Made by a program: the position numbers and the translations under genes
Assembly (NCBI GenBank): GCA_021324945.1
Contig: JAJPID010000014.1
Coordinates: 1-64,000 of the forward strand
DNA: 64,000 bases
Direction of reading: 5' to 3'
From: Lysobacterales bacterium
Lineage (GTDB): Bacteria > Pseudomonadota > Gammaproteobacteria > Xanthomonadales > Rhodanobacteraceae
Notes under the pieces: generated by a model
Databases searched by the model: none
Told to the model about the DNA's origin: nothing
What the model saw: the letters and a program-made list of their open reading frames with translations, nothing else
Part shown: one piece after another, positions 1 through 64,000 of the stretch
Layout: every line of letters begins with the position of its first letter
How positions within the stretch are numbered: the first letter of the stretch is position 1

Positions 1-1331
1 AAATGCTGCGGGAAGAACAGCACGTTCACCCAGATCGCGCTGTTCCAGAAGTGCACCTTGCCCCAGAACTCCGAATACATGTGGCCGGTCCACTTCGGCA
101 GCCAGTAATACACCGCGGCGATGATCGCGAACGCCGCGCCGGTGACCAGCACGTAGTGGAAATGCGCGACGATGAAATACGTCTGGTTGTACTGGAAGTC
201 GGCCGGCACCAGCGCCATCATCACGCCGGAAAAGCCGCCGATGGTGAAAAGGATCACGAAGGCGATCGCGAACAGCATCGGCGTCTCGAACGTCATCGAG
301 CCGCGCCACATCGTCGTCACCCAGTTGAACACCTTCACACCGGTCGGCACGGCGATCAGCATGGTCGCGTACATGAAGAACAGCTCGCTGCCGATTGGTA
401 GACCGACCGTGAACATGTGGTGCGACCACACGATGAACGACAGGAACGCGATGCAGGCGATCGCGTACACCATCGCCTTGTAGCCGAAGATCGGCTTGCG
501 CGAGAAGGTGGGGATGATTTCCGAGATCAGCCCGAACGCGGGCAGGATCATGATGTAGACCTCGGGGTGCCCGAAAAACCAGAACACGTGCTGGTACAGC
601 ACCGGGTCACCGCCGCCGCCGGCGTTGAAGAAGCTGGTGCCGAAGAACTTGTCGGTCAACAGCATTGTCACCGCGCCCGCCAGCACCGGCATCACCGCCA
701 GCAGCAGGAACGCGGTGATCAACCACGCCCAGCAGAACAGCGGCATCTTCAGCAGATCCATGCCCGGTGCGCGCATGTTCAAGATCGTCGCGATGATATT
801 GATCGCGCCCATGATCGACGAAATGCCCATCAGGTGGATCGAAAACACCATGAATGCGATCGCGTCACCGCCCTGCAGCACCAGCGGCGGATACATCGTC
901 CAGCCCGCGGCTGGCGCGCCGCCCGGCATGAAAAAGGTGGACAGCAGCAGGATGAAGGCGAACGGCAGGATCCAGAACGACAGGTTGTTCATGCGCGGCA
1001 GCGCCATGTCCGGTGCGCCGATCATGATCGGGATCATCCAGTTCGCGAGGCCCACGAAGGCCGGCATGATCGCGCCGAAGATCATCACCAGCGCATGCAT
1101 GGTGGTGAGCTCGTTGAAGAAGTACGGCTGCATCAACTGCATGCCGGGCTTGAACAGCTCGGCGCGGATGCCCATCGCAAACAGCCCGCCGATGAAGAAC
1201 ATCGTCAGCGAGAACACCAGGTACATCGTACCGATGTCCTTGTGGTTGGTGGACATCACCCAGCGATGGATGAAACCTTCCGGCGCCGCATGGGCGTGAT
1301 CGTCGTGGGACAGGGCCGCGTCGTGTGCCAT
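1..1331 (-). CDS. ctaD: cytochrome c oxidase subunit I (partial, C-terminus outside window)
   Basis: Catalytic subunit of the aa3-type terminal oxidase in the inner membrane; it reduces O2 at the haem a3-CuB centre and pumps protons. The 443 codons present begin MAHDAALSHDDH and include every expected metal ligand: His79 for haem a, His255-Tyr259 in WFFGHPEVYI and His304-His305 in WSHHMF for CuB, and His390/His392 in VAHFHYVLV for haem a3/a. A K-channel-like lysine sits in VPTGVKVF. The family is about 530 residues long, so roughly the last 90 are beyond the left edge. It lies 22 bp downstream of ctaC on the same strand, so the two are almost certainly co-transcribed. Assignment is firm; only the 3' end is missing. 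Confidence 0.97.
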   Translation of the reverse strand, partial: MAHDAALSHDDHAHAAPEGFIHRWVMSTNHKDIGTMYLVFSLTMFFIGGLFAMGIRAELFKPGMQLMQPYFFNELTTMHALVMIFGAIMPAFVGLANWMIPIMIGAPDMALPRMNNLSFWILPFAFILLLSTFFMPGGAPAAGWTMYPPLVLQGGDAIAFMVFSIHLMGISSIMGAINIIATILNMRAPGMDLLKMPLFCWAWLITAFLLLAVMPVLAGAVTMLLTDKFFGTSFFNAGGGGDPVLYQHVFWFFGHPEVYIMILPAFGLISEIIPTFSRKPIFGYKAMVYAIACIAFLSFIVWSHHMFTVGLPIGSELFFMYATMLIAVPTGVKVFNWVTTMWRGSMTFETPMLFAIAFVILFTIGGFSGVMMALVPADFQYNQTYFIVAHFHYVLVTGAAFAIIAAVYYWLPKWTGHMYSEFWGKVHFWNSAIWVNVLFFPQH

Positions 1332-1353
1332 TTGGAATGCCTCGAGAAAGCGG

Positions 1354-2262
1354 TTAGTGCTGAGCCAGCGTCGGAGTTGCGGAAGCGCCCACCTGCGCGG
1401 TGCGCGCGGCCTGATCGAGTTTCGACTGCGCTTCCTGCGCCGCCAGCCAGGATTCGAACTGCGCCTTGGGCACCACGTTCACCACGATCGGCATGAAGCC
1501 GTGGTCCTGCCCGCACAGCACGTGACACTGGCCGCGATAGATGCCCGGCTGATCCACTTTCACCCAGACGTCGTTGACGATACCGGGAATTGCATCCTTC
1601 TTCACGCCGAACGGCGGCACCCAGAACCCATGGATCACGTCGCCGCCCGTGACGAGGAAGCGGATCTTCACGCCGGCCGGAATCACCAACGGCTTGTCAA
1701 CGTTCAACAAGTAATCCTTGAAGCCATGATCCGAGACGCTCCAGGGATCGAGGCCGGAACCGGTCTGGCGGATTCGATTGCTGTCGGCAGCCAGCTTGGA
1801 CATGAAACCGACCTTGTTGACCGGCTTGCCCTGGTAATCCACGTAGTCGTAGCGCCACTTCCACTGGTAGCCGGTGACCTTGATGGTCATGTCGGTGCCG
1901 GTGGTGTCGTATTGATCCATCACGATGCGGGTGGCGGGCGTGGCAAGGCCGATCAGGATCAGTACCGGCACCAGCGTCCAGAGGAATTCCAGCTTGGTGT
2001 TGTGGCTCCAGTTGGCCGGCACCGCGCCGCGCGATTTGCGGAAACGCACCATGGCGATGATCATTGCGCCGAACACCACCACGCCGATGCCCACGCACAC
2101 CCAGAACGCCGCCATGTGCAGCGCGTAGATTTCGCGCGACTCGGAAGTGACGCCGGGGTTGAGGTTCAACTGCCACGGCACCGGATCGGCCAAGCCCGAG
2201 GCCGAGGCCATCAGCGCCAGGGCCGCCGCGCCGGTCTGCCGCAGGAATCTGGAGACACTCAT
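1354..2262 (-). CDS. ctaC: cytochrome c oxidase subunit II
   Basis: CuA-bearing subunit that takes electrons from cytochrome c and passes them to subunit I. The 302 residues show a signal peptide (about 1-25), two membrane helices (about 47-72 and 92-110) and a periplasmic cupredoxin domain. CuA ligands visible are His211 (VIHGFWVPPFGV), Cys246, Cys250, His254 and Met257 in GQCHVLCGQDHGFM. The position between the two cysteines that is normally Glu is Val248 (see findings). There is no fused cytochrome c domain. The ATG follows a GGGG Shine-Dalgarno-like run lying inside the end of the upstream gene, whose TAA directly abuts this ATG. Confidence 0.96.
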   Translation of the reverse strand: MSVSRFLRQTGAAALALMASASGLADPVPWQLNLNPGVTSESREIYALHMAAFWVCVGIGVVVFGAMIIAMVRFRKSRGAVPANWSHNTKLEFLWTLVPVLILIGLATPATRIVMDQYDTTGTDMTIKVTGYQWKWRYDYVDYQGKPVNKVGFMSKLAADSNRIRQTGSGLDPWSVSDHGFKDYLLNVDKPLVIPAGVKIRFLVTGGDVIHGFWVPPFGVKKDAIPGIVNDVWVKVDQPGIYRGQCHVLCGQDHGFMPIVVNVVPKAQFESWLAAQEAQSKLDQAARTAQVGASATPTLAQH

Positions 2263-2757
2263 TTATTTATTACCCCGTGATGATTGCATGACGCCGATCA
2301 AGGCGGTTTTCAGTTCTTCCGACAATTCCATGCGTTCCTCGTCGCCGAGGAAGGCGCCCACTTCGCGCTCGCGCCCGGAAGCGGCGAGCAGCACGTGCCG
2401 ATGGCCGCCCCACTCGCGCGTGCACACACGCACCCACGCACTAGGAAACGCCACCGCCGCCGCATGCGGCGGCAACGATTCAATCCGCACGCTGCGCGCA
2501 TCCAGCGTGATCCGTTCGCGACGACCGCCCGCGCGGCGCACGCAAGCGAATGCCACCGCGATACAAGATACTTCCAGCAACGCGAACAGCGGCGCGAACA
2601 CGTTGCCCTGCCATGCCGCCACCAGCGCCGTCAGCATGGCCGCCGCCGTCAGCGCGCCGATGACCTTGCGCAAGTCATCGCGGCCGAGCGCCCGGTTGGG
2701 CGCAAGCAGCCACGTCACTTGCCCGGCATCGGCAGCGGCCGACACGCGCTCGATCAT
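2263..2757 (-). CDS. DUF2244 family membrane protein
   Basis: Protein of 164 residues matching the DUF2244 pattern: a short N-terminal strand region (VTWLLAPNRAL), two adjacent hydrophobic helices (about 35-75) and a C-terminal soluble part beginning RRERITLDARSVRIE. Proteins of this family are often encoded beside cytochrome oxidase genes, and here the TAA stop touches the ATG of ctaC with no gap, so translation is probably coupled. The function is not established; a role in oxidase assembly is inferred from context only. Confidence 0.85.
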   Translation of the reverse strand: MIERVSAAADAGQVTWLLAPNRALGRDDLRKVIGALTAAAMLTALVAAWQGNVFAPLFALLEVSCIAVAFACVRRAGGRRERITLDARSVRIESLPPHAAAVAFPSAWVRVCTREWGGHRHVLLAASGREREVGAFLGDEERMELSEELKTALIGVMQSSRGNK

Positions 2758-2903
2758 GCCTCTGGAATTCCGTTACACAGTGCCTTGAAGCCGCCCAATG
2801 ATAAGGCCGCGCCGGCATGAGGGGCAAGGAAGGCGCTTCCGGACTCGCTGGGCGTGGGCTCCCGGCGCAGCGCGGCATTTGCGGAGGCGCGTTCGATTCG
2901 TCC

Positions 2904-3416
2904 CTACATTTTGCCGTGGGGCTTGAATACGATGTCGAACACCGGCTGCCAGGTCCTGCCACCGTCCAGCGAGCGCGTGGCGGTTTCACGCACGCCGTCG
3001 TTCTGCCGATACCACACGCCGCGCAGCAGCGAAGGCTTGCCATCCTTCGTGCGCTGTTTGCCGGTGAATACCATGCGCTCACCCTGCATGCCGCCATCCA
3101 GCAACAGCAATTCGCCGCGGTTCGTGACCCAGCTCTGATGCCAGCGCTTGCGCGCGGCGTCGTACAGGCTGTAACTCTCGCCATGCAGGCCATCGCTCTG
3201 GCGGTAGTCTTCGTGGACCACGCAACCATCAAGGATGATCTGCACTGCGTTGCGCGCGACGATCTTGTTGGGCGCAGCGACGTCGTAGGTATCCCAGTCG
3301 CCGGCAAAGAAATCGAACTGACGGTATTGCGGCGCGCTGCACGCGCCGGATTGCGCGGCCGGTGCCGGCACGGCAATTACGACCAGTAACAGCAACGCGA
3401 AAGCGCAGCACCGCAT
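2904..3416 (-). CDS. secreted lipocalin-like/DUF1579-type protein
   Basis: Predicted exported protein of 170 residues. The start MRCCAFALLLLVVIAVPAPA is chosen because it gives a clean signal peptide and follows a GAGGTGAAC ribosome site. The mature part (FDFFAGDWDTYD, then SWVTNRGELLLLDGGMQG and a GGRTWQPVFD segment) has the beta-rich look of DUF1579 or lipocalin-like proteins with a GxW motif near the N terminus. It starts 7 bp after the stop of the NTF2-like gene, so the two form a small operon. No catalytic residues are evident and the ligand is unknown. Family placement is tentative. Confidence 0.7.
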   Translation of the reverse strand: MRCCAFALLLLVVIAVPAPAAQSGACSAPQYRQFDFFAGDWDTYDVAAPNKIVARNAVQIILDGCVVHEDYRQSDGLHGESYSLYDAARKRWHQSWVTNRGELLLLDGGMQGERMVFTGKQRTKDGKPSLLRGVWYRQNDGVRETATRSLDGGRTWQPVFDIVFKPHGKM

Positions 3417-3423
3417 GTTCACC

Positions 3424-3813
3424 TCAGGCGATATTCGACCGCGTGATCTGCGCAGAGACCACCTTCCACGCGCCGGCAGTGTACACATAGACATCCGTGT
3501 AACGGCTGATGCCGCGAACATTGTCCTGATTTGTCCAGGAACCCGAGGCGCGCACCAGCGCGACGTCTCCGTAGAAGCGCACGTCCACGTAATCGAGCGT
3601 GTATTCGGTCAAAGTGGATGGCCGCGCGGCCATGCGCAGAAAACCGTCGCGGAACAGCACCGAACCATCCGATTCAATGCAGACGAAATCGCGCGCGAGG
3701 TGCGCGTCGAACCATTGCGCGTCGCCTTGCAGCGAAGCGCGCACGTATTCCTCGTTGAGCCGTCGCAATTCGTTTTCGCGCGAGGGCGCGGTGTCGTTCG
3801 TTGCCGTTTGCAT
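3424..3813 (-). CDS. NTF2-like (SnoaL/DUF4440-type) protein
   Basis: Cytoplasmic protein of 129 residues with the cone-shaped NTF2 fold signature: an N-terminal helix (LRRLNEEYVRASLQGDAQW), then FDAHLARDFVCIESDGSVLFRD-like strands, and YTDVYVYTAGAWKVVSAQ at the end, as in DUF4440 proteins. The ATG at 3813 is preferred; a GTG four codons upstream is possible. It is the first gene of a two-gene unit with the secreted protein that follows. Members of this fold range from isomerases to pure binding proteins, so no reaction can be assigned. Confidence 0.75.
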   Translation of the reverse strand: MQTATNDTAPSRENELRRLNEEYVRASLQGDAQWFDAHLARDFVCIESDGSVLFRDGFLRMAARPSTLTEYTLDYVDVRFYGDVALVRASGSWTNQDNVRGISRYTDVYVYTAGAWKVVSAQITRSNIA

Positions 3814-3842
3814 TTTGGTATCCACGATTCTTGGGTAACCTC

Positions 3843-3872
3843 GAAAGTCCGCGCCTTGCGGCGCGGACTTTC
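3843..3872. repeat. perfect 13-bp inverted repeat (hairpin)
   Basis: Two arms, GAAAGTCCGCGCC and its exact complement, are separated by the tetraloop TTGC. No T-run follows on either strand, so it is not a textbook intrinsic terminator. It lies just upstream of the NTF2-like gene and beside the tandem hairpin repeats at 3892-3990, so it may belong to the same repeat region. Confidence 0.6.
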
Positions 3873-3891
3873 TCGGACAGCGGCTTGGGGA

Positions 3892-3990
3892 GAGCCGCCG
3901 CGCTTTGCCGATGCGTTCAATGCATCGGCGGCGGTGGCCGAGGGTGAGCCGCCGCGCTTTGCCAATGCCTTGATGGCATTGGCTGCGGCG
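3892..3990. repeat. tandem pair of hairpin-bearing repeat units
   Basis: Two units 54 bp apart start with the same 18 bases (GAGCCGCCGCGCTTTGCC, at 3892 and 3946). Each continues into its own small palindrome: GCCGATGC-7nt-GCATCGGC (3907-3929) and GCCAATGCC-5nt-GGCATTGGC (3961-3983). The palindrome sequences differ, but each stays complementary within itself, which suggests that structure rather than sequence is kept. The 455-bp stretch from 3826 to 4280 holds this, the hairpin at 3843 and a short palindrome near 4085, with no convincing gene. Confidence 0.65.
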
Positions 3991-4280
3991 GCGAACGCCC
4001 GCGGCACGATGCCGAGGGCCGGGTTGCTTGGCGAGCGCCGGACGCGCGAGCCTAGCAAGAGCGGGATGCAGCCACCGCGGTGCAGGATCACCGTGATCCG
4101 CAAGACCGATGCTCGTCCGGTCCGATGTTCCTCGCTTCGATCGCGCTCAAACTGTCGCCGCCTTCGCCGATCGGCGCATGTGCATGCGAGTCGCCGGATG
4201 GAACTCGCCAGATCGTTGATGTCCTGCGTGTGGAAAACGTACCGGAACAACCGGGGCACGCGTCGCGTCTAGGGTTTCAT

Positions 4281-6206
4281 CTACGGTTTCGCCGCGATGA
4301 TCTGGCTCAGGTAATCCGATCCGCCCGCGCGCACCAGATGCGGATATTGCAAGCCGTCGTGATAATCCACCGGCACGGTCTTGTACTCATCGTCGTGCTT
4401 GATCAGTAACTCGATCGGCTTGTTGTCCGATTTGGCCGCGGTGATCGCGTCCTTCAGCAATTCGGATTTGTAGGCATGGCCGTTCACCGCCACCAGCTCC
4501 GCGCCCGGCGAGATCCCGGCCTTGAACGCCGGGCTATTCCAGCGCACATCGCTGATCTCCGCATCCTTGTCGGCGAGGGTGAGTCCGATGGAATAGGCGA
4601 AGTCCGCGAATTTGCGGTTTTTCTCGAGCGCCTTCTCGTAATCGCTCTCCTGGTCGGTGTAGACCAGCTTCCAGCCGGATGCCGCGATGCCGTCCATCGG
4701 CGGCTGGTTGGCATCCAATCGTGAACGCAGGAAGCTCGCCCAATCGTTTTTCGCCACGCCGTTCAACGCGGCGACCACGTCATTGAAGGTGTAGGTCTTG
4801 GTGACGAAGCTACCGTTGTCGGCCCCGAAAAACGCTTTCGCAAAGTCATCCAGTGACCTCTTGTCATTGGTGAGCGAACGGATTTTCGAGTCCACTGCCA
4901 GCCAGATCAGTTGCCCGGCGCTGTAGTAATCCTCGCTCATCTGATAATTGCGGAATGGCAGCGGCGCGCGCTGCGCGATCGTCGGATCGTTGGTGGTGTC
5001 CTGCACATTGCGCCAGTCGAAGCCGGGCCGGTTGCGCTCGTACGTGGCCGCAACCAGTGCCAACGCATCCTTGAACTGATCCGCGTTCCACAACCCGGAT
5101 CGCGCGGCCAGTACGAAACCCCAGTACTGCGTCTGGCCTTCGTACACCCACAGCAATGAATCGCCCATCGGCACGTTGAAATTCGGTGTCCACAGGTCGG
5201 CCGGACGGCGGAACTTTCCGTTCCACGAATGCGTGTACTCGTGCGCCAGCAGATCGCGCCCGGGCGCGTTGCTCTTCCACTCGGTGAAATAATCCGCGCC
5301 GGTGCCGTCTTCGCTGGACTGATGGTGCTCCAGCCCGTTGCCGCTCATTTCGTCCGAGAGCGAAAACAGGAAATCGTAATGATCGTAGTGATGCGAATCG
5401 AACAGCTTGTAGGCCTGCGTGACCAGATTGCGGTGCGCCTGCAACTCCTCGGGCGTGAATTCCAGATACTTCGGCGCGTCGGCGACCAGATCCATGTGCA
5501 CCGGAACCTTCGCGCCGGGATCGAGATCCACGCGCTTGAAATATTCGCCGGCATACAGCGGTGAATCGACCAGCGTGTTCAGCGTGGTCGGCTTGAACGT
5601 CACCGTGTCGCCGGATTTGCCTTGCGTCTCCAACGCCGTGCCGAACTGCCAGCCGCCGGGCAATTTCAGCGACGGCGCGTAAGTGATCTGGCGCGAGTAA
5701 TGCCCGGCCGGGTACAACACGACCGTGTTCCACTGCAGGTCCAGCATCTCGTTCGTCATTACGATGCGGCCCTCGTTGCGCGCGCGTGCCGAGAGAAACT
5801 GGTAGTCGACATCGATGCTGCTTGCGGCCTGCGGCACGTCCACGTGGAAGGCGTACACGTCGTACTTGTCGCGCGTCCACGTCAGCGGTTTGCCGTTGGC
5901 GCTGATCTTGATGCCGGCCAGCTTGTCGATCGGACCGCTGGGCGAGTGATTGCCCGGCAGCCATTTGGGATAGAGCAGCGTCAATTCGCCGGCCTGCACC
6001 GGAATGGTCTCGTGCGCGCGGAAGATGCCTTGTGAGGGGTCGCTGGCATCCACGCTCAACGCGATCGTGCCGGGATACGGCGTGTCTTCCGGCGCCGGCA
6101 CGTTTGGCTGCGGATTGACGTCGGCGGACGCGGATGTGGCGAGCAAAGCCACGATCAACGCAGCGCTCAAACCCGAGAGACGCAAATCGAATGGACGGCT
6201 GGACAT
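4281..6206 (-). CDS. M61 family metallopeptidase (glycyl aminopeptidase type) with PDZ domain
   Basis: Exported zinc peptidase of 641 residues. A signal peptide (about 10-28, ending ATSASA) precedes an N-terminal beta domain (to about 240), the catalytic domain with HEYTHSWNGK (zinc motif at 322-326) and Glu356 in LLWVYEGQTQYWGF as third ligand candidate, and a PDZ domain (about 555-625: SDVRWNSPAFKAGISPGAELVAVNG). This is the layout of the M61 family, which removes N-terminal residues and prefers glycine or alanine. The start at 6206 has a GGAG sequence about 8 bases upstream. The gene stands alone; a repeat-rich spacer follows it. Confidence 0.92.
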   Translation of the reverse strand: MSSRPFDLRLSGLSAALIVALLATSASADVNPQPNVPAPEDTPYPGTIALSVDASDPSQGIFRAHETIPVQAGELTLLYPKWLPGNHSPSGPIDKLAGIKISANGKPLTWTRDKYDVYAFHVDVPQAASSIDVDYQFLSARARNEGRIVMTNEMLDLQWNTVVLYPAGHYSRQITYAPSLKLPGGWQFGTALETQGKSGDTVTFKPTTLNTLVDSPLYAGEYFKRVDLDPGAKVPVHMDLVADAPKYLEFTPEELQAHRNLVTQAYKLFDSHHYDHYDFLFSLSDEMSGNGLEHHQSSEDGTGADYFTEWKSNAPGRDLLAHEYTHSWNGKFRRPADLWTPNFNVPMGDSLLWVYEGQTQYWGFVLAARSGLWNADQFKDALALVAATYERNRPGFDWRNVQDTTNDPTIAQRAPLPFRNYQMSEDYYSAGQLIWLAVDSKIRSLTNDKRSLDDFAKAFFGADNGSFVTKTYTFNDVVAALNGVAKNDWASFLRSRLDANQPPMDGIAASGWKLVYTDQESDYEKALEKNRKFADFAYSIGLTLADKDAEISDVRWNSPAFKAGISPGAELVAVNGHAYKSELLKDAITAAKSDNKPIELLIKHDDEYKTVPVDYHDGLQYPHLVRAGGSDYLSQIIAAKP

Positions 6207-6289
6207 CGCTGGACTCCGGACAGATCGACGCAATCGCGGAAAGCTAGCACCGCGTCGCGCATGGCACATAGGCCGGATGGCATGGCCGA

Positions 6290-7735
6290 TCAGAGGGTTC
6301 GCGATGTCTTCGCCAGCGCACTCCTGCGGATGCCGTAGCCGAAGTAGACAACCAAGCCGATGGCCATCCAGATCACGAAGCGCACCCAGGTTATGACTGG
6401 CAGACCCCAGATCAGCGCCAGCGAGAACAGGATGCCGAGCGGCGAGACGATCCACAGCGCGGGTGTGCGGAAATTGCGCCGCAAATCGGGGCGCCGCCGG
6501 CGCAGCACCAGCACCGACGCGCAGATGATGATGAAGGCCGAGAGCGTGCCGATGTTGATCAGCTCGGCCACTTGCGTGATCGGCAACAGGCCAGCGACCA
6601 GCGCGGTGAATGCGCCGGCGATCAGGGTCGGCCGGTAGGGCGTGCCGAAGCGTGGATGCACTTTCGCAAACCAACCGGGCAGCAGCCCGTCGCGTGCCAG
6701 CGCGAACCAGATGCGCGCAGCGGCGAGCATGAAGGCGAAGAGCACCGACAACACGCCGACCACCACGACCGCGGCGACCGCCACGCCGATCCAGCCGAAA
6801 CCGCGTGCCGCGAACGCATCCGACACCGGCGCCGCACCGCCCAATTGCGCGTACGGCACCATGCCGGTGAGCACGAATGAAATCACGATGTACAACGTCA
6901 TCGAGATGGCCAGCGAGGCGATCACCGCGCGCGGCAGGTCGCGTTGCGGATTGCGAGCTTCCTCGGCGGCGGTGGTCAGCGTGTCGTAGCCGAAGCAGGC
7001 GAAGAACACCACACTGGCGGCGGTCAGCACGCCGGCCCAGCCGAAGTGCAGCGCGCCGTCGGCGCCCGGCGCGCGCGGCGGCACGAACGGATGCCAGTTG
7101 ACCGGATCGATCAGGAACACGCCGATGCCGATCACCAGCAGCGCGCCGATCACCTTGATCGTGACGATCGCGGTGTTGAAGCGCGCGCCCCATTCGGTGC
7201 GCACCGTCAGCAGGCCCGCGACGACGAGCGTGACCGCGGCGGCGATCACGTTGAACACGTGGCCTTCGCCGGTGCCCAGCGCGCCTTGCGCCCACGCCGG
7301 CAGATGGATGCCCGCGGAAGACAACAGCACCTGCACATAGCCCGACCAGCCGATCGCCACCACCGCGACCACCAGCGCGTATTCCAGCAGCAGATCCCAG
7401 CCGATGATCCACGCCGCCAGTTCGCCCAGCACCGCATAGCCGTAGGTGTAGGCGCTGCCGGTCACGGGAATCATGCCGGCGAATTCGGCATAGCAGAGTG
7501 CCGCGCATGCGCTGCCGATTCCGGCGATCAGGAATGACAACGCCACCGCCGGCCCGGCGTTGGCCGCGGCCTGCTGGCCAGCCAGCACGAAAATGCCGAC
7601 GCCGATGATGCCGCCGATGCCGATCGCTGTGAGCTGCCACACCCCCAGAACGCGGCGGAAATCGCGGCGTTCGTCGGTTTCGGCCTGCAACACCTCGACC
7701 GATTTGTGCCGCGTCAATTGCGCGAACAGGCTCAT
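6290..7735 (-). CDS. APC-family amino acid permease (YfnA/CAT-like)
   Basis: Inner-membrane amino acid transporter of 481 residues with about 12 hydrophobic helices. Family marks are the unwound helix-1 motif GIGGIIGVGIFVLAG, the FFACFGYDTLTTAAEEARNP segment of helix 6 and the conserved NPQRDLPRAVIAS loop, typical of the cationic amino acid transporter branch (YfnA and relatives). The start MSLFAQLTRHKSVE was chosen because of the GAGAGGAAC ribosome site; an in-frame extension upstream is not needed. Substrate cannot be read from the sequence. The upstream region is shared with the divergent cpdB-like gene. Confidence 0.92.
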   Translation of the reverse strand: MSLFAQLTRHKSVEVLQAETDERRDFRRVLGVWQLTAIGIGGIIGVGIFVLAGQQAAANAGPAVALSFLIAGIGSACAALCYAEFAGMIPVTGSAYTYGYAVLGELAAWIIGWDLLLEYALVVAVVAIGWSGYVQVLLSSAGIHLPAWAQGALGTGEGHVFNVIAAAVTLVVAGLLTVRTEWGARFNTAIVTIKVIGALLVIGIGVFLIDPVNWHPFVPPRAPGADGALHFGWAGVLTAASVVFFACFGYDTLTTAAEEARNPQRDLPRAVIASLAISMTLYIVISFVLTGMVPYAQLGGAAPVSDAFAARGFGWIGVAVAAVVVVGVLSVLFAFMLAAARIWFALARDGLLPGWFAKVHPRFGTPYRPTLIAGAFTALVAGLLPITQVAELINIGTLSAFIIICASVLVLRRRRPDLRRNFRTPALWIVSPLGILFSLALIWGLPVITWVRFVIWMAIGLVVYFGYGIRRSALAKTSRTL

Positions 7736-7862
7736 GGCGTTCCTCTCGGCGGAAGTTCGGTCGATCATAGCCGTTGCGAGGCGAGATGCGGTTGTGCCGG
7801 CTGTCATGGCTGTGCCACGCACGTTGCGCGACAATCCCGGTCCCACTTCGCCTGGATGTCCC

Positions 7863-9881
7863 ATGCGCCCGTTTCGTGTCCTCGCACTCCTGTCGCTCGC
7901 GCCGTTCGCCGGACATGCACTGGCCGCATCTGATTCGGCTGCGCGCGCGCATCTTGCGATCCTGGAAACGACCGACCTGCACTCGCACGTGGTCGGTTAC
8001 GACTACGACAAGCTCAGCAATGATCCGCACGTCGGTTTCGATCGCGTGGCCACGCTGATCGAGCAGGCACGCAAGGAATTCCCGAACACCCTGCTGATCG
8101 ACGACGGCGACACGATCCAGGGTACCGCTCTGGCGGATTATCAGGCGCTTGCGCATCCAGTTTCGTGCGATCAGGAACTGGCGATCTACCGCGCGATGGA
8201 CCTGCTGCACTTCGATGCCGGCACGATCGGCAATCACGAATTCAACTATGGACTGCCGTTTCTGTCGCAGGTGACGGGGACGCCCATGCCGTTCCTGACT
8301 TCGACACAGGATTCCCCTCCGCCCCGCCTCTCTCCCGAGAAAAGCTGCGCTGGCCCGCGCTATCCGTTGGTGCTGTCGAATCTCGTGCGCGCGGACAACG
8401 ATCAGCCGGTGTTCAAACCGTGGCTGCTGCTGAACCGCGAGATCACGGTGACGGACGCGCATGGGAAAACGCGCAAGCTGCCGATCCGCATCGGTTTGCT
8501 GGGCTTCACCCCGCCGCCGATCATGCAATGGGATCACGCGCATCTGGCCGGCAAGGTCAAGGCGCTGGGCGTGGTCGACGCCGCGCAGCGATTCCTGCCG
8601 GAACTGCAAGCGCAGCATCCCGACATCGTGATCGCGGTATCGCACGGCGGCATCGACACATCGCCTTATTCGCCCACGATCGAGAACGCGGACTGGTACC
8701 TTGCCGGCGTGCCCGGCATCGACGTGATCCTGATGGGCCACTCGCACGACGTGTTTCCGAATCCGGGCAATCCGAAGTCGCGCTTCAATGGCCTGAAAGA
8801 GGTCGACAATGTGCACGGCTTCGTGCGCGGCAAGCCCGCGGTGATGGGCGGCTTCTACGGGCACGACCTCGGCGTGATCGACTTGGCATTGAAATATGCG
8901 AACGGCAAATGGGCGATCGACGACGCAAACACGCATAGTGAAGTGCAGCCGATTTGCGCGGCGAAGGATGCTTGTGTCGCGCCCGATCCGCGCATCGCGC
9001 AGGCAATCGCGCCGGTGCAGGCGGCAACCGTTAAATACGTGCAGACGCCGATCGGCCAGACCGAGTTTCGTATCAGCACGTATTTCTCCGCCGTGGGCGA
9101 CTGCACTGCCGTCGCGGTAATCAATGCCGCGCAGATCGCCTATGCCAAGCAACACTTGTTCGATGCGCATCCCGAATTGCGCGATCTGCCGATGTTGTCG
9201 GCGGCGAGCGCCTTCAAGACCGGTTTCGCCGGGCCGGACGATTACACCGACATTCCGCCCGGCCCCCTCTCGATTCGCAGCGCGACCGATCTTTACAGCT
9301 ACCCGAACACGTTGACCGTGGTGAGGCTGGACGGCGCGGGCGTCAAGGCGTGGCTGGAAAAATCCGCCGAATATTTCAATCGCATCGACCCCGATTCGAC
9401 GCAACCGCAACCGCTGTTGAATCCAAAATTCGTCGCCTACAACTTCGATGTGCTGATGGGCGAGCCGCGGGACGGTTTCCGCTACAGCATTGATGTAAGC
9501 AAGCCGGTCGGGCAGCGCATCGTCGATGTCACTTATCGCGGCAAGCCGCTCGACCCGAAGCAGCAGTTCCTGGTCGTCACCAACAACTATCGCGCCGAAG
9601 GCGGCGGGCATTTTCCCGGACTGGATGGCAGCAAGACCATTTGGACCGCGCCGGATACGAATCGCGATGCGGTGATCGAATACGTGCGCGCGGAAAAGTC
9701 GCTGCATCGATCCGGTTTAGACATGCGGCCATGGCGCTTTGCGTCGCTGCAGACGCGCGCGCCGCTCACCTTCAAATGCGCAGCAGACAAATTTGATGTG
9801 GCGCGCGGCGCGAGTATCGAGGTGAAACCTGCGAACACCGACGGCAATGCCATGTGTTCGATTGAACTGCCGCAACGCTGA
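7863..9881 (+). CDS. cpdB: 2',3'-cyclic-nucleotide 2'-phosphodiesterase / 3'-nucleotidase
   Basis: Periplasmic two-metal phosphoesterase of 672 residues that would salvage phosphate and nucleosides from cyclic nucleotides and 3'-nucleotides. After a signal peptide (about 1-22) come the calcineurin-type metal motifs in order: TTDLHSHVV, DDGDTIQG, IGNHEFNYG, VSHGG and MGHSHDVF. The C-terminal 5'-nucleotidase domain carries YSYPNTLTVVRLDGAGVKAW and ends in a short beta segment. Length and motif spacing match CpdB (647 residues in E. coli). Its TGA overlaps the ATG of ubiA (TGATG), an unusual coupling of unrelated functions. Confidence 0.9.
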   Translation: MRPFRVLALLSLAPFAGHALAASDSAARAHLAILETTDLHSHVVGYDYDKLSNDPHVGFDRVATLIEQARKEFPNTLLIDDGDTIQGTALADYQALAHPVSCDQELAIYRAMDLLHFDAGTIGNHEFNYGLPFLSQVTGTPMPFLTSTQDSPPPRLSPEKSCAGPRYPLVLSNLVRADNDQPVFKPWLLLNREITVTDAHGKTRKLPIRIGLLGFTPPPIMQWDHAHLAGKVKALGVVDAAQRFLPELQAQHPDIVIAVSHGGIDTSPYSPTIENADWYLAGVPGIDVILMGHSHDVFPNPGNPKSRFNGLKEVDNVHGFVRGKPAVMGGFYGHDLGVIDLALKYANGKWAIDDANTHSEVQPICAAKDACVAPDPRIAQAIAPVQAATVKYVQTPIGQTEFRISTYFSAVGDCTAVAVINAAQIAYAKQHLFDAHPELRDLPMLSAASAFKTGFAGPDDYTDIPPGPLSIRSATDLYSYPNTLTVVRLDGAGVKAWLEKSAEYFNRIDPDSTQPQPLLNPKFVAYNFDVLMGEPRDGFRYSIDVSKPVGQRIVDVTYRGKPLDPKQQFLVVTNNYRAEGGGHFPGLDGSKTIWTAPDTNRDAVIEYVRAEKSLHRSGLDMRPWRFASLQTRAPLTFKCAADKFDVARGASIEVKPANTDGNAMCSIELPQR

Positions 9882-10906
9882 TGGCCCGCAAACCGCCCGC
9901 TTACAAGCGCCGGCCACCTGCCGCGATGATGAGACCGCGGCAGCCGCTGCCGCCGCGGCGCGCGGCGAATGTCGCACGGCCGGCGGATGCATCGCCGCGT
10001 TCCGTGCGCGCGATCGAATTCCTGCTGCACGCTTTGCCCGCGCGTTGGCGCGGCAGGGCACGCGATTGGCTGGTGCTGGTGCGGATGGATCGCCCGATCG
10101 GTGCGCTGCTGTTGCTGTGGCCGACATGGTGGGCCTTGTGGCTGGCCGCGAACGATTTCCCGCCGTGGAAACCGCTGATCGTGTTCACGTTCGGCGTGTT
10201 CCTGATGCGCGCGGCCGGTTGCGCGATGAACGATTACGCCGACCGCGACCTCGATCCGCAGGTACAACGCACCGCCGGGCGTCCGCTGGCCGCGGGCCGC
10301 GTGAGCCCGCGCGAAGCGCTGATCCTCTTCGCCGTACTGAGCCTGATCGCATTCGCTCTGGTGCTGGCATTCACTAACGCGCTGACGATCGAGTTGTCGT
10401 TCGCCGGTGCCGCGCTCGCCGCGCTGTATCCATTCTCGAAACGCTACACCTCGCTACCGCAGGTGGTGCTGGGCGCGGCGTTCGGCTGGGGCATTCCGAT
10501 GGCGTTCGCGGCGATCACCGATTCATTGCCGCCGCTGGCGTGGCTGCTTTTTCTAGGCAACGTGCTGTTCTCCACGATCTACGATACCGAATACGCGATG
10601 GTGGACCGCGCCGAGGACATCAGGGCCGGTGCCAAATCCACCGCGATCCTGTTCGGCGATGCCGATCTGCCGATCCTCGCCGTGCTGATGTGCACTTTCG
10701 TCGGCGGCATGGCGCTGGTGGGCGCGCGCGCCCAGTTGCAGTGGCCTTATTGGGTCGCGCTGGCGATCGCGATCGCGCTGTTCGCGTGGCAGTTGTTGAT
10801 CATGCGCGATCGCACGCGCGAGCATTGCTTCACGGCGTTCCGCAGCAACAACTGGGTGGGTGGCGCGTTGTGGCTGGGAATGTTGTTGTCGCTGGCGATG
10901 AAATGA
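9881..10906 (+). CDS. ubiA: 4-hydroxybenzoate polyprenyltransferase
   Basis: Integral membrane prenyltransferase of ubiquinone synthesis, attaching the polyprenyl tail to 4-hydroxybenzoate. The two Mg-diphosphate motifs are clear: NDYADRDLDPQVQRTAGRPL and DTEYAMVDRAEDIRAGAKST. Eight or nine hydrophobic helices follow. At 341 residues it is about 50 longer than usual because of a basic, proline-rich N-terminal tail (KPPAYKRRPPAAMMRPRQPL); a start at 9926 or 9929 would shorten it. The first ATG overlaps the cpdB stop and is kept for that reason. The gene converges on comF with a 9-bp gap. Confidence 0.94.
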   Translation: MARKPPAYKRRPPAAMMRPRQPLPPRRAANVARPADASPRSVRAIEFLLHALPARWRGRARDWLVLVRMDRPIGALLLLWPTWWALWLAANDFPPWKPLIVFTFGVFLMRAAGCAMNDYADRDLDPQVQRTAGRPLAAGRVSPREALILFAVLSLIAFALVLAFTNALTIELSFAGAALAALYPFSKRYTSLPQVVLGAAFGWGIPMAFAAITDSLPPLAWLLFLGNVLFSTIYDTEYAMVDRAEDIRAGAKSTAILFGDADLPILAVLMCTFVGGMALVGARAQLQWPYWVALAIAIALFAWQLLIMRDRTREHCFTAFRSNNWVGGALWLGMLLSLAMK

Positions 10907-10915
10907 AATCGCGGT

Positions 10916-11632
10916 TCAACGGGCAGGGGCTCTCGCCAGCGCCCACACGTCCACCCGCTGCACACCCGCGCGCTTCAGCACGCGCGCGCACTCGGCCAGC
11001 GTCGCGCCGGTGGTGAACACGTCATCCAGAATCGCGAGATGCTGCGGCGGATTACCGTCGAAGCGCGCGAAGAACGCGCCGCGCACGTTGCGGCGGCGCT
11101 GCACGGCGGTGAGTTCGCTTTGCGCCGCGGTCGCGCGCGCGCGTTGCAGCGCATCGCGCAACAATGGAATGCGCAAGCGTTTCGACACTGGCTTGGCGAG
11201 TTCCAGCGCTTGGTTGTAGCCGCGCGAACGCAGGCGAGCGCGGTGCAGCGGCACCGGTACGATCGCCTGCGGCAACTCGGAAGGCACGATCGATTCGCAC
11301 CACGCGCGCGCCAGCACCTGGCCCGCGGCGAGATCGCCGCCAAACTTGAAGCGCGCTTCCAGCCGGTCGAGCGGATATTGGTAGCGGAACGGCACCCAGG
11401 CCGACTCCCACGGCGGCGCGCGGCGCTGGCAACGTCCGCACAGCGATGCCGGCGCATCCAGCGGCAACGCGCAACGTGCGCAGCGGCAATCGTTGCGCGG
11501 TAGTTCCGCTGCACAGCTTTGGCACAACCCGATTACCTGCGCGCCGCGAACGCCGCACAGCAGGCAACGCGAGGGCAACCGCGCTCGTAGCGCGCCGTCA
11601 ACCGAACGAAGCGCTTTGAGGTTGACAGCCAT
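10916..11632 (-). CDS. comF: ComF family phosphoribosyltransferase-like protein
   Basis: Protein of 238 residues with the ComF layout: N-terminal zinc-finger cysteines (CLLC, CQSC, CRCARC, CGRC within about the first 90 residues) and a C-terminal phosphoribosyltransferase fold with the PRPP loop [13 protein letters not shown]. ComF proteins are needed for natural transformation in several bacteria, where they act with ssDNA-handling proteins. The start [13 protein letters not shown] is fixed by a strong AAGGAGG site. It is divergent from bioB (74-bp spacer), so a bidirectional promoter is likely. Confidence 0.9.
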
Positions 11633-11706
11633 CCGGCCTCCTTCGACACTGTTTCGCTTGCGCGCCGGGCCGAGACCGGCCCCCACACTTTCGCGGAGTG
11701 CGAACG

Positions 11707-12720
11707 ATGACTCAAGTACGCCACGACTGGAGGCGCGATGAACTGATGGCCTTGTTCGCGCTGCCGTTCAACGATCTGCTCGCGCGCGCGCATACGGCGC
11801 ATCGCGCGCATCACGATCCCAATGCGGTGCAGGTTTCGACGCTGCTATCGATCAAGACCGGCGGCTGTCCGGAAGATTGCGCTTACTGCCCGCAGGCTGC
11901 GCGTTATCAGACCGGCGTGCAAGCCGAGAAATTGATGGACGTGGACACGGTGTTGGAACGCGCGCGCGCCGCTCGCGATGCCGGTGCCACACGCTTCTGC
12001 ATGGGTGCGGCGTGGCGCTCGCCCAAGGATCGCGACATCCCCAAAGTTGCCGCGATGATCCGCGCCGTGCGCGCGCTCGGCATGGAGACCTGCGCGACTC
12101 TGGGCATGTTGTCTTCGTCGCAGGCACAAGCGCTGAAGGACGCCGGCCTTGATTACTACAACCACAACCTCGACACCGCGCCGGAGTTCTACGGCGAGAT
12201 CATCCACACACGCGAATACCAAGACCGTCTCGACACGCTGGAGCACGTGCGCGCGGCCGGCATGAAAACCTGCTGCGGCGGCATCGTCGGCATGGGGGAA
12301 TCGCGCGAGCAGCGCGCGGGTCTTCTGCAAACGCTCGCGAACCTGCCCGAGCATCCGCAGTCGGTGCCGATCAACCGGCTGGTGCAAGTGGAAGGCACGC
12401 CGCTGCACGGCACCGCGCTGCTCGACCCATTCGAATTCGTGCGTACGATCGCCGTCGCGCGCATCGTGATGCCGAAATCCGTCGTGCGGCTTTCCGCCGG
12501 CCGCGCGGAAATGAGCGATGAGCTGCAGGCGCTTTGTTTCTTCGCCGGCGCCAATTCTATTTTCTATGGCGAAAAACTGTTGACGACCGACAACCCGGAT
12601 GTCGAACACGACCGGGCGCTGTTCAAGCGGCTGGGCCTGCAGCCGATGCAAGTCGATGTGCGCGAAGAAAATCCGCGCACCGCGCACGCGGATATTGTCG
12701 AGCGCTGCGCCGCGGCTTGA
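11707..12720 (+). CDS. bioB: biotin synthase
   Basis: Radical-SAM enzyme that inserts sulfur into dethiobiotin, the last step of biotin synthesis. The 337 residues include the 4Fe-4S motif [10 protein letters not shown] (Cys54, 58, 61), the YYNHNLDT motif and the cysteine regions METCATLG and [12 protein letters not shown] that hold the 2Fe-2S cluster. The ATG at 11707 follows a GGAG; a GTG three codons upstream is less likely. First gene of bioB-bioF-bioH-bioC, divergent from comF. I could not recognise a convincing BirA operator in the 74-bp spacer. Confidence 0.97.
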
Positions 12721-12733
12721 TCGCGCGAGCCTC

Positions 12734-13906
12734 ATGCCTCGCGTCGATCTACTGCAAGCGCTGGGCGCGCGTATCGTGCAGCGCGAACGCGACGGACTGT
12801 TGCGCCGTCTGCGAGCGATCGAAGCCGCACGCGGCTCACGGGTGTTGGTCGACGCCCGCGAATTGCTGAACTTCTGCAGCAACGATTATCTGGGACTGGC
12901 GCAACATCCAGATGTGATCGCAGCACTGCAGCACGCGGCGAATGAATTCGGTGTGGGAGCGGCGTCCGCGCATCTGGTCTCTGGCCACCATCGCGAACAC
13001 GCGATGCTGGAAGAAGAATTGGCCGACTGGACGCTCCGCGAGCGAGCGCTGCTGTTCTCTTCCGGCTGGCTCGCCAACCTCGGCGCGATGCAGGCGCTGC
13101 TGGACCGCGACGGCGTGTGCGTGCAAGACAAGTTGAATCACGCAAGCCTGCTGGATGCGGCGAAGCTCGCGGGCTGCGCGTTGAAACGTTACCAACATGC
13201 CGATGTCGAAAGCGCCGCTCGGCAACTGGCGAGCGCGGATGATGCTCCTGCATTGCTCGCCACCGACGGCGTATTCAGCATGGACGGCGACGTCGCGCCG
13301 CTGCGCGAACTTGCCGCGCTGTGCGCGCGGAAAAATGCAGCACTGATGATCGACGACGCGCACGGTCTGGGCGTGCTGGGCGACGATGGCGCGGGCAGCG
13401 CGGCCGATGCGGGACTGACGCAAGGCGACGCGCCGGTATTGATGGCGACGCTCGGCAAGGCGCTGGGTTGTGCGGGTGCGTTTGTCGCGGGCCGCAGGGA
13501 ATTGATCTACGGCCTGACGCAATTCGCGCGCACATTCGTCTACACCACCGCCATGCCGCCGGCGCTGGCCGCCGCCACGCGCGCGGCCTTGCGCATCGCG
13601 CGCAATGAAAATTGGCGGCGCGAGAAATTGCGGAAACTGATCGCGCGCTTTCGCGTGGGCGCGCAGCAGCTGGATTTGCCGCTGACCGCATCGCGCACGC
13701 CTATCCAGCCGCTCGTGCTGGGTGATTCCACGCGCGTGTTGCATGCTGCCGCTGCGCTGGAGGAACGCGGCATTCTGGCTGCCCCGATCCGCCCGCCCAG
13801 CGTGCCGCGCGGCAGCGCGCGATTGCGCATCACCTTATCCGCCGCGCACGAAGAAGCAGATGTCGATGGGTTGCTGGATGCGTTGTCCGGTCTTCAGCGT
13901 GCATGA
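12734..13906 (+). CDS. bioF: 8-amino-7-oxononanoate synthase
   Basis: PLP-dependent alpha-oxoamine synthase joining pimeloyl-ACP and L-alanine. The 390 residues carry NFCSNDYLGLA, the substrate-binding HLVSGHHREHAMLEEELADW, the cofactor Asp in MIDDAHGLGVLG and the Schiff-base Lys242 in TLGKALGCAGAF. The start MPRVDLLQALG lies 13 bp after bioB. The stop overlaps bioH by ATGA, so translation is coupled. Confidence 0.96.
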   Translation: MPRVDLLQALGARIVQRERDGLLRRLRAIEAARGSRVLVDARELLNFCSNDYLGLAQHPDVIAALQHAANEFGVGAASAHLVSGHHREHAMLEEELADWTLRERALLFSSGWLANLGAMQALLDRDGVCVQDKLNHASLLDAAKLAGCALKRYQHADVESAARQLASADDAPALLATDGVFSMDGDVAPLRELAALCARKNAALMIDDAHGLGVLGDDGAGSAADAGLTQGDAPVLMATLGKALGCAGAFVAGRRELIYGLTQFARTFVYTTAMPPALAAATRAALRIARNENWRREKLRKLIARFRVGAQQLDLPLTASRTPIQPLVLGDSTRVLHAAAALEERGILAAPIRPPSVPRGSARLRITLSAAHEEADVDGLLDALSGLQRA

Positions 13907-14703
13907 AGGACTATCTCTACATCGAAACCCGCGGCCGCGGCGATGCGCACATCGTGCTACTGCACGGCTGGGCCATGTCATCGGCGGTGTTCGCGCCGCT
14001 GGTCGAGCGGCTGGAGTCGCGCTGCACGTTGCACCTGATCGACCTGCCCGGGCACGGCCGTTCGCGCGACTGCATGATTCCGATGACCCTCGATGCCTGC
14101 GCGCGAGCGGTCGCGCGAGCCACGCCGCCGTCGTTGTGGCTCGGCTGGTCGCTGGGCGGACTGGTGGCGCTGCACGCCGCGCTGAATTTGCGCGAGAACG
14201 TGCGCGCGCTGGCGATGCTCTGCGCTTCGCCGTGTTTCGTGCGCGGTGAAGATTGGCCGCACGCGGTCTCGCGGGAAATCCTGCAGCAGTTCGCCACCGA
14301 TCTGCGCAGTGATTGGCGCGGCACGCTGGAGCGCTTTCTTGCGCTGGAGGCGCTGGGCAGCGATTGCGCGCAGGAAGATTTGCGCCGATTGCGGCGCGAT
14401 GCGCTGCACGATCATGCGCCTGACGTGCGCGCGCTGTGCGACGGACTGCAAGTGCTGGAGCACACCGACCTGCGCGCGCGCTTGCATGAACTGCGGCAAT
14501 CCAGCGTGTGGATCGCGGGCCGCCGCGACCGCCTGGTGCAATGGCAGGCGATGCAATGGGCCGCGCGGCGATGCGGCGGCGCGTTCGTTCGCATCGAAGG
14601 CGGCGGGCACGCGCCGTTCATCGGCCACGCCGACGAGGTGGTGCGCGCCTTGCATCTCTTGATCGATCGCATCGACGCGGGACGGACTGACCCGGCTTCA
14701 TGA
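13903..14703 (+). CDS. bioH: pimeloyl-ACP methyl ester carboxylesterase
   Basis: Alpha/beta hydrolase of 266 residues that removes the methyl group from pimeloyl-ACP methyl ester, ending fatty-acid-borne pimelate synthesis. The oxyanion region is VLLHGWAMSS, the nucleophile is Ser83 in GWSLGG, the acid is probably in GRRDRLV and the base is His in GGGHAPF. Starts by ATGA overlap with bioF and ends by ATGA overlap with bioC, so the three are made from one message in fixed proportion. The operon context makes BioH more likely than a generic hydrolase. Confidence 0.94.
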   Translation: MKDYLYIETRGRGDAHIVLLHGWAMSSAVFAPLVERLESRCTLHLIDLPGHGRSRDCMIPMTLDACARAVARATPPSLWLGWSLGGLVALHAALNLRENVRALAMLCASPCFVRGEDWPHAVSREILQQFATDLRSDWRGTLERFLALEALGSDCAQEDLRRLRRDALHDHAPDVRALCDGLQVLEHTDLRARLHELRQSSVWIAGRRDRLVQWQAMQWAARRCGGAFVRIEGGGHAPFIGHADEVVRALHLLIDRIDAGRTDPAS

Positions 14704-15578
14704 GCGCATACCACATCGACCATCGCCAAGTGCAACGCGCTTTCGCGCGCGCGGCCCGCAGCTACGAACAGAACGATGCCCTGCAGCGCACCGTGCAGTC
14801 GCGGCTGCTGGAGCGGCTGGATTACTACGAAGACATGCCGCAGTGCGTGCTGGATGTCGGTTGCGGCACCGGCCGCGGTGCGGTGATCCTGAAACGCCGC
14901 TGGCCCCACGCGCAGGTGATCGCGTTGGACATCGCGCTGCCGATGCTGCGCGCGGCCCACCGGCACGGCGGCTGGATGAAGCCCTTCGCACGCGTCTGCG
15001 CGGATGCGCTGCGATTGCCGCTCGCGGATCGCAGCGTGGATGTGCTGCATTCGAGCCTGTGCATCCAGTGGTGCGAAGAACCGCTGCCGCTGTTTTCCGA
15101 ATTCGCACGCGTGCTGAAACCCGGCGGTTTTCTCGCGCTCACCACGCTCGGGCCCGATACGCTGCACGAGTTGCGGCGGGCCTGGGCCGTCGCCGACGAC
15201 ACGCATCCGCACGTCAGCCGCTTTCTCGACATGCACGATCTGGGCGACGCCGCGCTTGCCGCCGGCCTGTGCGATCCGGTGCTGGACGTCGATCATCTGC
15301 AATCGCGCTATGCATCGCCGCAGGATCTGCTGCGCGAATTGAAGGGCCTCGGCGCCACCAACGCGGATGTCCGGCGCGAACGAGGCCTCACCGGCAAGGC
15401 GCGCTTCGCGCGCATGCTGGAAGCATACGAAGCGATGCGCGTGGACGGACGCGTGCCGGCGACCTGGGAAGTGATCGAGATGCACGCATGGGGCGCGCCG
15501 GAAGGCCAGCCGCGGCGCGCGGGTGGCGAAGAGATCGCGACTTTTCCGGTCGAACGATTGCGCGGATCGCGGCGTTGA
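14700..15578 (+). CDS. bioC: malonyl-ACP O-methyltransferase
   Basis: SAM-dependent methyltransferase of 292 residues that opens pimelate synthesis by methylating malonyl-ACP. The SAM-binding motif I is VLDVGCGTGRGAV, followed by VIALDIALPMLRAA, and the BioC-typical block DVLHSSLCIQWCEEPLPLF. Last gene of the bioBFHC operon, coupled to bioH. bioA and bioD, needed for the middle steps, are not in this window. A decayed DUF72 gene follows immediately on the other strand. Confidence 0.95.
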   Translation: MSAYHIDHRQVQRAFARAARSYEQNDALQRTVQSRLLERLDYYEDMPQCVLDVGCGTGRGAVILKRRWPHAQVIALDIALPMLRAAHRHGGWMKPFARVCADALRLPLADRSVDVLHSSLCIQWCEEPLPLFSEFARVLKPGGFLALTTLGPDTLHELRRAWAVADDTHPHVSRFLDMHDLGDAALAAGLCDPVLDVDHLQSRYASPQDLLRELKGLGATNADVRRERGLTGKARFARMLEAYEAMRVDGRVPATWEVIEMHAWGAPEGQPRRAGGEEIATFPVERLRGSRR

Positions 15579-15579
15579 A

Positions 15580-15843
15580 TCAGCGCAATCGCAACTTCTC
15601 AGCCAGCTTCATCGCATGGAACGGCACTTTCACCGCGAACACGAAATCGTCCGGCATGTCCTCGTATCAGCACGCATGACTTTTCGGGTATTGCAGCAAA
15701 TAGAACGAGCCGCTCAATTCGATGCTGGGAAAAACAGCGCGAGGCGTAATGCAGTTCCGCGCGTTTCGGCAGATCCCCCCGATAAACACGCCGTGCCACG
15801 GCGGATAAGGCCAGCCGGAAATGCCGATTCTGATCTTCGCCAT
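15580..15843 (-). pseudogene. DUF72 family gene, decayed 5' fragment
   Basis: Read on the minus strand from 15843, the frame opens MAKIRIGISGWPYPPWHGVF, the typical DUF72 N terminus. It then slips: the expected continuation (YRGDLPKRAELHYASRCFS) is in another frame, after which the first frame resumes with SIELSGSFYLLQYPKSHAC, hits an in-frame TGA where the family has Trp, and goes on YEDMPDDFVFAVK before similarity ends. So there are two compensating frameshifts, one nonsense change and loss of about two thirds of the roughly 250-residue family. A perfect 10-bp inverted repeat (15840-15866) covers the old start. The stump fills the space between bioC and the YncE-like gene. Confidence 0.75.
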
Positions 15844-15894
15844 CCGCGCCGTTGCAGCGCGGATGGGCTTACCATCACGTGAAAACGCCGGGCA

Positions 15895-16923
15895 TCATTT
15901 CTCGCCGACGACCAGTATCGTGAAACTCCCCGGCACCAGCGGCGGACGCGCGCGCGGATTGTCGGCGCTGGGCGCAGGTTTCGGACCGAACTGCGCGGCG
16001 GAGAGAAAAACATCGCCATCCGGCTGTAACGCCATCGTGCGTGCGCTACTCTGTGTCGGCACGTTCTGCACGACGGTGAAATGATTTGCATCATCTTCGT
16101 GCACCACAGTCAACGTGCCGCTTTCGCCGTTGGAACTGAAAGCCAGTTGCCGCTGCGGATCGAACGCCGCGGCATCCGGACCATCGCCGATGGGTACGCT
16201 CGCGACAGCTTTGCCGGAATCCGCATCGGTCACTGCCATCGTCTTGTTCTGACACACCGAGAACAAGCGGCGATGCGCGATGTCGATCGCGAGTCCGGAA
16301 GGCTCTTCGCAATTTTTCAATTGCCAAGTGGCCGTGACCTTCATTGCCTGCGGATCGATCTCGACCAACTCGCTCTTGTCCTCGATGTTGTCATAGACAT
16401 GGCCGCGCGCATCGCTCACGGCGAACTCCGGCTTGCCGGGCAGTGCGATGCTGCCGAGCAGCTTGCCGCTGGCGGCATCGATCACGCTGGCATCAGAGCT
16501 GTGGCCGTTGAAGGTGAGGACGCGTTTGGAAAATGGGTCGTACAAAATCGCATCCGGGTTCTCGCCCTTCACCGCAATCGTCTGCAGTGTCTTCAAATTC
16601 GAAGGATCGAACACCGTCACCGTGTTCGCGCGGCCGTTGCTGATGAAACCGCGATGCAGATCGTCCGCAAGCGCGATGCCGTGCACGCCGGCCAATCCAT
16701 CGATTTCGCCAAGTTGTTTGCCGCTGCCCGCATCCAGCGCGATCACGCGATCGGAGCGGCTGATGTAGACGCGCTCGGCATCGTAGGCCAGATAGTCCCA
16801 GCCGCCATCGCCGCCGATTTGCCAGCGCTGGCTGACGTGCCAGTTTGCTGCGGTTGCGGCAAACGTGGGCATCGCAAGAAACACACCCGCAACGATTGAC
16901 GTTGCCCGGAGTTGCCTTGTCAT
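15895..16923 (-). CDS. YncE-family secreted beta-propeller protein
   Basis: Exported protein of 342 residues with a signal peptide (about 1-26) and repeated blades of the YVTN/YncE type: GGWDYLAYDAERVYISRSD, VHGIALADDLHRGFISNGR, NTVTVFDPSNLKTL, and further copies around DAILYDPFSKRVLTFNG and GPDAAAFDPQRQLAFSSNG. Such propellers bind other molecules and usually have no enzymatic residues. The ATG at 16923 has an AAGGAG site; a GTG one codon earlier is possible. It is divergent from the EamA transporter. Function unknown. Confidence 0.85.
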   Translation of the reverse strand: MTRQLRATSIVAGVFLAMPTFAATAANWHVSQRWQIGGDGGWDYLAYDAERVYISRSDRVIALDAGSGKQLGEIDGLAGVHGIALADDLHRGFISNGRANTVTVFDPSNLKTLQTIAVKGENPDAILYDPFSKRVLTFNGHSSDASVIDAASGKLLGSIALPGKPEFAVSDARGHVYDNIEDKSELVEIDPQAMKVTATWQLKNCEEPSGLAIDIAHRRLFSVCQNKTMAVTDADSGKAVASVPIGDGPDAAAFDPQRQLAFSSNGESGTLTVVHEDDANHFTVVQNVPTQSSARTMALQPDGDVFLSAAQFGPKPAPSADNPRARPPLVPGSFTILVVGEK

Positions 16924-16999
16924 CACCGGCTCCTTGTGATCGGATGCAAAAACAACGGTGCACTATCCTATGCCTCTCTTTGCGATCGCTTAAGTCCCG

Positions 17000-17881
17000 A
17001 TGATGGAAGACGCCAGCCCACGCGCGGCCTGGATCGCACTGGCCGTGCTCAGCATGGTGTGGTCGCTGAACTGGACGGTGATGAAGTGGGCGCTGGAGTT
17101 CTGCGGCGCATTCAATTTCTGCGCGCTACGCTATCTGTTCGGCACGGTGATCCTGTTCGCGCTGCTGGCGCTGCGGCGCGAATCCTTCACGCTGCCGCCG
17201 CTGTGGCCGACCGTATTGATCGGCTTGGCGCAAACCGCGGGCTTCCAGTTGCTGGTGCAATGTGCGCTGATCGGCGGCGGCGCGGGCAAGACCGCCCTGC
17301 TCGCGTACACCATGCCGTTCTGGATGATCCCGCTGGCGTGGTGGTGGCTGCACGAAAGACCGCGCTCGCAGCAATGGATCTGCACTTTCGTCGCCGCAGT
17401 CGGTCTGCTGTTCGTGATCGAACCGTGGCGCGGCATCGGCGACCCGTCGAGCGTTGCGCTGGCCCTCGGCGGCGGCTTGAGCTGGGCGATCGGCACGGTG
17501 TTGAGCAAGCGCGTGTTTCAGCGCGCGCGGGTTTCGCCATTGCAGCTCACCGCGTGGCAAATGTTGTTCGGCACGCTGGTGTTGTGCGCGGTGGCGCTGA
17601 TCGTGCCACAGCGCGCGACCGACTGGTCGCTGCCGTTCCTCGGCGCGCTGACGTACAACGCGGTGCTGTCTTCGGGGATCGCCTGGGCATTGTGGTTGCT
17701 GGTTGTGCAGCGCTTGTCCACGCAAGTCGCGGGACTGACCAGTCTGGTGGTGCCTATCGCGGGCGTACTGTTCGCGTGGGCGTTGCTGCACGAGCGCCCG
17801 GATGCAGCGGAATGGCTCGGCATCGCGCTGATCGGCGCGGGTTTGCTGGCGTTGAACTTCACGCGGCGTGTGCCAACTTAA
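17000..17881 (+). CDS. EamA/DMT-family transporter
   Basis: Inner-membrane protein of 293 residues with ten hydrophobic helices in two EamA repeats (about 10-140 and 155-290); both repeats end in the usual GxxLI/L-type helices (VAAVGLLFVIEPWRG and IALIGAGLLALNF). Members of the drug/metabolite transporter superfamily export metabolites or amino acids; the substrate is not predictable. There is an ATG-ATG start with little ribosome-site sequence. It ends about 100 bp before the nucleotide sugar dehydrogenase. Confidence 0.9.
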   Translation: MMEDASPRAAWIALAVLSMVWSLNWTVMKWALEFCGAFNFCALRYLFGTVILFALLALRRESFTLPPLWPTVLIGLAQTAGFQLLVQCALIGGGAGKTALLAYTMPFWMIPLAWWWLHERPRSQQWICTFVAAVGLLFVIEPWRGIGDPSSVALALGGGLSWAIGTVLSKRVFQRARVSPLQLTAWQMLFGTLVLCAVALIVPQRATDWSLPFLGALTYNAVLSSGIAWALWLLVVQRLSTQVAGLTSLVVPIAGVLFAWALLHERPDAAEWLGIALIGAGLLALNFTRRVPT

Positions 17882-17977
17882 AGTGTGCAATCATTCCTGA
17901 TCGCAAGTATCCAAGCGGCAAAGAAGGTCTTGGCCATGGATGATGCCTTTGGCCGCACTTCATTGAAGGAAAACAGT

Positions 17978-19270
17978 ATGGATGCTGCAGTGCTGCCGAA
18001 ACCCAACGACATCCGCGTGGCTGTGATCGGCCTCGGTTACGTCGGCCTGCCGCTGGCGGTCGGCTTCGGGCGCGAGTTGCCCACGCTTGGCTTCGACATC
18101 AACACCGCGCGGATTACGGAGTTGAAGGAATTCCGCGATCACACGCTGGAAGTGTCTTCCGACGCGCTGCGCGAAGCGAAGCACTTGCGTTGCAGCAACG
18201 ACGAAAAGGATTTGGCGGGCTGCAATGTCTTCATCGTCACGGTGCCCACTCCGATCGATTCCTTCAAGCGGCCCGATCTGCGTCCGCTGGAATCGGCCAG
18301 CGCCACCGTCGGCCGCGCAATCCGTCGTGGCGGCATCGTGATCTACGAATCCACGGTGTATCCCGGCGCGACCGAGGAAATCTGCGTACCGATCGTGGAA
18401 CGCGAATCAAGCTTGAAATTCAACGTGGATTTCTTCGCGGGCTACAGCCCCGAGCGCATCAATCCCGGCGACCGCGAACACCGGCTGGAGTCGATAGTGA
18501 AAGTGGTAGCGGGCTCCACACCACAGGCCGCGGAGTTCGTCGATGCACTGTATCGCAAAGTGGTGAAGGCCGGCACGCACCGCGCGTCATCCATTCGCGT
18601 GGCGGAAGCGGCGAAGGTGATCGAGAATACCCAGCGCGATCTCAACATCGCCCTGGTCAACGAGCTGGCGTTGATCTGCCATCGGCTCGGCATCGACACT
18701 GGCGAAGTGCTGGCCGCGGCCGGAACGAAATGGAATTTCCTGCCGTTCCGGCCCGGCCTGGTCGGCGGGCATTGCATCGGCGTTGATCCGTATTACCTGA
18801 CGCACAAGGCGCAACAGATCGGATACCACCCGGAGGTGATCCTCTCCGGGCGCCGTATCAACGATGGCATGGGCCAACACGTGGCGCAACGCGTGATCAA
18901 ACTGATGACACAGCGGCGCGTGCACGCGGCCGGTTCGCACGTGCTGATCCTCGGCCTCGCGTTCAAGGAAAACTGCCCCGACCTACGCAACACCCGCGTG
19001 ATCGACGTGATCGAAGAGTTCCGGGGTTATCACGCGCAGGTCGACGTGCACGATCCGTGGGTAGACCCGAATGAAGCGCGCCACGAATACGGGTTGAATT
19101 TGGTCAGCGAACTGAAACCCAACAGCTACGACGCAATCATCCTCGCCGTCGGCCACAAGCAGTTCGTCGAAATGGGCGCGGAAAAATTGCGGTGCCTGGG
19201 CAAACCCGGCTGCGTGCTGTTTGACGTCAAGCACCTGCTGCCGTTGGAGGCGGTGGATGGAAGGTTGTAG
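17978..19270 (+). CDS. nucleotide sugar 6-dehydrogenase (UDP-HexNAc type, WbpO/TviB-like)
   Basis: NAD-dependent enzyme of 430 residues oxidising the C6 hydroxyl of a UDP-sugar to a uronic acid for surface polysaccharide. It shows the NAD-binding [10 protein letters not shown], the TVPTPID segment, [12 protein letters not shown] and the catalytic Cys in [16 protein letters not shown]. The [13 protein letters not shown] and [14 protein letters not shown] blocks resemble UDP-N-acetylglucosamine/galactosamine dehydrogenases (WbpO, TviB) more than UDP-glucose dehydrogenases; the substrate is therefore inferred. The start at 17978 follows AAGGAAAAC; an ATG at 17936 is an alternative. It pairs with the epimerase downstream across an AT-richer spacer. 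Confidence 0.9.
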
Positions 19271-19488
19271 AGCCTGTATCTAATGCCGTCGCCACCCACC
19301 GGGTAAGCGCATACGCCACTTAAACACACAATCTATAGGTTTCCATACCTGTCTTTTCTTATTCCTAGCTACAGGTTTACATGGCTCTTGATCCCTTCAG
19401 AAACCTTTCTAAAAATTGAATTTTCCTGGTTCGATCCGCAGCACTTGCCGCGACTGTTCAGCACCGAAGTCCTCATTAGGACACGCGA
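19271..19488 (+). promoter_or_regulatory. AT-richer spacer with candidate promoter for the epimerase gene
   Basis: This 218-bp spacer is clearly richer in A+T than its surroundings. It contains a loose direct repeat (CTATAGGTTTCCATA near 19333 and CTACAGGTTTACATG near 19369) and, nearer the epimerase gene, a possible TTGATC...TAAAAA promoter. The spacer makes a simple two-gene operon with the dehydrogenase less certain. The promoter is a guess by eye. Confidence 0.35.
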
Positions 19489-20496
19489 ATGCGCATTCTC
19501 ATCACCGGCGTCGCCGGGTTCATCGGCTCGGCCTTGTCGCAGCGTCTGCTGGCGCGCGGCGATGCCGTGTTTGGCTACGACGATCTCAACCCGTATTACG
19601 ACGTGAACCTGAAACGCGCGCGGCTGGAGCGATTGACGCCGCACGCAAACTTTTCCTTCATGCAGGCCGCGCTGGAAGACGAGCGCGCGGTGCAGCGCGC
19701 GTTCGCCGATTTCAAACCCGAGCGCGTGGTGAACCTCGCGGCGCAAGCCGGCGTGCGCTATTCGATCGAGAATCCGCACGCCTACGTGCAGAGCAACCTG
19801 GTCGGTTTCATCAACATCCTGGAAGCCTGCCGGCACGGCCGCATCGAACATCTGGTCTACGCGTCGTCCAGCTCCGTGTACGGCGCAAACCGCAAGCTGC
19901 CGTTCTCGGTGCAAGACGAGGTCGATCATCCGGTCAGCCTCTACGCCGCGACCAAGAAGGCGAACGAATTGATGGCGCACACGTATAGCCATCTATACGG
20001 CCTTCCCACCACCGGGCTGCGCTTCTTCACCGTGTACGGCCCCTGGGGCCGGCCGGACATGGCGCTGTTCCTGTTCACCAAGAAAATTCTTGCGGGTGAG
20101 CCGATCCAGGTGTTCAATCACGGCCACCACACGCGCGACTTCACCTACATCGACGACATCGTCGAAGGCGTGATCCGCGTGCTGGATCGCGTGCCGCAGG
20201 GCGATCCTCAGTTCGATCCGCTGCATCCGACGCCGGACACTTCGAGTGCGCCGTATCGCGTGTACAACATCGGCAATCACAGGCCGGTGCAGTTGTCGCG
20301 CTACATCGAAGTGCTGGAAGACGCGCTCGGGCGCAAGGCGGAAAAGATCCTGCTGCCGCTGCAACCGGGCGACGTACCGGATACCTACGCCGACGTCGCC
20401 GAACTTGCACGCGACACCGGCTACGAACCTTCCACGCCGGTGGAGGAAGGTGTGCGCCGTTTCGTGGAGTGGTATCGGCAATTCTACGGGGTTTAG
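19489..20496 (+). CDS. NAD-dependent UDP-sugar 4-epimerase (UDP-glucuronate epimerase type)
   Basis: Short-chain dehydrogenase-type epimerase of 335 residues. It has the Rossmann motif TGVAGFIGS, the [17 protein letters not shown] stretch typical of UDP-glucuronate 4-epimerases, [12 protein letters not shown], the catalytic SSSS plus YAATKK (YxxxK) and [15 protein letters not shown]. It probably acts on the uronic acid made by the dehydrogenase upstream, supplying a galacturonate-type sugar for capsule, LPS or exopolysaccharide; that link is inferred. No glycosyltransferase or polymerase lies next to the pair. Its stop touches the broken end of a galE fragment. Confidence 0.9.
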
Positions 20497-20658
20497 CGGC
20501 GCGCCGATCACTCCGTCCTCAAATCTCGTGCTGAGGTAGTCCAGCACCACCACGCGCTCGCCGTTTTCGACAAGCTGCAAGACGATGTGGCTGCCGATGT
20601 ACCCGGCGCCGCCGGTGATCAGAATGCTCCGTTGTCTGCGAGTGCGCATGGCTTCCAT
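20497..20658 (-). pseudogene. galE (UDP-glucose 4-epimerase) 5' fragment
   Basis: On the minus strand from 20658 the frame reads MEAMRTRRQRSILITGGAGY and continues IGSHIVLQLVENGERVVVLD and YLSTRFEDGV, i.e. the first Rossmann unit of GalE. Similarity stops after about 50 codons, just where the epimerase gene on the other strand ends. A GGGTGA ribosome-site sequence remains upstream of the old start. Full GalE has about 330 residues, so some 280 are missing. This looks like a junction left when the sugar-nucleotide genes were inserted or the locus recombined. Confidence 0.8.
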
Positions 20659-20809
20659 GCTCACCCGACGCGCCAGCAGACGCGCGTGACGGTGTCTAGA
20701 ACGGACGATGCGGGGACAGACGCGCGCTCGTATGATTGGCAGTTTGTGAACCCGCGCCCTGCGCGCGGGTCTGATGCACGGGGCACTTGCCCCGCTCCGG
20801 AGAACATCC

Positions 20810-22645
20810 ATGTGTGGAATCGTCGCCGCTGCCGCGCAACGTGACGTGGTGCCGATCCTGATCGCGGGGCTGAAGGCGCTGGAATATCGCGGCTACGATT
20901 CGGCCGGCTTGTGCGTGCTGGACGGCGATCGCGCACTGGAACGTCTGCGCACGCAGGGCAAGGTACGCGAACTTGAAACGCTCTGGCATGCACATCCCGT
21001 GCACGGCGATACCGGCATCGCGCACACGCGCTGGGCCACGCACGGCGCGCCCAACGAGTCGAATGCGCATCCGCACTGGTCGCACGAAACCGTGGCGGTG
21101 GTGCACAACGGCATCATCGAGAACCACGCCGCGTTGCGCGCTGAACTGCGCGCGCAGGGCTATCAATTCGATTCGCAAACAGATACCGAAGTGATCGCAC
21201 ATTTGATCCATCGCGAGATGGCGCGCGGCGTCAATTTGCGCGAAGCGGTGAGCGCCGCTACCCGCCAGTTGCATGGGGCCTACGCCATCGCCGCGATCTC
21301 GCGCGAGGAACCCGGCCACGTGGTCGGTGCGCGCCGCGGCTCGCCGCTGTGCGTGGGCCTGGGCGCCGGCGAACATTTCCTGGGTTCCGACGCGCAGGCG
21401 CTGATCCAGGTAACGCGCCGCTTCGTCTATCTGGAAGAAGGTGACGTGGTGGAAGTACGCCGCGAATCGATGCAGGTGTACGACGCGGAGGGCAACGCGG
21501 TAACGCGCGCGGTGTTGACGAGCGAGTTCTCCGCCGACGCGGTCGAGCGCGGCGAGTACCGTCACTACATGCTGAAGGAAATCCACGAGCAGCCGACCGC
21601 CGTCGCGAATACGCTGGAGGGTCGCATCAGCGAAGACCGCGTGCTGCCCAACATCTTCGGCGTCGATGCCGAAGCGCTATTGCGGCGCGTACGGCGCGTG
21701 CAAATCGTCGCCTGCGGCACGAGCTTTCATGCGGGCCTGGTGGCGCGGTACTGGATGGAAGATATCGCCGGCATTCCATGCAGCGTGGAAGTGGCGAGCG
21801 AATATCGTTATCGGCACGCGGTGGTGGCGCCGGACACCTTGTTCGTGGCGATTTCACAATCGGGCGAAACCGCCGACACACTCGCGGCCTTGCGCGAGGG
21901 CAAACAGCGCGGATATCTCGGTGCGCTGTCGATCTGCAACGTGCCGGAATCCTCACTTGTGCGGGAATCGGATCTGGTCCTGATGACACGCGCGGGACCC
22001 GAGATCGGAGTGGCTTCGACCAAGGCCTTCACCACGCAGCTCGCCGCACTGGCGCTGCTGGTGCTGGAACTCGCACGTTTGAACGGCGTGCCGCAGGAAC
22101 AACTGTCGCGTCGCGTGGCGCAACTCGCGGGCTTGCCGCGCGTTCTGGGCGAAGCCTTGTCGTTGAACGCCGAAATCGCAAGACTCGCCGAACAATTCGT
22201 GCACAAGCATCACGCGCTCTTTCTCGGACGCGGCGTGCAATATCCGGTGGCGATGGAAGGCGCGCTGAAGCTCAAGGAGATTTCCTATATCCACGCCGAG
22301 GCGTATCCGGCGGGCGAGTTGAAGCACGGTCCGCTGGCGCTGGTGGACGAGGACATGCCGGTGGTCGCGGTCGCACCCAACAATCAACTTCTGGAAAAAC
22401 TGAAATCCAATCTCGAGGAAGTGCGCGCGCGGGGCGGCGAGTTGTTCGTGTTCGCAGACGAAACCGCGGCCTCGACGCTGCATGGCAGTCGTGGGCATCT
22501 GATTCGGGTGCCGGACGGCGGCGGCTTCATCGCGCCGGCGGTGTTCACCGTGCCGCTGCAACTGCTGGCCTACCACGTCGCCGTGCTGCGCGGCACGGAC
22601 GTGGATCAACCGCGGAATCTCGCCAAATCGGTGACGGTGGAATAG
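20810..22645 (+). CDS. glmS: glutamine-fructose-6-phosphate aminotransferase (isomerizing)
   Basis: Makes glucosamine-6-phosphate for peptidoglycan and LPS. The 611 residues begin [10 protein letters not shown], giving the N-terminal nucleophile Cys after Met removal. The glutaminase domain (to about 240) has THTRWATHG-type and NGIIENH motifs. Two SIS isomerase domains follow ([22 protein letters not shown]) and the C-terminal NLAKSVTVE closes the active site. The start is fixed by Cys2 and a GGAG sequence. The leader has two small GC hairpins (near 20750 and 20780) but no glmS ribozyme could be recognised. It converges on phoU with 15 bp between stops. Confidence 0.97.
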
Positions 22646-22660
22646 CCGCGCCAGTGGCGT

Positions 22661-23377
22661 TCAAGGGTCACCGGGACGCCACTCCGTGGTCAGATCGCGC
22701 TTGGCGCGCGCTTCAGTCATTGGCTCGGCGCGCACCACGAACCACACGTTCTCGGCGATGTTTGTGGCGTGGTCGCCGATGCGCTCGATGTTCTTGGCGA
22801 TGAACAGCAGATGCGTGCAGGCAGTGATGCTGCGCGCGTCTTCCATCATGTAAGTCAGCAGTTCGCGGAACAATCCGGTGTAGAGCGCGTCGAGTTCCGC
22901 GTCTCGTTCCCACACCGCATGCGCGAGATCGGCGTCGCGTTCGCGATAGGCGGTCATCACTTCGCGCACCAGCTCGCAGGCCAGCGTGGCCAGTGCCGAG
23001 AGGCTCCCGGCCAGCGGCACGGGAGCGGAGAGGTTCAGCACAGTCGAGCGCTTGGCGACGTTGGCCGCGTAATCGCCGATGCGCTCGATATCGGCGGCAA
23101 TGCGCAAGGCCGCGAGGATTTCGCGCAGGTCGCGCGCGATCGGCTGGCGCAATGCGAGCAGCCGCAGCACGCCATGGCTGATTTCGCGCTCCTGCGCGTC
23201 CAGCGCGTCGTCGTTGTCGGCCACGCGTTGTGCGGCGCGGCTATCGCGCTTGCCGAGGGCATCCATCGAGGCCTCGAGCTGCTTGGCCGCGAGTTCGCCC
23301 ATCTCGATGATCTCTCCGGTGAGGCGGCGCAGCTCGGCGTCGTAGCTCTTGACGATGTGTTCGTGCGGCGTGTTCAT
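22661..23377 (-). CDS. phoU: phosphate-signalling regulator PhoU
   Basis: Protein of 238 residues with two PhoU three-helix repeats. Each shows the metal-binding signature: IERIGDYAANVAKR (about residue 95) and IERIGDHATNIAENVWF (about 205). PhoU links the Pst transporter to the PhoR kinase and keeps the Pho regulon off when phosphate is plentiful. The start MNTPHEHIVKSYDAEL is the family's usual N terminus. It is the last gene of pstS-pstC-pstA-pstB-small ORF-phoU. No PhoR is encoded in this window. Confidence 0.95.
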   Translation of the reverse strand: MNTPHEHIVKSYDAELRRLTGEIIEMGELAAKQLEASMDALGKRDSRAAQRVADNDDALDAQEREISHGVLRLLALRQPIARDLREILAALRIAADIERIGDYAANVAKRSTVLNLSAPVPLAGSLSALATLACELVREVMTAYRERDADLAHAVWERDAELDALYTGLFRELLTYMMEDARSITACTHLLFIAKNIERIGDHATNIAENVWFVVRAEPMTEARAKRDLTTEWRPGDP

Positions 23378-23391
23378 GTTCGCGCCCTGCG

Positions 23392-23535
23392 TCAAATGCG
23401 GAAGAAGAAGAACCAGGTGTCCCAGGCCAGCAGCAACAGGCCGAGCGCGCACAGCCACAGGCCTACGGCGAGAACCCAGTAGACCGCATGCTCGCGATCG
23501 GGCCGATGGCGGCCGCTTTCGTCGCGCGCTTTCAT
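23392..23535 (-). CDS. 47-residue single-helix membrane protein in the pst operon
   Basis: Small gene between pstB and phoU. It begins [20 protein letters not shown]: a charged, cytoplasmic-looking N terminus of about 17 residues, then one membrane helix (about 18-42) and an aromatic end TWFFFFRI. Its ATG overlaps the TGA of pstB as ATGA, the coupling seen elsewhere in this operon, and its stop is 14 bp before phoU. Coupling, sensible composition and strand argue that it is translated. I do not recognise a named family. A role in tuning PstB/PhoU or PhoR contact is speculation. Confidence 0.7.
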
Positions 23536-24356
23536 CCGAAGCGCCCCGAAATGTAGTCTTCGGTCTGCTGCTTGTCCGGCTTGGTAAAGATCCTTTCGGT
23601 GTCGCCGAACTCGATCAACTCGCCGAGATACATGAAAGCCGTCTTGTCGGAAACGCGCGCGGCCTGCTGCATGTTGTGCGTGACGATCACGATGGTGTAG
23701 TCGCGCTTGAGTTCCTCTATCAATTGCTCTATGCGGCCGGTGGCGATCGGATCTAGCGCGGAAGTCGGTTCGTCCAGCAGCAGCACTTCCGGTTTCAGCG
23801 CGATCGCGCGCGCGATGCACAAGCGCTGCTGCTGTCCGCCGGAGAGACTGAGCGCGTTCTGACCGAGCTTGTCCTTGACCTCGTCCCACAGCGCCGCCGA
23901 ACTCAAGGCCTGCTCGATACGCGCCTCCATTTCTCCACGGCCCAGCTTCTCGTGATGACGGATGCCCCAAGCGATGTTGTCGCGGATCGACATCGGAAAC
24001 GGCACCGGCTTCTGGAACACCATGCCGACCTTGCTGCGCAGCCGGTTGATGGGATAGCGCGGATCGAGAATGTTCTCGCCGTCGAGCAGGATTTCGCCGC
24101 TGGCGCGCTGTTTCGGATACACCGAATAGATGCGGTTGAAGATGCGCAGCAGCGTCGATTTGCCGCAGCCGGATGGGCCGATCAGCGCGGTCACCTGCAG
24201 CGGCGCGATCTCGAAGGAAATCCGCTTCAGCGCGTGGAAATCGCCGTAGTAGAAATCCACGTCGCGCACCGCGATGCGCGAGGCCTGCGGAAGCGCGGTG
24301 GCGGCGAGAACTTCGCTGCGGAGGTAAGCGGTGTCGTTCATGGGAATGGCAATCAT
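23532..24356 (-). CDS. pstB: phosphate ABC transporter ATP-binding protein
   Basis: ATPase of the high-affinity PstSCAB phosphate importer, 274 residues. Walker A is GPSGCGKST (about 60-68), the PstB-specific [15 protein letters not shown] follows, the signature is [16 protein letters not shown], Walker B is [12 protein letters not shown] and the switch His is in VTHNMQQA. The start at 24356 overlaps the pstA stop (TGATG); an internal ATG at 24341 is possible. It is coupled in turn to the small membrane gene. Confidence 0.97.
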
Positions 24357-25222
24357 CAGTCGTGCGCCACGTGTGCGCGGCGCAGATACCACCGCGCCGC
24401 CAGACTCAGAAGCAGGACGAACACCGTCACCACCAGTGCTCCGGCCCACGCCAGCGCGTGCCAGTCTTCGTAGGGGCTCATCGCGAACTGGAAGATCGCT
24501 ACCGGCACGGAGGCCATCGGCGCATCCAGTTTTGCGGTCCAGTACTGATTGTTGAGCGCGGTGAAAAGCAGTGGCGCGGTCTCGCCGCTGATGCGCGCCA
24601 GCGCCAGAAGAATTCCCGTGACGATGCCGGGACGTGCCGAACGCCACAGGATTTGCACCGTGACTTTCCACTGCGGCACGCCCAGCGAAAGCGCCGCCTC
24701 GCGCATCGCGTTGGGCACCAGTTGCAGCATCTCGTCGCAGGTGCGCACCACGATCGGCAGCACGATCAGCGCAAGCGCCAGCGCGCCGGCGAAGGCGGAA
24801 AAGTGGCCGGCGGGTTTCACCACGAGCGCATACACGAACAGGCCCAGCACGATCGAAGGCGCCGAGAGCAGGATGTCGTTCAAGAAGCGGATGAATTCGC
24901 CGAGTCTGCCACGCCGCGCGTATTCGGCCAGCCATGTTCCGGCCAGTACGCCGATCGGCGCGCCGATCGCGAGCGCGAGCGCGCTGATCAAGAGACTGCC
25001 GAACAGCGCATTCGCGAGGCCGCCGCTTTCGCCCGGCGGCGGCGTCGAATGCGTGAACAGCGCCGGGTTCAGGGCATGTGCCCCGTTGACCAGCGTCGTC
25101 CAGAGAATCCACAGCAACCAGAACAGGCCGAACACCGTCGCACAGCCGGACAGCGCCAACGCCGCCGCATTGCGAAGCCGACGGCGGCGATAGAGCTTCT
25201 CCGAAATGTTCATCGTGTTCAC
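24356..25222 (-). CDS. pstA: phosphate ABC transporter permease PstA
   Basis: Inner-membrane permease of 288 residues with about six helices and the EAA-type coupling loop [22 protein letters not shown] followed by [13 protein letters not shown], diagnostic of PstA. Translation probably begins at the GTG at 25222, which overlaps the pstC stop (GTGA); an ATG at 25213 is the alternative. It forms the channel with PstC. Confidence 0.95.
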
Positions 25223-26178
25223 GCGCGCCCCTGCTTGCGTTCCATCTGCCGTAACATCAAACGCGCGACGACGAGCACTGCGAACGTCACCACGAACAAC
25301 AGAAAGCCCAGCGCGATCAGCGAGGAGCGATACAATTCCGAATCAGCCTCGGTGAATTCGTTGGCGATCACCGCGGCGATGGAATTGCCGGGCATCAGCA
25401 GCGACGCGGTGAGTTGATGCGCATTGCCCAGCACAAAGGTCACCGCCATCGTTTCGCCGAGCGCGCGGCCCAATCCCAGGAACACGCCGCCGATCACCGC
25501 CTGTCGCGTGTACGGCAACACGATGTGCCACGCCACTTCCCACGTGGTTGAGCCTAGCGCATAGGCCGATTCCTTGAGGCGCGCGGGCACTGTGAGAAAC
25601 ACCTCGCGCATCACCGAGGAGATGAAGGGGATCACCATGATCGCCAGCACGATGCCGGCGGTAAGCATCCCCAGACCCAGCGGCGGCCCGGAGAAGAATA
25701 TGCCGATCGCGGGCAGCGAGCCGAGATGCGCGTCGATCCACGGGTCGACATGCGCGGCCATGAACGGCGCGAACACGAACAGGCCCCACATGCCGTAGAT
25801 GATCGAGGGAATGCCGGCCAGCAATTCGATCGCCGAGGCCACCGGCGCGCGCAGCCACGCCGGCGCCACTTCCGTCAGAAACAGCGCGATGCCGAAACTT
25901 ACCGGCACCGCGATCAGCATCGCGATCAGCGCGGTCACCAGCGTGCCGATCACCGGCACCAGCGCGCCGAAGCGATGATTGACCGCATCCCAATCGGTCG
26001 AGATCAGAAACTTCCAGCCGAAGGTTGCGAACGCTTCGCGCCCGCCCCACGCCATCGACAACGCGGCGCCCAGCAACGCCAGCGCCACCAGCGCCGCGCA
26101 CCCGCCGACTAGCCAGCGGAACGCGCGGTCGCCGTTCGAGCGTGATGGTGTCGTGGTGATTGCGATGCTTGCGTTCAA
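25219..26178 (-). CDS. pstC: phosphate ABC transporter permease PstC
   Basis: Second permease of the Pst importer, 319 residues with six or more helices, the [21 protein letters not shown] motif and the loop [20 protein letters not shown] followed by [16 protein letters not shown]. No ATG is available before the first helix in this frame; TTG at 26178 is taken as the start, without an obvious ribosome site. A strong hairpin lies between it and pstS, which may lower its expression relative to the binding protein. Confidence 0.94.
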
Positions 26179-26217
26179 ACGAGTGGCCGTGACGTGATCT
26201 GCATTGCCTGAAAGCTC

Positions 26218-26245
26218 CGCCGGATGAGGCGCTCCTCATCCGGCG
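26218..26245 (-). promoter_or_regulatory. 12-bp perfect hairpin between pstS and pstC
   Basis: Arms CGCCGGATGAGG and its exact complement flank a CGCT loop in the 120-bp gap. No run of U follows in the transcribed direction, so it is more likely an mRNA-stabilising or processing structure, or a weak attenuator, than a full terminator. Such elements commonly let the periplasmic binding protein be made in excess of the membrane subunits. Confidence 0.6.
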
Positions 26246-26298
26246 CGTGAAAAACGACATCCCTGTCTTTCTTCATGCCTTCCTGGCACAACGAGCCT

Positions 26299-27321
26299 TT
26301 ACATCTTGAATTGGGTTTTCCAGTAGTTCTCGATCCGCTGCACCAGCGAATCGGGCAGAGGCACGTAGTCGAGCGACCTGGCTTCTTGCTGTCCCTGCTC
26401 CAGCGACCACTTGAAGAATTCGAATGCGATCTTGCTGCGCTCGGCATTCTTCGGGTGCTTGTACATGATCACCCACGTGGTCGCGGCGATCGGGAAGGCA
26501 TTCGCACCCGGCGCATTGGTCATCACCAGATTGAAATCCTGCGCGTGATCCCAATCCGCGGTAGCCGCGGCGGCGGCGAAAGAATCCATGCTCGGCTGCA
26601 CGTACTGGCCCGAAGAATTGCGCAGCAGGGCATAAGCCATCTTGTTCTGCAACGCGTAGGCGTACTCGACGTAGCCGATGCTGTTGCGGATCTGCTTGAC
26701 GTAGGCGGCCACGCCTTCGTTACCCTTGCCGCCCACCCCCGCCGGCCACTGCACCGAGGTGCCTTCACCCACTTTGGTTTTCCACGCCGGCGAGACTTTC
26801 GATAGGTAATCGGTGAAATTGAAACTGGTGCCCGAACCATCGGAACGATGCACGACGGTTATTCGCGCATCGGGCAGCTTCACGCCCGGGTTCAGCGCGG
26901 CGATGGCCGGGTCGTTCCACGTGGCGATTTCGCCGAGGAAGATCTTCGCGAGCGTTGGGCCATCCAGTTTCAACTGCCCGGCGCCGATGCCTTCCACGTT
27001 CACCACCGGCACGATGCCGCCGATCACCACCGGAAACTGGCCCAGGCCCGATTGCTTCAACTCATCCACGCTCATGGGTTTGTCAGACGCGCCGAAATCC
27101 ACCGTGCCTGCCTTGATCTGCGCGATGCCCGCGCCTGAGCCGATCGATTGATAATTCACGTGATTGCCGGTCTGCGCGCTGTACTGCGCCGACCATTTCG
27201 ACAGCACGGGATACACGAAGGTGGAACCGGCGCCGGTGATGTCGGTGGCGTGCGCAGCGCCGGCGAGCGCAAGCGCGCCGGCTGCGGCGACCAAGGCCGC
27301 GAAACTGATGCGTCTGGACAT
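26299..27321 (-). CDS. pstS: phosphate-binding protein PstS
   Basis: Periplasmic phosphate receptor of 340 residues. It has a signal peptide (ALALAGAAHA at about 16-25), the phosphate loop TGAGSTFVYPVLSKW, then GSGAGIAQIKAGTVDFGASD and the second phosphate-contact segment VHRSDGSGTSFNFTDYLSK. The start is fixed by an AGGGAG site. It is first in the leftward pst operon and divergent from the porin, with a candidate Pho box between them. Confidence 0.97.
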   Translation of the reverse strand: MSRRISFAALVAAAGALALAGAAHATDITGAGSTFVYPVLSKWSAQYSAQTGNHVNYQSIGSGAGIAQIKAGTVDFGASDKPMSVDELKQSGLGQFPVVIGGIVPVVNVEGIGAGQLKLDGPTLAKIFLGEIATWNDPAIAALNPGVKLPDARITVVHRSDGSGTSFNFTDYLSKVSPAWKTKVGEGTSVQWPAGVGGKGNEGVAAYVKQIRNSIGYVEYAYALQNKMAYALLRNSSGQYVQPSMDSFAAAAATADWDHAQDFNLVMTNAPGANAFPIAATTWVIMYKHPKNAERSKIAFEFFKWSLEQGQQEARSLDYVPLPDSLVQRIENYWKTQFKM

Positions 27322-27469
27322 GTTCGAGACTCCCTGTGAATGGTCGCTTCCCTGCGGGATGGGGCGCGTCTGCCGTGTCGCGCCGTGATTTCGGCACATT
27401 GCACAGTGCGCATGTTGCAGAGCGATGAGCCAGATATTGCAGTTGCGTGACAAACCCGCATCGTGCGGC

Positions 27470-27487
27470 ATGTCATGAAAACGTCAC
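27470..27487 (+). promoter_or_regulatory. candidate PhoB binding site (Pho box)
   Basis: The sequence ATGTCATGAAAACGTCAC resembles the Pho box consensus of two TGTCA-type heptamers separated by four A/T-rich bases: the first half matches 6 of 7 positions, the second 4 of 7. It lies in the 263-bp spacer between the divergent pstS and porin genes, 98 bp before the porin ATG, where PhoB would be expected to act on both. A further TGTCA-type half lies nearby on the minus strand at about 27447-27453. Confidence 0.5.
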
Positions 27488-27584
27488 GTGGTTTGCATCG
27501 CGCCGTAAAACTCCGCTTCGATGATGCCGCCGCCGTGACATGCGGGCGCATCGCCGGCTGACGGCCCACAGAGGGAGACATTCC

Positions 27585-28790
27585 ATGCAACGCAAGATGC
27601 TCGCCACGGCGATCCTGCTCGCCGCGGCTTTCACCAGCCCTGGCGCGCTTGCCGCCAAAACGCAAACGGACAGCGAAGCCGCCGAGATCGCGCAGCTGAA
27701 GGCACAGCTTGCGGCGATGCAGGCGAAGATCGACGAGCTCGAGCAGCGCACGGATGCGCAGTCGCAGATCAACGTCAACACCCAGCAGAACATCGAGGCG
27801 ATGCAGCAGCAACAGCAGAAGCCCGAATCCTCGCTCGCCTCGGAATGGGCGGCCAGCACCAAGATCAGCGGCACGTCCTTCATCGATTTCACCAATATCG
27901 ACCAGACCAGCAACGGCAAGAAGACCGCAGCCAGCGGCACCGGGCTCGATGTCAAACGCTTCTATCTGCAGGTCGACCACAAGTTCAACGACATCTGGTC
28001 GGCCGATCTCACCACGGACTTCAACTACGTCAGCAACGACGGCGAGACGCAGTTGTTCGTGAAGAAGGCCTATCTGCAGGGGGCGTTCTCGCCCTTGGCC
28101 ACGCTGCGCGTGGGTTCGGCCAACACGCCGTGGATTCCCTTCGTCGAGGACCTGTACGGCTACCGTTTCGTCGAGAACACGCTGATCGATCGCCTGAAGT
28201 TCGGCAACTCCGCCGACTGGGGCCTGCACCTGCTGGGTGACAACGGCCTGTTCAATTACCAAGCCTCCATTCTCAACGGCGGCGGCTACAAGAACCCGAC
28301 CCGCAGCAACAGCGTCGATTTCGAAGGCCGCGTCGGTGTGCAGCCGGTCAAGGGCCTGATGCTCGCGGTCGGCGGCTACACCGGCGATCTGGGCAAGGAC
28401 ACCACCACCACGCCGGCCTTGCACGACGCACACCGCTACGACGCGCTCATCGCCTACACGAACGATTCCCTGCGCGTCGGCGCCGAATGGTTCCGCGCCA
28501 ACAACTGGAACAACGTCACCACGCCCGCGACCGACTCGGCCGATGGCTGGTCGCTGTGGGGCAGCTACAACTGGGGTGCGGCCGCGCTCTTCGCCCGTTA
28601 CGACCGCGCCAACACCAGCAAGGATCTCGATCCTTCACTGAAAGACACCTATTACAACCTCGGCGTATCGTTCCCGCTGACTAAGGGCGTGCGCCTGGCG
28701 ATCGCCTACAAGAACGAACAGTTGAAGGACGACAGCAAGATCGACACCAAGACCCGCGAGATCGGCGCGTGGAGCGAAGTGAAGTTCTGA
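27585..28790 (+). CDS. phosphate-selective type porin (OprP/OprO-like)
   Basis: Outer-membrane protein of 401 residues: signal peptide (about 1-23), a coiled-coil segment (about 29-75, rich in Glu/Gln/Ala: IAQLKAQLAAMQAKIDELEQ), then alternating strands of a beta-barrel ending in the aromatic EVKF typical of outer-membrane proteins. The barrel segments DVKRFYLQVDHKFND and LRVGSANTPWIPF recall OprP/OprO porins. A good GAGGGAG site precedes the ATG. Beside pstS and the candidate Pho box, it probably lets phosphate or polyphosphate through the outer membrane under starvation; selectivity is inferred from context. Confidence 0.88.
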   Translation: MQRKMLATAILLAAAFTSPGALAAKTQTDSEAAEIAQLKAQLAAMQAKIDELEQRTDAQSQINVNTQQNIEAMQQQQQKPESSLASEWAASTKISGTSFIDFTNIDQTSNGKKTAASGTGLDVKRFYLQVDHKFNDIWSADLTTDFNYVSNDGETQLFVKKAYLQGAFSPLATLRVGSANTPWIPFVEDLYGYRFVENTLIDRLKFGNSADWGLHLLGDNGLFNYQASILNGGGYKNPTRSNSVDFEGRVGVQPVKGLMLAVGGYTGDLGKDTTTTPALHDAHRYDALIAYTNDSLRVGAEWFRANNWNNVTTPATDSADGWSLWGSYNWGAAALFARYDRANTSKDLDPSLKDTYYNLGVSFPLTKGVRLAIAYKNEQLKDDSKIDTKTREIGAWSEVKF

Positions 28791-28885
28791 CAGAGCCCGC
28801 CTTGGACTTGATCCGGGGATGTCACCCTCCCGTGCAGGCCAGGGAGGGCCGTTGCTACGGGCTCAAAGGTCTTGAAAATCCCACC

Positions 28886-28919
28886 TCCCGTGCAGCACAC
28901 AAGGTGCATCGACACGGGA
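28886..28919. repeat. inverted repeat in the porin 3' region
   Basis: TCCCGTG and CACGGGA flank an 20-nt loop that itself contains GTGCA/TGCAT complementarity. The 11-mer CTCCCGTGCAG also occurs about 55 bp earlier, near 28830. It precedes the strong terminator and may be part of the porin 3' untranslated region. Confidence 0.4.
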
Positions 28920-28927
28920 CCCGGTTC

Positions 28928-28962
28928 AAAAAGAGTCCCCGCAGCGCGGGGACTCTTTTTTT
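28928..28962. terminator. bidirectional intrinsic terminator between porin and ppx
   Basis: A perfect 15-bp palindrome, AAAAAGAGTCCCCGC with its complement around an AGC loop, ending in a run of seven T on the + strand and a T-run on the minus strand. It sits between the convergent porin gene and ppx and touches the ppx stop codon, so it can end both messages. Confidence 0.9.
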
Positions 28963-30473
28963 CAATGCGCCAGCATCAAGGCGACGCCCAGCTCCTGCAG
29001 CGCGAGACGTTCGCTTTCCAAGTCGGCGAGTGTAAGCGGATGTTTGCGCCGCCACACTGCAGGAAGTTCGAGCTTCAGCGCATTGGCGCGCGCGACGGAG
29101 ATGCGCGGCAACCCCAAAGTGTCGTGCCGCGATCGGCACAGCAACACCGCCAGCCGCAGCAGGGCGGCGATTTTCTGCGCCGATGGGCGCAAGCGCGGCG
29201 GCAGCTCCGCGAATAAGGCAAGATCCGGCTTGCGCCGATGGTTCTGCACGATCGCGGCGAGCATCTGCTGTTCCTCGTTGCTGAACCCTGGCAGATCGGA
29301 ATGTCGCAGGATGTAACCGGCGTGCTTGTGGTGCTGGCTGTGTGCAATGGCGAGTCCGATCTCGTGCACGTGCGCTGCCCAAAGCAAACGTTCTCGCGCG
29401 GCGCCATCTAGCTTCCATTTTTTCGCGACGGCATCGAACAACGCCCCGGCGGCGCGTTCCACGCGCGCGGCCTGTCTTGAATCCGCGCCGTACCGCCGCG
29501 CCAGCGTGCGCACGCCGGTGCGGCGCGGGTCGCTGCCGCGAGCGCGGCCGATCATGTCCCACAACAAGCCTTCGCGCAGCGCGCTCTCGCTCACGTGCAG
29601 CCGCTCGATGCCGAGCACGGAGAATGCCGCATCCGCGATCGCTACGCCGCCGGCGATGATCGGAATGCGCTCCTTCGCCAGACTCGGCAGGCGCGCGCGG
29701 CGCGCGGAACCGGCGCGGATCAGCGCCTCGCGCATACGTTGCAATGCTGCCGGCGTAATGACGCTTTCCGCTTCGCCCATTTTCATCGCGATCGATGCGA
29801 TCGCCCGAAACGTGCCCGACGCACCCCATGCCTCGCCCCAGCCGCGCTCGCGATATTCCGCTGCAAACTGTTGCAGCAGCAATCCGATTTCATCGCGGGC
29901 CTCGCGCCAGCGCCCGCGCGTGATGCGCCCTTTCGGAAAAAAGCGCAAGGTGGATGCGACGCACCCGATCTGCACGCTTTCCATCAGTTCGGATTTCAGC
30001 GCGCGGCCGATGATGAATTCGGTGCTGCCGCCGCCGATGTCGATCACCAGGCGCCGCTCGCGCGACGCGGGCAGCGTGTGCGCCACGCCTTGCCAGATCA
30101 GGCGCGCCTCTTCGCGACCACTGACCACTTCGATGGGATAACCCAACGCGCGCTCGGCCGGGCGCAGAAACGCCTGCGGCGCGCGCATGCGTCGCACGGT
30201 GTTGGTGGAAACCGCACGCACGTTGCGCGCCGGCACACCTGCAAGGCGCTGCCCGAAACGCGACAGACATTGCAACGCGTGCACGCGATGCGCCGCGTCG
30301 AGCGTGCCGTCGGCGCGCAGGCCCGCGGCGAGGCGCACACTTTCGCGCAGGCGATCGATCACGCGCGGCACGCCGTGTTCTAAGCGCGCCACCACCATGT
30401 GGAAGCTGTTTGAACCGAGATCGACCGCGGCGAGCAGATCGCCTTCGCGCAAGACGGCGTTGCCGTTTGCCAA
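28962..30473 (-). CDS. ppx: exopolyphosphatase
   Basis: Releases phosphate from polyphosphate ends and may act on pppGpp. About 503 residues: N-terminal ASKHA-type ATPase fold with AAVDLGSNSFHMVVAR, VSTNTVRRM, LVIDIGGGSTEFIIG and GASGTFRAIASI, then the C-terminal HD-like helical domain (WAAHVHEIGLAIAHSQHHKHAGYIL). No ATG fits. The start is placed at a TTG (30473) because AGGAGG stands five bases before it; a TTG overlapping the ppk stop (30509) would add 12 residues. It is co-transcribed with ppk1. Confidence 0.93.
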   Translation of the reverse strand: MANGNAVLREGDLLAAVDLGSNSFHMVVARLEHGVPRVIDRLRESVRLAAGLRADGTLDAAHRVHALQCLSRFGQRLAGVPARNVRAVSTNTVRRMRAPQAFLRPAERALGYPIEVVSGREEARLIWQGVAHTLPASRERRLVIDIGGGSTEFIIGRALKSELMESVQIGCVASTLRFFPKGRITRGRWREARDEIGLLLQQFAAEYRERGWGEAWGASGTFRAIASIAMKMGEAESVITPAALQRMREALIRAGSARRARLPSLAKERIPIIAGGVAIADAAFSVLGIERLHVSESALREGLLWDMIGRARGSDPRRTGVRTLARRYGADSRQAARVERAAGALFDAVAKKWKLDGAARERLLWAAHVHEIGLAIAHSQHHKHAGYILRHSDLPGFSNEEQQMLAAIVQNHRRKPDLALFAELPPRLRPSAQKIAALLRLAVLLCRSRHDTLGLPRISVARANALKLELPAVWRRKHPLTLADLESERLALQELGVALMLAH

Positions 30474-30505
30474 GAGCACCTCCTGCGAAGCCGCGCGGCC
30501 GTGCT

Positions 30506-32611
30506 TCAACCGGTGTAGCGTGCCAGCAGCGAAAGCTGCGCCGAATGCGGCGCCGCGCCGTCCGGCATGGCGCGATGATATTGGCCCTGCGCATCCAGCA
30601 ACCAGGCTTGCGTGTTGTCCCGGAGGTAATTGTCCAGCGCCTCGTCGAACACGCGCTCGGCCAGTTGCCTGTCACGCACCGGAAAGCAGGTCTCCACGCG
30701 CCGCATCAGATTGCGCTCCATCCAGTCGGCCGAGGAGCAATAGAGCACGGGATCGCCGCCGTTGGCAAACCAGTGCACGCGGCTGTGTTCCAGAAAACGC
30801 CCGAGTACCGAGCGCACGCGGATGCGCTCGGACACGCCGGGCAAACCCGGGCGCAGGATGCACGAACCACGCACGATCAGATCGATCTCCACCCCCGCAC
30901 ACGAGGCGCGATACAGCGCCTCGGCCATCGAAGGTTCGTTCAAGGCATTCACACGCCCGACGATGCGCGCGGGCCGGCCGTTCTTCGCGTGGTCGATTTC
31001 GCGTTCTATCAGCGCCAGCAATTCGCGTTGCAGGCTGAAGGGCGCCTGCAGCAGATGTTTCAGTTCGATCTCCGGCCCAAGGCTGCACAGTTGCTGGAAC
31101 ACGCGATTGACGTCTTCGGCGATTTCCGCGTCGGCGGTCATCAACCCGAGATCGGTGTAGAGACGGCTGGTGAGCTGGTGATAATTGCCCGTCGAGAGAT
31201 GCGCGTAACGGCGCAAGCCGTTGCGCTCGCGGCGCACGATCAGCAGCATCTTGGCGTGCGTCTTGTAACCTACCACGCCGTACACCACCTGCGCGCCGGC
31301 CTGCTGCAGGCGGTTGGCAAGACGGATGTTGGCCTCTTCGTCGAAACGCGCGCGCAGTTCCACCACCGCGGTGACTTCCTTGCCCGCGCGCGCGGCATCA
31401 ACCAGATATCCCGCCAGCGGTGAATCCTCGCCGACGCGGTACAAGGTCTGCTTGATCGCCAGCACGTCGGGATCGGCGCTGGCTTGACGCACCAGTTCCA
31501 TCACTGGCGCGAACGATTCGAAGGGATGGTGAAGCAGGATGTCGCGCTGCGCGATCAGTTCGAAAATGTTGGAACCCGCAGCGAAGGACGGTGGCATGCG
31601 CGGCGTGAACGCTGAGAATTTCAGATCGGGTCGATCGACGATGTCGTAAACCGCTGCCACGCGGTGCAGGTTCACCGGGCCCGCGCACAGATAGACGTCC
31701 GAATCGAGCAGGCCGAAATTCGCCAGCAGCATCTTCTTGATCGATGCCGGGCAATCCTCCGCCAGCTCCAGCCGTACCGCATCGGCGTAACCGCGCTCCA
31801 TCAATTCCTCGCTCAGAACGCGCGCGAGGTTTTCGGTTTCGCCTTCCTCGAGATCCAGCTCCGAATCGCGCGTGACGCGAAACTGGTACGCGCCGCGCAC
31901 TTTCAGGCCGGGAAACATCACGTCGGCGAAATGCTGCAACAACGATGCGAGAAACACGAAGTGATACGGCGAATCAGCCACATCCTGCGGCATGCGGATG
32001 ATGCGTGGCAGCGAACGCGGCGCGCGCACCACAGCGACATTGCCTTCGCGGCCGAAGGCATCCTTGCCCTGCAACACCACCGCCACGTTCAAACTCTTGT
32101 TGAGGATGCGCGGAAACGGATGCGCCGAATCCAGCCCCAGCGGCGAGAGCACCGGCAGGATCTCGCGCTGGAAGTGTTCGCGCGCCCAACGTTTCTGCGC
32201 CGGCGTCCAGCGCATCGGATCGCTGAAGCTAACGCCTTCGGCCGCGAGTGCCGGCCGCAGCTTGTCATTCCAGGTCTGGTATTGCGCGGCGACCAGTTGC
32301 ATCGCGCGCACGCGCAACTGCGCGGTTAGCGCGCTCAACGGAATGCCGTCGGGTCCGGGCCGTGTTTCGCCCAGCGCGAGCAATTGCTTCAGGCTCGCCA
32401 CGCGCACTTCGAAGAATTCATCCAGATTGCGCACTGAGATGCACAGGAAACGCAGGCGCTCCAGCAGCGGCACCGATTCGTCCTGTGCCTGCGCCAGCAC
32501 GCGGTAGTTGAATTCCAGCGTGGAAATCTCGCGGTTGAGATACAGGTCTGGCCGCTTGAGATCGACCCGGTCCGCCGCTCGCGCTGTCTCCGTTTCGGCC
32601 GGCATGACCAT
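30506..32611 (-). CDS. ppk1: polyphosphate kinase 1
   Basis: Makes polyphosphate from ATP, reversibly. The 701 residues show the four PPK1 domains: N-terminal YLNREISTLEFNYRVLAQA, the head domain, and C1/C2 with the autophosphorylated His in YKTHAKMLLIVRRE followed by RYAHLSTGNYH, and a second His in VHWFANGGDPVLYCSSADW. The ATG overlaps the phoB stop (TGATG), so regulator and kinase are translationally coupled. Pairing it with ppx gives both synthesis and breakdown of the phosphate store. Confidence 0.97.
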   Translation of the reverse strand: MVMPAETETARAADRVDLKRPDLYLNREISTLEFNYRVLAQAQDESVPLLERLRFLCISVRNLDEFFEVRVASLKQLLALGETRPGPDGIPLSALTAQLRVRAMQLVAAQYQTWNDKLRPALAAEGVSFSDPMRWTPAQKRWAREHFQREILPVLSPLGLDSAHPFPRILNKSLNVAVVLQGKDAFGREGNVAVVRAPRSLPRIIRMPQDVADSPYHFVFLASLLQHFADVMFPGLKVRGAYQFRVTRDSELDLEEGETENLARVLSEELMERGYADAVRLELAEDCPASIKKMLLANFGLLDSDVYLCAGPVNLHRVAAVYDIVDRPDLKFSAFTPRMPPSFAAGSNIFELIAQRDILLHHPFESFAPVMELVRQASADPDVLAIKQTLYRVGEDSPLAGYLVDAARAGKEVTAVVELRARFDEEANIRLANRLQQAGAQVVYGVVGYKTHAKMLLIVRRERNGLRRYAHLSTGNYHQLTSRLYTDLGLMTADAEIAEDVNRVFQQLCSLGPEIELKHLLQAPFSLQRELLALIEREIDHAKNGRPARIVGRVNALNEPSMAEALYRASCAGVEIDLIVRGSCILRPGLPGVSERIRVRSVLGRFLEHSRVHWFANGGDPVLYCSSADWMERNLMRRVETCFPVRDRQLAERVFDEALDNYLRDNTQAWLLDAQGQYHRAMPDGAAPHSAQLSLLARYTG

Positions 32612-33300
32612 CAGGTGCTCGCGGAGAAGCGATAACCGGCGCTGCGCACCGTCTGCACCATGTCGGCCAGGCCGTGCGGTTCCAGCGCCTGCCGCAAGCG
32701 GCGGATATGCACATCGACCGTTCGCTCCTCGACGTACACGCTGCCGCCCCAGATGTGATCGAGCAATTGCGGCCGGGAATAAACGCGTTCCGCATGCGCC
32801 ATGAAGAAATGCAGCAGGCGATACTCTGTCGGGCCGATCGCGACTTCGTTCTCGCCCGCGTGCACGCGGTGCGCGAGGCTGTCCAGCTTGAGCTTGCCCA
32901 CCGTGATCACGCCCGCTTCGTCTTCGCCGTGGCTGCGCCGCAGCACCGCCTTGACGCGCGCGATCAGTTCACGTGTGGAAAACGGCTTTACCACGTAATC
33001 GTCCACGCCCGCTTCCAGGCCGCTGACGCGATCCTTCTCGTCGCCACGCGCGGTCAGCATGATGATCGGCACCTGCGCGGTCGGCTCCTGCTTGCGCAGA
33101 CGGCGCGCGAACTCCAGGCCGCTCATGCCCGGCAGCATCCAGTCCAGCAGGATCAGGCTCGGCACGGCTTGCGCGATCGCAGCCTGCGCTTCCACCACGT
33201 CGGCCGCTGGAATCGCATGTAGTTCGGCCTTGCGCAGCGCGAAGGCCACCATGTCGCGGATCGATGCTTCGTCTTCGACGATCAGGATGCGCTTGTGCAC
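32611..33300 (-). CDS. phoB: phosphate regulon response regulator PhoB
   Basis: OmpR/PhoB-type transcription activator of 229 residues. The receiver has acidic pocket residues Glu9-Asp10-Glu11, phospho-acceptor Asp53 (LLDWMLPG), Thr83 and Lys105 (VVKPFS). The winged-helix domain (about 130-228) carries PTEYRLLHFFMAHAERVYSR and VDVHIRRLRQAL. The GTG start at 33300 has no strong ribosome site. Unlike the common phoB-phoR arrangement, ppk1 follows directly and no sensor kinase is present in the window, so its partner PhoR must be elsewhere. Confidence 0.95.
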   Translation of the reverse strand: MHKRILIVEDEASIRDMVAFALRKAELHAIPAADVVEAQAAIAQAVPSLILLDWMLPGMSGLEFARRLRKQEPTAQVPIIMLTARGDEKDRVSGLEAGVDDYVVKPFSTRELIARVKAVLRRSHGEDEAGVITVGKLKLDSLAHRVHAGENEVAIGPTEYRLLHFFMAHAERVYSRPQLLDHIWGGSVYVEERTVDVHIRRLRQALEPHGLADMVQTVRSAGYRFSAST

Positions 33301-33405
33301 GCCGGCGGCCCAATGGCGGAGTAGTGGCCATTACAGATTTGCCGGATGTCAGCAAGATGACCGTTTGCGAACGTTTGTGTTGCAGAGGCGCCCGGGACGG
33401 CAACA

Positions 33406-33426
33406 CCGGCGCCATTCCAGCGCCGG
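33406..33426 (-). terminator. possible terminator of the GT4 gene
   Basis: CCGGCGC and GCGCCGG form a GC-rich hairpin just after the glycosyltransferase stop codon. There is no clear T-run after it on the minus strand, so it may only stabilise the 3' end or act weakly. Confidence 0.4.
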
Positions 33427-33430
33427 CGCT

Positions 33431-34588
33431 TCAGGCGTGCGCGGCGGCGAGCAATCGCCCAAGCGTCTGCTCCCGGCTCAACCGCGTGAGTAAGGATTCG
33501 AATTCGGCGAGCGCGGCTTCTTGCGTCAGCCGCTGCGCTGTGACGCGCGCATTGAATGCCAGCGCCGCGCGCACATCACCGTCGAGGCCCAAGGCATAGG
33601 CGCTGGCGATGAAGCCGCGCGCGTCGCCGCAAGGCACGATCAACCCGGAAATACCGTTGGCAATGTGCTCCTGTGCGGCGGCATGATCGAACGCCACCAC
33701 GGGCAACGCCGATGCCATTGCCTCCAGCACCACGTTGCCGAAGGTTTCAGTAACGCTCGGAAACAGGAACAGATCTGCGCTGGCGTAGTGGCGCGCGAGC
33801 TCTTTACCGTGCAATTCGCCGGTGAAGATCAGATCCGGATGCTCAACCGCCAGGCGTTTGCGCTCGGGACCATCGCCCACCAGCACCATCCGCGCATCCG
33901 GCCGGCGCGCCTGTAACGCGCGGAGCGCCTGTATCGCGAGACGGATGTTCTTCTCCTGCGCCATGCGGCCGACATACAGCGCCACCGGCGCGTCGTGGCG
34001 CGCCTGCCAACGCGCACGCAAGGCTTCGTCGCGACGTTGCGGCGAAAACAATTCCGCATCGACGCCGCGTGCAATCCGCACTGCGCCGGTCACGCCGGCA
34101 TCCCGCAATTCGTGCGCGAGAGCGCGCGTCGGGACGATCGTCGCCTGCGCACGGCGATGAAATCGTAGCATCTGCGTGCGCACAAACCTTTTCAACCAAC
34201 CCAGGCCGTAGTGCGACGTGTATTCGTCGAAACGCGTGTGGAATCCGCTGGCGACCGGAATCCCCAGCGCATTGGCCGCGCGCAGCGCCGACCATCCGAG
34301 CGGGCCTTCCGTGGCGATGTAAACCGCATCGGGTGGATTCCCGCGCCAGCGCGCGCGCAACTTCGGACCGGAAGGCAGGCCGAATTGAACCTGGATGTGG
34401 CCTGGCAGGCGTGCGCCGTGTGTGCCCACGATGCGGATGCGCACACCTGCGTCGCGGCCGTCTCGGCCGGGGCGAATCACTTCCACGCGATGCTGACGCT
34501 GCGCCAGTCCCCTGGCCAGCGCATGAACGGTGTTGGCAACGCCATTGACCTGCGGCGGCCAGGTTTCGGTGACCAGGGCGATGTGCAT
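33431..34588 (-). CDS. GT4-family glycosyltransferase
   Basis: GT-B fold glycosyltransferase of 385 residues. The N terminus MHIALVTETWPPQVNGVANT and the EX7E-type segment SVTETFGNVVLEAM in the donor-binding half mark family GT4; VALYVGRMAQEKNI starts the second Rossmann domain. The closest-looking named groups are the MgtA/SqdX-like lipid or mannosyl transferases. Placed between phoB and a secreted phosphoesterase, it may make a phosphorus-free glycolipid during phosphate starvation; this is inference from position. Acceptor and sugar are unknown. Confidence 0.85.
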   Translation of the reverse strand: MHIALVTETWPPQVNGVANTVHALARGLAQRQHRVEVIRPGRDGRDAGVRIRIVGTHGARLPGHIQVQFGLPSGPKLRARWRGNPPDAVYIATEGPLGWSALRAANALGIPVASGFHTRFDEYTSHYGLGWLKRFVRTQMLRFHRRAQATIVPTRALAHELRDAGVTGAVRIARGVDAELFSPQRRDEALRARWQARHDAPVALYVGRMAQEKNIRLAIQALRALQARRPDARMVLVGDGPERKRLAVEHPDLIFTGELHGKELARHYASADLFLFPSVTETFGNVVLEAMASALPVVAFDHAAAQEHIANGISGLIVPCGDARGFIASAYALGLDGDVRAALAFNARVTAQRLTQEAALAEFESLLTRLSREQTLGRLLAAAHA

Positions 34589-34673
34589 GGGCGTGGTTCC
34601 TTCAGCTCGCCCGCAGCTTGTCAGCCGCGCATTGCATGCACGCGGCGCGCGCATGACCGCGCAATGACAGCAC

Positions 34674-35138
34674 TCAATCGCTGGGATCGGTGCAGGCGGC
34701 GCGACGGCGCCCTTCGCCGCGCAAGACTTCCCCGCGCCCGTCGATCGAAAGATGCAACGTGTAGTGCTGGGGCGAATCGAAATCCACACGGCCTTGCCCG
34801 CTGACGGACTGGCCGCGGCCGCAGTGCAGATTCCAGGACAGGCCCGTGCTGCTGCGCTGTTCGTCAGAGCGCAGGCAATCCGCTTGCAACGGCGGCGACT
34901 CGGCAAAGCGCTTCCACGGGTCAGAACTCTCGCCGAAGCAGCGCCAGAGCGTTTGCGCAAAGCTTGCGCGGCCGTGTGTCACCCGCATCAGCTTGATCTG
35001 CCACAAGCCCGGCATGGCCTGGAAATCGGCGGGATCGGCCCGTGCCGACATGCATCCGCTCGCCGCGAGCAGCAGTATCGGACAGACGATGTTACGCAAT
35101 GCATGGCAGCGCTCAAGCGCGCGGGCGAGTGGATTCAT
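34674..35138 (-). CDS. DUF3617-like lipoprotein
   Basis: Protein of 154 residues with a lipobox (LLAASGC, Cys about 29) after a hydrophobic stretch, so it is probably a lipoprotein. The remainder follows the DUF3617 pattern: PGLWQIKLMRVTHG near the start, spaced cysteines (LWRCFGE, LQADCLRS, LHCGRGQ, RAACTD) and a final beta segment. No ribosome site is obvious before the ATG. The function of the family is unknown. It lies in the same direction as its Pho-region neighbours. Confidence 0.75.
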   Translation of the reverse strand: MNPLARALERCHALRNIVCPILLLAASGCMSARADPADFQAMPGLWQIKLMRVTHGRASFAQTLWRCFGESSDPWKRFAESPPLQADCLRSDEQRSSTGLSWNLHCGRGQSVSGQGRVDFDSPQHYTLHLSIDGRGEVLRGEGRRRAACTDPSD

Positions 35139-35163
35139 GCGTGATCAACATGTCGCATCGACG

Positions 35164-35197
35164 AAAAGCATCCTGCCGGTCAGAGCCGGCAGGATGC
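35164..35197 (-). terminator. intrinsic terminator after the phosphoesterase gene
   Basis: Twelve-base arms GCATCCTGCCGG and its complement with a six-base loop, followed on the minus strand by TTTT. It stands 14 bp after the stop codon of the phosphoesterase and would separate it from the DUF3617 gene. Confidence 0.8.
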
Positions 35198-35211
35198 GGA
35201 ACGGAACGCGA

Positions 35212-37218
35212 TCAGTCCTGCATGTCGGCTTCACGTCGCAACGATCCGAAATCGAACATGTCCATCAGATTGCCGATTGCGGGCGCATTGAGCGGCACGT
35301 AGGGATTGCTCGGCCGCGCGATGGGATTGGGCAGGTTGTCGCGTGTGTGGGCGGCGATGCGCTCGGGCAAGAGCCAGTTCGCTTCCACGAATTTGTCGAA
35401 GGAGACGTGATCGTAGTAATCGTGCACCACGCGGCCGCCTTGCGAATACTTGGACACCACCAGCAGCGGGATGCGCGTGCCGTCGCCGAAGAAATCGATC
35501 GGTTGCACGTAACCCGAGTCGTAGTAACCGCCGCCTTCGTCATAGGTGATCATGATCGCAGTGTCGTTCCACAGCTTGGGATTGGCCTTCACCATGTCCA
35601 CGATCTTCTGCACGTACCCCTCGAACAGATTCAACTTCGATGAAGCGGGGTGGCCGTCCAGCAGCCCGTCGGGCTTGGCGATCGCCACCGCCGGCAAGGT
35701 GCCGTTGCTGATGTCGCTGTAGAGGTCGTTGATGTCGCGTAGGTTGGCGCGCAGCTTGGGACTGGTCATCACCTGCGTGGAATAGAGGAAGGGATTGCAG
35801 ATGTTGCAGTAGCTGCCGCCTTCACCGTCCTCGACGCCGCCGTCCCAGCCTTCGCCGTAGTACCGCCAGCTCACGTGATGCTTGCTGAGCAGCAAGCCGA
35901 TGTTGTTCTGGCGCGTCGGCGGAATGGTGAACTGATCCGCGCCCAGCGGCGCGGGCGTGCCGTCGCCGAGATAACCGGGGTTGTAGTTGTTGACGAGGTA
36001 GTACGCGTCGCGCTTGCAGTCGCCATCGAGGAAGACGCGGTAAGGCAGCGCGCGCAGATACTGCCTGATGGGTGCCACGCCCGGCTGGTTCTCGTCCGCG
36101 CAGTTGACGTAGGAACCGCCGCTGTAGCCATCCTGCGTGTACCAGTTGTTGGTGCCCGCTTGCGGATCGGGATTCTCGATCTGGTTCGACGGCGGCGTCG
36201 CGGGCCGGCCCTGATCATCTGCGTAATAGATCAGCGTGCCGTAGCCCAGCATGATGTGATTGGCGCCGGTGCCGCCCATCACCGATTGATGGAAGTTGTC
36301 GCTGAGCGTGTATTCGCGCGCGAGCTGGGTGAAGTATGGCGCGTCGCCTGCGGCGACATTGAGGAACTGCATCGCCGTCGAGCCTTCGCCGGTGCTCTGA
36401 TCAGTGAAATTCTCCGGCTGCGGCTTGCCGTTGCTGCCAGCGCCGACGCTCACTTCCACCCATGGGAAAAGGTCGTTGCGGCAACCGCTGAGGTTTTCGA
36501 TGGAAGCGTTGGCCGCGTCGCAATCGAGTTGCTGCCACATCTGGAAGAAGCGGTGTACCGGGCTGCTTGCATAGTCGTTGTATTGAATGGACGCATGCAT
36601 GTCCACCGGCGCATTGGACAGCACGGCGGGAAAACGCGTGTCGATCGAGCGCTCGGGCAAGCCGGTGCCGCCGCTGGCGAGTTCGTAATACGCGGCATCG
36701 GGCAGGCCCGGTTCGATCGCCTGCGCTTGCGCGGGCGAAGCGAACGGCGCCTGCGTCGGGGCGCTGCCGGTGTTGATGCGCGGCAATGTCGCGTAGGGCA
36801 CGGTGTGCGCCGGCGCGAGCGAGAACTTGCCGTCGTCCACGGCCTGCCATTGTTGCGCCTTGGCGACGTTCGGGCCGGGAGTACCGTCGGCGTTGACGAT
36901 GCCTTGCGACAGGAGATTGCGCACGCTCTGTCCCTTCGGCGGCACGTAGGTGGCATAGACGTGATCGAAGGTGCGGTTCTCGCCGATCAGCAGGATCACG
37001 TGCTTGATCGGAGTCAATGTGTAGTCGCTGCGGTCGTCACCTTCAGGCCCGTGCGGTGTCACCGCGCCCCCGGCGGGTTGGCGCGAAGTGGTGGAATGCG
37101 GTAGATGTGCGCGGAAAGCGGCGTCGTTCTGCTGGGCGCCGACCACGCCGGCCAGGCCGGTCAGCAGCGTCACGGCCGCGAATGCTTTCGCGTGACCGCG
37201 GTTGATTTTGAGCGACAT
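35212..37218 (-). CDS. secreted phosphoesterase family protein (phospholipase C / acid phosphatase type)
   Basis: Exported hydrolase of 668 residues in the alkaline-phosphatase superfamily. After the signal peptide (about 12-28) comes the family hallmark IKHVILLIGENRTFDHVYA with the metal-binding Glu-Asn, later SDNFHQSVMGGTGANHIMLG and the C-terminal metal block TAIMITYDEGGGYYDSGYV, then PLLVVSKYSQGG and DHVSFDKFVEANW. Substrates in this family are phospholipids or phosphomonoesters. The GAGAGGGATC ribosome site fixes the start. One TGTCA-type half-site lies upstream (about 37333), so PhoB control is possible but not shown. Confidence 0.88.
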   Translation of the reverse strand: MSLKINRGHAKAFAAVTLLTGLAGVVGAQQNDAAFRAHLPHSTTSRQPAGGAVTPHGPEGDDRSDYTLTPIKHVILLIGENRTFDHVYATYVPPKGQSVRNLLSQGIVNADGTPGPNVAKAQQWQAVDDGKFSLAPAHTVPYATLPRINTGSAPTQAPFASPAQAQAIEPGLPDAAYYELASGGTGLPERSIDTRFPAVLSNAPVDMHASIQYNDYASSPVHRFFQMWQQLDCDAANASIENLSGCRNDLFPWVEVSVGAGSNGKPQPENFTDQSTGEGSTAMQFLNVAAGDAPYFTQLAREYTLSDNFHQSVMGGTGANHIMLGYGTLIYYADDQGRPATPPSNQIENPDPQAGTNNWYTQDGYSGGSYVNCADENQPGVAPIRQYLRALPYRVFLDGDCKRDAYYLVNNYNPGYLGDGTPAPLGADQFTIPPTRQNNIGLLLSKHHVSWRYYGEGWDGGVEDGEGGSYCNICNPFLYSTQVMTSPKLRANLRDINDLYSDISNGTLPAVAIAKPDGLLDGHPASSKLNLFEGYVQKIVDMVKANPKLWNDTAIMITYDEGGGYYDSGYVQPIDFFGDGTRIPLLVVSKYSQGGRVVHDYYDHVSFDKFVEANWLLPERIAAHTRDNLPNPIARPSNPYVPLNAPAIGNLMDMFDFGSLRREADMQD

Positions 37219-37367
37219 GATCGATCCCTCTCGATGCGTTCCATGGAGACCGCAAGCGGACCATCGATAGGACGGCGCGTCTGCGGGACGCGCGCAGTCT
37301 GCGCCGCGCGCATGACGTCCGTTGGGCGCGCAAGTGACAGGAATTTGGCGAAAAATGCGCGCGTTCG

Positions 37368-39020
37368 TTACTCGCGTCTTTCAATGCGCGCAGGCAGCAG
37401 CTCGAACGGTCGCATCATCTCGTTGTCTTCGTGTTCCAGCAGATGGCAATGCCAGACATAGCGGCCTGGTTCGCCATCGAACTTCGCGATGATGCGCGTG
37501 ACCATGCCCGGATCCGCGCCCACCGTGTCCTTCCAGCCCACTTCGTGCGGCGCAGGCGGTTGCGCCGGATCGGTGTAGCGCAGCGTGCGATGCGCATTCC
37601 ATGCGAACAAATCAAAAGCGCGCCGCTCGAGGATCTGGAAGCGCACCAGATGCAGATGGATAGGATGCGCGTCCCCGGTGGCGTTGACGAAGCTCCAGAT
37701 TTCGATATCGCCCTGATGCGGCCTTTCTGAAATCGGATCGCTCCAACGCTTGCCGTCGAGCAACATCACAGTCGCATTGCCGCCGGAATCGTCCATCTCG
37801 CCCAGCGCCAGCACGCGTTCGCGCACTGCGCGGCTTGCATCCAGACGCGGCGCCGGCCGCAGCGCACGCGGAATCACTGAAGCAGCCGTAGATGCGGCGC
37901 GATGCGCGACGCGGAATTCCAGTATTTCGCTGTCCTGATGCCGCAGGTGTACGGCGCTCCCTGCGAGTTCGCCGAAATCGACCAACACGTCCGCGCGTTC
38001 GGCCGGATACAACTCGATGCGCTCCCGTTGCACCGGCGCGGGCAGCAAGCCTTGATCGCTACCGATCTGATGGAACGCCAATCCGTGCGACAGCGACAGT
38101 TCGAATAAGCTGCTATTGGCGACGTTTGTGAGCCGCAGGCGATAGATGCGCGGCTCGACTTGCAGATACGGAAAGAGCTTGCCGTTGCACAGGACCAGAT
38201 TGCCCTGGCACTGCATCACCCATGGCGCATCCGGATCGGTGGAGACCGGATAGTAAAGTTCGCCGTTGCGCGCGATCAGGCGATCGCACAACAGCAACGG
38301 CAGCTCGTATTCGCCCGCCGGCAATCCGAGCGCCTGCTCCTGCGGGTCCCGCACCCACCACGCGCCGTAAAGGCCGGCATAGATGTTCAGGCGCGTGATC
38401 CCCATCGCGTGGTCGTGATACCACAACGTCGCTGCGTCCTGACCGTTGGGGTATCCGTACAACGCCGACTTGCCGGGCACGTACCAATCTTCCGGCCAGC
38501 CGTCGCTGTGCGGCGGTACGCGCGCGCCGTGCACGTGCGTCACCGCGCGCACATCCGGCTTGTCGCGTTCGGCGCCGTGCAGCCCATGATCGATCGGCAG
38601 GAAATGCCGCTGCGGCAGCGCATTGACCCATTCGACCAAGACGGGTTCATCGCCTTGCACCTCGATGGTCGGACCGGGCGAACTGCCCTCGTATCCCCAC
38701 ATCGGCGTGGGCGGCAGATCGCGATGCAGACGCGCATTAAACGCGCGCATCGTCACGCGGTGGCACGGCAATTGCCGGCCGGGCCACGCGGGATGCATGC
38801 GCAAACCTGTCGCGCGTGCTCGCGGCGGAATCGGCAGCGGATCGACGAACCGCGCCAGCGACATCGGGTTGACCAGCGGCACTTTCGGCGACGCAAGCGT
38901 TGCTGCGCGGCGCATCGGCATATCCGACATCGCGGTTGAAGCCGCCACAGCGCGCCGCGTCGCGACCGCGCCGAACGCAATCCCTGCGCCAAGCAGGAAT
39001 TGGCGCCGCGTGCAGCTCAT
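37368..39020 (-). CDS. Tat-exported multicopper oxidase (CotA/bilirubin-oxidase type)
   Basis: Laccase-like enzyme of 550 residues. The twin-arginine signal is MSCTRRQFLLGAGIAFGAVA. All four copper motifs are present: THVHGARVPPHSDG, LWYHDHAMGI, DAHPIHLHLVRF and WHCHLLEHEDNEMM with the T1 Cys and axial Met. The layout (three cupredoxin domains, CotA-like MWGYEGSSPGPTIEV) suggests oxidation of phenols, bilirubin-like compounds or metal ions coupled to O2 reduction. The start was chosen to give the Tat signal. The gene stands alone, downstream of the multi-hairpin element. Confidence 0.93.
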   Translation of the reverse strand: MSCTRRQFLLGAGIAFGAVATRRAVAASTAMSDMPMRRAATLASPKVPLVNPMSLARFVDPLPIPPRARATGLRMHPAWPGRQLPCHRVTMRAFNARLHRDLPPTPMWGYEGSSPGPTIEVQGDEPVLVEWVNALPQRHFLPIDHGLHGAERDKPDVRAVTHVHGARVPPHSDGWPEDWYVPGKSALYGYPNGQDAATLWYHDHAMGITRLNIYAGLYGAWWVRDPQEQALGLPAGEYELPLLLCDRLIARNGELYYPVSTDPDAPWVMQCQGNLVLCNGKLFPYLQVEPRIYRLRLTNVANSSLFELSLSHGLAFHQIGSDQGLLPAPVQRERIELYPAERADVLVDFGELAGSAVHLRHQDSEILEFRVAHRAASTAASVIPRALRPAPRLDASRAVRERVLALGEMDDSGGNATVMLLDGKRWSDPISERPHQGDIEIWSFVNATGDAHPIHLHLVRFQILERRAFDLFAWNAHRTLRYTDPAQPPAPHEVGWKDTVGADPGMVTRIIAKFDGEPGRYVWHCHLLEHEDNEMMRPFELLPARIERRE

Positions 39021-39145
39021 CGCCACGCCTCGCGAGCGCGGTCGCCGAACGTCTTGTTGAATGGCTGGGTGGCCGGGCACTCGAAAATCACGCCGACAGC
39101 ATCGGCGCACAACATGACGGCTGCGTGTCAGCGCCCGCGGGGCTT

Positions 39146-39306
39146 GGAAACTCTGATTGATCAGAGTTTCCTTGCGCCACATGGATGTGGCGCACGCAAA
39201 TCAAGCGCGCTTCAGCTTCAGGTGCTTGATTTGCTGAGCCGTATTCGGGCGTGTACCGAATTCGATGCGCTCTGACAAATTCAGGAAGGATTTGTTCAGA
39301 GCTTCC
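39146..39306. repeat. 161-bp multi-hairpin element with terminal inverted repeats
   Basis: Five palindromes lie one after another: 39146-39171 (GGAAACTCTGA/TCAGAGTTTCC, loop TTGA), 39173-39194 (TGCGCCACAT/ATGTGGCGCA, loop GG), 39196-39234 (GCAAATCAAGC/GCTTGATTTGC, loop 17), 39243-39261 (ATTCGG/CCGAAT) and 39269-39302 (GCTCTGACAAAT with a one-base bulge). The outer ends, GGAAACTCTGA and TCAGAGCTTCC, are themselves inverted repeats matching 10 of 11. It ends exactly against the DUF2214 stop codon. It has no coding potential worth reporting. It may be a miniature mobile element, a REP-like cluster or a structured RNA. Confidence 0.75.
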
Positions 39307-39753
39307 TTAGATTCCCCGCGCCATCAACACGGCAAAAATCGGGATGACTGCCAGGCCGCACATCTCCATCATCACCAGCGCGCGCATCCAGCGCCATTCG
39401 CGCGGAGGAATTTCGTATGCCGCATCGTCGCGCCGGTAACGCCGCCAGCGTTGATAGCTCATCGTCGGTAGGATCGAAATCAGACCGATCAGCACGAACA
39501 AGCCGATCAGCGCGTGGAAAGACGTGTTATGCGTGTAAAACGCCAGTGGCTTGGCGCCGAGGAACAGCCGGCCCAATCCGGTCAGCAGCACCGCGCCGGC
39601 GCTGATGAAATAACCCATGTCCGCGCGCGCCAGCGTTTCCACATCCACTGCCACGTGTCCAGCACCCAGCAGCAGCCACTGCCGGCCGAGAAACCACGCC
39701 AGGAAAAAGATCGAAAGAAAATGCGCGTAGGACAGTGCCGCATCGCCGTACAT
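39307..39753 (-). CDS. DUF2214 family membrane protein
   Basis: Inner-membrane protein of 148 residues with four helices. The N terminus MYGDAALSYAHFLSIFFLAW and the ADMGYFISAGAVLLTGLGRL segment fit DUF2214. The ATG overlaps the stop of the dehydratase gene (TGATG), so both are translated from one message. Histidines in helix 1 and in the YTHNTSFHALIGLFV segment could hold haem or metal, but this is untested. Function unknown. Confidence 0.82.
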   Translation of the reverse strand: MYGDAALSYAHFLSIFFLAWFLGRQWLLLGAGHVAVDVETLARADMGYFISAGAVLLTGLGRLFLGAKPLAFYTHNTSFHALIGLFVLIGLISILPTMSYQRWRRYRRDDAAYEIPPREWRWMRALVMMEMCGLAVIPIFAVLMARGI

Positions 39754-40730
39754 CAGGAAGACTCCGTTGCCTGTTTCAAAAACGACAATGCATCCAGATC
39801 CACATTGCCGCCGCTCAAGATGATTCCAATCTTCTTGCCGCGCCAACGCTCGCGCTGCGCCAATAGAACCGCCAGCGCCACAGCCGAAGAAGGTTCCACC
39901 GTCTGTTTCAGGTGCTTCCACAGCAGACACATCGCCGCGAGAACTTGTGCATCGTCCGCCGTTGCAATCTCGACACCGCGTGCGCGCAACAATTCGAAAT
40001 TGATCTCGCCGATCGTCGCGCGCAGTCCGTCGCAGATCGTGTTCGGCACGACATCGACGACGCGCTCGCCGCGTTGCATCGAACGCCAACCATCGTCTGC
40101 GCCGGTCGGCTCCGCCGCCAGCAATTGCGTCGAAGGCGACAGCGCGCGCGCTACGATCGCGGCGCCGGACATCAACCCGCCGCCACCCAGCGGCGCGATC
40201 AGCACGTCCACTTCCGGCGCTTGCCGCAGCAATTCCAGCACAACGGTGCCTTGACCTGCGATCACGCGCGGATCGGTGTAGGGATGCACCATCGTCGCGC
40301 CGGTTTCGCGCGCGACTCGCGCTGCGGTCTCCTCGCGTGCGGCGAGGGTCGGTGCGCACACGTGCAGAATCGCGCCCGCCGCTTCGATGTTGGCGAGCTT
40401 GGCGCGCACCGCGCCCTCGGGCACCACCACGTGCGCGGGGATGCCGCGGCTGCGCGCGGCCAGCGCCAGCGCGGCACCGTGATTGCCGGAAGAATGCGTG
40501 ACCACGCCGCGCCGGGCTTCTTCCTCGTGCAACGACCACACCGCGTTGCAGGCGCCGCGGAACTTGAACGCACCGCCGATTTGCAGGTGTTCGCACTTGA
40601 AATGCAGCGACGCGCCGGCGAGTTCGTCCAGCGCTTGGTCTCGTAGCACCGGCGTGACACGCGCGAACGGCGCGATCCGCGCGGCGGCGGCGCGCACGTC
40701 GGTCAAAGTGGGGAATTCGAACCGGCTCAT
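39753..40730 (-). CDS. threonine/serine dehydratase (PLP-dependent)
   Basis: Fold-type II PLP enzyme of 325 residues that deaminates threonine or serine to an oxo acid, or racemises serine. Schiff-base Lys56 lies in GGAFKFRGACNA, the substrate loop is THSSGNHGAALALAA and the phosphate cradle is PLGGGGLMSG. There is no C-terminal ACT domain, so it is not the feedback-controlled IlvA; it resembles catabolic or racemase forms. Coupled to the DUF2214 gene and divergent from pepN across 80 bp. Confidence 0.9.
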   Translation of the reverse strand: MSRFEFPTLTDVRAAAARIAPFARVTPVLRDQALDELAGASLHFKCEHLQIGGAFKFRGACNAVWSLHEEEARRGVVTHSSGNHGAALALAARSRGIPAHVVVPEGAVRAKLANIEAAGAILHVCAPTLAAREETAARVARETGATMVHPYTDPRVIAGQGTVVLELLRQAPEVDVLIAPLGGGGLMSGAAIVARALSPSTQLLAAEPTGADDGWRSMQRGERVVDVVPNTICDGLRATIGEINFELLRARGVEIATADDAQVLAAMCLLWKHLKQTVEPSSAVALAVLLAQRERWRGKKIGIILSGGNVDLDALSFLKQATESS

Positions 40731-40798
40731 GCTTTCGCTGCGCAACATACACACGCGCGCGCAAACACGCCAGAGCACGGTTCGCTGCCGCATCCCGT

Positions 40799-40804
40799 TA
40801 GAAT
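40799..40804 (+). promoter_or_regulatory. candidate -10 box for a leaderless pepN message
   Basis: TAGAAT lies exactly six bases before the pepN ATG and no purine-rich ribosome site stands between. A transcript starting at the usual distance would begin at or next to the A of the ATG. The same arrangement occurs at mnmG. Confidence 0.45.
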
Positions 40805-40810
40805 CAAGCG

Positions 40811-43453
40811 ATGCGCAACACCAGTGAAACTCACATCGTCCGCCTCGCCGATTACCAACCGCCGGCCTGGCGCGTGCCGCAGATCGAACTGGAATTCGAT
40901 CTGGATATCGAAGCCACAGAAGTCGCCACGCGGCTGCATCTCCAGCGCGATCCGCAGCAGCAGGAGCCGCTGCGCCTCGATGGCGAAGGCCTGTACTTGC
41001 TGGAAATCAAGCTGGATGGCCGCGCGCTTTCGCAATCGGAATATACGCGGGATGCGAACGGCCTCACCGTGTCCAACGCGCGCGACGGCAGCGTGCTGGA
41101 GACGCGCGTGCGCATCGATCCGTCCGCCAACACAGCCCTGTCCGGCCTGTATCTGTCCGGTTCGCGCGAACGCGGCTTCCTGTTGACCCAATGCGAAGCG
41201 GAAGGCTTCCGCCGCATCACGTATTTCCCCGATCGCCCGGACGTGCTGTCGAAATTCAAGGTGACACTGCGTGCGGACCGCGTGCGCTTTCCGGTGTTGC
41301 TGGCAGGTGGCGACCCGGACGGCGCAGGCGACACACCGGACGGGAAACACTGGGCGCGCTTTGTCGATCGGCATCCCAAGCCGTGCTATCTCTTCGCGCT
41401 GGTTGCGGGCCGTCTCGAAAAGATCGAACGCGCGTACCGCACCGCGGACGGTAACGACATCATGCTGCGCATCTGGGCCGAAAACGACACGATCGACGGC
41501 TGTCGTTACGCGATGGATGCGCTGGAACGCGCGATGCGCTGGGACGAGCGTGCGTACGGTCGCAATTACGATCTCTCCGTGTTCAACGTCGTCGCCACTC
41601 ACGATTTCAACATGGGCGCGATGGAGAACAAGGGTCTCAACATCTTCAACGCGAAATATCTGCTGGCCGATCCGGAGATCACCACCGACGACGAATACCG
41701 CCACATCGAGGCGGTGATCGCGCACGAGTATTTCCACAACTGGAGCGGCAACCGTGTCACCTGCCGCGACTGGTTTCAGTTGTCGTTGAAGGAAGGCTTC
41801 ACGGTTTTTCGCGAGCAACAATTCTGCGCGGACATGCAATCCGCTGCGCTGCAACGCATCGATGAAGTGGCAACGCTGCGGCGCGTGCAGTTTCCGGAAG
41901 ACGCGGGCCCGCTGGCGCATCCGGTGCGGCCGGCCGAGTACGCGGCGATCGACAACTTCTACACTGCGACCGTGTACGAGAAAGGCGCGGAGCTGGTGCG
42001 CATGATCGCGGGACGTCTGGAACGAGAGGGTTTCCGGCGCGGGACCGATCTGTATTTCTCGCGTTGTGACGGCCGCGCCGCGACGATCGAGGATTTCATC
42101 GCCGCGTTGGGCGAAGCCAATGATGTCGATCTTTCGCCTTACCTGGCCTGGTATTCGCAAGCGGGCACGCCGCAGGTGCACGCACATGGCGAATACGATG
42201 CACCCGCGCGCCGCTACACGTTGACCTTGACGCAACACACGCGTCCGACACCGAATCAGTTGCACAAGCAGCCGCTGCCGATTCCGGTACGCGCGGCGCT
42301 GTTTGCGCACGATGGCGCGCGCGTGCCGCTGCGGCTGCGGGGCGAAACCGAAGCGTCGCAAGAACGTGTGCTGGAATTCGCTGTTCATGAGCAGCGATTC
42401 GTATTCGAAGACATCGAGGACAAGCCGGTGGTTTCGCTGCTGCGCGGTTTCTCCGCGCCAGTGCAATTGCATTGCGATTACACGCCGCTGGAATTGGCGC
42501 TGCTGCTGCGTCACGAATCGGAAGGCTACAATCGCTGGAACGCCGCACAACAACTGGCGTGCTCCGCTTTCGATGGCGTCCTCGCCGGGACCTCCAACAA
42601 TACCGCGCTGACCGCGTGGCTGGATGCACTGGCGGAGTTGTTCGAAATCGATGAACGCGAACTCGATCCCGGGTTGCTGGCGGAATTACTGACGCCGCCT
42701 TCTACCATCGAACTCGGCGCGCGTCGCGAACCGCTCGACCCCGATCGCGTGCATGCCGCGCGCGAGACGCTGGAAACCGCGCTGGCGCAACATCTGGGCG
42801 GGAAGATGTCCGCGCGCTACGACGCCTTGCACGCGGACGAAAACGGCGCGCTCGATGCACGCGCACAGGCGCGGCGGCGATTGAAAGGCCGCGTGTTGTC
42901 CCTGTTGTGGCGCTTCGATGCACAACGCGGCGCCGCTCTTTCGCTCGCCCAGTATCGAAATGCGCGCGGCATGACGGATCGATTGTCGGCGCTCGCTGCG
43001 CTACTGCGCGCGAACGCGCCGCAGGCGCAGGAAACGCTGCGCGACTTCCGCGCGCGTTTCGACGGCAAGCCGCTGGCGCTGGACAAGTGGTTCGCCTTGC
43101 AGGCGCAAACACCCGCGCACGCCACGCTGGAGCGCGTGCGCGCGCTCGCCGGCGATGCGGCTTTCGAGTTGCGCAACCCCAATCGCGTGCAGTCGCTGCT
43201 CGGCGCCTTCGCGCGCAACCCGGTCGGATTTCACCGCCCCGATGGCGCGGGCTATCGCTACATCGCGGAAATGCTCGTGCGGATCGACGCGCTCAATCCC
43301 CAGAATGCGTCGCGTCTGGCAAAGGCGTTCGAGAACTGGCGCAAGCTGGAGCCGCGCCGCCGCGCCGGCGCCCGCGAAAGCTTGACGGATCTAAACCGGC
43401 GCACGTTGTCGCGCGATCTCGCCGACATCCTGGCGCGGATGCTTGACGAGTGA
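40811..43453 (+). CDS. pepN: aminopeptidase N
   Basis: M1 zinc aminopeptidase of 880 residues, the main cytoplasmic enzyme removing N-terminal residues from peptides. Exopeptidase motif GAMEN is at 269-273, zinc motif HEYFH at 305-309 with Glu328 in LKEGFTVFREQQF as third ligand. Length and domain order (beta saddle, catalytic, beta sandwich, C-terminal helical DUF3458 domain) match proteobacterial PepN. It may be translated from a leaderless message, given the TAGAAT box six bases before ATG. Confidence 0.97.
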   Translation: MRNTSETHIVRLADYQPPAWRVPQIELEFDLDIEATEVATRLHLQRDPQQQEPLRLDGEGLYLLEIKLDGRALSQSEYTRDANGLTVSNARDGSVLETRVRIDPSANTALSGLYLSGSRERGFLLTQCEAEGFRRITYFPDRPDVLSKFKVTLRADRVRFPVLLAGGDPDGAGDTPDGKHWARFVDRHPKPCYLFALVAGRLEKIERAYRTADGNDIMLRIWAENDTIDGCRYAMDALERAMRWDERAYGRNYDLSVFNVVATHDFNMGAMENKGLNIFNAKYLLADPEITTDDEYRHIEAVIAHEYFHNWSGNRVTCRDWFQLSLKEGFTVFREQQFCADMQSAALQRIDEVATLRRVQFPEDAGPLAHPVRPAEYAAIDNFYTATVYEKGAELVRMIAGRLEREGFRRGTDLYFSRCDGRAATIEDFIAALGEANDVDLSPYLAWYSQAGTPQVHAHGEYDAPARRYTLTLTQHTRPTPNQLHKQPLPIPVRAALFAHDGARVPLRLRGETEASQERVLEFAVHEQRFVFEDIEDKPVVSLLRGFSAPVQLHCDYTPLELALLLRHESEGYNRWNAAQQLACSAFDGVLAGTSNNTALTAWLDALAELFEIDERELDPGLLAELLTPPSTIELGARREPLDPDRVHAARETLETALAQHLGGKMSARYDALHADENGALDARAQARRRLKGRVLSLLWRFDAQRGAALSLAQYRNARGMTDRLSALAALLRANAPQAQETLRDFRARFDGKPLALDKWFALQAQTPAHATLERVRALAGDAAFELRNPNRVQSLLGAFARNPVGFHRPDGAGYRYIAEMLVRIDALNPQNASRLAKAFENWRKLEPRRRAGARESLTDLNRRTLSRDLADILARMLDE

Positions 43454-43466
43454 AAGGAGCGTCCAG

Positions 43467-43658
43467 TCAGTTCTGCGCGACCGGCGCGACCGGCAATTCG
43501 ATATCGGCGCTTTCGGTCTGCTTCAGCGAGAGCTCACGCAGCAAGCGCTCGCCATGTTCGGCTTCGGCGAGCATTTCCTGCCGGCCGATCTCCATCCATT
43601 CGTCGTGGCGCTGGCGCACTTCCTCGAATTCGGGTGCATCCGCAGGCATGAAGCTCAT
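43467..43658 (-). CDS. 63-residue hypothetical protein
   Basis: Small acidic protein beginning MSFMPADAPEFEEVRQRHDE. Most of it would form an amphipathic helix rich in Glu, Arg and Gln (about 9-45), with a loose C-terminal tail ending PVAPVAQN. An AGGGGATCAC ribosome site precedes the ATG, which supports expression. It converges on pepN with a 13-bp gap. I recognise no domain or function. Confidence 0.6.
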   Translation of the reverse strand: MSFMPADAPEFEEVRQRHDEWMEIGRQEMLAEAEHGERLLRELSLKQTESADIELPVAPVAQN

Positions 43659-43734
43659 GATGTGATCCCCTGTGCTTTCGATCCGGTCACTGTCGCAAAT
43701 GCAGAACTCATGCCAACCCAACAGAAAATGTGAA

Positions 43735-43775
43735 CCGCGTCACAAAATCGAACACGCGAGATCCAAGTGACGCGG
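43735..43775. repeat. 9-bp inverted repeat with 23-nt spacer
   Basis: CCGCGTCAC and its exact complement GTGACGCGG, spaced like a regulator operator or the base of a stem-loop. It lies in the gene-free stretch before mnmG (43659-44216), upstream of the 63-residue gene's start on the minus strand. Confidence 0.45.
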
Positions 43776-43938
43776 CCCGTCTTAGTTGGACTTGGGGCGG
43801 CAAACCGCATGAGAACGAGGTTTAACGCCGCATTTACCCCACCACGGCAATACTCAGACCACTCCTGCATGGCAATGCAGTAGCACTCGGCTTGTTGTAG
43901 GCTTGTTGCTGCAAGTTTGTTTCACCGGTTCAACGCTT

Positions 43939-44007
43939 CTGGCGCCCGGCACACGGTCTTCCTGGATTCCCCCTGTTCCTGACGACCGCCGGGCGCCAGT
44001 CCTTTTT
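43939..44007 (+). other. structured region ending in a terminator-like tail (candidate small RNA 3' end)
   Basis: Arms CTGGCGCCCGGC (43939-43950) and its perfect complement (43988-43999) enclose 37 nt that include a further GGTC/GACC pairing. The second arm is followed by TCCTTTTT. In a 558-bp stretch without a convincing gene, this could be the 3' end of an untranslated RNA or of a short transcript upstream of mnmG. No known RNA family was recognised. Confidence 0.45.
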
Positions 44008-44204
44008 GCTAACCCCGCAGCAGCTGTGTCGTCCGCGCGCCTCGTTTCGCATTCTTGATTTTGCAAGGCGGTGCTACCTCCCGCCGGCGCGCGACCGGCC
44101 CCTGACCTCCGATCTCAGCGCGCTCGCTTGACGCCATGCGCCGGCGGGAGTGCACACGAGTAAATGCATTGCGCGTGCCAATGCGCGCTCTTGCCGCGGC
44201 CCGC

Positions 44205-44210
44205 TAAAAT
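44205..44210 (+). promoter_or_regulatory. candidate -10 box for a leaderless mnmG message
   Basis: TAAAAT is followed by six bases (GTCGCG) and then the mnmG ATG, with no ribosome site. Position and sequence match the pepN case. Confidence 0.5.
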
Positions 44211-44216
44211 GTCGCG

Positions 44217-46094
44217 ATGGATTTTTACGATGTCATCGTCGTGGGAGGCGGGCACGCCGGCACCGAAGCCGCGCTCGCGGCCGCGCGCTGCGGCGCGCGC
44301 ACGCTGCTGCTGACGCACAATGTCGAAACCATCGGCGCGATGAGCTGCAATCCAGCCATTGGCGGCATCGGCAAAGGTCATCTGGTCAAGGAAATCGACG
44401 CGCTCGGCGGCGCGATGGCGCATGCCGCTGATCGCGCGGGAATCCAATGGCGCACGCTCAACGCATCAAAAGGCCCCGCGGTGCGCGCCACACGCTGCCA
44501 AGCCGATCGTGCGCTGTATCGCGCCGCGATTCGCCGCAAGGTGGAAACGCAATCGAACCTTCAGGTCTTCCAGCAAGCAGTCGACGATCTGATCATCGAG
44601 ACTCATCGTGCAGCCGGCGTGGTCACGCAGATGGGCTTACAGTTGCATGCCCGTTGCGTGGTGTTGACCACCGGCACCTTCCTGTCCGGCAAGATCCATA
44701 TCGGATTCGCGAATTACTCCGCTGGGCGCGCGGGGGACCCACCCGCGACCACTCTCGCGCAACGGTTGCGCGAATTGCCGCTGGGCGCCGACCGCCTAAA
44801 AACCGGCACGCCGCCGCGCATCGACGGCCGCAGCATCGATTATTCCGTTTTCATCGAGCAACCCGGCGACGATCCCGCGCCGGTGTTTTCGTATCTGGGT
44901 TCGCGGGAAGAACATCCGCGCCAGGTGTCGTGCTGGATCACGCACACCTCCGAGCGCACGCACGAGATCATCCGCGCCGCGCTGGATCGCTCGCCGCTGT
45001 ATACCGGCAAGATCGAAGGCGTGGGCCCGCGCTACTGCCCGTCGATCGAAGACAAGGTGGTCCGTTTCGCGGAAAAAACTTCGCACCAGATCTTCATCGA
45101 GCCGGAAGGACTGGAAACGATGGAGATCTATCCCAACGGCATTTCGACTTCGCTGCCATTCGATGTACAGGAAGAACTGGTGCACTCGATCCGGGGTTTC
45201 GAGCATGCGCACATCACGCGACCGGGTTACGCGATCGAGTACGACTACTTCGATCCGCGCGGCCTGCATCCGTGGCTGGAAACCAAGGCGATACCGGGCT
45301 TGTTTTTCGCGGGACAGATCAACGGCACCACGGGCTATGAAGAAGCCGCAGCACAAGGCCTGCTGGCCGGCTTGAATGCGGCACGCGCGGCAAAGGAACA
45401 CGCGCCGTGGTGGCCGCGCCGTGACGAAGCGTATCTCGGGGTGCTGGTGGACGATCTGACCACCAACGGCACGATCGAGCCGTACCGCATGTTCACCTCG
45501 CGCGCGGAATACCGGTTGCATTTGCGCGAAGACAATGCCGACTTACGTCTGACGGAAAAAGGGTTTGAGCTTGGCGTGGTGCCGCGCGAGCGCTTCGATG
45601 CGTTGTGCCGCAAACGCGAAGCGGTGGAACGCGAAACGCGGCGGTTGCGTGAATTGCACGTCGCACCGGCGAACGCGCGCGGTCAAGCACTCGCGAATTC
45701 GCGACTGGCGATTTCACTCAGCCGCGAATGCAATGCGCTGGAGCTGCTGCGCCGGCCAGAATTGGATTACGCCACGCTCACCGCGATCGATGGTTTCGGT
45801 CCGTCGCTTGAAGACGAAAGCGCAGCCTTGCAGGTCGAAGTACAGGCGAAATATGCCGGTTATCTCGAACGCCAGCGCGAGGAGATCGAACGCGCACAAC
45901 GTCACGAGGCAACCGCGATCCCGCAGGAGTTCGATTACGACGCGGTGCGCGGCCTGTCGGCCGAAGTGCTGTCCAAACTCAAGCGCGTGCGGCCGGAAAC
46001 GATTGGCCAAGCCCAGCGCATCAGCGGCGTCACGCCCGCGGCGATCTCGCTGCTGCTGGTGCACCTGCGCCGCAAGCAGCGGCGCGTCGCGTAG
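44217..46094 (+). CDS. mnmG: tRNA uridine-5-carboxymethylaminomethyl modification enzyme MnmG
   Basis: FAD-dependent enzyme of 625 residues which, with MnmE, modifies the wobble uridine of certain tRNAs. The N-terminal dinucleotide motif is [40 protein letters not shown] and [16 protein letters not shown] are family blocks, and [17 protein letters not shown] holds the second FAD segment. The C-terminal helical domain ends [20 protein letters not shown]. The length is normal. No mnmE, rsmG or parAB, often neighbours, is seen here. Confidence 0.97.
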
Positions 46095-46272
46095 CAACTC
46101 GTCAACGACATGGAGGCATTCTCTGTCCCCTGTTGGCGGACGGGAACCTGTGTGGGCCGACGCCAGCTTTCGTGATCGTTGCACGCAAGCGCTTGCGAAA
46201 GGCGTGGCCGATTTCAAACGCTTGTATTAATCTAGCCGCGCACTCCTGCCACGGCCTTCGGGGATCAGAATC

Positions 46273-48129
46273 ATGCCGAGTATCCGTCTTCTCGCCGGCG
46301 CGCTCGCGCTGGCCCTCGCGGGCAGCGCCGCTGCCGCCCAGTTCGACAACGTGATCGTGTTCGGTGACAGCTTGAGCGACAACGGCAATCTTTCGTATGT
46401 CGCCGAGCCACCGCTCGCACCATCGCGCTTCACCACAAATCCCGGCTTGGTGACGGTCGAAAATGTCGCGCGGTTCTATGGCTTCACGCTCTCGCCTTCG
46501 CTGCAGGGCGGCACCGATTTCGCGTGGGGCGGCGCGGGCATGGTCAATGACGTGCAACCCGGCGTGCCCACCGTGCCGCAGCAAGTGGGGCAATACCTGC
46601 AAGCCACCGGCGGCAAGGCCGATCCGAACGCGCTGTACGCGATGTGGGGCGGCGCCAATGATGTCTTCTACAATCTCGGATTGGCGGGTGCAGGCGCCAT
46701 CACCTCGCAACAGGCCCAAGCCAACATTCAGGCCGCGGCGCAGACCGAATTGCAGTTGATCGGACAGCTGGCGCAGGCCGGCGCCAAACGCGTGATCGTT
46801 TTCAATCTGCCGGATATCGGCGTCACGCCTTCCTTCACCTCGCAAGGTGCGCAAGTTGCCGCGCAAGGCACCAACGCCTCCATCGTTTACAACAGCACGC
46901 TGGGCGCAGGCCTCGCACAAGCCGGCATCGACATCATTCCAATCGACACGTTCGGGTTGATCCACGAGGTGATCGCCGACCCGTCCCGTTATGGATTCAC
47001 GAACGTCACCGCACCGGCTTGCGGCACAGCGCCCGGCACTACCTCGCTGGCTTGTGGACCGCAAGGCTCGCCCTATCCATATCAATACGCCCCCGGCACC
47101 GACCAGACCTATCTGTTCGCCGACGGCGTGCACCCGACCACCGCCGCGCATGCGCTGCTCGGGCAGTACGTGGTGTCGGTGCTCCAGGCGCCGGGACAGC
47201 AATCATTGCTGGCCGAAGCGCCGCTGTATATCAACAATTCGGTCAGCCGCAGCTTGCGCAATCAGGCGCTGGCCGGCATGAATCAGCCCGGCGAAGGCGT
47301 ACGCTGGTTCGCCGATTACGATTACGCACAGCAGAAGCTGGACGCCACGCAGAACACACCCAAAAGTGACAACAACCAGAGCACCTTGACTGTGGGCGCG
47401 GATGTGCATCCGGCCGATCATCTGGGCGCAGGTCTGGCGCTGAGCGGTGCGCACCAGAACGACGGTGATGTCGACAACGCCGGCGGTTTCAAGCTGGACG
47501 AATATCTCGTATCCGCGTATGCGATGTACAGCTGGCAGCAGGCCTACTTCGGCGCGATCGGCAGCATCGGCCAGCTCAACTATCGCAACATCAGCCGCAA
47601 CATCGTGCTCGGGCCCGCATTGCGACATGAAAGCGGCTCCACTTCGGGCTCGCACGTGGCGCTTACCTTCACCGGAGGCTGGCTGTTCGGTTCCAGCACG
47701 TTGCGTACCGGACCATTCGGTGATCTCGGCTACCAGCGCATCCGCGTCAGCGGTTTCGACGAGAACGGCGGCGACAGCACGGCGATGACGTTCGACCGGC
47801 AGGAACGCGAAGCGCTGATCACCACACTGGGCTGGCAACTGATCGGCAACTGGCAAGCTGGCGGCACCGCGCTGCATCCATATGCCCAGGTCGCCTGGAA
47901 CCACGATAGCAAGGCCGACCCGCGCGACGTGCGTGCGGGACTGGTCAACATGCCGGGCACCTTCGCGATGCCTGGTTTCGTACCGGACAAGACTTGGGGC
48001 AGTGCGGGCGTGGGCTTGAACGCGCAGTTCAATCCGGCGTTTTCCGGCTGGATCGGCTACGAGGGCCGCTTCTCGGATTCCAACCAGCACATCAACAGTT
48101 TGAACCTGGGGGCGAAGCTCAGTTTCTGA
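46273..48129 (+). CDS. autotransporter GDSL esterase/lipase (EstA-like)
   Basis: Cell-surface esterase of 618 residues. Signal peptide about 1-22; the SGNH-hydrolase passenger (about 24-310) has nucleophile Ser33 in FGDSLSDNGN, block III GGANDVFYNLG and the catalytic Asp-His in DGVHPTTAAH. The C-terminal autotransporter barrel (about 335-618) ends in Phe (LNLGAKLSF), as needed for outer-membrane insertion. The product resembles Pseudomonas EstA. A strong bidirectional terminator stands about 150 bp downstream. Confidence 0.94.
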   Translation: MPSIRLLAGALALALAGSAAAAQFDNVIVFGDSLSDNGNLSYVAEPPLAPSRFTTNPGLVTVENVARFYGFTLSPSLQGGTDFAWGGAGMVNDVQPGVPTVPQQVGQYLQATGGKADPNALYAMWGGANDVFYNLGLAGAGAITSQQAQANIQAAAQTELQLIGQLAQAGAKRVIVFNLPDIGVTPSFTSQGAQVAAQGTNASIVYNSTLGAGLAQAGIDIIPIDTFGLIHEVIADPSRYGFTNVTAPACGTAPGTTSLACGPQGSPYPYQYAPGTDQTYLFADGVHPTTAAHALLGQYVVSVLQAPGQQSLLAEAPLYINNSVSRSLRNQALAGMNQPGEGVRWFADYDYAQQKLDATQNTPKSDNNQSTLTVGADVHPADHLGAGLALSGAHQNDGDVDNAGGFKLDEYLVSAYAMYSWQQAYFGAIGSIGQLNYRNISRNIVLGPALRHESGSTSGSHVALTFTGGWLFGSSTLRTGPFGDLGYQRIRVSGFDENGGDSTAMTFDRQEREALITTLGWQLIGNWQAGGTALHPYAQVAWNHDSKADPRDVRAGLVNMPGTFAMPGFVPDKTWGSAGVGLNAQFNPAFSGWIGYEGRFSDSNQHINSLNLGAKLSF

Positions 48130-48273
48130 TTCTGGCAATGCGACTGCCGAAAGGCAGATTCAGCCTCGCTGTATTTGAAAGTACGGCCAGGTATAGCCGC
48201 ATTGCTCGCTCAACCGGGCGAGCAGCGGAAAATCTTGCAAAACCGTAGATCCGGGCAGCGATACTGAACGATC

Positions 48274-48315
48274 GCAACAAAAAAGCCGCGCAGGATGCGC
48301 GGCTTTTTTTGTTGC
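48274..48315. terminator. bidirectional intrinsic terminator
   Basis: Near-perfect arms of about 18 bases around the loop AGGAT, with CCGCGC/GCGCGG cores, an A-run before and a T-run after. It lies between the convergent esterase and YbaY-like lipoprotein genes, 14 bp from the latter's stop. Confidence 0.92.
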
Positions 48316-48328
48316 GAGAAAACTCAAC

Positions 48329-49180
48329 TCAATGCTTGGGTTTCTTGTTGAACTGCTTGTACAGCGCTTCGGCCTGGTCGTGCAGCGCGGTGGCGGCATC
48401 GTGCGAAAGCTCGGTGGTCTGACCGTTCTCCTCGTGCTGCTTCAACACGAGTTGTCCGTTCTCGTCCCAACCCGCGCGATCGGTTGAAGTGACCGGCGCA
48501 CCCTTCTTCGGGTTGGTCTGCTGCACCACTACCCACGGACGTCCGTCCTGATATCCGTAATCGGTGCTGGTGTAATTCCCCTTGTCGCCCTTGTCCACCA
48601 GCTCGCGGATGAACTCCACGCCGTTCTTGTCGGAAAACACCTGCCATCCGCGTGAGGCCTGATCGTTGGAAGCCGTGCCCTGCGTCATCTTCATGCCGCC
48701 GATGCGGCTTTGCAGCGCCTGGAAATCCGACAGCATCTTGTCCGCGGCGGTCGGCTCGGCGACCAGCTGCAGGTTCACATTGGCGGGCGCGCCGTGCGTC
48801 AGCACCGGAGTTTGCAGTTTCGGCGAGTACACGCGTGCATCGTTCTGCATGCTGGCCTGCAGGACGTAGATGTCGGCGGACTTGATCTGTCTGGGATCGA
48901 AGTGGATGTCGAACTGCTGCGGCATCTTCGGCGGCGCGAAGGACTGCGTGTTGACCGGCACGCCGGGCTGCTGGGTGACGTCCATGAGGGTGAGATCAAG
49001 TTTCGCCTGCGGCGAAATCTGCACGCTCGGGTCGGCAAGAGTGACCGTACCGGTGACGTCGCTTGGAATCGGCGCCTGCGCAGGCGCGTTGCTCTCGGCG
49101 GGGATGGAATTGTTGTTGGAAGGTCCGCAACCGCCGAGCAACAATCCGGCGATCACCAGCGGCAATACAAGCTTGCGCAT
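48329..49180 (-). CDS. YbaY-like lipoprotein
   Basis: Lipoprotein of 283 residues: lipobox LLLGGC (Cys about 19), then a beta domain (about 40-145) with GTVTLADPSVQISPQAKLDLTL-type and FDIHFDPRQI strands as in the YbaY/pilotin-like family. A second, C-terminal part (about 155-283: WQVFSDKNGVEFIRELVDKG, YQDGRPWVVVQQTNPKKGAP) is not part of that family as I know it and looks like a separate small domain. The start was chosen at MRKLVLPLV for the signal peptide. Role unknown, envelope-located. Confidence 0.8.
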   Translation of the reverse strand: MRKLVLPLVIAGLLLGGCGPSNNNSIPAESNAPAQAPIPSDVTGTVTLADPSVQISPQAKLDLTLMDVTQQPGVPVNTQSFAPPKMPQQFDIHFDPRQIKSADIYVLQASMQNDARVYSPKLQTPVLTHGAPANVNLQLVAEPTAADKMLSDFQALQSRIGGMKMTQGTASNDQASRGWQVFSDKNGVEFIRELVDKGDKGNYTSTDYGYQDGRPWVVVQQTNPKKGAPVTSTDRAGWDENGQLVLKQHEENGQTTELSHDAATALHDQAEALYKQFNKKPKH

Positions 49181-49495
49181 GTGGAATCCTTGGCTTGTCA
49201 AAGGGAATGCACGCATCCGTGGCGACCTTCAATATTAGCGGGCCGCGCAGGGTGGGAAAAGGCCGGATCAGCATCGCCCGGGAGAGATCCGGACTCGTGC
49301 AAAACGCGTCAAATACAGCTTCACGCAACGAGGGAATCCATTGCAATGAAGCCGACGGCAAGCGCCGTCGGCCCCATTCCACTCCCCAATTTCTACGATT
49401 GGTCTGAAACTAAAGAAAAGTTAACGGGGCGTCAAGCCGGCCCCTTACAAAACGATGCATTGCAGAAATGACCCGATCGGTATGAACAGTCGAAG

Positions 49496-49935
49496 CCGAT
49501 TCGATGAGTGGACGCCTTCTCGATTCAAATGGTCTTCCACAATCGCTCGACGAACATGTTGTCGCGCCAGCAGCCCTTGCCGTCCATGCCGATGGCGATG
49601 ACGGCGTTTTTGAGCACGCGTGTGAATGCCTCGCCGGTGAAGTGGCACCCTTGATCGGTATTCAAAATGTCCAGCCTACTCGCCGATCTTGGCGCACAGC
49701 CCTCTCAGATCCACCGGCGCCTCATTCGCCTGACCGCCGCCAAAAGCCTTGGCGGTGCGTTCCAGCTACCGCCCTTCGCACTCGCTGTGGTCTGGTTCGG
49801 ATGAACATCGAACTCTCGGCCAGCCCCGCCTGCCGCTTCTCGCCCTTAACGGCGCCCAGCGCCACCTTGGTCTTGAACTCCGGTGAGTGGTTATAGCGGG
49901 GTCTGGGACTTGGCTCCCTTTTTGGCGATCCTCAT
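49496..49935 (-). mobile_element. IS3-family insertion sequence, degenerate remnant
   Basis: On the minus strand, 49935 onward reads like an IS3 OrfA (MRIAKKGAKSQ, then in a second frame YNHSPEFKTKVALGAVKGEK), with a further frame jump into EFDVHPNQ. About 150 bp later comes the last part of OrfB: ILNTDQGCHFTGEAFTRVLK and MDGKGCWRDNMFVERLWKTI, which contains the second Asp and the Glu of the DDE triad, broken by a stop. The middle of orfB (over 600 bp) is gone. No clear terminal repeats were found. It is incapable of transposition. Confidence 0.8.
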
Positions 49936-49985
49936 CACCGATGAGGAGTAGGTCAGCCACTTATCGTGCTGTTCAATTTTGCGGG

Positions 49986-50474
49986 TCACTCCGCTTCGGC
50001 TTCTTTCAAGAACCCGTTGAACTGCAATTGCAGACCCCGGTAGTAACGGAACTCCGGACTGTCATAGCCGGTCATCCGCGCCTGGTTCATCAATCTCAAG
50101 GCCTCAGGATGGTTACCCAGCGCCTGTTGGGCGTGTGACAACTCCAGCAAGGCTCGACCATTGTTGCTCTTGGTGATTTCTGGGTGACGCAGCAAATCGC
50201 GCGCGACAACCGTCTCCCCCAGCCGCTTCAGACAATGTGCAGCCATGCAGATCGCATCAACGTCGTTGGGCATGTGCTGAACGGCGTAGATGGTATGCAG
50301 CGCTGCTTCGCGAATGCGGCCTTCACTCAGGATGGTGCTGGCCAAAAGCATGCGTGCAGGCACGTGATCCGGGACGCGCTGCAGGAGTGCCTCCAACGTG
50401 ATGCGCGCCGCCGTGATCTGCTCGCGCTCGATGTACCGTTGTGCGCGATCCCATAGCCGCTCGGGCGCTGCCAT
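49986..50474 (-). CDS. truncated TPR protein, paralogue of the upstream TPR-sulfotransferase
   Basis: A 162-residue protein that parallels the first 180 or so residues of the gene upstream (both have ...ALEALLxxxPDHxxARxxL..., LxRxGETxxAR and a later MxxAR stretch), i.e. tetratricopeptide repeats only. It stops at EAEAE just before the IS3 remnant, so it is probably the N-terminal stump of a second full-length TPR-sulfotransferase cut off by the insertion. Its ATG overlaps the stop of its neighbour (TGATG). It may still be translated. Confidence 0.7.
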   Translation of the reverse strand: MAAPERLWDRAQRYIEREQITAARITLEALLQRVPDHVPARMLLASTILSEGRIREAALHTIYAVQHMPNDVDAICMAAHCLKRLGETVVARDLLRHPEITKSNNGRALLELSHAQQALGNHPEALRLMNQARMTGYDSPEFRYYRGLQLQFNGFLKEAEAE

Positions 50475-52036
50475 CACTTCATACCCAGTTTGGGTGTTTG
50501 CGCATGCGCTGAGGCTGCAAGCGCGCGGCTCAGGGGCTCGAGCTGTGCAGCATAGGGATGCAGTTGCATGAATCCCGGCCCGGTAGGTGGCTCACGCGCC
50601 TCTCCGGATGGAAGGGCCGTGCTCATGCAACGCGTGTCCCAAGTCAGCCCGCAAAATGACAGCCACCGTCTCATGCTCGCTTGCATCAAATCGGCATGTC
50701 CGACGTCCAGAATCGCTCCCGGCATCAGCCTTCGCCAATGCTCCATCAGGGAATCGTATTGCAGATGATGCGCAGCCAACGCAGCGAGGTCGTTGGCATA
50801 TTCGTGCGTGTCGCCGAAAAATCTGCGGTATTGCGCGAAGCATGCGTCCATCGGCTCGCGTGCTACGTGCAGGATGCGCGCCTGCGGCAGCGCTGCGTGG
50901 ATCAGGCCAGCGTACATCCAGTTGTCGGGCCGGCTGTCGATGTAATACAGCTTACCGCGCGCGCGCCATTGGGTCTGCGCGAGATAGCGCCTGCCGATCC
51001 CGGCGAAATCCAGCGTCGCCACGCGCTCCAGAAAATGTTCGTCCTGCGTGTTGCGATGATCCGCCGCCCAGCGAAGCTGCTGCTCGAAATCCGGCATCTC
51101 GCCGGCATCCACGATATCGGGATGCGTGCCGAGCAGACGTGCGAGCATCCGCGTACCGCCATCAGGCAAGCCGAGAATGAAGATCGGCTGCGGCCCCTGC
51201 GTTTCAGTTTGTGCTGGCCGCAAGGTTTCGCGCGTGCACGATGCAATGCAGAGATCAAACCAACGCCGCATCGCATCCACATCGCAGCGTTTGCGCTGCA
51301 CCATCAGCGCGTTCGCACGCGTCAATGCCTGCCATGCCTCGTCGTAACGGCCGACATCCTCCAACTCCTTGTATAAGGCGAACTCCAGCGCGGCGTGATC
51401 GTGCGATCCGCGCGTCACGCTCTTCAGACTGCTGATCAACCGCGCCAGATGATTGCGTTCGCGCGTCTGCGTGCGCAAAACGGAGAGTTCCAGCGCGATG
51501 TCGCCCTGCGACGGACCGAGCAGGAATGCCAGTTCCAGTTCCGGCTCCGCTTCCTCGATACGGCGCAAGCGCACCAGCTCGCGGCCGCGGCGATGGAAAA
51601 TACCGTCGCCATCGAAACCCAGCTCGCGCGCGCGATCCATCCGCGCCAATGCCTCCTCGTATTCCCCCAATGCGTGCCAATGGTCCGCCAGACGCAGTAA
51701 CAGCGTATCCGACTGGACGCGCTGCAACGCGGGATGTTGCAGGCATTCGCGCGCGGCGAGCGTCTCGCCCACACGCAACAAGACACCCGCCGTTTCGCAG
51801 ATCTGTTCCGGGAATTCGGGCAGGCTGCGCGCGGCGCGCAGCGCGTGATCGACCGCTTCGCGCACGCGATCCTGCCGCCACGCGATATTGCACAGTGCCA
51901 GCCGCGCCAGGATGTGATCGGGATCGAGCTTGAGCAGCGCCTCCAGCGCGAAGCGGGCGGGGAGCGCCTGCCTGACAGCGATGTGGCACTGCGCTTGCGA
52001 CCACAGCTCCGCAATTTGCGCGCGGGAGTCGGGCAT
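50474..52036 (-). CDS. TPR-sulfotransferase fusion protein
   Basis: A 520-residue protein with TPR helices (about 1-230: ARFALEALLKLDPDHILARLAL and following repeats) and a C-terminal sulfotransferase domain (about 265-500). The PAPS-binding loop is PIFILGLPDGGTRMLARLLG, a variant of the usual PRSGTT, with Asp-Gly in place of Arg-Ser; the 3'-phosphate segment may be ILHVAREPMDACFAQYRRFF. Substrate unknown. Its ATG overlaps the glyS stop (TGATG), so it is made with glycyl-tRNA synthetase. Confidence 0.82.
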   Translation of the reverse strand: MPDSRAQIAELWSQAQCHIAVRQALPARFALEALLKLDPDHILARLALCNIAWRQDRVREAVDHALRAARSLPEFPEQICETAGVLLRVGETLAARECLQHPALQRVQSDTLLLRLADHWHALGEYEEALARMDRARELGFDGDGIFHRRGRELVRLRRIEEAEPELELAFLLGPSQGDIALELSVLRTQTRERNHLARLISSLKSVTRGSHDHAALEFALYKELEDVGRYDEAWQALTRANALMVQRKRCDVDAMRRWFDLCIASCTRETLRPAQTETQGPQPIFILGLPDGGTRMLARLLGTHPDIVDAGEMPDFEQQLRWAADHRNTQDEHFLERVATLDFAGIGRRYLAQTQWRARGKLYYIDSRPDNWMYAGLIHAALPQARILHVAREPMDACFAQYRRFFGDTHEYANDLAALAAHHLQYDSLMEHWRRLMPGAILDVGHADLMQASMRRWLSFCGLTWDTRCMSTALPSGEAREPPTGPGFMQLHPYAAQLEPLSRALAASAHAQTPKLGMK

Positions 52037-54171
52037 CACAGCAAGGCGACGTCGGCGATCGCGTCGAACTGCGCCTTGACCTGCGCCAGCAGGCGAATGC
52101 GGTTGGCACGCAGCGCTTCGTCTTCGGCCATCACCAGCACGGAATCGAAGAACATATCCACTGGCTTTTGCAATTGCGCCAGCCGCGTGAGTCGGGTTTC
52201 GTAGTCGTCTTGCTCGGGCGATTCGGCCCTCGCGCGTTGCAGCGCCTGCCACAGTTCGCGCTCGGCCGGTTCGCGCAAATGCGTTTCGTCGATCGGCTGC
52301 GAAGCCGCGACGTGCGCATCGATGCCCTCCTTACGCAGGATGTTGGCGACGCGCTTGTTGGCCGCGGCGAGATGTTCGGCTTCTGGACGTTGCGCGAATG
52401 CCGCAACGGCGCGCAGCCGCAAATCGAAATCGAGCAGGCTGGCCGGTTCGATGGCGGCCACCGCTTCGAATTGCTGCGATGTGAACCCGCGTTCCGTGTA
52501 GTAGCCGCGCAGGCGATCAAGAATGAAAGCGTATAGCTCGTCTGCGAGTTCGATGCGGCGCGCATGCACATCGACGCGCGATTCTGCTTTTGCATCTTTC
52601 GCAAACGCGCTCTCTGGAATCTGCTCCAACGCTTCGCGCAGCCACACGCGCAAATCCAGATCGATGCCGCCTTCGATCAGCGTGCGCGCGAGCCCCAGCG
52701 CAGCGCGGCGCAGCGCGAACGGATCCTTGTTGCCGGTGGGTTTCAAACCGATCGCAAAGATGCCGGCCAGCGTGTCGAGTTTATCGGCGATGGACAGCAC
52801 CTGCGCCAGCCCGTTCTGCGCGATGCCGTCCTCGGCATTGCGCGGGCGGTAGAACTCATCCAACGCATCCGCGACTTCGGGTCGCTCGCCTTGCAAGGTG
52901 GCGTAGTGGCGTCCCATCACGCCCTGTAACTCGGGGAACTCGCCGACCATGCGCGTCATCAGGTCGCAGCGCGACAACGCCGCGGCATGCGTAGCCAGCG
53001 CCGCATCGATTTCCATCCCGGATTCGCGCAGACGGTTGGCGATCGCACGCGAAAGTTCGGCCACGCGCACGGTCTTGTCCCACAGGCTGCCCAGAGCTTT
53101 CTGCCAGGTGACATCGCGCAAGGCGTGCTGATGCGAGGCCAGTGGCGCCTTTAAATCCTCATCGAAGAAAAACTTGGCGTCGGCGAAGCGCGGCCGGATC
53201 ACGCGCTCATAGCCGTGACGAATCTGCGCAGAATCTTTCGATTCGATATTCGCGACACCGATGAAGCGCTCGGTCAGCTTGCCTTGCACATCGAAAACGG
53301 GAACGAACTTCTGGTTCGCCTCCATCGTCATCACCAACGCCTCGTGGGGCACGGCGAGATAATCACGATCGAACGCGCATGAGATCGCCACGGGCCACTC
53401 GGTGAGATTGGCGATTTCGTCGCAGAGCCTTTCCGTGAGCCGTGGCGCGTCGTTCCCGCCCGCTGCGTTGCGCACTTGCGCGCGAACGCGCGCGCGCCGC
53501 TCTTGCGGGTCGGCCAGGACTTTCGCCGCGCGTAACGAATCGATGTACGACTCCGCATCGGCCAGATGCACGGGCTTGGGGTGCATGAAACGGTGTCCGC
53601 GCGATTGCCGGCCGCTCTTCACGCCCAGCACTTCGCCCTCGATCACGCGGTCGCCATGCAGCATCACCAGCCAGTGCACCGGCCGCACGAAGGAATAATC
53701 GTGATCGCCCCAACGCATCGGTTTGGGCGTAGGCAAAGCGTTCAAACTTTCTGAAACAATCTGCGGCAACAGCTCCGCAGTCGATTGCCCCGGCGTGATC
53801 GCGCGGCTCACGAAGCGCTCGCCCTTGTTGTCGTCCGCTCGCTGCAATTGTGTCCACTCGACGCCGCATTTCTGCGCAAAGCCCAACAGGGCGCGCGTGG
53901 GCTGTCCTTGCGCATCCAGGGCGATATTGACGTAAGGCCCGAGCGATTCGGTTTGCTGTTCCGGTTGCTTCGCTGCGACCGATGGCACATACACCGCCAA
54001 CCTGCGTGGCGTGCAGAATGCGCGCGCGTGTTCGACATCCGCCGCGATGCCACGCTTGTGCAAGCCTTCGCACATGCCGCGCATGAAAGCCTGCGTGAGT
54101 TCGTCGATCGAATGAATCGGCAGCTCCTCACAGCCGATCTCGATCAGCAGCGGCTGCAATGCCTCAGGCAT
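52036..54171 (-). CDS. glyS: glycine-tRNA ligase, beta subunit
   Basis: Beta chain (711 residues) of the heterotetrameric class II glycyl-tRNA synthetase; it binds tRNA. N terminus [20 protein letters not shown], the [20 protein letters not shown] segment and the C-terminal anticodon-binding region ([22 protein letters not shown]) are typical. It overlaps glyQ by 8 bp and is coupled to the sulfotransferase gene downstream. Confidence 0.97.
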
Positions 54172-55060
54172 GAGCGGCCTCCGCGTTTTCTACCGCGGGA
54201 GAAGTTCTGGCGACATAGCATTCCGCCACGGCACGCGCCAGCGCACGCACGCGCAGGATGTAGCGCTGGCGTTCGGTCACACTGATCGCGCGACGCGCAT
54301 CCAGCAGATTGAAGGCGTGGCTGGCCTTGCATACCTGTTCGTAAGCCGGCAAAGGCAGGTTCAACGCCACCAGTTTCTGCGCCTCGGCTTCGCAAGCGTC
54401 GAAACGGTGGAACAGTTCCGCGACATTGGCGTGCTCGAAGTTGTATGCGCTCTGCTCGACTTCGTTCTCGTGGAAGACATCGCCGTACTTCACGACGCCA
54501 TGCGGCGCATGCGTCCACACCAGATCGAACACGCTGTCCACGTTCTGCAAATACATGGCAAGGCGCTCGAGCCCGTAAGTGATTTCGCCCGTGACCGGCT
54601 TGCATTCCAGTCCGCCGGCCTGCTGGAAATAGGTGAACTGGGTGATCTCCATGCCGTCCAGCCACACTTCCCAGCCCAGACCCCACGCGCCCAGCGTCGG
54701 CGATTCCCAGTTGTCCTCGACCAAGCGCAAATCGTGCGTCAGTGGATCGATGCCCAACTCCTTCAGGGAACCGAAATAGCGCTCGACGATATCGTCGGGA
54801 TTGGGTTTCAGCACCACTTGATATTGGTAGTAATGCTGCAGGCGATTGGGGTTTTCCCCGTAACGGCCGTCGGTGGGCCGCCGGCACGGTTGCACGTACG
54901 CCGCGGCCCAAGGTTGCGGCCCCAGCGCGCGCAGGAACGTGGCCGGATGAAACGTGCCCGCGCCGATCTCGATGTCCAGCGGTTGCAGCAATACGCAGCC
55001 CTGATCCCCCCAGTAGCGGTTCAAGGTCTGGATCAGTTGCTGGAAGGTGGGAGCCGCCAT
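54164..55060 (-). CDS. glyQ: glycine-tRNA ligase, alpha subunit
   Basis: Catalytic alpha chain of 298 residues with the class II motifs: [40 protein letters not shown] and [31 protein letters not shown]. The ATG at 55060 (MAAPTF) is preferred; a TTG six codons earlier is less likely. It is divergent from the GspE-type ATPase gene; the 57-bp spacer holds overlapping -10-like boxes on both strands (near 55086-55092). Confidence 0.97.
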
Positions 55061-55117
55061 GCGGTTGAGCCCGAACAAAGCGCGCTAGTATAGCCACGCA
55101 ACTTCGAGGCGCCGCGC

Positions 55118-56923
55118 ATGGCCGTGAATCCGAACCCCCGCAATCTCGTGCCCGCACTGGGCCGACGCGGGCGGCTGGAACTGGACGACGTGCTGGCTGC
55201 GCTGGTCGTCGATGGCGTGTTGTCACCTGACGACGCCAAGCGTGTGCGCGGTTCGGATCGCAGCGGCAAGAGCGCACTGGAATTGCATCCGCTGGTATTG
55301 ATCGGCACAGCCAAGATTCCCGATCAGCGCAATCCCGGCAAACCGCTGTCGGTGGAATCACTGACCGTCTGGTTGGCGGAGAAGGCCGGCCTGCCTTACC
55401 TGAAAATCGATCCCATGAAGATCGACGCGGGCGCAGTGACGCAAGCGGTGTCGCATGCATATGCGCAACGGCACCGAATCCTTCCGGTTGCGGTGGACGG
55501 CAACTCGGTCACTTTCGCCACCGCCGAACCATTCGACACGCATTGGGCCGCCGATCTGGCGCAGATGATCCGCCGCGAGGTGAGATGTGTCGTCGCCAAT
55601 CCGTTGGACGTCAATCGTTATCTGCTGGAGTTCTACGGCGTACAGCGATCGATCGCGCTGGCACGCGATGCCAAACAAGAGGATTACGACGCCGCGAAGA
55701 TCTTCAACTTCGAACAATTGCTGGAACTGGGCAAGAGCGGTGAGATCGGTGCGGACGACCGTCACGTCGTGCACATCGTCGACTGGCTGTTGCAATACGC
55801 CTTCGATCAGCGCGCCTCGGACATACATCTGGAACCGCGGCGCGAAGCGGGACAGATCCGCTTCCGCATCGACGGCATCCTGCACAAGGTGTTCGAACTG
55901 CCGCCGCCCGTGATGACTGCGGTGACGGCGCGCGTGAAAATTCTCTCAAGGCTGGACATCGCCGAGAAACGCCGGCCGCAGGACGGCCGCATCAAGACGC
56001 GCTCGGCCGGCGGCCGAGAAGTGGAGTTGCGCATCTCCGTGATGCCCACCGCATTCGGCGAAAAAGTGGTGATGCGGATTTTTGATCCGGACATCGTGGT
56101 GAAGGCGTTCGCACAACTGGGTTTTTCTCCCGACGAAGAAAAATCCTGGCGGCAGATGGTGGAACGCCCGCACGGCATCGTGTTGGTCACCGGGCCCACG
56201 GGTTCGGGCAAAACGACGACGCTCTACTCCACGCTGAAACATCTCGCCACGCCGGATTTGAACGTCTGCACCGTCGAAGACCCGATCGAGATGGTCTCGC
56301 CGGAGTTGAACCAGTCGCAGGTGCAACCGGCCATCGACTTCGATTTTGCGGCCGGCGTGCGCACATTGCTCCGCCAAGACCCTGACATCATCATGGTGGG
56401 CGAGATCCGCGATCTGGAAACCGCGCAGATGGCGGTGCAGGCGTCGCTCACCGGTCATCTCGTGCTCTCGACCTTGCACACCAACGACGCGCCGAGCGCG
56501 GTGACGCGCCTGCTCGATCTGGGCGCGCCGCATTATCTGATTCAGTCCACATTGGCTGGCGTGGTGGCGCAACGTCTGGTGCGCACACTCTGTCCGCATT
56601 GCAAAGTGGAAGGCGCGGTCGATGTCGAGGCTTGGCGCGCGCTGACGCACGGCTGGGACCTCGCGCCGCCGGAACGCGTGTACGTGCCGACCGGTTGCCT
56701 GGAATGCCGCAACACCGGCTATCTCGGCCGCACCGGCATCTACGAGATGATGACGATCTCGCCCGCCTTGCGCGTGATGATCTCGCCGCAACTGGACCTT
56801 GCCGCATTCAACGCTTGCGCACTGGCAGAAGGCATGCGCCCGTTGCGCATTTCGGCTTCCGCGCAGGTCGCGCGCGGCATTACGACTATCGAAGAAGTGA
56901 TGGGCGTATTGCCGGCGGAGTGA
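55118..56923 (+). CDS. GspE/PulE/PilB family secretion or pilus ATPase
   Basis: Hexameric assembly ATPase of 601 residues. An N-terminal MshEN-like domain (about 25-150) precedes the N2 domain (HIVDWLLQYAFDQRASDIHLEPRR begins it) and the ATPase core with Walker A VTGPTGSGKTTTLYS (about 356-370), Asp box and Walker B LRQDPDIIMVGEIRD, and His box LVLSTLHTND. The zinc site is CPHC...CLEC. It is an orphan here: no pilin, inner-membrane platform or secretin gene nearby, so type II secretion and type IV pilus roles cannot be told apart. A GAGG sequence precedes the ATG. Confidence 0.92.
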   Translation: MAVNPNPRNLVPALGRRGRLELDDVLAALVVDGVLSPDDAKRVRGSDRSGKSALELHPLVLIGTAKIPDQRNPGKPLSVESLTVWLAEKAGLPYLKIDPMKIDAGAVTQAVSHAYAQRHRILPVAVDGNSVTFATAEPFDTHWAADLAQMIRREVRCVVANPLDVNRYLLEFYGVQRSIALARDAKQEDYDAAKIFNFEQLLELGKSGEIGADDRHVVHIVDWLLQYAFDQRASDIHLEPRREAGQIRFRIDGILHKVFELPPPVMTAVTARVKILSRLDIAEKRRPQDGRIKTRSAGGREVELRISVMPTAFGEKVVMRIFDPDIVVKAFAQLGFSPDEEKSWRQMVERPHGIVLVTGPTGSGKTTTLYSTLKHLATPDLNVCTVEDPIEMVSPELNQSQVQPAIDFDFAAGVRTLLRQDPDIIMVGEIRDLETAQMAVQASLTGHLVLSTLHTNDAPSAVTRLLDLGAPHYLIQSTLAGVVAQRLVRTLCPHCKVEGAVDVEAWRALTHGWDLAPPERVYVPTGCLECRNTGYLGRTGIYEMMTISPALRVMISPQLDLAAFNACALAEGMRPLRISASAQVARGITTIEEVMGVLPAE

Positions 56924-57057
56924 TGGCGGAACTACTCCGGACCCGGGAAAAGGATAACGATCTTGTCGTCATTCCGGGGGTCCGGAAATGACGGTGTTGC
57001 TATGCTCTGTTCCGCTCAACTGCTCACTGCTCACCGCTTATCGCGTCTACGATTTCG

Positions 57058-57774
57058 ATGCCTGCTCGACCCTTGCTGATCGTCCAAACCGGCGAAGCGC
57101 CGCAGCCGATCCTCGAAAAGCTCGGCGGTTTCGCGCTGTGGTTTCGCGCATCGATGCGCTTGCGTCCCGAACAGGTGCGCATCGTGCGCGTGGACACCGG
57201 CGAAAAATTGCCGAAGCCGAACGAAGCCGCCGCCGCGGTGATCACCGGTTCCGGTGCGATGGTCACCGATCGCGAACGCTGGAGCGAAGACACCGCCGCC
57301 TGGCTGCGCAACGCCATGGACGCGGACCTGCCGCTGTTCGGCGTGTGCTATGGCCATCAATTGCTGTCGCATGCCTTGGGCGGAGTGGTTGACTGGTTGC
57401 CGGGCGGACGCGAGATCGGCACGCAGCCGATCGTTCGAAACGGCACAGACGATGCACTCCTCGACGGCATTCCGGTGAATTTCCCCGCGCATACCACGCA
57501 TCGCCAAAGCGTGATCGAAGCGCCGAAAGCCGCGCAGGTGCTGGCGCGCTCATCTGCTGATCCGCACCAGATCCTGCGTTATTCGCCCACCGCGATCTCG
57601 ACGCAATTCCATCCTGAGTTCAGCGTGCGCGTGATGCGCGCGTACCTGCGCTCGCGCGAAGAAGCGCTGCGCGAGGAAGGCCGCAATGTCGCCATGCTGG
57701 AAAGCGAAGTCGCAGCTACGCCGCATGCACGCGGCTTGTTGCGGAAATTCGCGCAGGCTGCGTTGCGTCGTTAG
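57058..57774 (+). CDS. class I glutamine amidotransferase (GMP-synthase-like)
   Basis: Stand-alone amidotransferase domain of 238 residues with the triad Cys97 (GVCYGHQLLS), His185 and Glu187 (TQFHPEFS). Stand-alone proteins of this kind include glutamine hydrolases and gamma-glutamyl peptide hydrolases acting on spermidine-type substrates; no partner synthetase is adjacent. The C-terminal 40 residues form a helical extension. Its stop codon overlaps that of the rhomboid gene on the other strand. Confidence 0.88.
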   Translation: MPARPLLIVQTGEAPQPILEKLGGFALWFRASMRLRPEQVRIVRVDTGEKLPKPNEAAAAVITGSGAMVTDRERWSEDTAAWLRNAMDADLPLFGVCYGHQLLSHALGGVVDWLPGGREIGTQPIVRNGTDDALLDGIPVNFPAHTTHRQSVIEAPKAAQVLARSSADPHQILRYSPTAISTQFHPEFSVRVMRAYLRSREEALREEGRNVAMLESEVAATPHARGLLRKFAQAALRR

Positions 57775-58442
57775 CCGCGCAATCTCCGCGCCACCGCACC
57801 GCGCGAGATCAACGCGAAGGCGATACCGAAAGTGAAACCGGCGATGTGCGCCCACCACACCACCGTCCCGAATCCCGGGCCGGCCCAGGTGAACAGCAGT
57901 TGCAGCAGCACCCACATGCCGATCATCAGCCAGGCCGGCACGCGCACGAATTCGAAATAGAAACCCAGCGGGAGCACCAGCCCCAGGTGCGCGCGCGGGA
58001 AGAGCGCCAGATACGCACCAACTACGGCCGATACCGCGCCGCTGCAACCGACAATCGGCGCGTACGTGCCGGAGAGCGTCAACGCGCCGATCAGATTCGC
58101 GAACGCGCCACCCAATAAAAACAGTAACAGGAATCGCTGCGCCCCCAGCGCACGCTCGGCGGAAAAACCGAAGATCACCAGGAACAGCACGTTGCCGACC
58201 AGATGCAGCCAGTCCGCGTGCATGAACAGCGCGGTGAACAGCCGCAGCCACGGCCATGCGGAGAACGGATGATGCGGGTCGAAAAGGCGCGCCGGCACCG
58301 TGCCCCACCGCGCCAGCACCGCGTAACGCGCTTCCGGCGCGGCCAGCACCAGCCAGCAGAACACCGCCACGCAGGCGATCACCAGCAGCGGCGTCGCCCA
58401 ACGCAGATGGCTGCGATGGCGGTCGGGAACATGGACGAACAT
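57771..58442 (-). CDS. rhomboid family intramembrane serine protease
   Basis: Protein of 223 residues with six membrane helices. The catalytic serine is Ser134 in GCSGAVSAVVGAYL and the base His199 in WWAHIAGF; the HADWLHLVGNVLFL helix holds the conserved HxxxN-like segment. All residues for activity appear present, although the usual GASG is GCSG. Substrates are unknown. It converges on the amidotransferase gene with overlapping stop codons. Confidence 0.92.
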   Translation of the reverse strand: MFVHVPDRHRSHLRWATPLLVIACVAVFCWLVLAAPEARYAVLARWGTVPARLFDPHHPFSAWPWLRLFTALFMHADWLHLVGNVLFLVIFGFSAERALGAQRFLLLFLLGGAFANLIGALTLSGTYAPIVGCSGAVSAVVGAYLALFPRAHLGLVLPLGFYFEFVRVPAWLMIGMWVLLQLLFTWAGPGFGTVVWWAHIAGFTFGIAFALISRGAVARRLRG

Positions 58443-58610
58443 ACGCGTACCTTAGCCGCACCTTTTCGGCCAGGCCACGGCGCATTTCGCGCCCTCATCA
58501 AACCCCCATCCGGCCATCATGACCTGCGCCAGCCGCGGGACTATAGTGCGCCGGCCGATCGGAAGTGCGCGGTTCCTCATCCCCCTGCCGCATAACTCAA
58601 GGAGGCGGAC

Positions 58611-59996
58611 ATGTCCGCCGGATTCGAATTCACCCAAATGTCATCCTGGCAAGCGCTGGCTGCTGCGCTGCGCGGCAAATTGCTGTTGCCGGGCGATGCG
58701 GACTATGAAGAACGCCGCCACGTCTGGAATGGTGCGATTGATCGCCGCCCGTTGGCCATCGCGCAATGTGCGGATGCCGAAGACGTCAGCGCAGCGGTCA
58801 AATTCGCCGCGCGTCAACACATGCCGATGACGGTGCGCGGCGGCGGTCACAACGTGGCCGGGCTTGCCGTGCGCGACGGCGCGCTGATGCTGGATCTCGG
58901 CGCAATGAATCACGTCGAAGTGGACCCGCAAGCGCGCATAGCCCGCATCGAGGGCGGCGCGCTGTGGCGAGACGTGGATGCGGCGACACAGCCACACGGG
59001 CTGGCGACCACCGGCGGCTTCGTTTCGACCACGGGTGTGGGTGGTTACACGCTCGGCGGCGGCGTGGGCTGGCTGATGCGGCGCGCAGGTTTGGCGATCG
59101 ACAACCTGCTCGAGGCCGATATGGTGTTGGCCGATGGTCGCAGCATCGTCGCAAACGAAGAGCAGCACGTCGATCTGTTCTGGGGTTTGCGTGGCGGAGC
59201 GGGCGGCCTGGGCGTGGTGACGCGCTTTGCGTTCCGTCTGCATGAAGTCGGCAGCGTCCTGGCAGGAGCGGTGTTTCATCCGATCGGGTCTGCACCAGAC
59301 TTGCTGAAAACTTTCCGTACCTTTGCCGCCGATGCGCCGGACGAATGCACGCTGATGCTGGCGTTCCTCACCGCGCCGCCTGCACCCTTTCTTCCCGCGC
59401 ACGTACACGGCACGCCCGCCGTCGCGCTCGCCTGGTGCTGGAGCGGCGATCCCGCACGGGGCGAGCAGGTGCTCGCCCCGCTCATGGAACTCGGCCAGCC
59501 GCTGGCGCGCGTGGGTGGTTTCATGCCTTATGCCACGTGGCAGCAGACCTTCGACTCGCATGCTCCCGCCGGTGACCGCTACTACTGGACGACTTCGCAA
59601 TTCGACGCGTTCGACGATGCGATGATCGAGGCGCTGGTTCCTCTCGCCGCGACATCACCCGATCCGCTGTGCGAAGTGCACGTGCACCATCTCGGCGGCG
59701 CAGTCGCAAAAGTTCCGAACCACGCGACCGCTTTCACCCACCGCGACGCAGCGTTCTTCATCAACGTCATCGGCCATACTGCCGCCGCGGAACGGTTTGC
59801 CGCGATCCGCGACTGGACGCATGCGCTGCGTTCTGTGCTCTCGCCTTTCGCACGTGCAGGCATCCAGCCAAACTTCGCGGGCGAATCGTCGGATCTGCGC
59901 GGGCATGCGCACGATTCCGCTGCGCAGGCGAGACTGAGGGCGCTGCGGGCGCATTACGATCCGGATGGATTGCTGGCGCCTCTGCGCGAACGGTGA
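58611..59996 (+). CDS. FAD-linked oxidase (berberine-bridge-enzyme-like)
   Basis: Flavoprotein oxidase of 461 residues in the PCMH/VAO superfamily. The covalent FAD histidine is His80 in VRGGGHNVAGLA; the second attachment Cys found in bicovalent members is replaced (Val138 in TTGGFVSTTGVGG), so a single 8-alpha-histidyl link is expected. GVGWLMRRAGLAIDNLLEADMVLADG and the C-terminal BBE-like segment (IQPNFAGESSD) complete it. The family oxidises sugars and alkaloid-like compounds; the substrate is unknown. A strong AAGGAGG site precedes the ATG. Its 3' end overlaps the convergent regulator gene by 43 bp. Confidence 0.9.
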   Translation: MSAGFEFTQMSSWQALAAALRGKLLLPGDADYEERRHVWNGAIDRRPLAIAQCADAEDVSAAVKFAARQHMPMTVRGGGHNVAGLAVRDGALMLDLGAMNHVEVDPQARIARIEGGALWRDVDAATQPHGLATTGGFVSTTGVGGYTLGGGVGWLMRRAGLAIDNLLEADMVLADGRSIVANEEQHVDLFWGLRGGAGGLGVVTRFAFRLHEVGSVLAGAVFHPIGSAPDLLKTFRTFAADAPDECTLMLAFLTAPPAPFLPAHVHGTPAVALAWCWSGDPARGEQVLAPLMELGQPLARVGGFMPYATWQQTFDSHAPAGDRYYWTTSQFDAFDDAMIEALVPLAATSPDPLCEVHVHHLGGAVAKVPNHATAFTHRDAAFFINVIGHTAAAERFAAIRDWTHALRSVLSPFARAGIQPNFAGESSDLRGHAHDSAAQARLRALRAHYDPDGLLAPLRER

Positions 59997-62473
59997 GCCG
60001 TGGAGACTTCTTTCAATAGCGCTCGCGCTTCCGTCACAACATCTTCAAAGCGCGCCGAGGCGCCCAGCTGCTGCGCACGTTTGAATTCGGATCCCAGCGC
60101 CTCCTTGGCCTCGCGTTCGGCGATCTTTTGCGCCTTCAGCCATTGCGGCAGCAACGGCGCGCCGGTCCAGTAGCGCACGCGCGCAGCAGCAGCCAGAAAG
60201 CGCGCGGCATGCTCGAACCGACCGAGGCCAGCGGCGAGATACGCCGTGCCCTCCACGCACCCCGCCGCACCACGCCAGTGCTGAAAGCGTGTAAAGAAAA
60301 CATCCAGATCGAACAACCAGTCTTGCGCGGCGCCGGACAAATCCCCAAGGTAGAAGCGCTGCAGGGCGCGATTGATCAGGGAATAGCACTGCTGGAAGTA
60401 ATCGCTTTGCGGGGGCAGGCATTCCACGGCTTCGCTCATGCTCGCCTCCGCCTCATGGTGGCGATTATTCAAGGAATGGGCGATGCCCCGGCTGAGTAGT
60501 GCATTCGATCGCACCCAGGCGTTGCCGTCGGCGGACGCGAGGGCCAGTGCCTTGATCACGCAACTTTCGGCGCCAGCAAAATCCCCGCACGCAGCAAGTT
60601 CGAAAGCAAGGATCGCGCAGGCTGCTCCTTCCAGGAACGTGTCTCCGAACTCCGAAGCCAGAGCGATTCCTTCGCGCAAGCGTACCGCGGCGCGCTCGTG
60701 ATCCGATAGATGATGCAGCAGCATTCCGCTGTTGAACAGCGCTCGCACCCGGTGCAGGCTGGCCGGATGATCCCCCTGCAAAGCACGTTCGACCCATTGC
60801 CACGATTGCAGGTACCCGTTGCTGCCGCGGAGATACCAGCACAAGTTGCCCGACAACGCGAGCGCGCTCGTCAGATCGGATTTCGCCATCGCGAATTCGA
60901 AGGCCGCCTCCAAGTTCGCCCATTCGTGTCTTATGCGGTCATGCCAGATGCCCAGCCGGTCGCCGAGCATTTCCGAATATGCGCGCTCGGTGAAGTCAAC
61001 GTAATGCGCCAGATGCGCGTGCCGCATGCGCGCCTCGCTGCCGCCGGCCACTAGCCGTTCCAGTGCGAACAGCCGCACGCTGTCGAGCAGGCGATAACTG
61101 GGAGGATTGGTGGTGCTGTCCATGCTCAGCAGGGACTTGTCCATCAATCCGCCCAGCAGATCCAGAGTTTGCGACTCGTCTAGTCCGAGCGACGCGCCCA
61201 TCGCAGTGGCGCCCCCCAGCGTGCAGACGCCGATGCAGATGCTCAATCCGGACAGCAGCATCTGCTCGCCCTCGGAGAGCAACGCGAAGCTCCATTCGAT
61301 CAACGAGCGCAACGTTTGGTGGCGCGCGGGGCGGCCTGGATTAGATTCGGCCAGATTGAGCAACCGGGCATCCATGCGCGCCAGCAATTGTTCCGGACTG
61401 AGCAGACGCAGGCGTGCGGCAGCCAATTCGAGCGCCAGCGGCAATCCCGCAACACGGCGGCAGATCTCCGCTACCGTGTCTGCGTTTTCGCGTGTCAGCG
61501 CGAACCCGGATGCGCAGGCTTGGGACCGCCGCAGCAACAATCGCACAGCGGGAATCGATGACAAGGAAGCAATCTGCTCATCCGCCGCCCATTCACCCGA
61601 CGGCGGCATCTGCAAGGGCGGCAATCCATACAACACTTCTCCCGCGCAGTTCAGGCGCTGCTGGCTCGTCACGAGGATGTGCAAGTCCACGCAGGTCGAC
61701 AGCAGCTGCACCAGCGCCTTGCCCAGCGGTTCGGCAATGCGTTCACAATTGTCGAAGAGCAGCAGGACGCGCCGCGTCTGCAACAGCTCGCACAAGCGTG
61801 CCAGCAACTCGTCCGCATCTGTCGTGGCATGGACATCGAACATGCCCGCGAGCCCCCGAACCAGCGCATCGCCCTCGGTGTGCGTCGTGCAGTCGAACAA
61901 CCACACGCCGTCCGGAAAATCCGCGACGACCTGTCGTGCGACCTCCAGAGCGGCCTGGGTCTTGCCGACGCCACCCGGACCGGTCACCGTCACCAAGCGG
62001 TTTTCGCGCAAAAGGCGCCCCAGTTCGTCGATGTCGCGATCGCGCCCGATCAGCGTCGCGGTACGCTCAGGTATCCGCGCTCGCGCGGGCGGCGCGAACA
62101 TCAAGGTTGGAGAAACTCCCGGTGCGGTGTGATGCAGCGGTGCGACGAAGCGATAACCCAGCCCGTGCACGGTCTGGATGAAGCGCGGATTTTCGCTGTC
62201 GTCAGCGAGCGCCTTACGCAATTGCGCGACGAGGCGGCTCAGTGTGGCCGGCGTGACGTAGTTGTGGCCCCAGACCAAGTCCAGCAGGTGGTCGCGGCTG
62301 AGCAATTCGCCGGGATGCGCCAAAAATTGCAGCAGGACCGAAAATGCCTTTGGCTCGAGCGGGACTTCCGTGCCTTCGCGCAGCAATTGGTGAGCACCCG
62401 CGTCGACGACCACATCCGCGAAGACGAACGTGCCCGACCCCGCCGGATTCACTGGCCCCTTGAGCGTTCTCAT
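59954..62473 (-). CDS. wHTH-STAND ATPase-TPR transcriptional regulator
   Basis: A 839-residue regulator in three parts: an OmpR-type winged-helix DNA-binding domain (about 14-112: VPLEPKAFSVLLQFLAHPGE, LSRLVAQLRKALADD, FIQTVHGLGYRFV), a STAND/NB-ARC-like ATPase (P-loop VTGPGGVGKTQAA at about 163-175, Walker B RVLLLFDNCE) and C-terminal TPR-like helices (about 500-810). This is the plan of ATP-switched activators such as AfsR/MalT relatives. Its 3' end overlaps the convergent oxidase gene; its promoter region faces the secreted-protein gene. Either may be its target. Confidence 0.9.
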   Translation of the reverse strand: MRTLKGPVNPAGSGTFVFADVVVDAGAHQLLREGTEVPLEPKAFSVLLQFLAHPGELLSRDHLLDLVWGHNYVTPATLSRLVAQLRKALADDSENPRFIQTVHGLGYRFVAPLHHTAPGVSPTLMFAPPARARIPERTATLIGRDRDIDELGRLLRENRLVTVTGPGGVGKTQAALEVARQVVADFPDGVWLFDCTTHTEGDALVRGLAGMFDVHATTDADELLARLCELLQTRRVLLLFDNCERIAEPLGKALVQLLSTCVDLHILVTSQQRLNCAGEVLYGLPPLQMPPSGEWAADEQIASLSSIPAVRLLLRRSQACASGFALTRENADTVAEICRRVAGLPLALELAAARLRLLSPEQLLARMDARLLNLAESNPGRPARHQTLRSLIEWSFALLSEGEQMLLSGLSICIGVCTLGGATAMGASLGLDESQTLDLLGGLMDKSLLSMDSTTNPPSYRLLDSVRLFALERLVAGGSEARMRHAHLAHYVDFTERAYSEMLGDRLGIWHDRIRHEWANLEAAFEFAMAKSDLTSALALSGNLCWYLRGSNGYLQSWQWVERALQGDHPASLHRVRALFNSGMLLHHLSDHERAAVRLREGIALASEFGDTFLEGAACAILAFELAACGDFAGAESCVIKALALASADGNAWVRSNALLSRGIAHSLNNRHHEAEASMSEAVECLPPQSDYFQQCYSLINRALQRFYLGDLSGAAQDWLFDLDVFFTRFQHWRGAAGCVEGTAYLAAGLGRFEHAARFLAAAARVRYWTGAPLLPQWLKAQKIAEREAKEALGSEFKRAQQLGASARFEDVVTEARALLKEVSTAHRSRRGASNPSGS

Positions 62474-62630
62474 GCTGATCCTGCCCAGCCAACATCGGCG
62501 TCACTCGAACGCCGCGTTTTCTCGCAATTTCCCTATTTATCCATCATGACTCGGATATCCCCTCCTACGCAGTTTATACGCCGGCGGACGGCGCGCGCCG
62601 ATCCGCCCGACAAACTTCTAGGAGACTGCC

Positions 62631-63260
62631 ATGAACACCCGTCTGCAAGTAGCCCTTGGACTGGCCCTAATCGGCCTGTCCACCGTTGCGATCACCCACA
62701 AGGCGCAAGCCTGCGGCTTGGATATGCATTTCGACGCCGCCGGCCACTGGTCGATGCCGATGTACCGGCCCAGCGGCAACCTCCCCCTGGCGCTGCCGAA
62801 GGCCGCGGGTGCCAAGCAGGTCTCAGCGTATGGCAATCCGTTGCAACGCCTGTTTCCGCTCACGGGTCTGTACCAGGCCACGTTCACCGCCGAAGGCAAT
62901 CCGCCTCCAGGCCCACCTGACGGGACCGTCATCGACCAGCCTTTAGTCACCTGGCATGCAGACGGCACCGAGCTGATGAATTCGAGCAGAAATTCCGCGT
63001 CCGGAAACTTCTGCATGGGCGTATGGGAGAGAACGGGTCCGCACAACTATTCGCTGAACCACTATGCCCTCGCATGGGATCCCACCGGCCAAGTTTTCAT
63101 TGGACCGGCCAATTTCCGCGAAAGCATCAACTTGGCGAACGACAACAACTCCTACACCGGCACTTTCACGATCGATCAATATGCACCGGACGGCGTTACC
63201 TTGCTTGGACATGTGCAAGGCGACATCGCCGCCACGCGCATCACGGTCGATTCGAATTGA
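62631..63260 (+). CDS. secreted hypothetical protein
   Basis: Exported protein of 209 residues with a signal peptide (about 1-27, ending HKAQA before a Cys-containing CGLDMHFD). The rest is beta-rich with repeated strand-turn patterns: LTGLYQATFTAEGNPPPGPP, VTWHADGTELMNSS, GNFCMGVWERTGPHNYSLNH, ALAWDPTGQVFIGP, SYTGTFTIDQYAPDG. This resembles a lipocalin-type barrel but I cannot name a family. A clear AGGAG site precedes the ATG. Divergent from the STAND regulator, which may control it. Confidence 0.75.
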   Translation: MNTRLQVALGLALIGLSTVAITHKAQACGLDMHFDAAGHWSMPMYRPSGNLPLALPKAAGAKQVSAYGNPLQRLFPLTGLYQATFTAEGNPPPGPPDGTVIDQPLVTWHADGTELMNSSRNSASGNFCMGVWERTGPHNYSLNHYALAWDPTGQVFIGPANFRESINLANDNNSYTGTFTIDQYAPDGVTLLGHVQGDIAATRITVDSN

Positions 63261-63323
63261 CGAGCGGGCAACCGACCAATGGGCATCTCCGGCGCGGCAG
63301 CGCGCCGCGCCGGTCTTGCTCAT

Positions 63324-64000
63324 TCATCGCTCGCGCAAACGCACGCGTGCAAAATTCCGTTTGCCGACCTGCAGTACCCCCTCGAAGCCCGGCGCGAAGT
63401 CGCGCTGGGCGTCTTCGATCACCTGTGCGTCGATGCGCACGGCGCGCTCTCTGATCTTGCGATGCGCTTCCGAGTTGCTTGCGGTCAATCCTGTGGCGGT
63501 CAGCAGCGCCGGCAATTTCAATCCATTCGGAGGTACGGCAATTTCGGTGACTGGTAGCAACGTGGTATCGCCTTCCCCTCGCACGACGGCGTGCCAAGCT
63601 GCAAGCGCGCGTTCCGCTTCGGCTTCGCCCTGGAATCGCGCGGCCAGTTCGCGCGCCAGTTGCAATTTGAAATCACGGGGATTGGCCTGCTCGCTTTCCG
63701 TCTCGCGTTTCATGCGCGCGATGTCATCCAACGATTTCTCGAACGACAGCAGTTCGAACCAGCGCCACATCAGCGTGTCGTCGATCTTCATCGTCTTGGT
63801 GACGATGTCGATCGCCGGTTCATTGATGCCGATGTAATTGCCGAGCGACTTGGACATCTTGTTGACGCCGTCGATGCCTTCCAGCAGCGGCATCGTCAGC
63901 ACGATCTGCGGGAGTTGGCCGTGCTGCTCCTGCAGCGCGCGGCCCATCAGCAGATTGAATTTCTGGTCTGTGCCGCCGAGTTCGACGTCGCACTGCAATG
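63324..64000 (-). CDS. tyrS: tyrosine-tRNA ligase (partial, N-terminus outside window)
   Basis: C-terminal part (about 225 codons) of a class I tyrosyl-tRNA synthetase. Visible are [18 protein letters not shown], the KMSKS loop in [14 protein letters not shown], and the C-terminal S4-like RNA-binding domain ([34 protein letters not shown]). The start and HIGH motif lie beyond the right edge. The layout fits the TyrZ-type found in gammaproteobacteria, though that cannot be settled from this part. Confidence 0.95.

Follow-up and report, generated by a model that had tools for sequence, protein, structure and literature searches.

The window, the whole stretch of 64,000 nt that was analysed, contains at 39146-39306 an element of 161 bp located between a DUF2214 gene and a multicopper oxidase gene (Table 1). 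The sequence-only reading had described it as five consecutive hairpins in an order that was beyond chance and unlike a terminator. Reading of the letters and folding confirmed the five hairpins: the minimum free energy of 39130-39320 was -95.7 kcal/mol as compared with a mean of -61.7 kcal/mol for shuffled sequences (z -7.33), and none of 200 shuffles reached so low an energy. The ends, GGAAACTCTGA and TCAGAGCTTCC, match as inverted repeats in 10 of 11 positions, as had been claimed. The last hairpin pair indeed carries one bulge (the T at 39295), and the element does stop exactly at the DUF2214 stop codon (element end 39306, stop at 39307-39309). That we are looking at a chance array or a terminator cluster has next to no probability. 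The position between two genes would suit such a reading, but 0 of 200 shuffles fold as well, there are dozens of homologous copies, and terminator-like sites in 38900-39700 were at shuffle level (one found, 0.9 expected); both candidates were ruled out on these grounds. Instead of the single copy without relatives or covariation that had been named as the mark of a chance array, we found copies, relatives and paired changes.

Table 1. The five-hairpin element and its surroundings in the window
Feature	Position	Strand	Description	Basis
Multicopper oxidase gene	37368-39020	-	on the other side of the element from DUF2214	
Left flank GCTT	39142-39145	.	place of a target duplication; unlike the right flank	
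HP1	39146-39171	+	left terminal repeat, self-folded, GGAAACTCTGA/TCAGAGTTTCC; IS5-type end	letters and folding
HP2	39174-39193	+	GCGCCAC-ATGGAT-GTGGCGC; loop ANGGAN at 39181-39186, C-G closing pair; fits CsrA/RsmA hairpin consensus	
HP3	39196-39234	+	stem of at least 13 pairs, CAAATCAAGC.../...GCTTGATTTG	folding and paired changes
HP4	39238-39268	+	stem with 7-nt loop GCGTGTA	folding and paired changes
HP5	39269-39302	+	right terminal hairpin; loop AGGAA with GGA (AGGA 39283-39286); bulged T 39295	
Right terminal repeat	39290-39306	-	GGAAGCTCTGAACAAAT reading outward; compare GGAAGGTCTGAACAAGTCC of an IS5-family element	
Right flank TTAG	39307-39310	.	YTAR target form; holds the DUF2214 stop (TAA on the minus strand)	
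DUF2214 gene	39307-39753	-	PF09980	
PLP-dependent enzyme gene	39753-40793	-	upstream of DUF2214	

The + strand, which bears the GGA loops described below, is antisense to the DUF2214, multicopper oxidase and PLP-dependent enzyme genes. The suggestion that the element is simply the folded 3' end of the dehydratase-DUF2214 message fails because the strand with the loops runs opposite to the genes on either side. No sigma-70-like promoter was found in 38900-39700. The DUF2214 orthologue in a related genome (G015) has no element at its stop codon; the neighbouring gene differs there, so this is an absence only and not a clean empty site.

The element belongs to a family. BLAST in its own 2.5-Mb genome (G000) gave 23 matches, some of which were pieces or reverse readings of one copy. 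Across 61 genomes, five matched: the own genome, G012 (25 matches), G015 (12), G014 and, weakly, G023. The BLASTN search proposed by the sequence-only reading thus returned many copies in the own genome and in relatives. Using a covariance model (R1) built from 27 copies (alignment A1), the E-values of which are rough, we found 47 places in the own genome at E ≤ 0.1; eight of these look like opposite-strand shadows, which leaves about 39. R1 matched all 16 genomes of the genus (two with weak best matches only), 117 of 197 genomes and 18 of 26 genera of the family (with stricter filters and no more than 14 candidates per genome scored) and, with no more than 10 candidates per genome scored, 40 of 274 genomes of the class, own included. 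The 234 class genomes without a match speak against an artefact of composition. Named hosts among the matches listed were Pseudomarimonas arenosa, Lysobacterales, Chromatiales and many Gammaproteobacteria MAGs, and P. arenosa CAU 1598 has many copies. There was no match in the plasmids searched with two elements (L134 and L171), in the Escherichia coli genomes searched with L134 or in the phages searched with the window element. Rfam gave no match in the window at gathering and five sub-threshold matches, none of them to a Csr/Rsm family. A search of titles or starts of abstracts in the open-licence PMC literature found no description of such an element, and six stretches of its sequence occurred in no text of the open-licence PMC literature searched.

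Two irregular arrangements were seen among the copies. In the own genome, one full copy has a second element, which has diverged, immediately downstream of it (L087 1678-1817, G000:C50, beside the copy at 27966-28126). At several JACQWY MAG loci (L145 at 7027-7182, L147, L158, L185, L187, L204 and L216), copies start in mid-loop of HP1 (TTCAGAGCTTCC...) with unrelated flanks on the HP1 side and a normal right end, owing either to repeated truncation at the tip of the hairpin or to the assembly.

To analyze mobility, we submitted 117 copies (72 of the 98 listed rows and 45 others) to a flank test; both ends were recognisable in 79. Identical 4-bp flanks were present in 45 of these 79 copies, as compared with a mean of 7.7 and a maximum of 18 in 2000 re-pairings. 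The duplicated 4-mers were mostly YTAR (CTAG, TTAA, CTAA and TTAG), and unusual duplications matched as well (TAAA, TTTA, ATAA, ATAG, CTTT, TCAA and CAAG). YTAR is the target of the IS5 group. Four IS5-type elements with similar ends were found, all with 4-bp duplications (CTAA, TTAA, TTAG and CTAA); among copies of one such element in G344 the duplication was present in four of five, and L279 has TTAG/CTAG. The sequence GGAAGGTCTGAACAAGTCC forms the end both of the IS5-family element L270 759-1937 and of Pseudomarimonas copies such as L171, with near forms in L267, L259 and L268. Two transposases tested match NF033581 (IS5 family). The DUF772 search also returned elements whose ends are different, for example L269. 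At L269 and other G480 loci there were 12 DUF772 matches of equal score with an open frame of 330 aa, and L269 has a related end (GGAAACGCTGAT).

These data identify the 161-bp feature as a MITE-like non-autonomous transposable element: it is multi-copy, moves as a unit and is flanked in other copies by a 4-bp YTAR duplication. The mobile element envisaged by the sequence-only reading is hence borne out by dispersed copies, terminal inverted repeats, duplications in other copies and IS5-family elements with similar ends. The element shares with IS5-group MITEs the terminal repeats GGAAG[GC]TCTGAACAAGTCC common to IS5-family elements, the 4-bp YTAR duplications, the many copies outside genes and the lack of room for a transposase. 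It differs in its interior, which is not a decayed IS but consists of ordered hairpins with two conserved loops, found class-wide and also under other terminal repeats.

HP1 of the window copy is of the same end type as in copies bearing 4-bp duplications. Its flanks are GCTT and TTAG and so lack an intact duplication, which was lost or never formed. The DUF772 (PF05598) transposase profile was found in 9 of 26 genomes tested, and this profile had no match in G000, G012 or G015. As no DUF772 partner was found in the own genome, the window copy is probably old and immobile at present. An autonomous element was sought in two ways. The right-end pattern gave nine matches in the own genome, all within known copies. 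In the search for end pairs 300-4000 bp apart (153 loci), the pairs in five loci were made up of known copies, judging by their coordinates, and the remaining pair (L245) consisted of two copies around a gene.

The sequence-only reading had also considered a REP/BIME-like cluster. Mobilisation of such repeats by a RAYT (Y1) transposase would account for short palindromic extragenic repeats in many copies, and a Y1_Tnp match was present in 7 of 16 genus genomes. However, Y1 (PF01797) was without a match in G000, G012 and G015, which hold most near copies, and this rules it out for the copy-rich genomes tested. Target duplications also argue against it. REP units, as described in a part of PMC3733652, are 20-40 bp long with a GTAG or CGTC tag, an anatomy different from that of the element. 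Our element resembles REP/BIME sequences as a multi-copy extragenic palindrome, but has terminal repeats, a 4-bp duplication and five different hairpins in fixed order. We regard RAYT mobilisation as very improbable.

Copies were mostly outside genes. A rough gene caller placed 8 of 200 entries (a few copies entered twice) inside called genes, and a cruder caller placed 44 of 200 there. Of 192 copies, 51 had the end of a called gene no more than 4 nt from one of their own ends, and 3 had a gene start there. Since YTAR contains TAA or TAG, insertion in a stop codon can restore the stop, and the window copy ends exactly so. Relative to tandem neighbours, 29 copies were sense and 43 antisense with the rough caller, which shortens genes and missed DUF2214 (P 0.12). 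The cruder caller gave 18 sense and 39 antisense (P 0.008), but its scoring favours antisense frames in GC-rich DNA, so the rough caller is the better one. A bias towards sense orientation to host genes, which would support a role in the mRNA, was seen with neither caller.

To compare the architecture across genomes, we folded 79 representatives, meant as one per genome, although seven come from named records, of which one is G012 and six may duplicate genomes already included under a G handle. They are mostly best-scoring copies under R1. The order HP1-HP5 is kept in them while the stems are rewritten, and most are 140-161 nt long. In A1, changes on both sides occurred at 20 of 59 pairs; there were 80 such cells as compared with 32 in shuffled data and at most 25 when partners were slid. 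One of 14 pairs in HP3 was changed on both sides in 12 of 27 copies, and HP4 had such changes at 4 of 11 pairs. Among named copies of 147-155 nt, 54 of 55 fold with five loops, mostly near positions 10, 35, 60, 93 and 127. Shortened forms, read by eye, retain whole hairpins (HP1+HP4+HP5 in L034, HP1+HP5 in L036). The compensatory changes that the sequence-only reading had proposed to look for are thus present in the 27 copies of A1, where the stems change in pairs with the five-hairpin order kept.

On the + strand of 75 representatives we counted 88 G.T and 24 A.C (88 and 27 if the fold of the other strand is used to place the loops), although these representatives were mostly picked by a model score that leans towards G.T. 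By genome, 47 had more G.T, 6 had more A.C and 22 were tied (sign test 6e-9). In the named copies, which are not independent, the numbers were 66 and 10 (54 of 55 copies). In older genus copies they were 68 and 76, or 21 and 20 (22 of 27 copies). The earlier idea of a folded RNA is supported as far as structure is concerned (covariation, fixed loops, and G.T over A.C on one strand across genomes), but older genus copies do not show the strand bias. Our own reading is that the + strand is selected while the element spreads and that copies then decay neutrally.

In several representatives, HP2-HP4 are the same, as is the GGA loop of HP5, but the terminal hairpins differ: TAGCAGGCTGTTGAAAAAG, GAGGGTGTCGCAAAA (L327), CGGCAAGCTGTCGA (L297, L301) and others. 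We refer to TARCAGGNTGTTGAAAAA as type-B ends. The TAGCAGGCTGTTGAAAAAG-type end alone was sought in 11 genomes and occurred at 211 + 215 sites in G286 (reversed control, 0) and at 8 + 8 in G012. Five-hairpin type-B elements are 168 bp in G286 and about 156 bp in G012, and there are longer forms too. A transposase for the type-B ends was not found among the open frames of four of the listed stretches, inspected by eye. The same core under unrelated terminal repeats shows that the core is the conserved part and that the ends are exchangeable.

G286, a class member of 3.1 Mb (L348-L357, L364, L365), has 426 matches to the 18-bp end, or by count about 200 type-B copies, some arranged head-to-tail. 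L041 and L050 (G012) share the left flank, which is followed by a type-A copy and immediately by an enlarged type-B copy. Within the window's own genus, the first hairpin of L055 (G014; GCCCGCCGAAACGGCGGGC) and of L105 (G000; TCCGGCCGGACCGGA) is unrelated in sequence to the common one.

We then determined which loops are conserved. Exactly five loops were obtained for 75 of the 79 representatives. GGA was present in the loop region of HP2 in 72 of these 75 genomes and of HP5 in 72, as compared with 2 for HP1, 2 for HP3 and 16 for HP4; the ANGGA form occurred in HP2 in 68 and in HP5 in 9. The HP2 loop follows the pattern C(ANGGAN)G, where N is any base. A search for the HP2 stem that was blind to the loop found 69 stems (10 of 79 were not found), 63 of them with ANGGA, among 20 different stem arms. 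The N of ANGGA in the 63 stems was G in 27, T in 23, C in 8 and A in 5. When ANGGA was located by position in the 79 representatives, 66 motifs were obtained, all closed by C-G; the whole motif occurred in 1% of shuffles. Because the loops are part of R1, the copies that it finds are biased in favour of them. Two controls address this. Among 27 genus copies found by similarity rather than by R1, ANGGA was present in 19 of the 22 stems found; in 13 type-B copies of G286 found by their end, HP2 had ANGGA in 10 and HP5 had GGA in all 13. Across 23 rows of the own genome, which cover 22 loci because one of these has a second copy in tandem, the stems were 74% identical on average, and identity at GGA was 100/87/91% in HP2 and 100/95/95% in HP5. 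The window copy keeps both GGA loops. Thus, the five-hairpin order and two loops are kept while the stems are rewritten by paired changes.

Some copies are enlarged. We folded nine kinds (11 sequences), six of which add GGA-loop hairpins. These are added on the + strand of the element in four kinds (G012 type B, JAMCTV, JAENIZ L180 and Pseudomarimonas); JAMCTV and JAENIZ L180 have a module in common and are not independent, and the Pseudomarimonas copy has only the GGA triloop, without the A. In G286, the added GGA hairpins run in either direction (on the strand of the element in L355, but inverted in L364), and in the enlarged type-A copy of G012 they are on the - strand. The three kinds adding no GGA hairpin are G015 L062, JAENIZ L162 and JAQBXX. 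HP4 of L046-L050 (G012) and of L029 and L033 (G000) holds an insert of about 79 bp, a module whose hairpins have GGA loops on the opposite strand (GTACAAGGATGTAC).

The conserved loops resemble binding sites of CsrA/RsmA. In the portions of PMC7652899 relied on here, the SELEX consensus for CsrA is RUACARGGAUGU, RsmE hairpins have an ANGGAN hexaloop and the loops of CsrB repeats present CAGGA(U/A/C)G. The published consensus is matched by HP2, with CACAGGGATGTG and its variants, and by HP5, with CCAGGATGG. RNAs that sequester CsrA have several GGA motifs in hairpin loops, and the element has them in HP2 and HP5, each in 72 of 75 genomes. A csrA gene (PF02599) was matched in 42 of 44 element-positive genomes, including the own genome (one match), and in 16 of 20 element-negative ones, which were the named genomes among the 234 class genomes without a match (P 0.07). 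The two element-positive genomes without a csrA match, G342 and G456, are of one genus and have one weaker element match each. The RNA-binding residues Leu4 and Arg44 are kept in all seven host CsrA proteins read.

Like CsrB, CsrC, RsmY and RsmZ, the element has hairpin loops with ANGGA or CAGGA(U/A/C)G, and some longer copies carry three to five of them. In contrast to these RNAs, its basic unit has only two sites, is dispersed and mobile, lacks an Rfam match and is predicted to be transcribed and to bind CsrA. A second precedent is RsmU, described in part of PMC7694677 as an RsmA-binding RNA cut from an mRNA 3' region in Xanthomonas, where the authors found no CsrB/RsmZ homologue. RsmU resembles the element, whose binding is predicted, in being an RsmA-binding RNA at a gene's 3' end in a Gammaproteobacterium; it differs in coming from one mRNA and in being confined to Xanthomonas, and a GGA mutant of RsmU still bound RsmA (same part of PMC7694677).

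A rival explanation is a plain IS5-derived MITE. Its palindromes would be by-products (of replication slippage and template switching, which perfect the arms), and its loops would be inherited without function or any role as RNA. Terminal repeats, 4-bp YTAR duplications and IS5-family partners are as expected of such an element, as are the near equality of G.T and A.C in old genus copies and the scarcity of copies within called genes (8 of 200). Prokaryotic MITEs also yield transcripts with stable stem-loops, according to a passage of a review (PMC10969869). This explanation nevertheless leaves four observations unaccounted for: the five-hairpin order kept across the class, the retention of GGA in two of the five loops although the adjacent N takes all four bases, the same core under unrelated terminal repeats, and the GGA-loop hairpins found once more in the additional modules of six of the nine kinds of longer copy. 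We consider it unlikely.

Alternatively, the selected fold may be that of single-stranded DNA, with hairpins recognised in transposition or replication by a transposase or a host factor. Stems that are almost free of mismatches and contain few wobbles (88 G.T in 4288 pairs) fit DNA hairpins, both ends are terminal-repeat hairpins, and hairpins are lost as wholes (L034, L036). However, 4-bp duplications together with IS5-family partners point to double-stranded transposition, and the form of HP2-HP4 is kept under different ends. Moreover, stable GNA/GNNA DNA loops do not call for a free N like that of ANGGA. This makes a DNA fold a rather improbable target of selection.

The explanation that we favor, with a probability of about 0.6, is an IS-mobilised MITE, mobile and structured, with a hairpin array as its cargo that we infer to be transcribed and bound as RNA by CsrA/RsmA. 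The conserved cargo would be RNA read from the + strand with two predicted CsrA/RsmA sites, ANGGA in HP2 and GGA in HP5. Insertion would put this putative CsrA-binding module in or against the host transcript; about one copy in four sits directly at a stop codon. Alternatively, dozens of copies may in sum titrate CsrA, as CsrB/RsmZ RNAs do. A broader view, which we hold tentatively at somewhat less than even odds, is a class-wide transposable CsrA/RsmA-binding hairpin array that swaps its ends between lineages, grows by gaining more CsrA hairpins and either brings host transcripts under new CsrA control through insertion at stop codons or acts as a dispersed CsrA sponge, possibly where CsrB/RsmZ are absent.

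Interiors of MITEs are normally expendable. A MITE that maintains its interior throughout a bacterial class, and swaps one type of terminal repeat for another at its ends, is therefore unusual whether or not CsrA is involved. If CsrA binding is real, the conserved cargo of a transposon is the signal that a global regulator recognises, and post-transcriptional networks could be rewired or buffered directly by this route. It would also be one way in which bacteria without known CsrB/RsmZ, as reported for Xanthomonas in the part of PMC7694677 cited above, could control CsrA.
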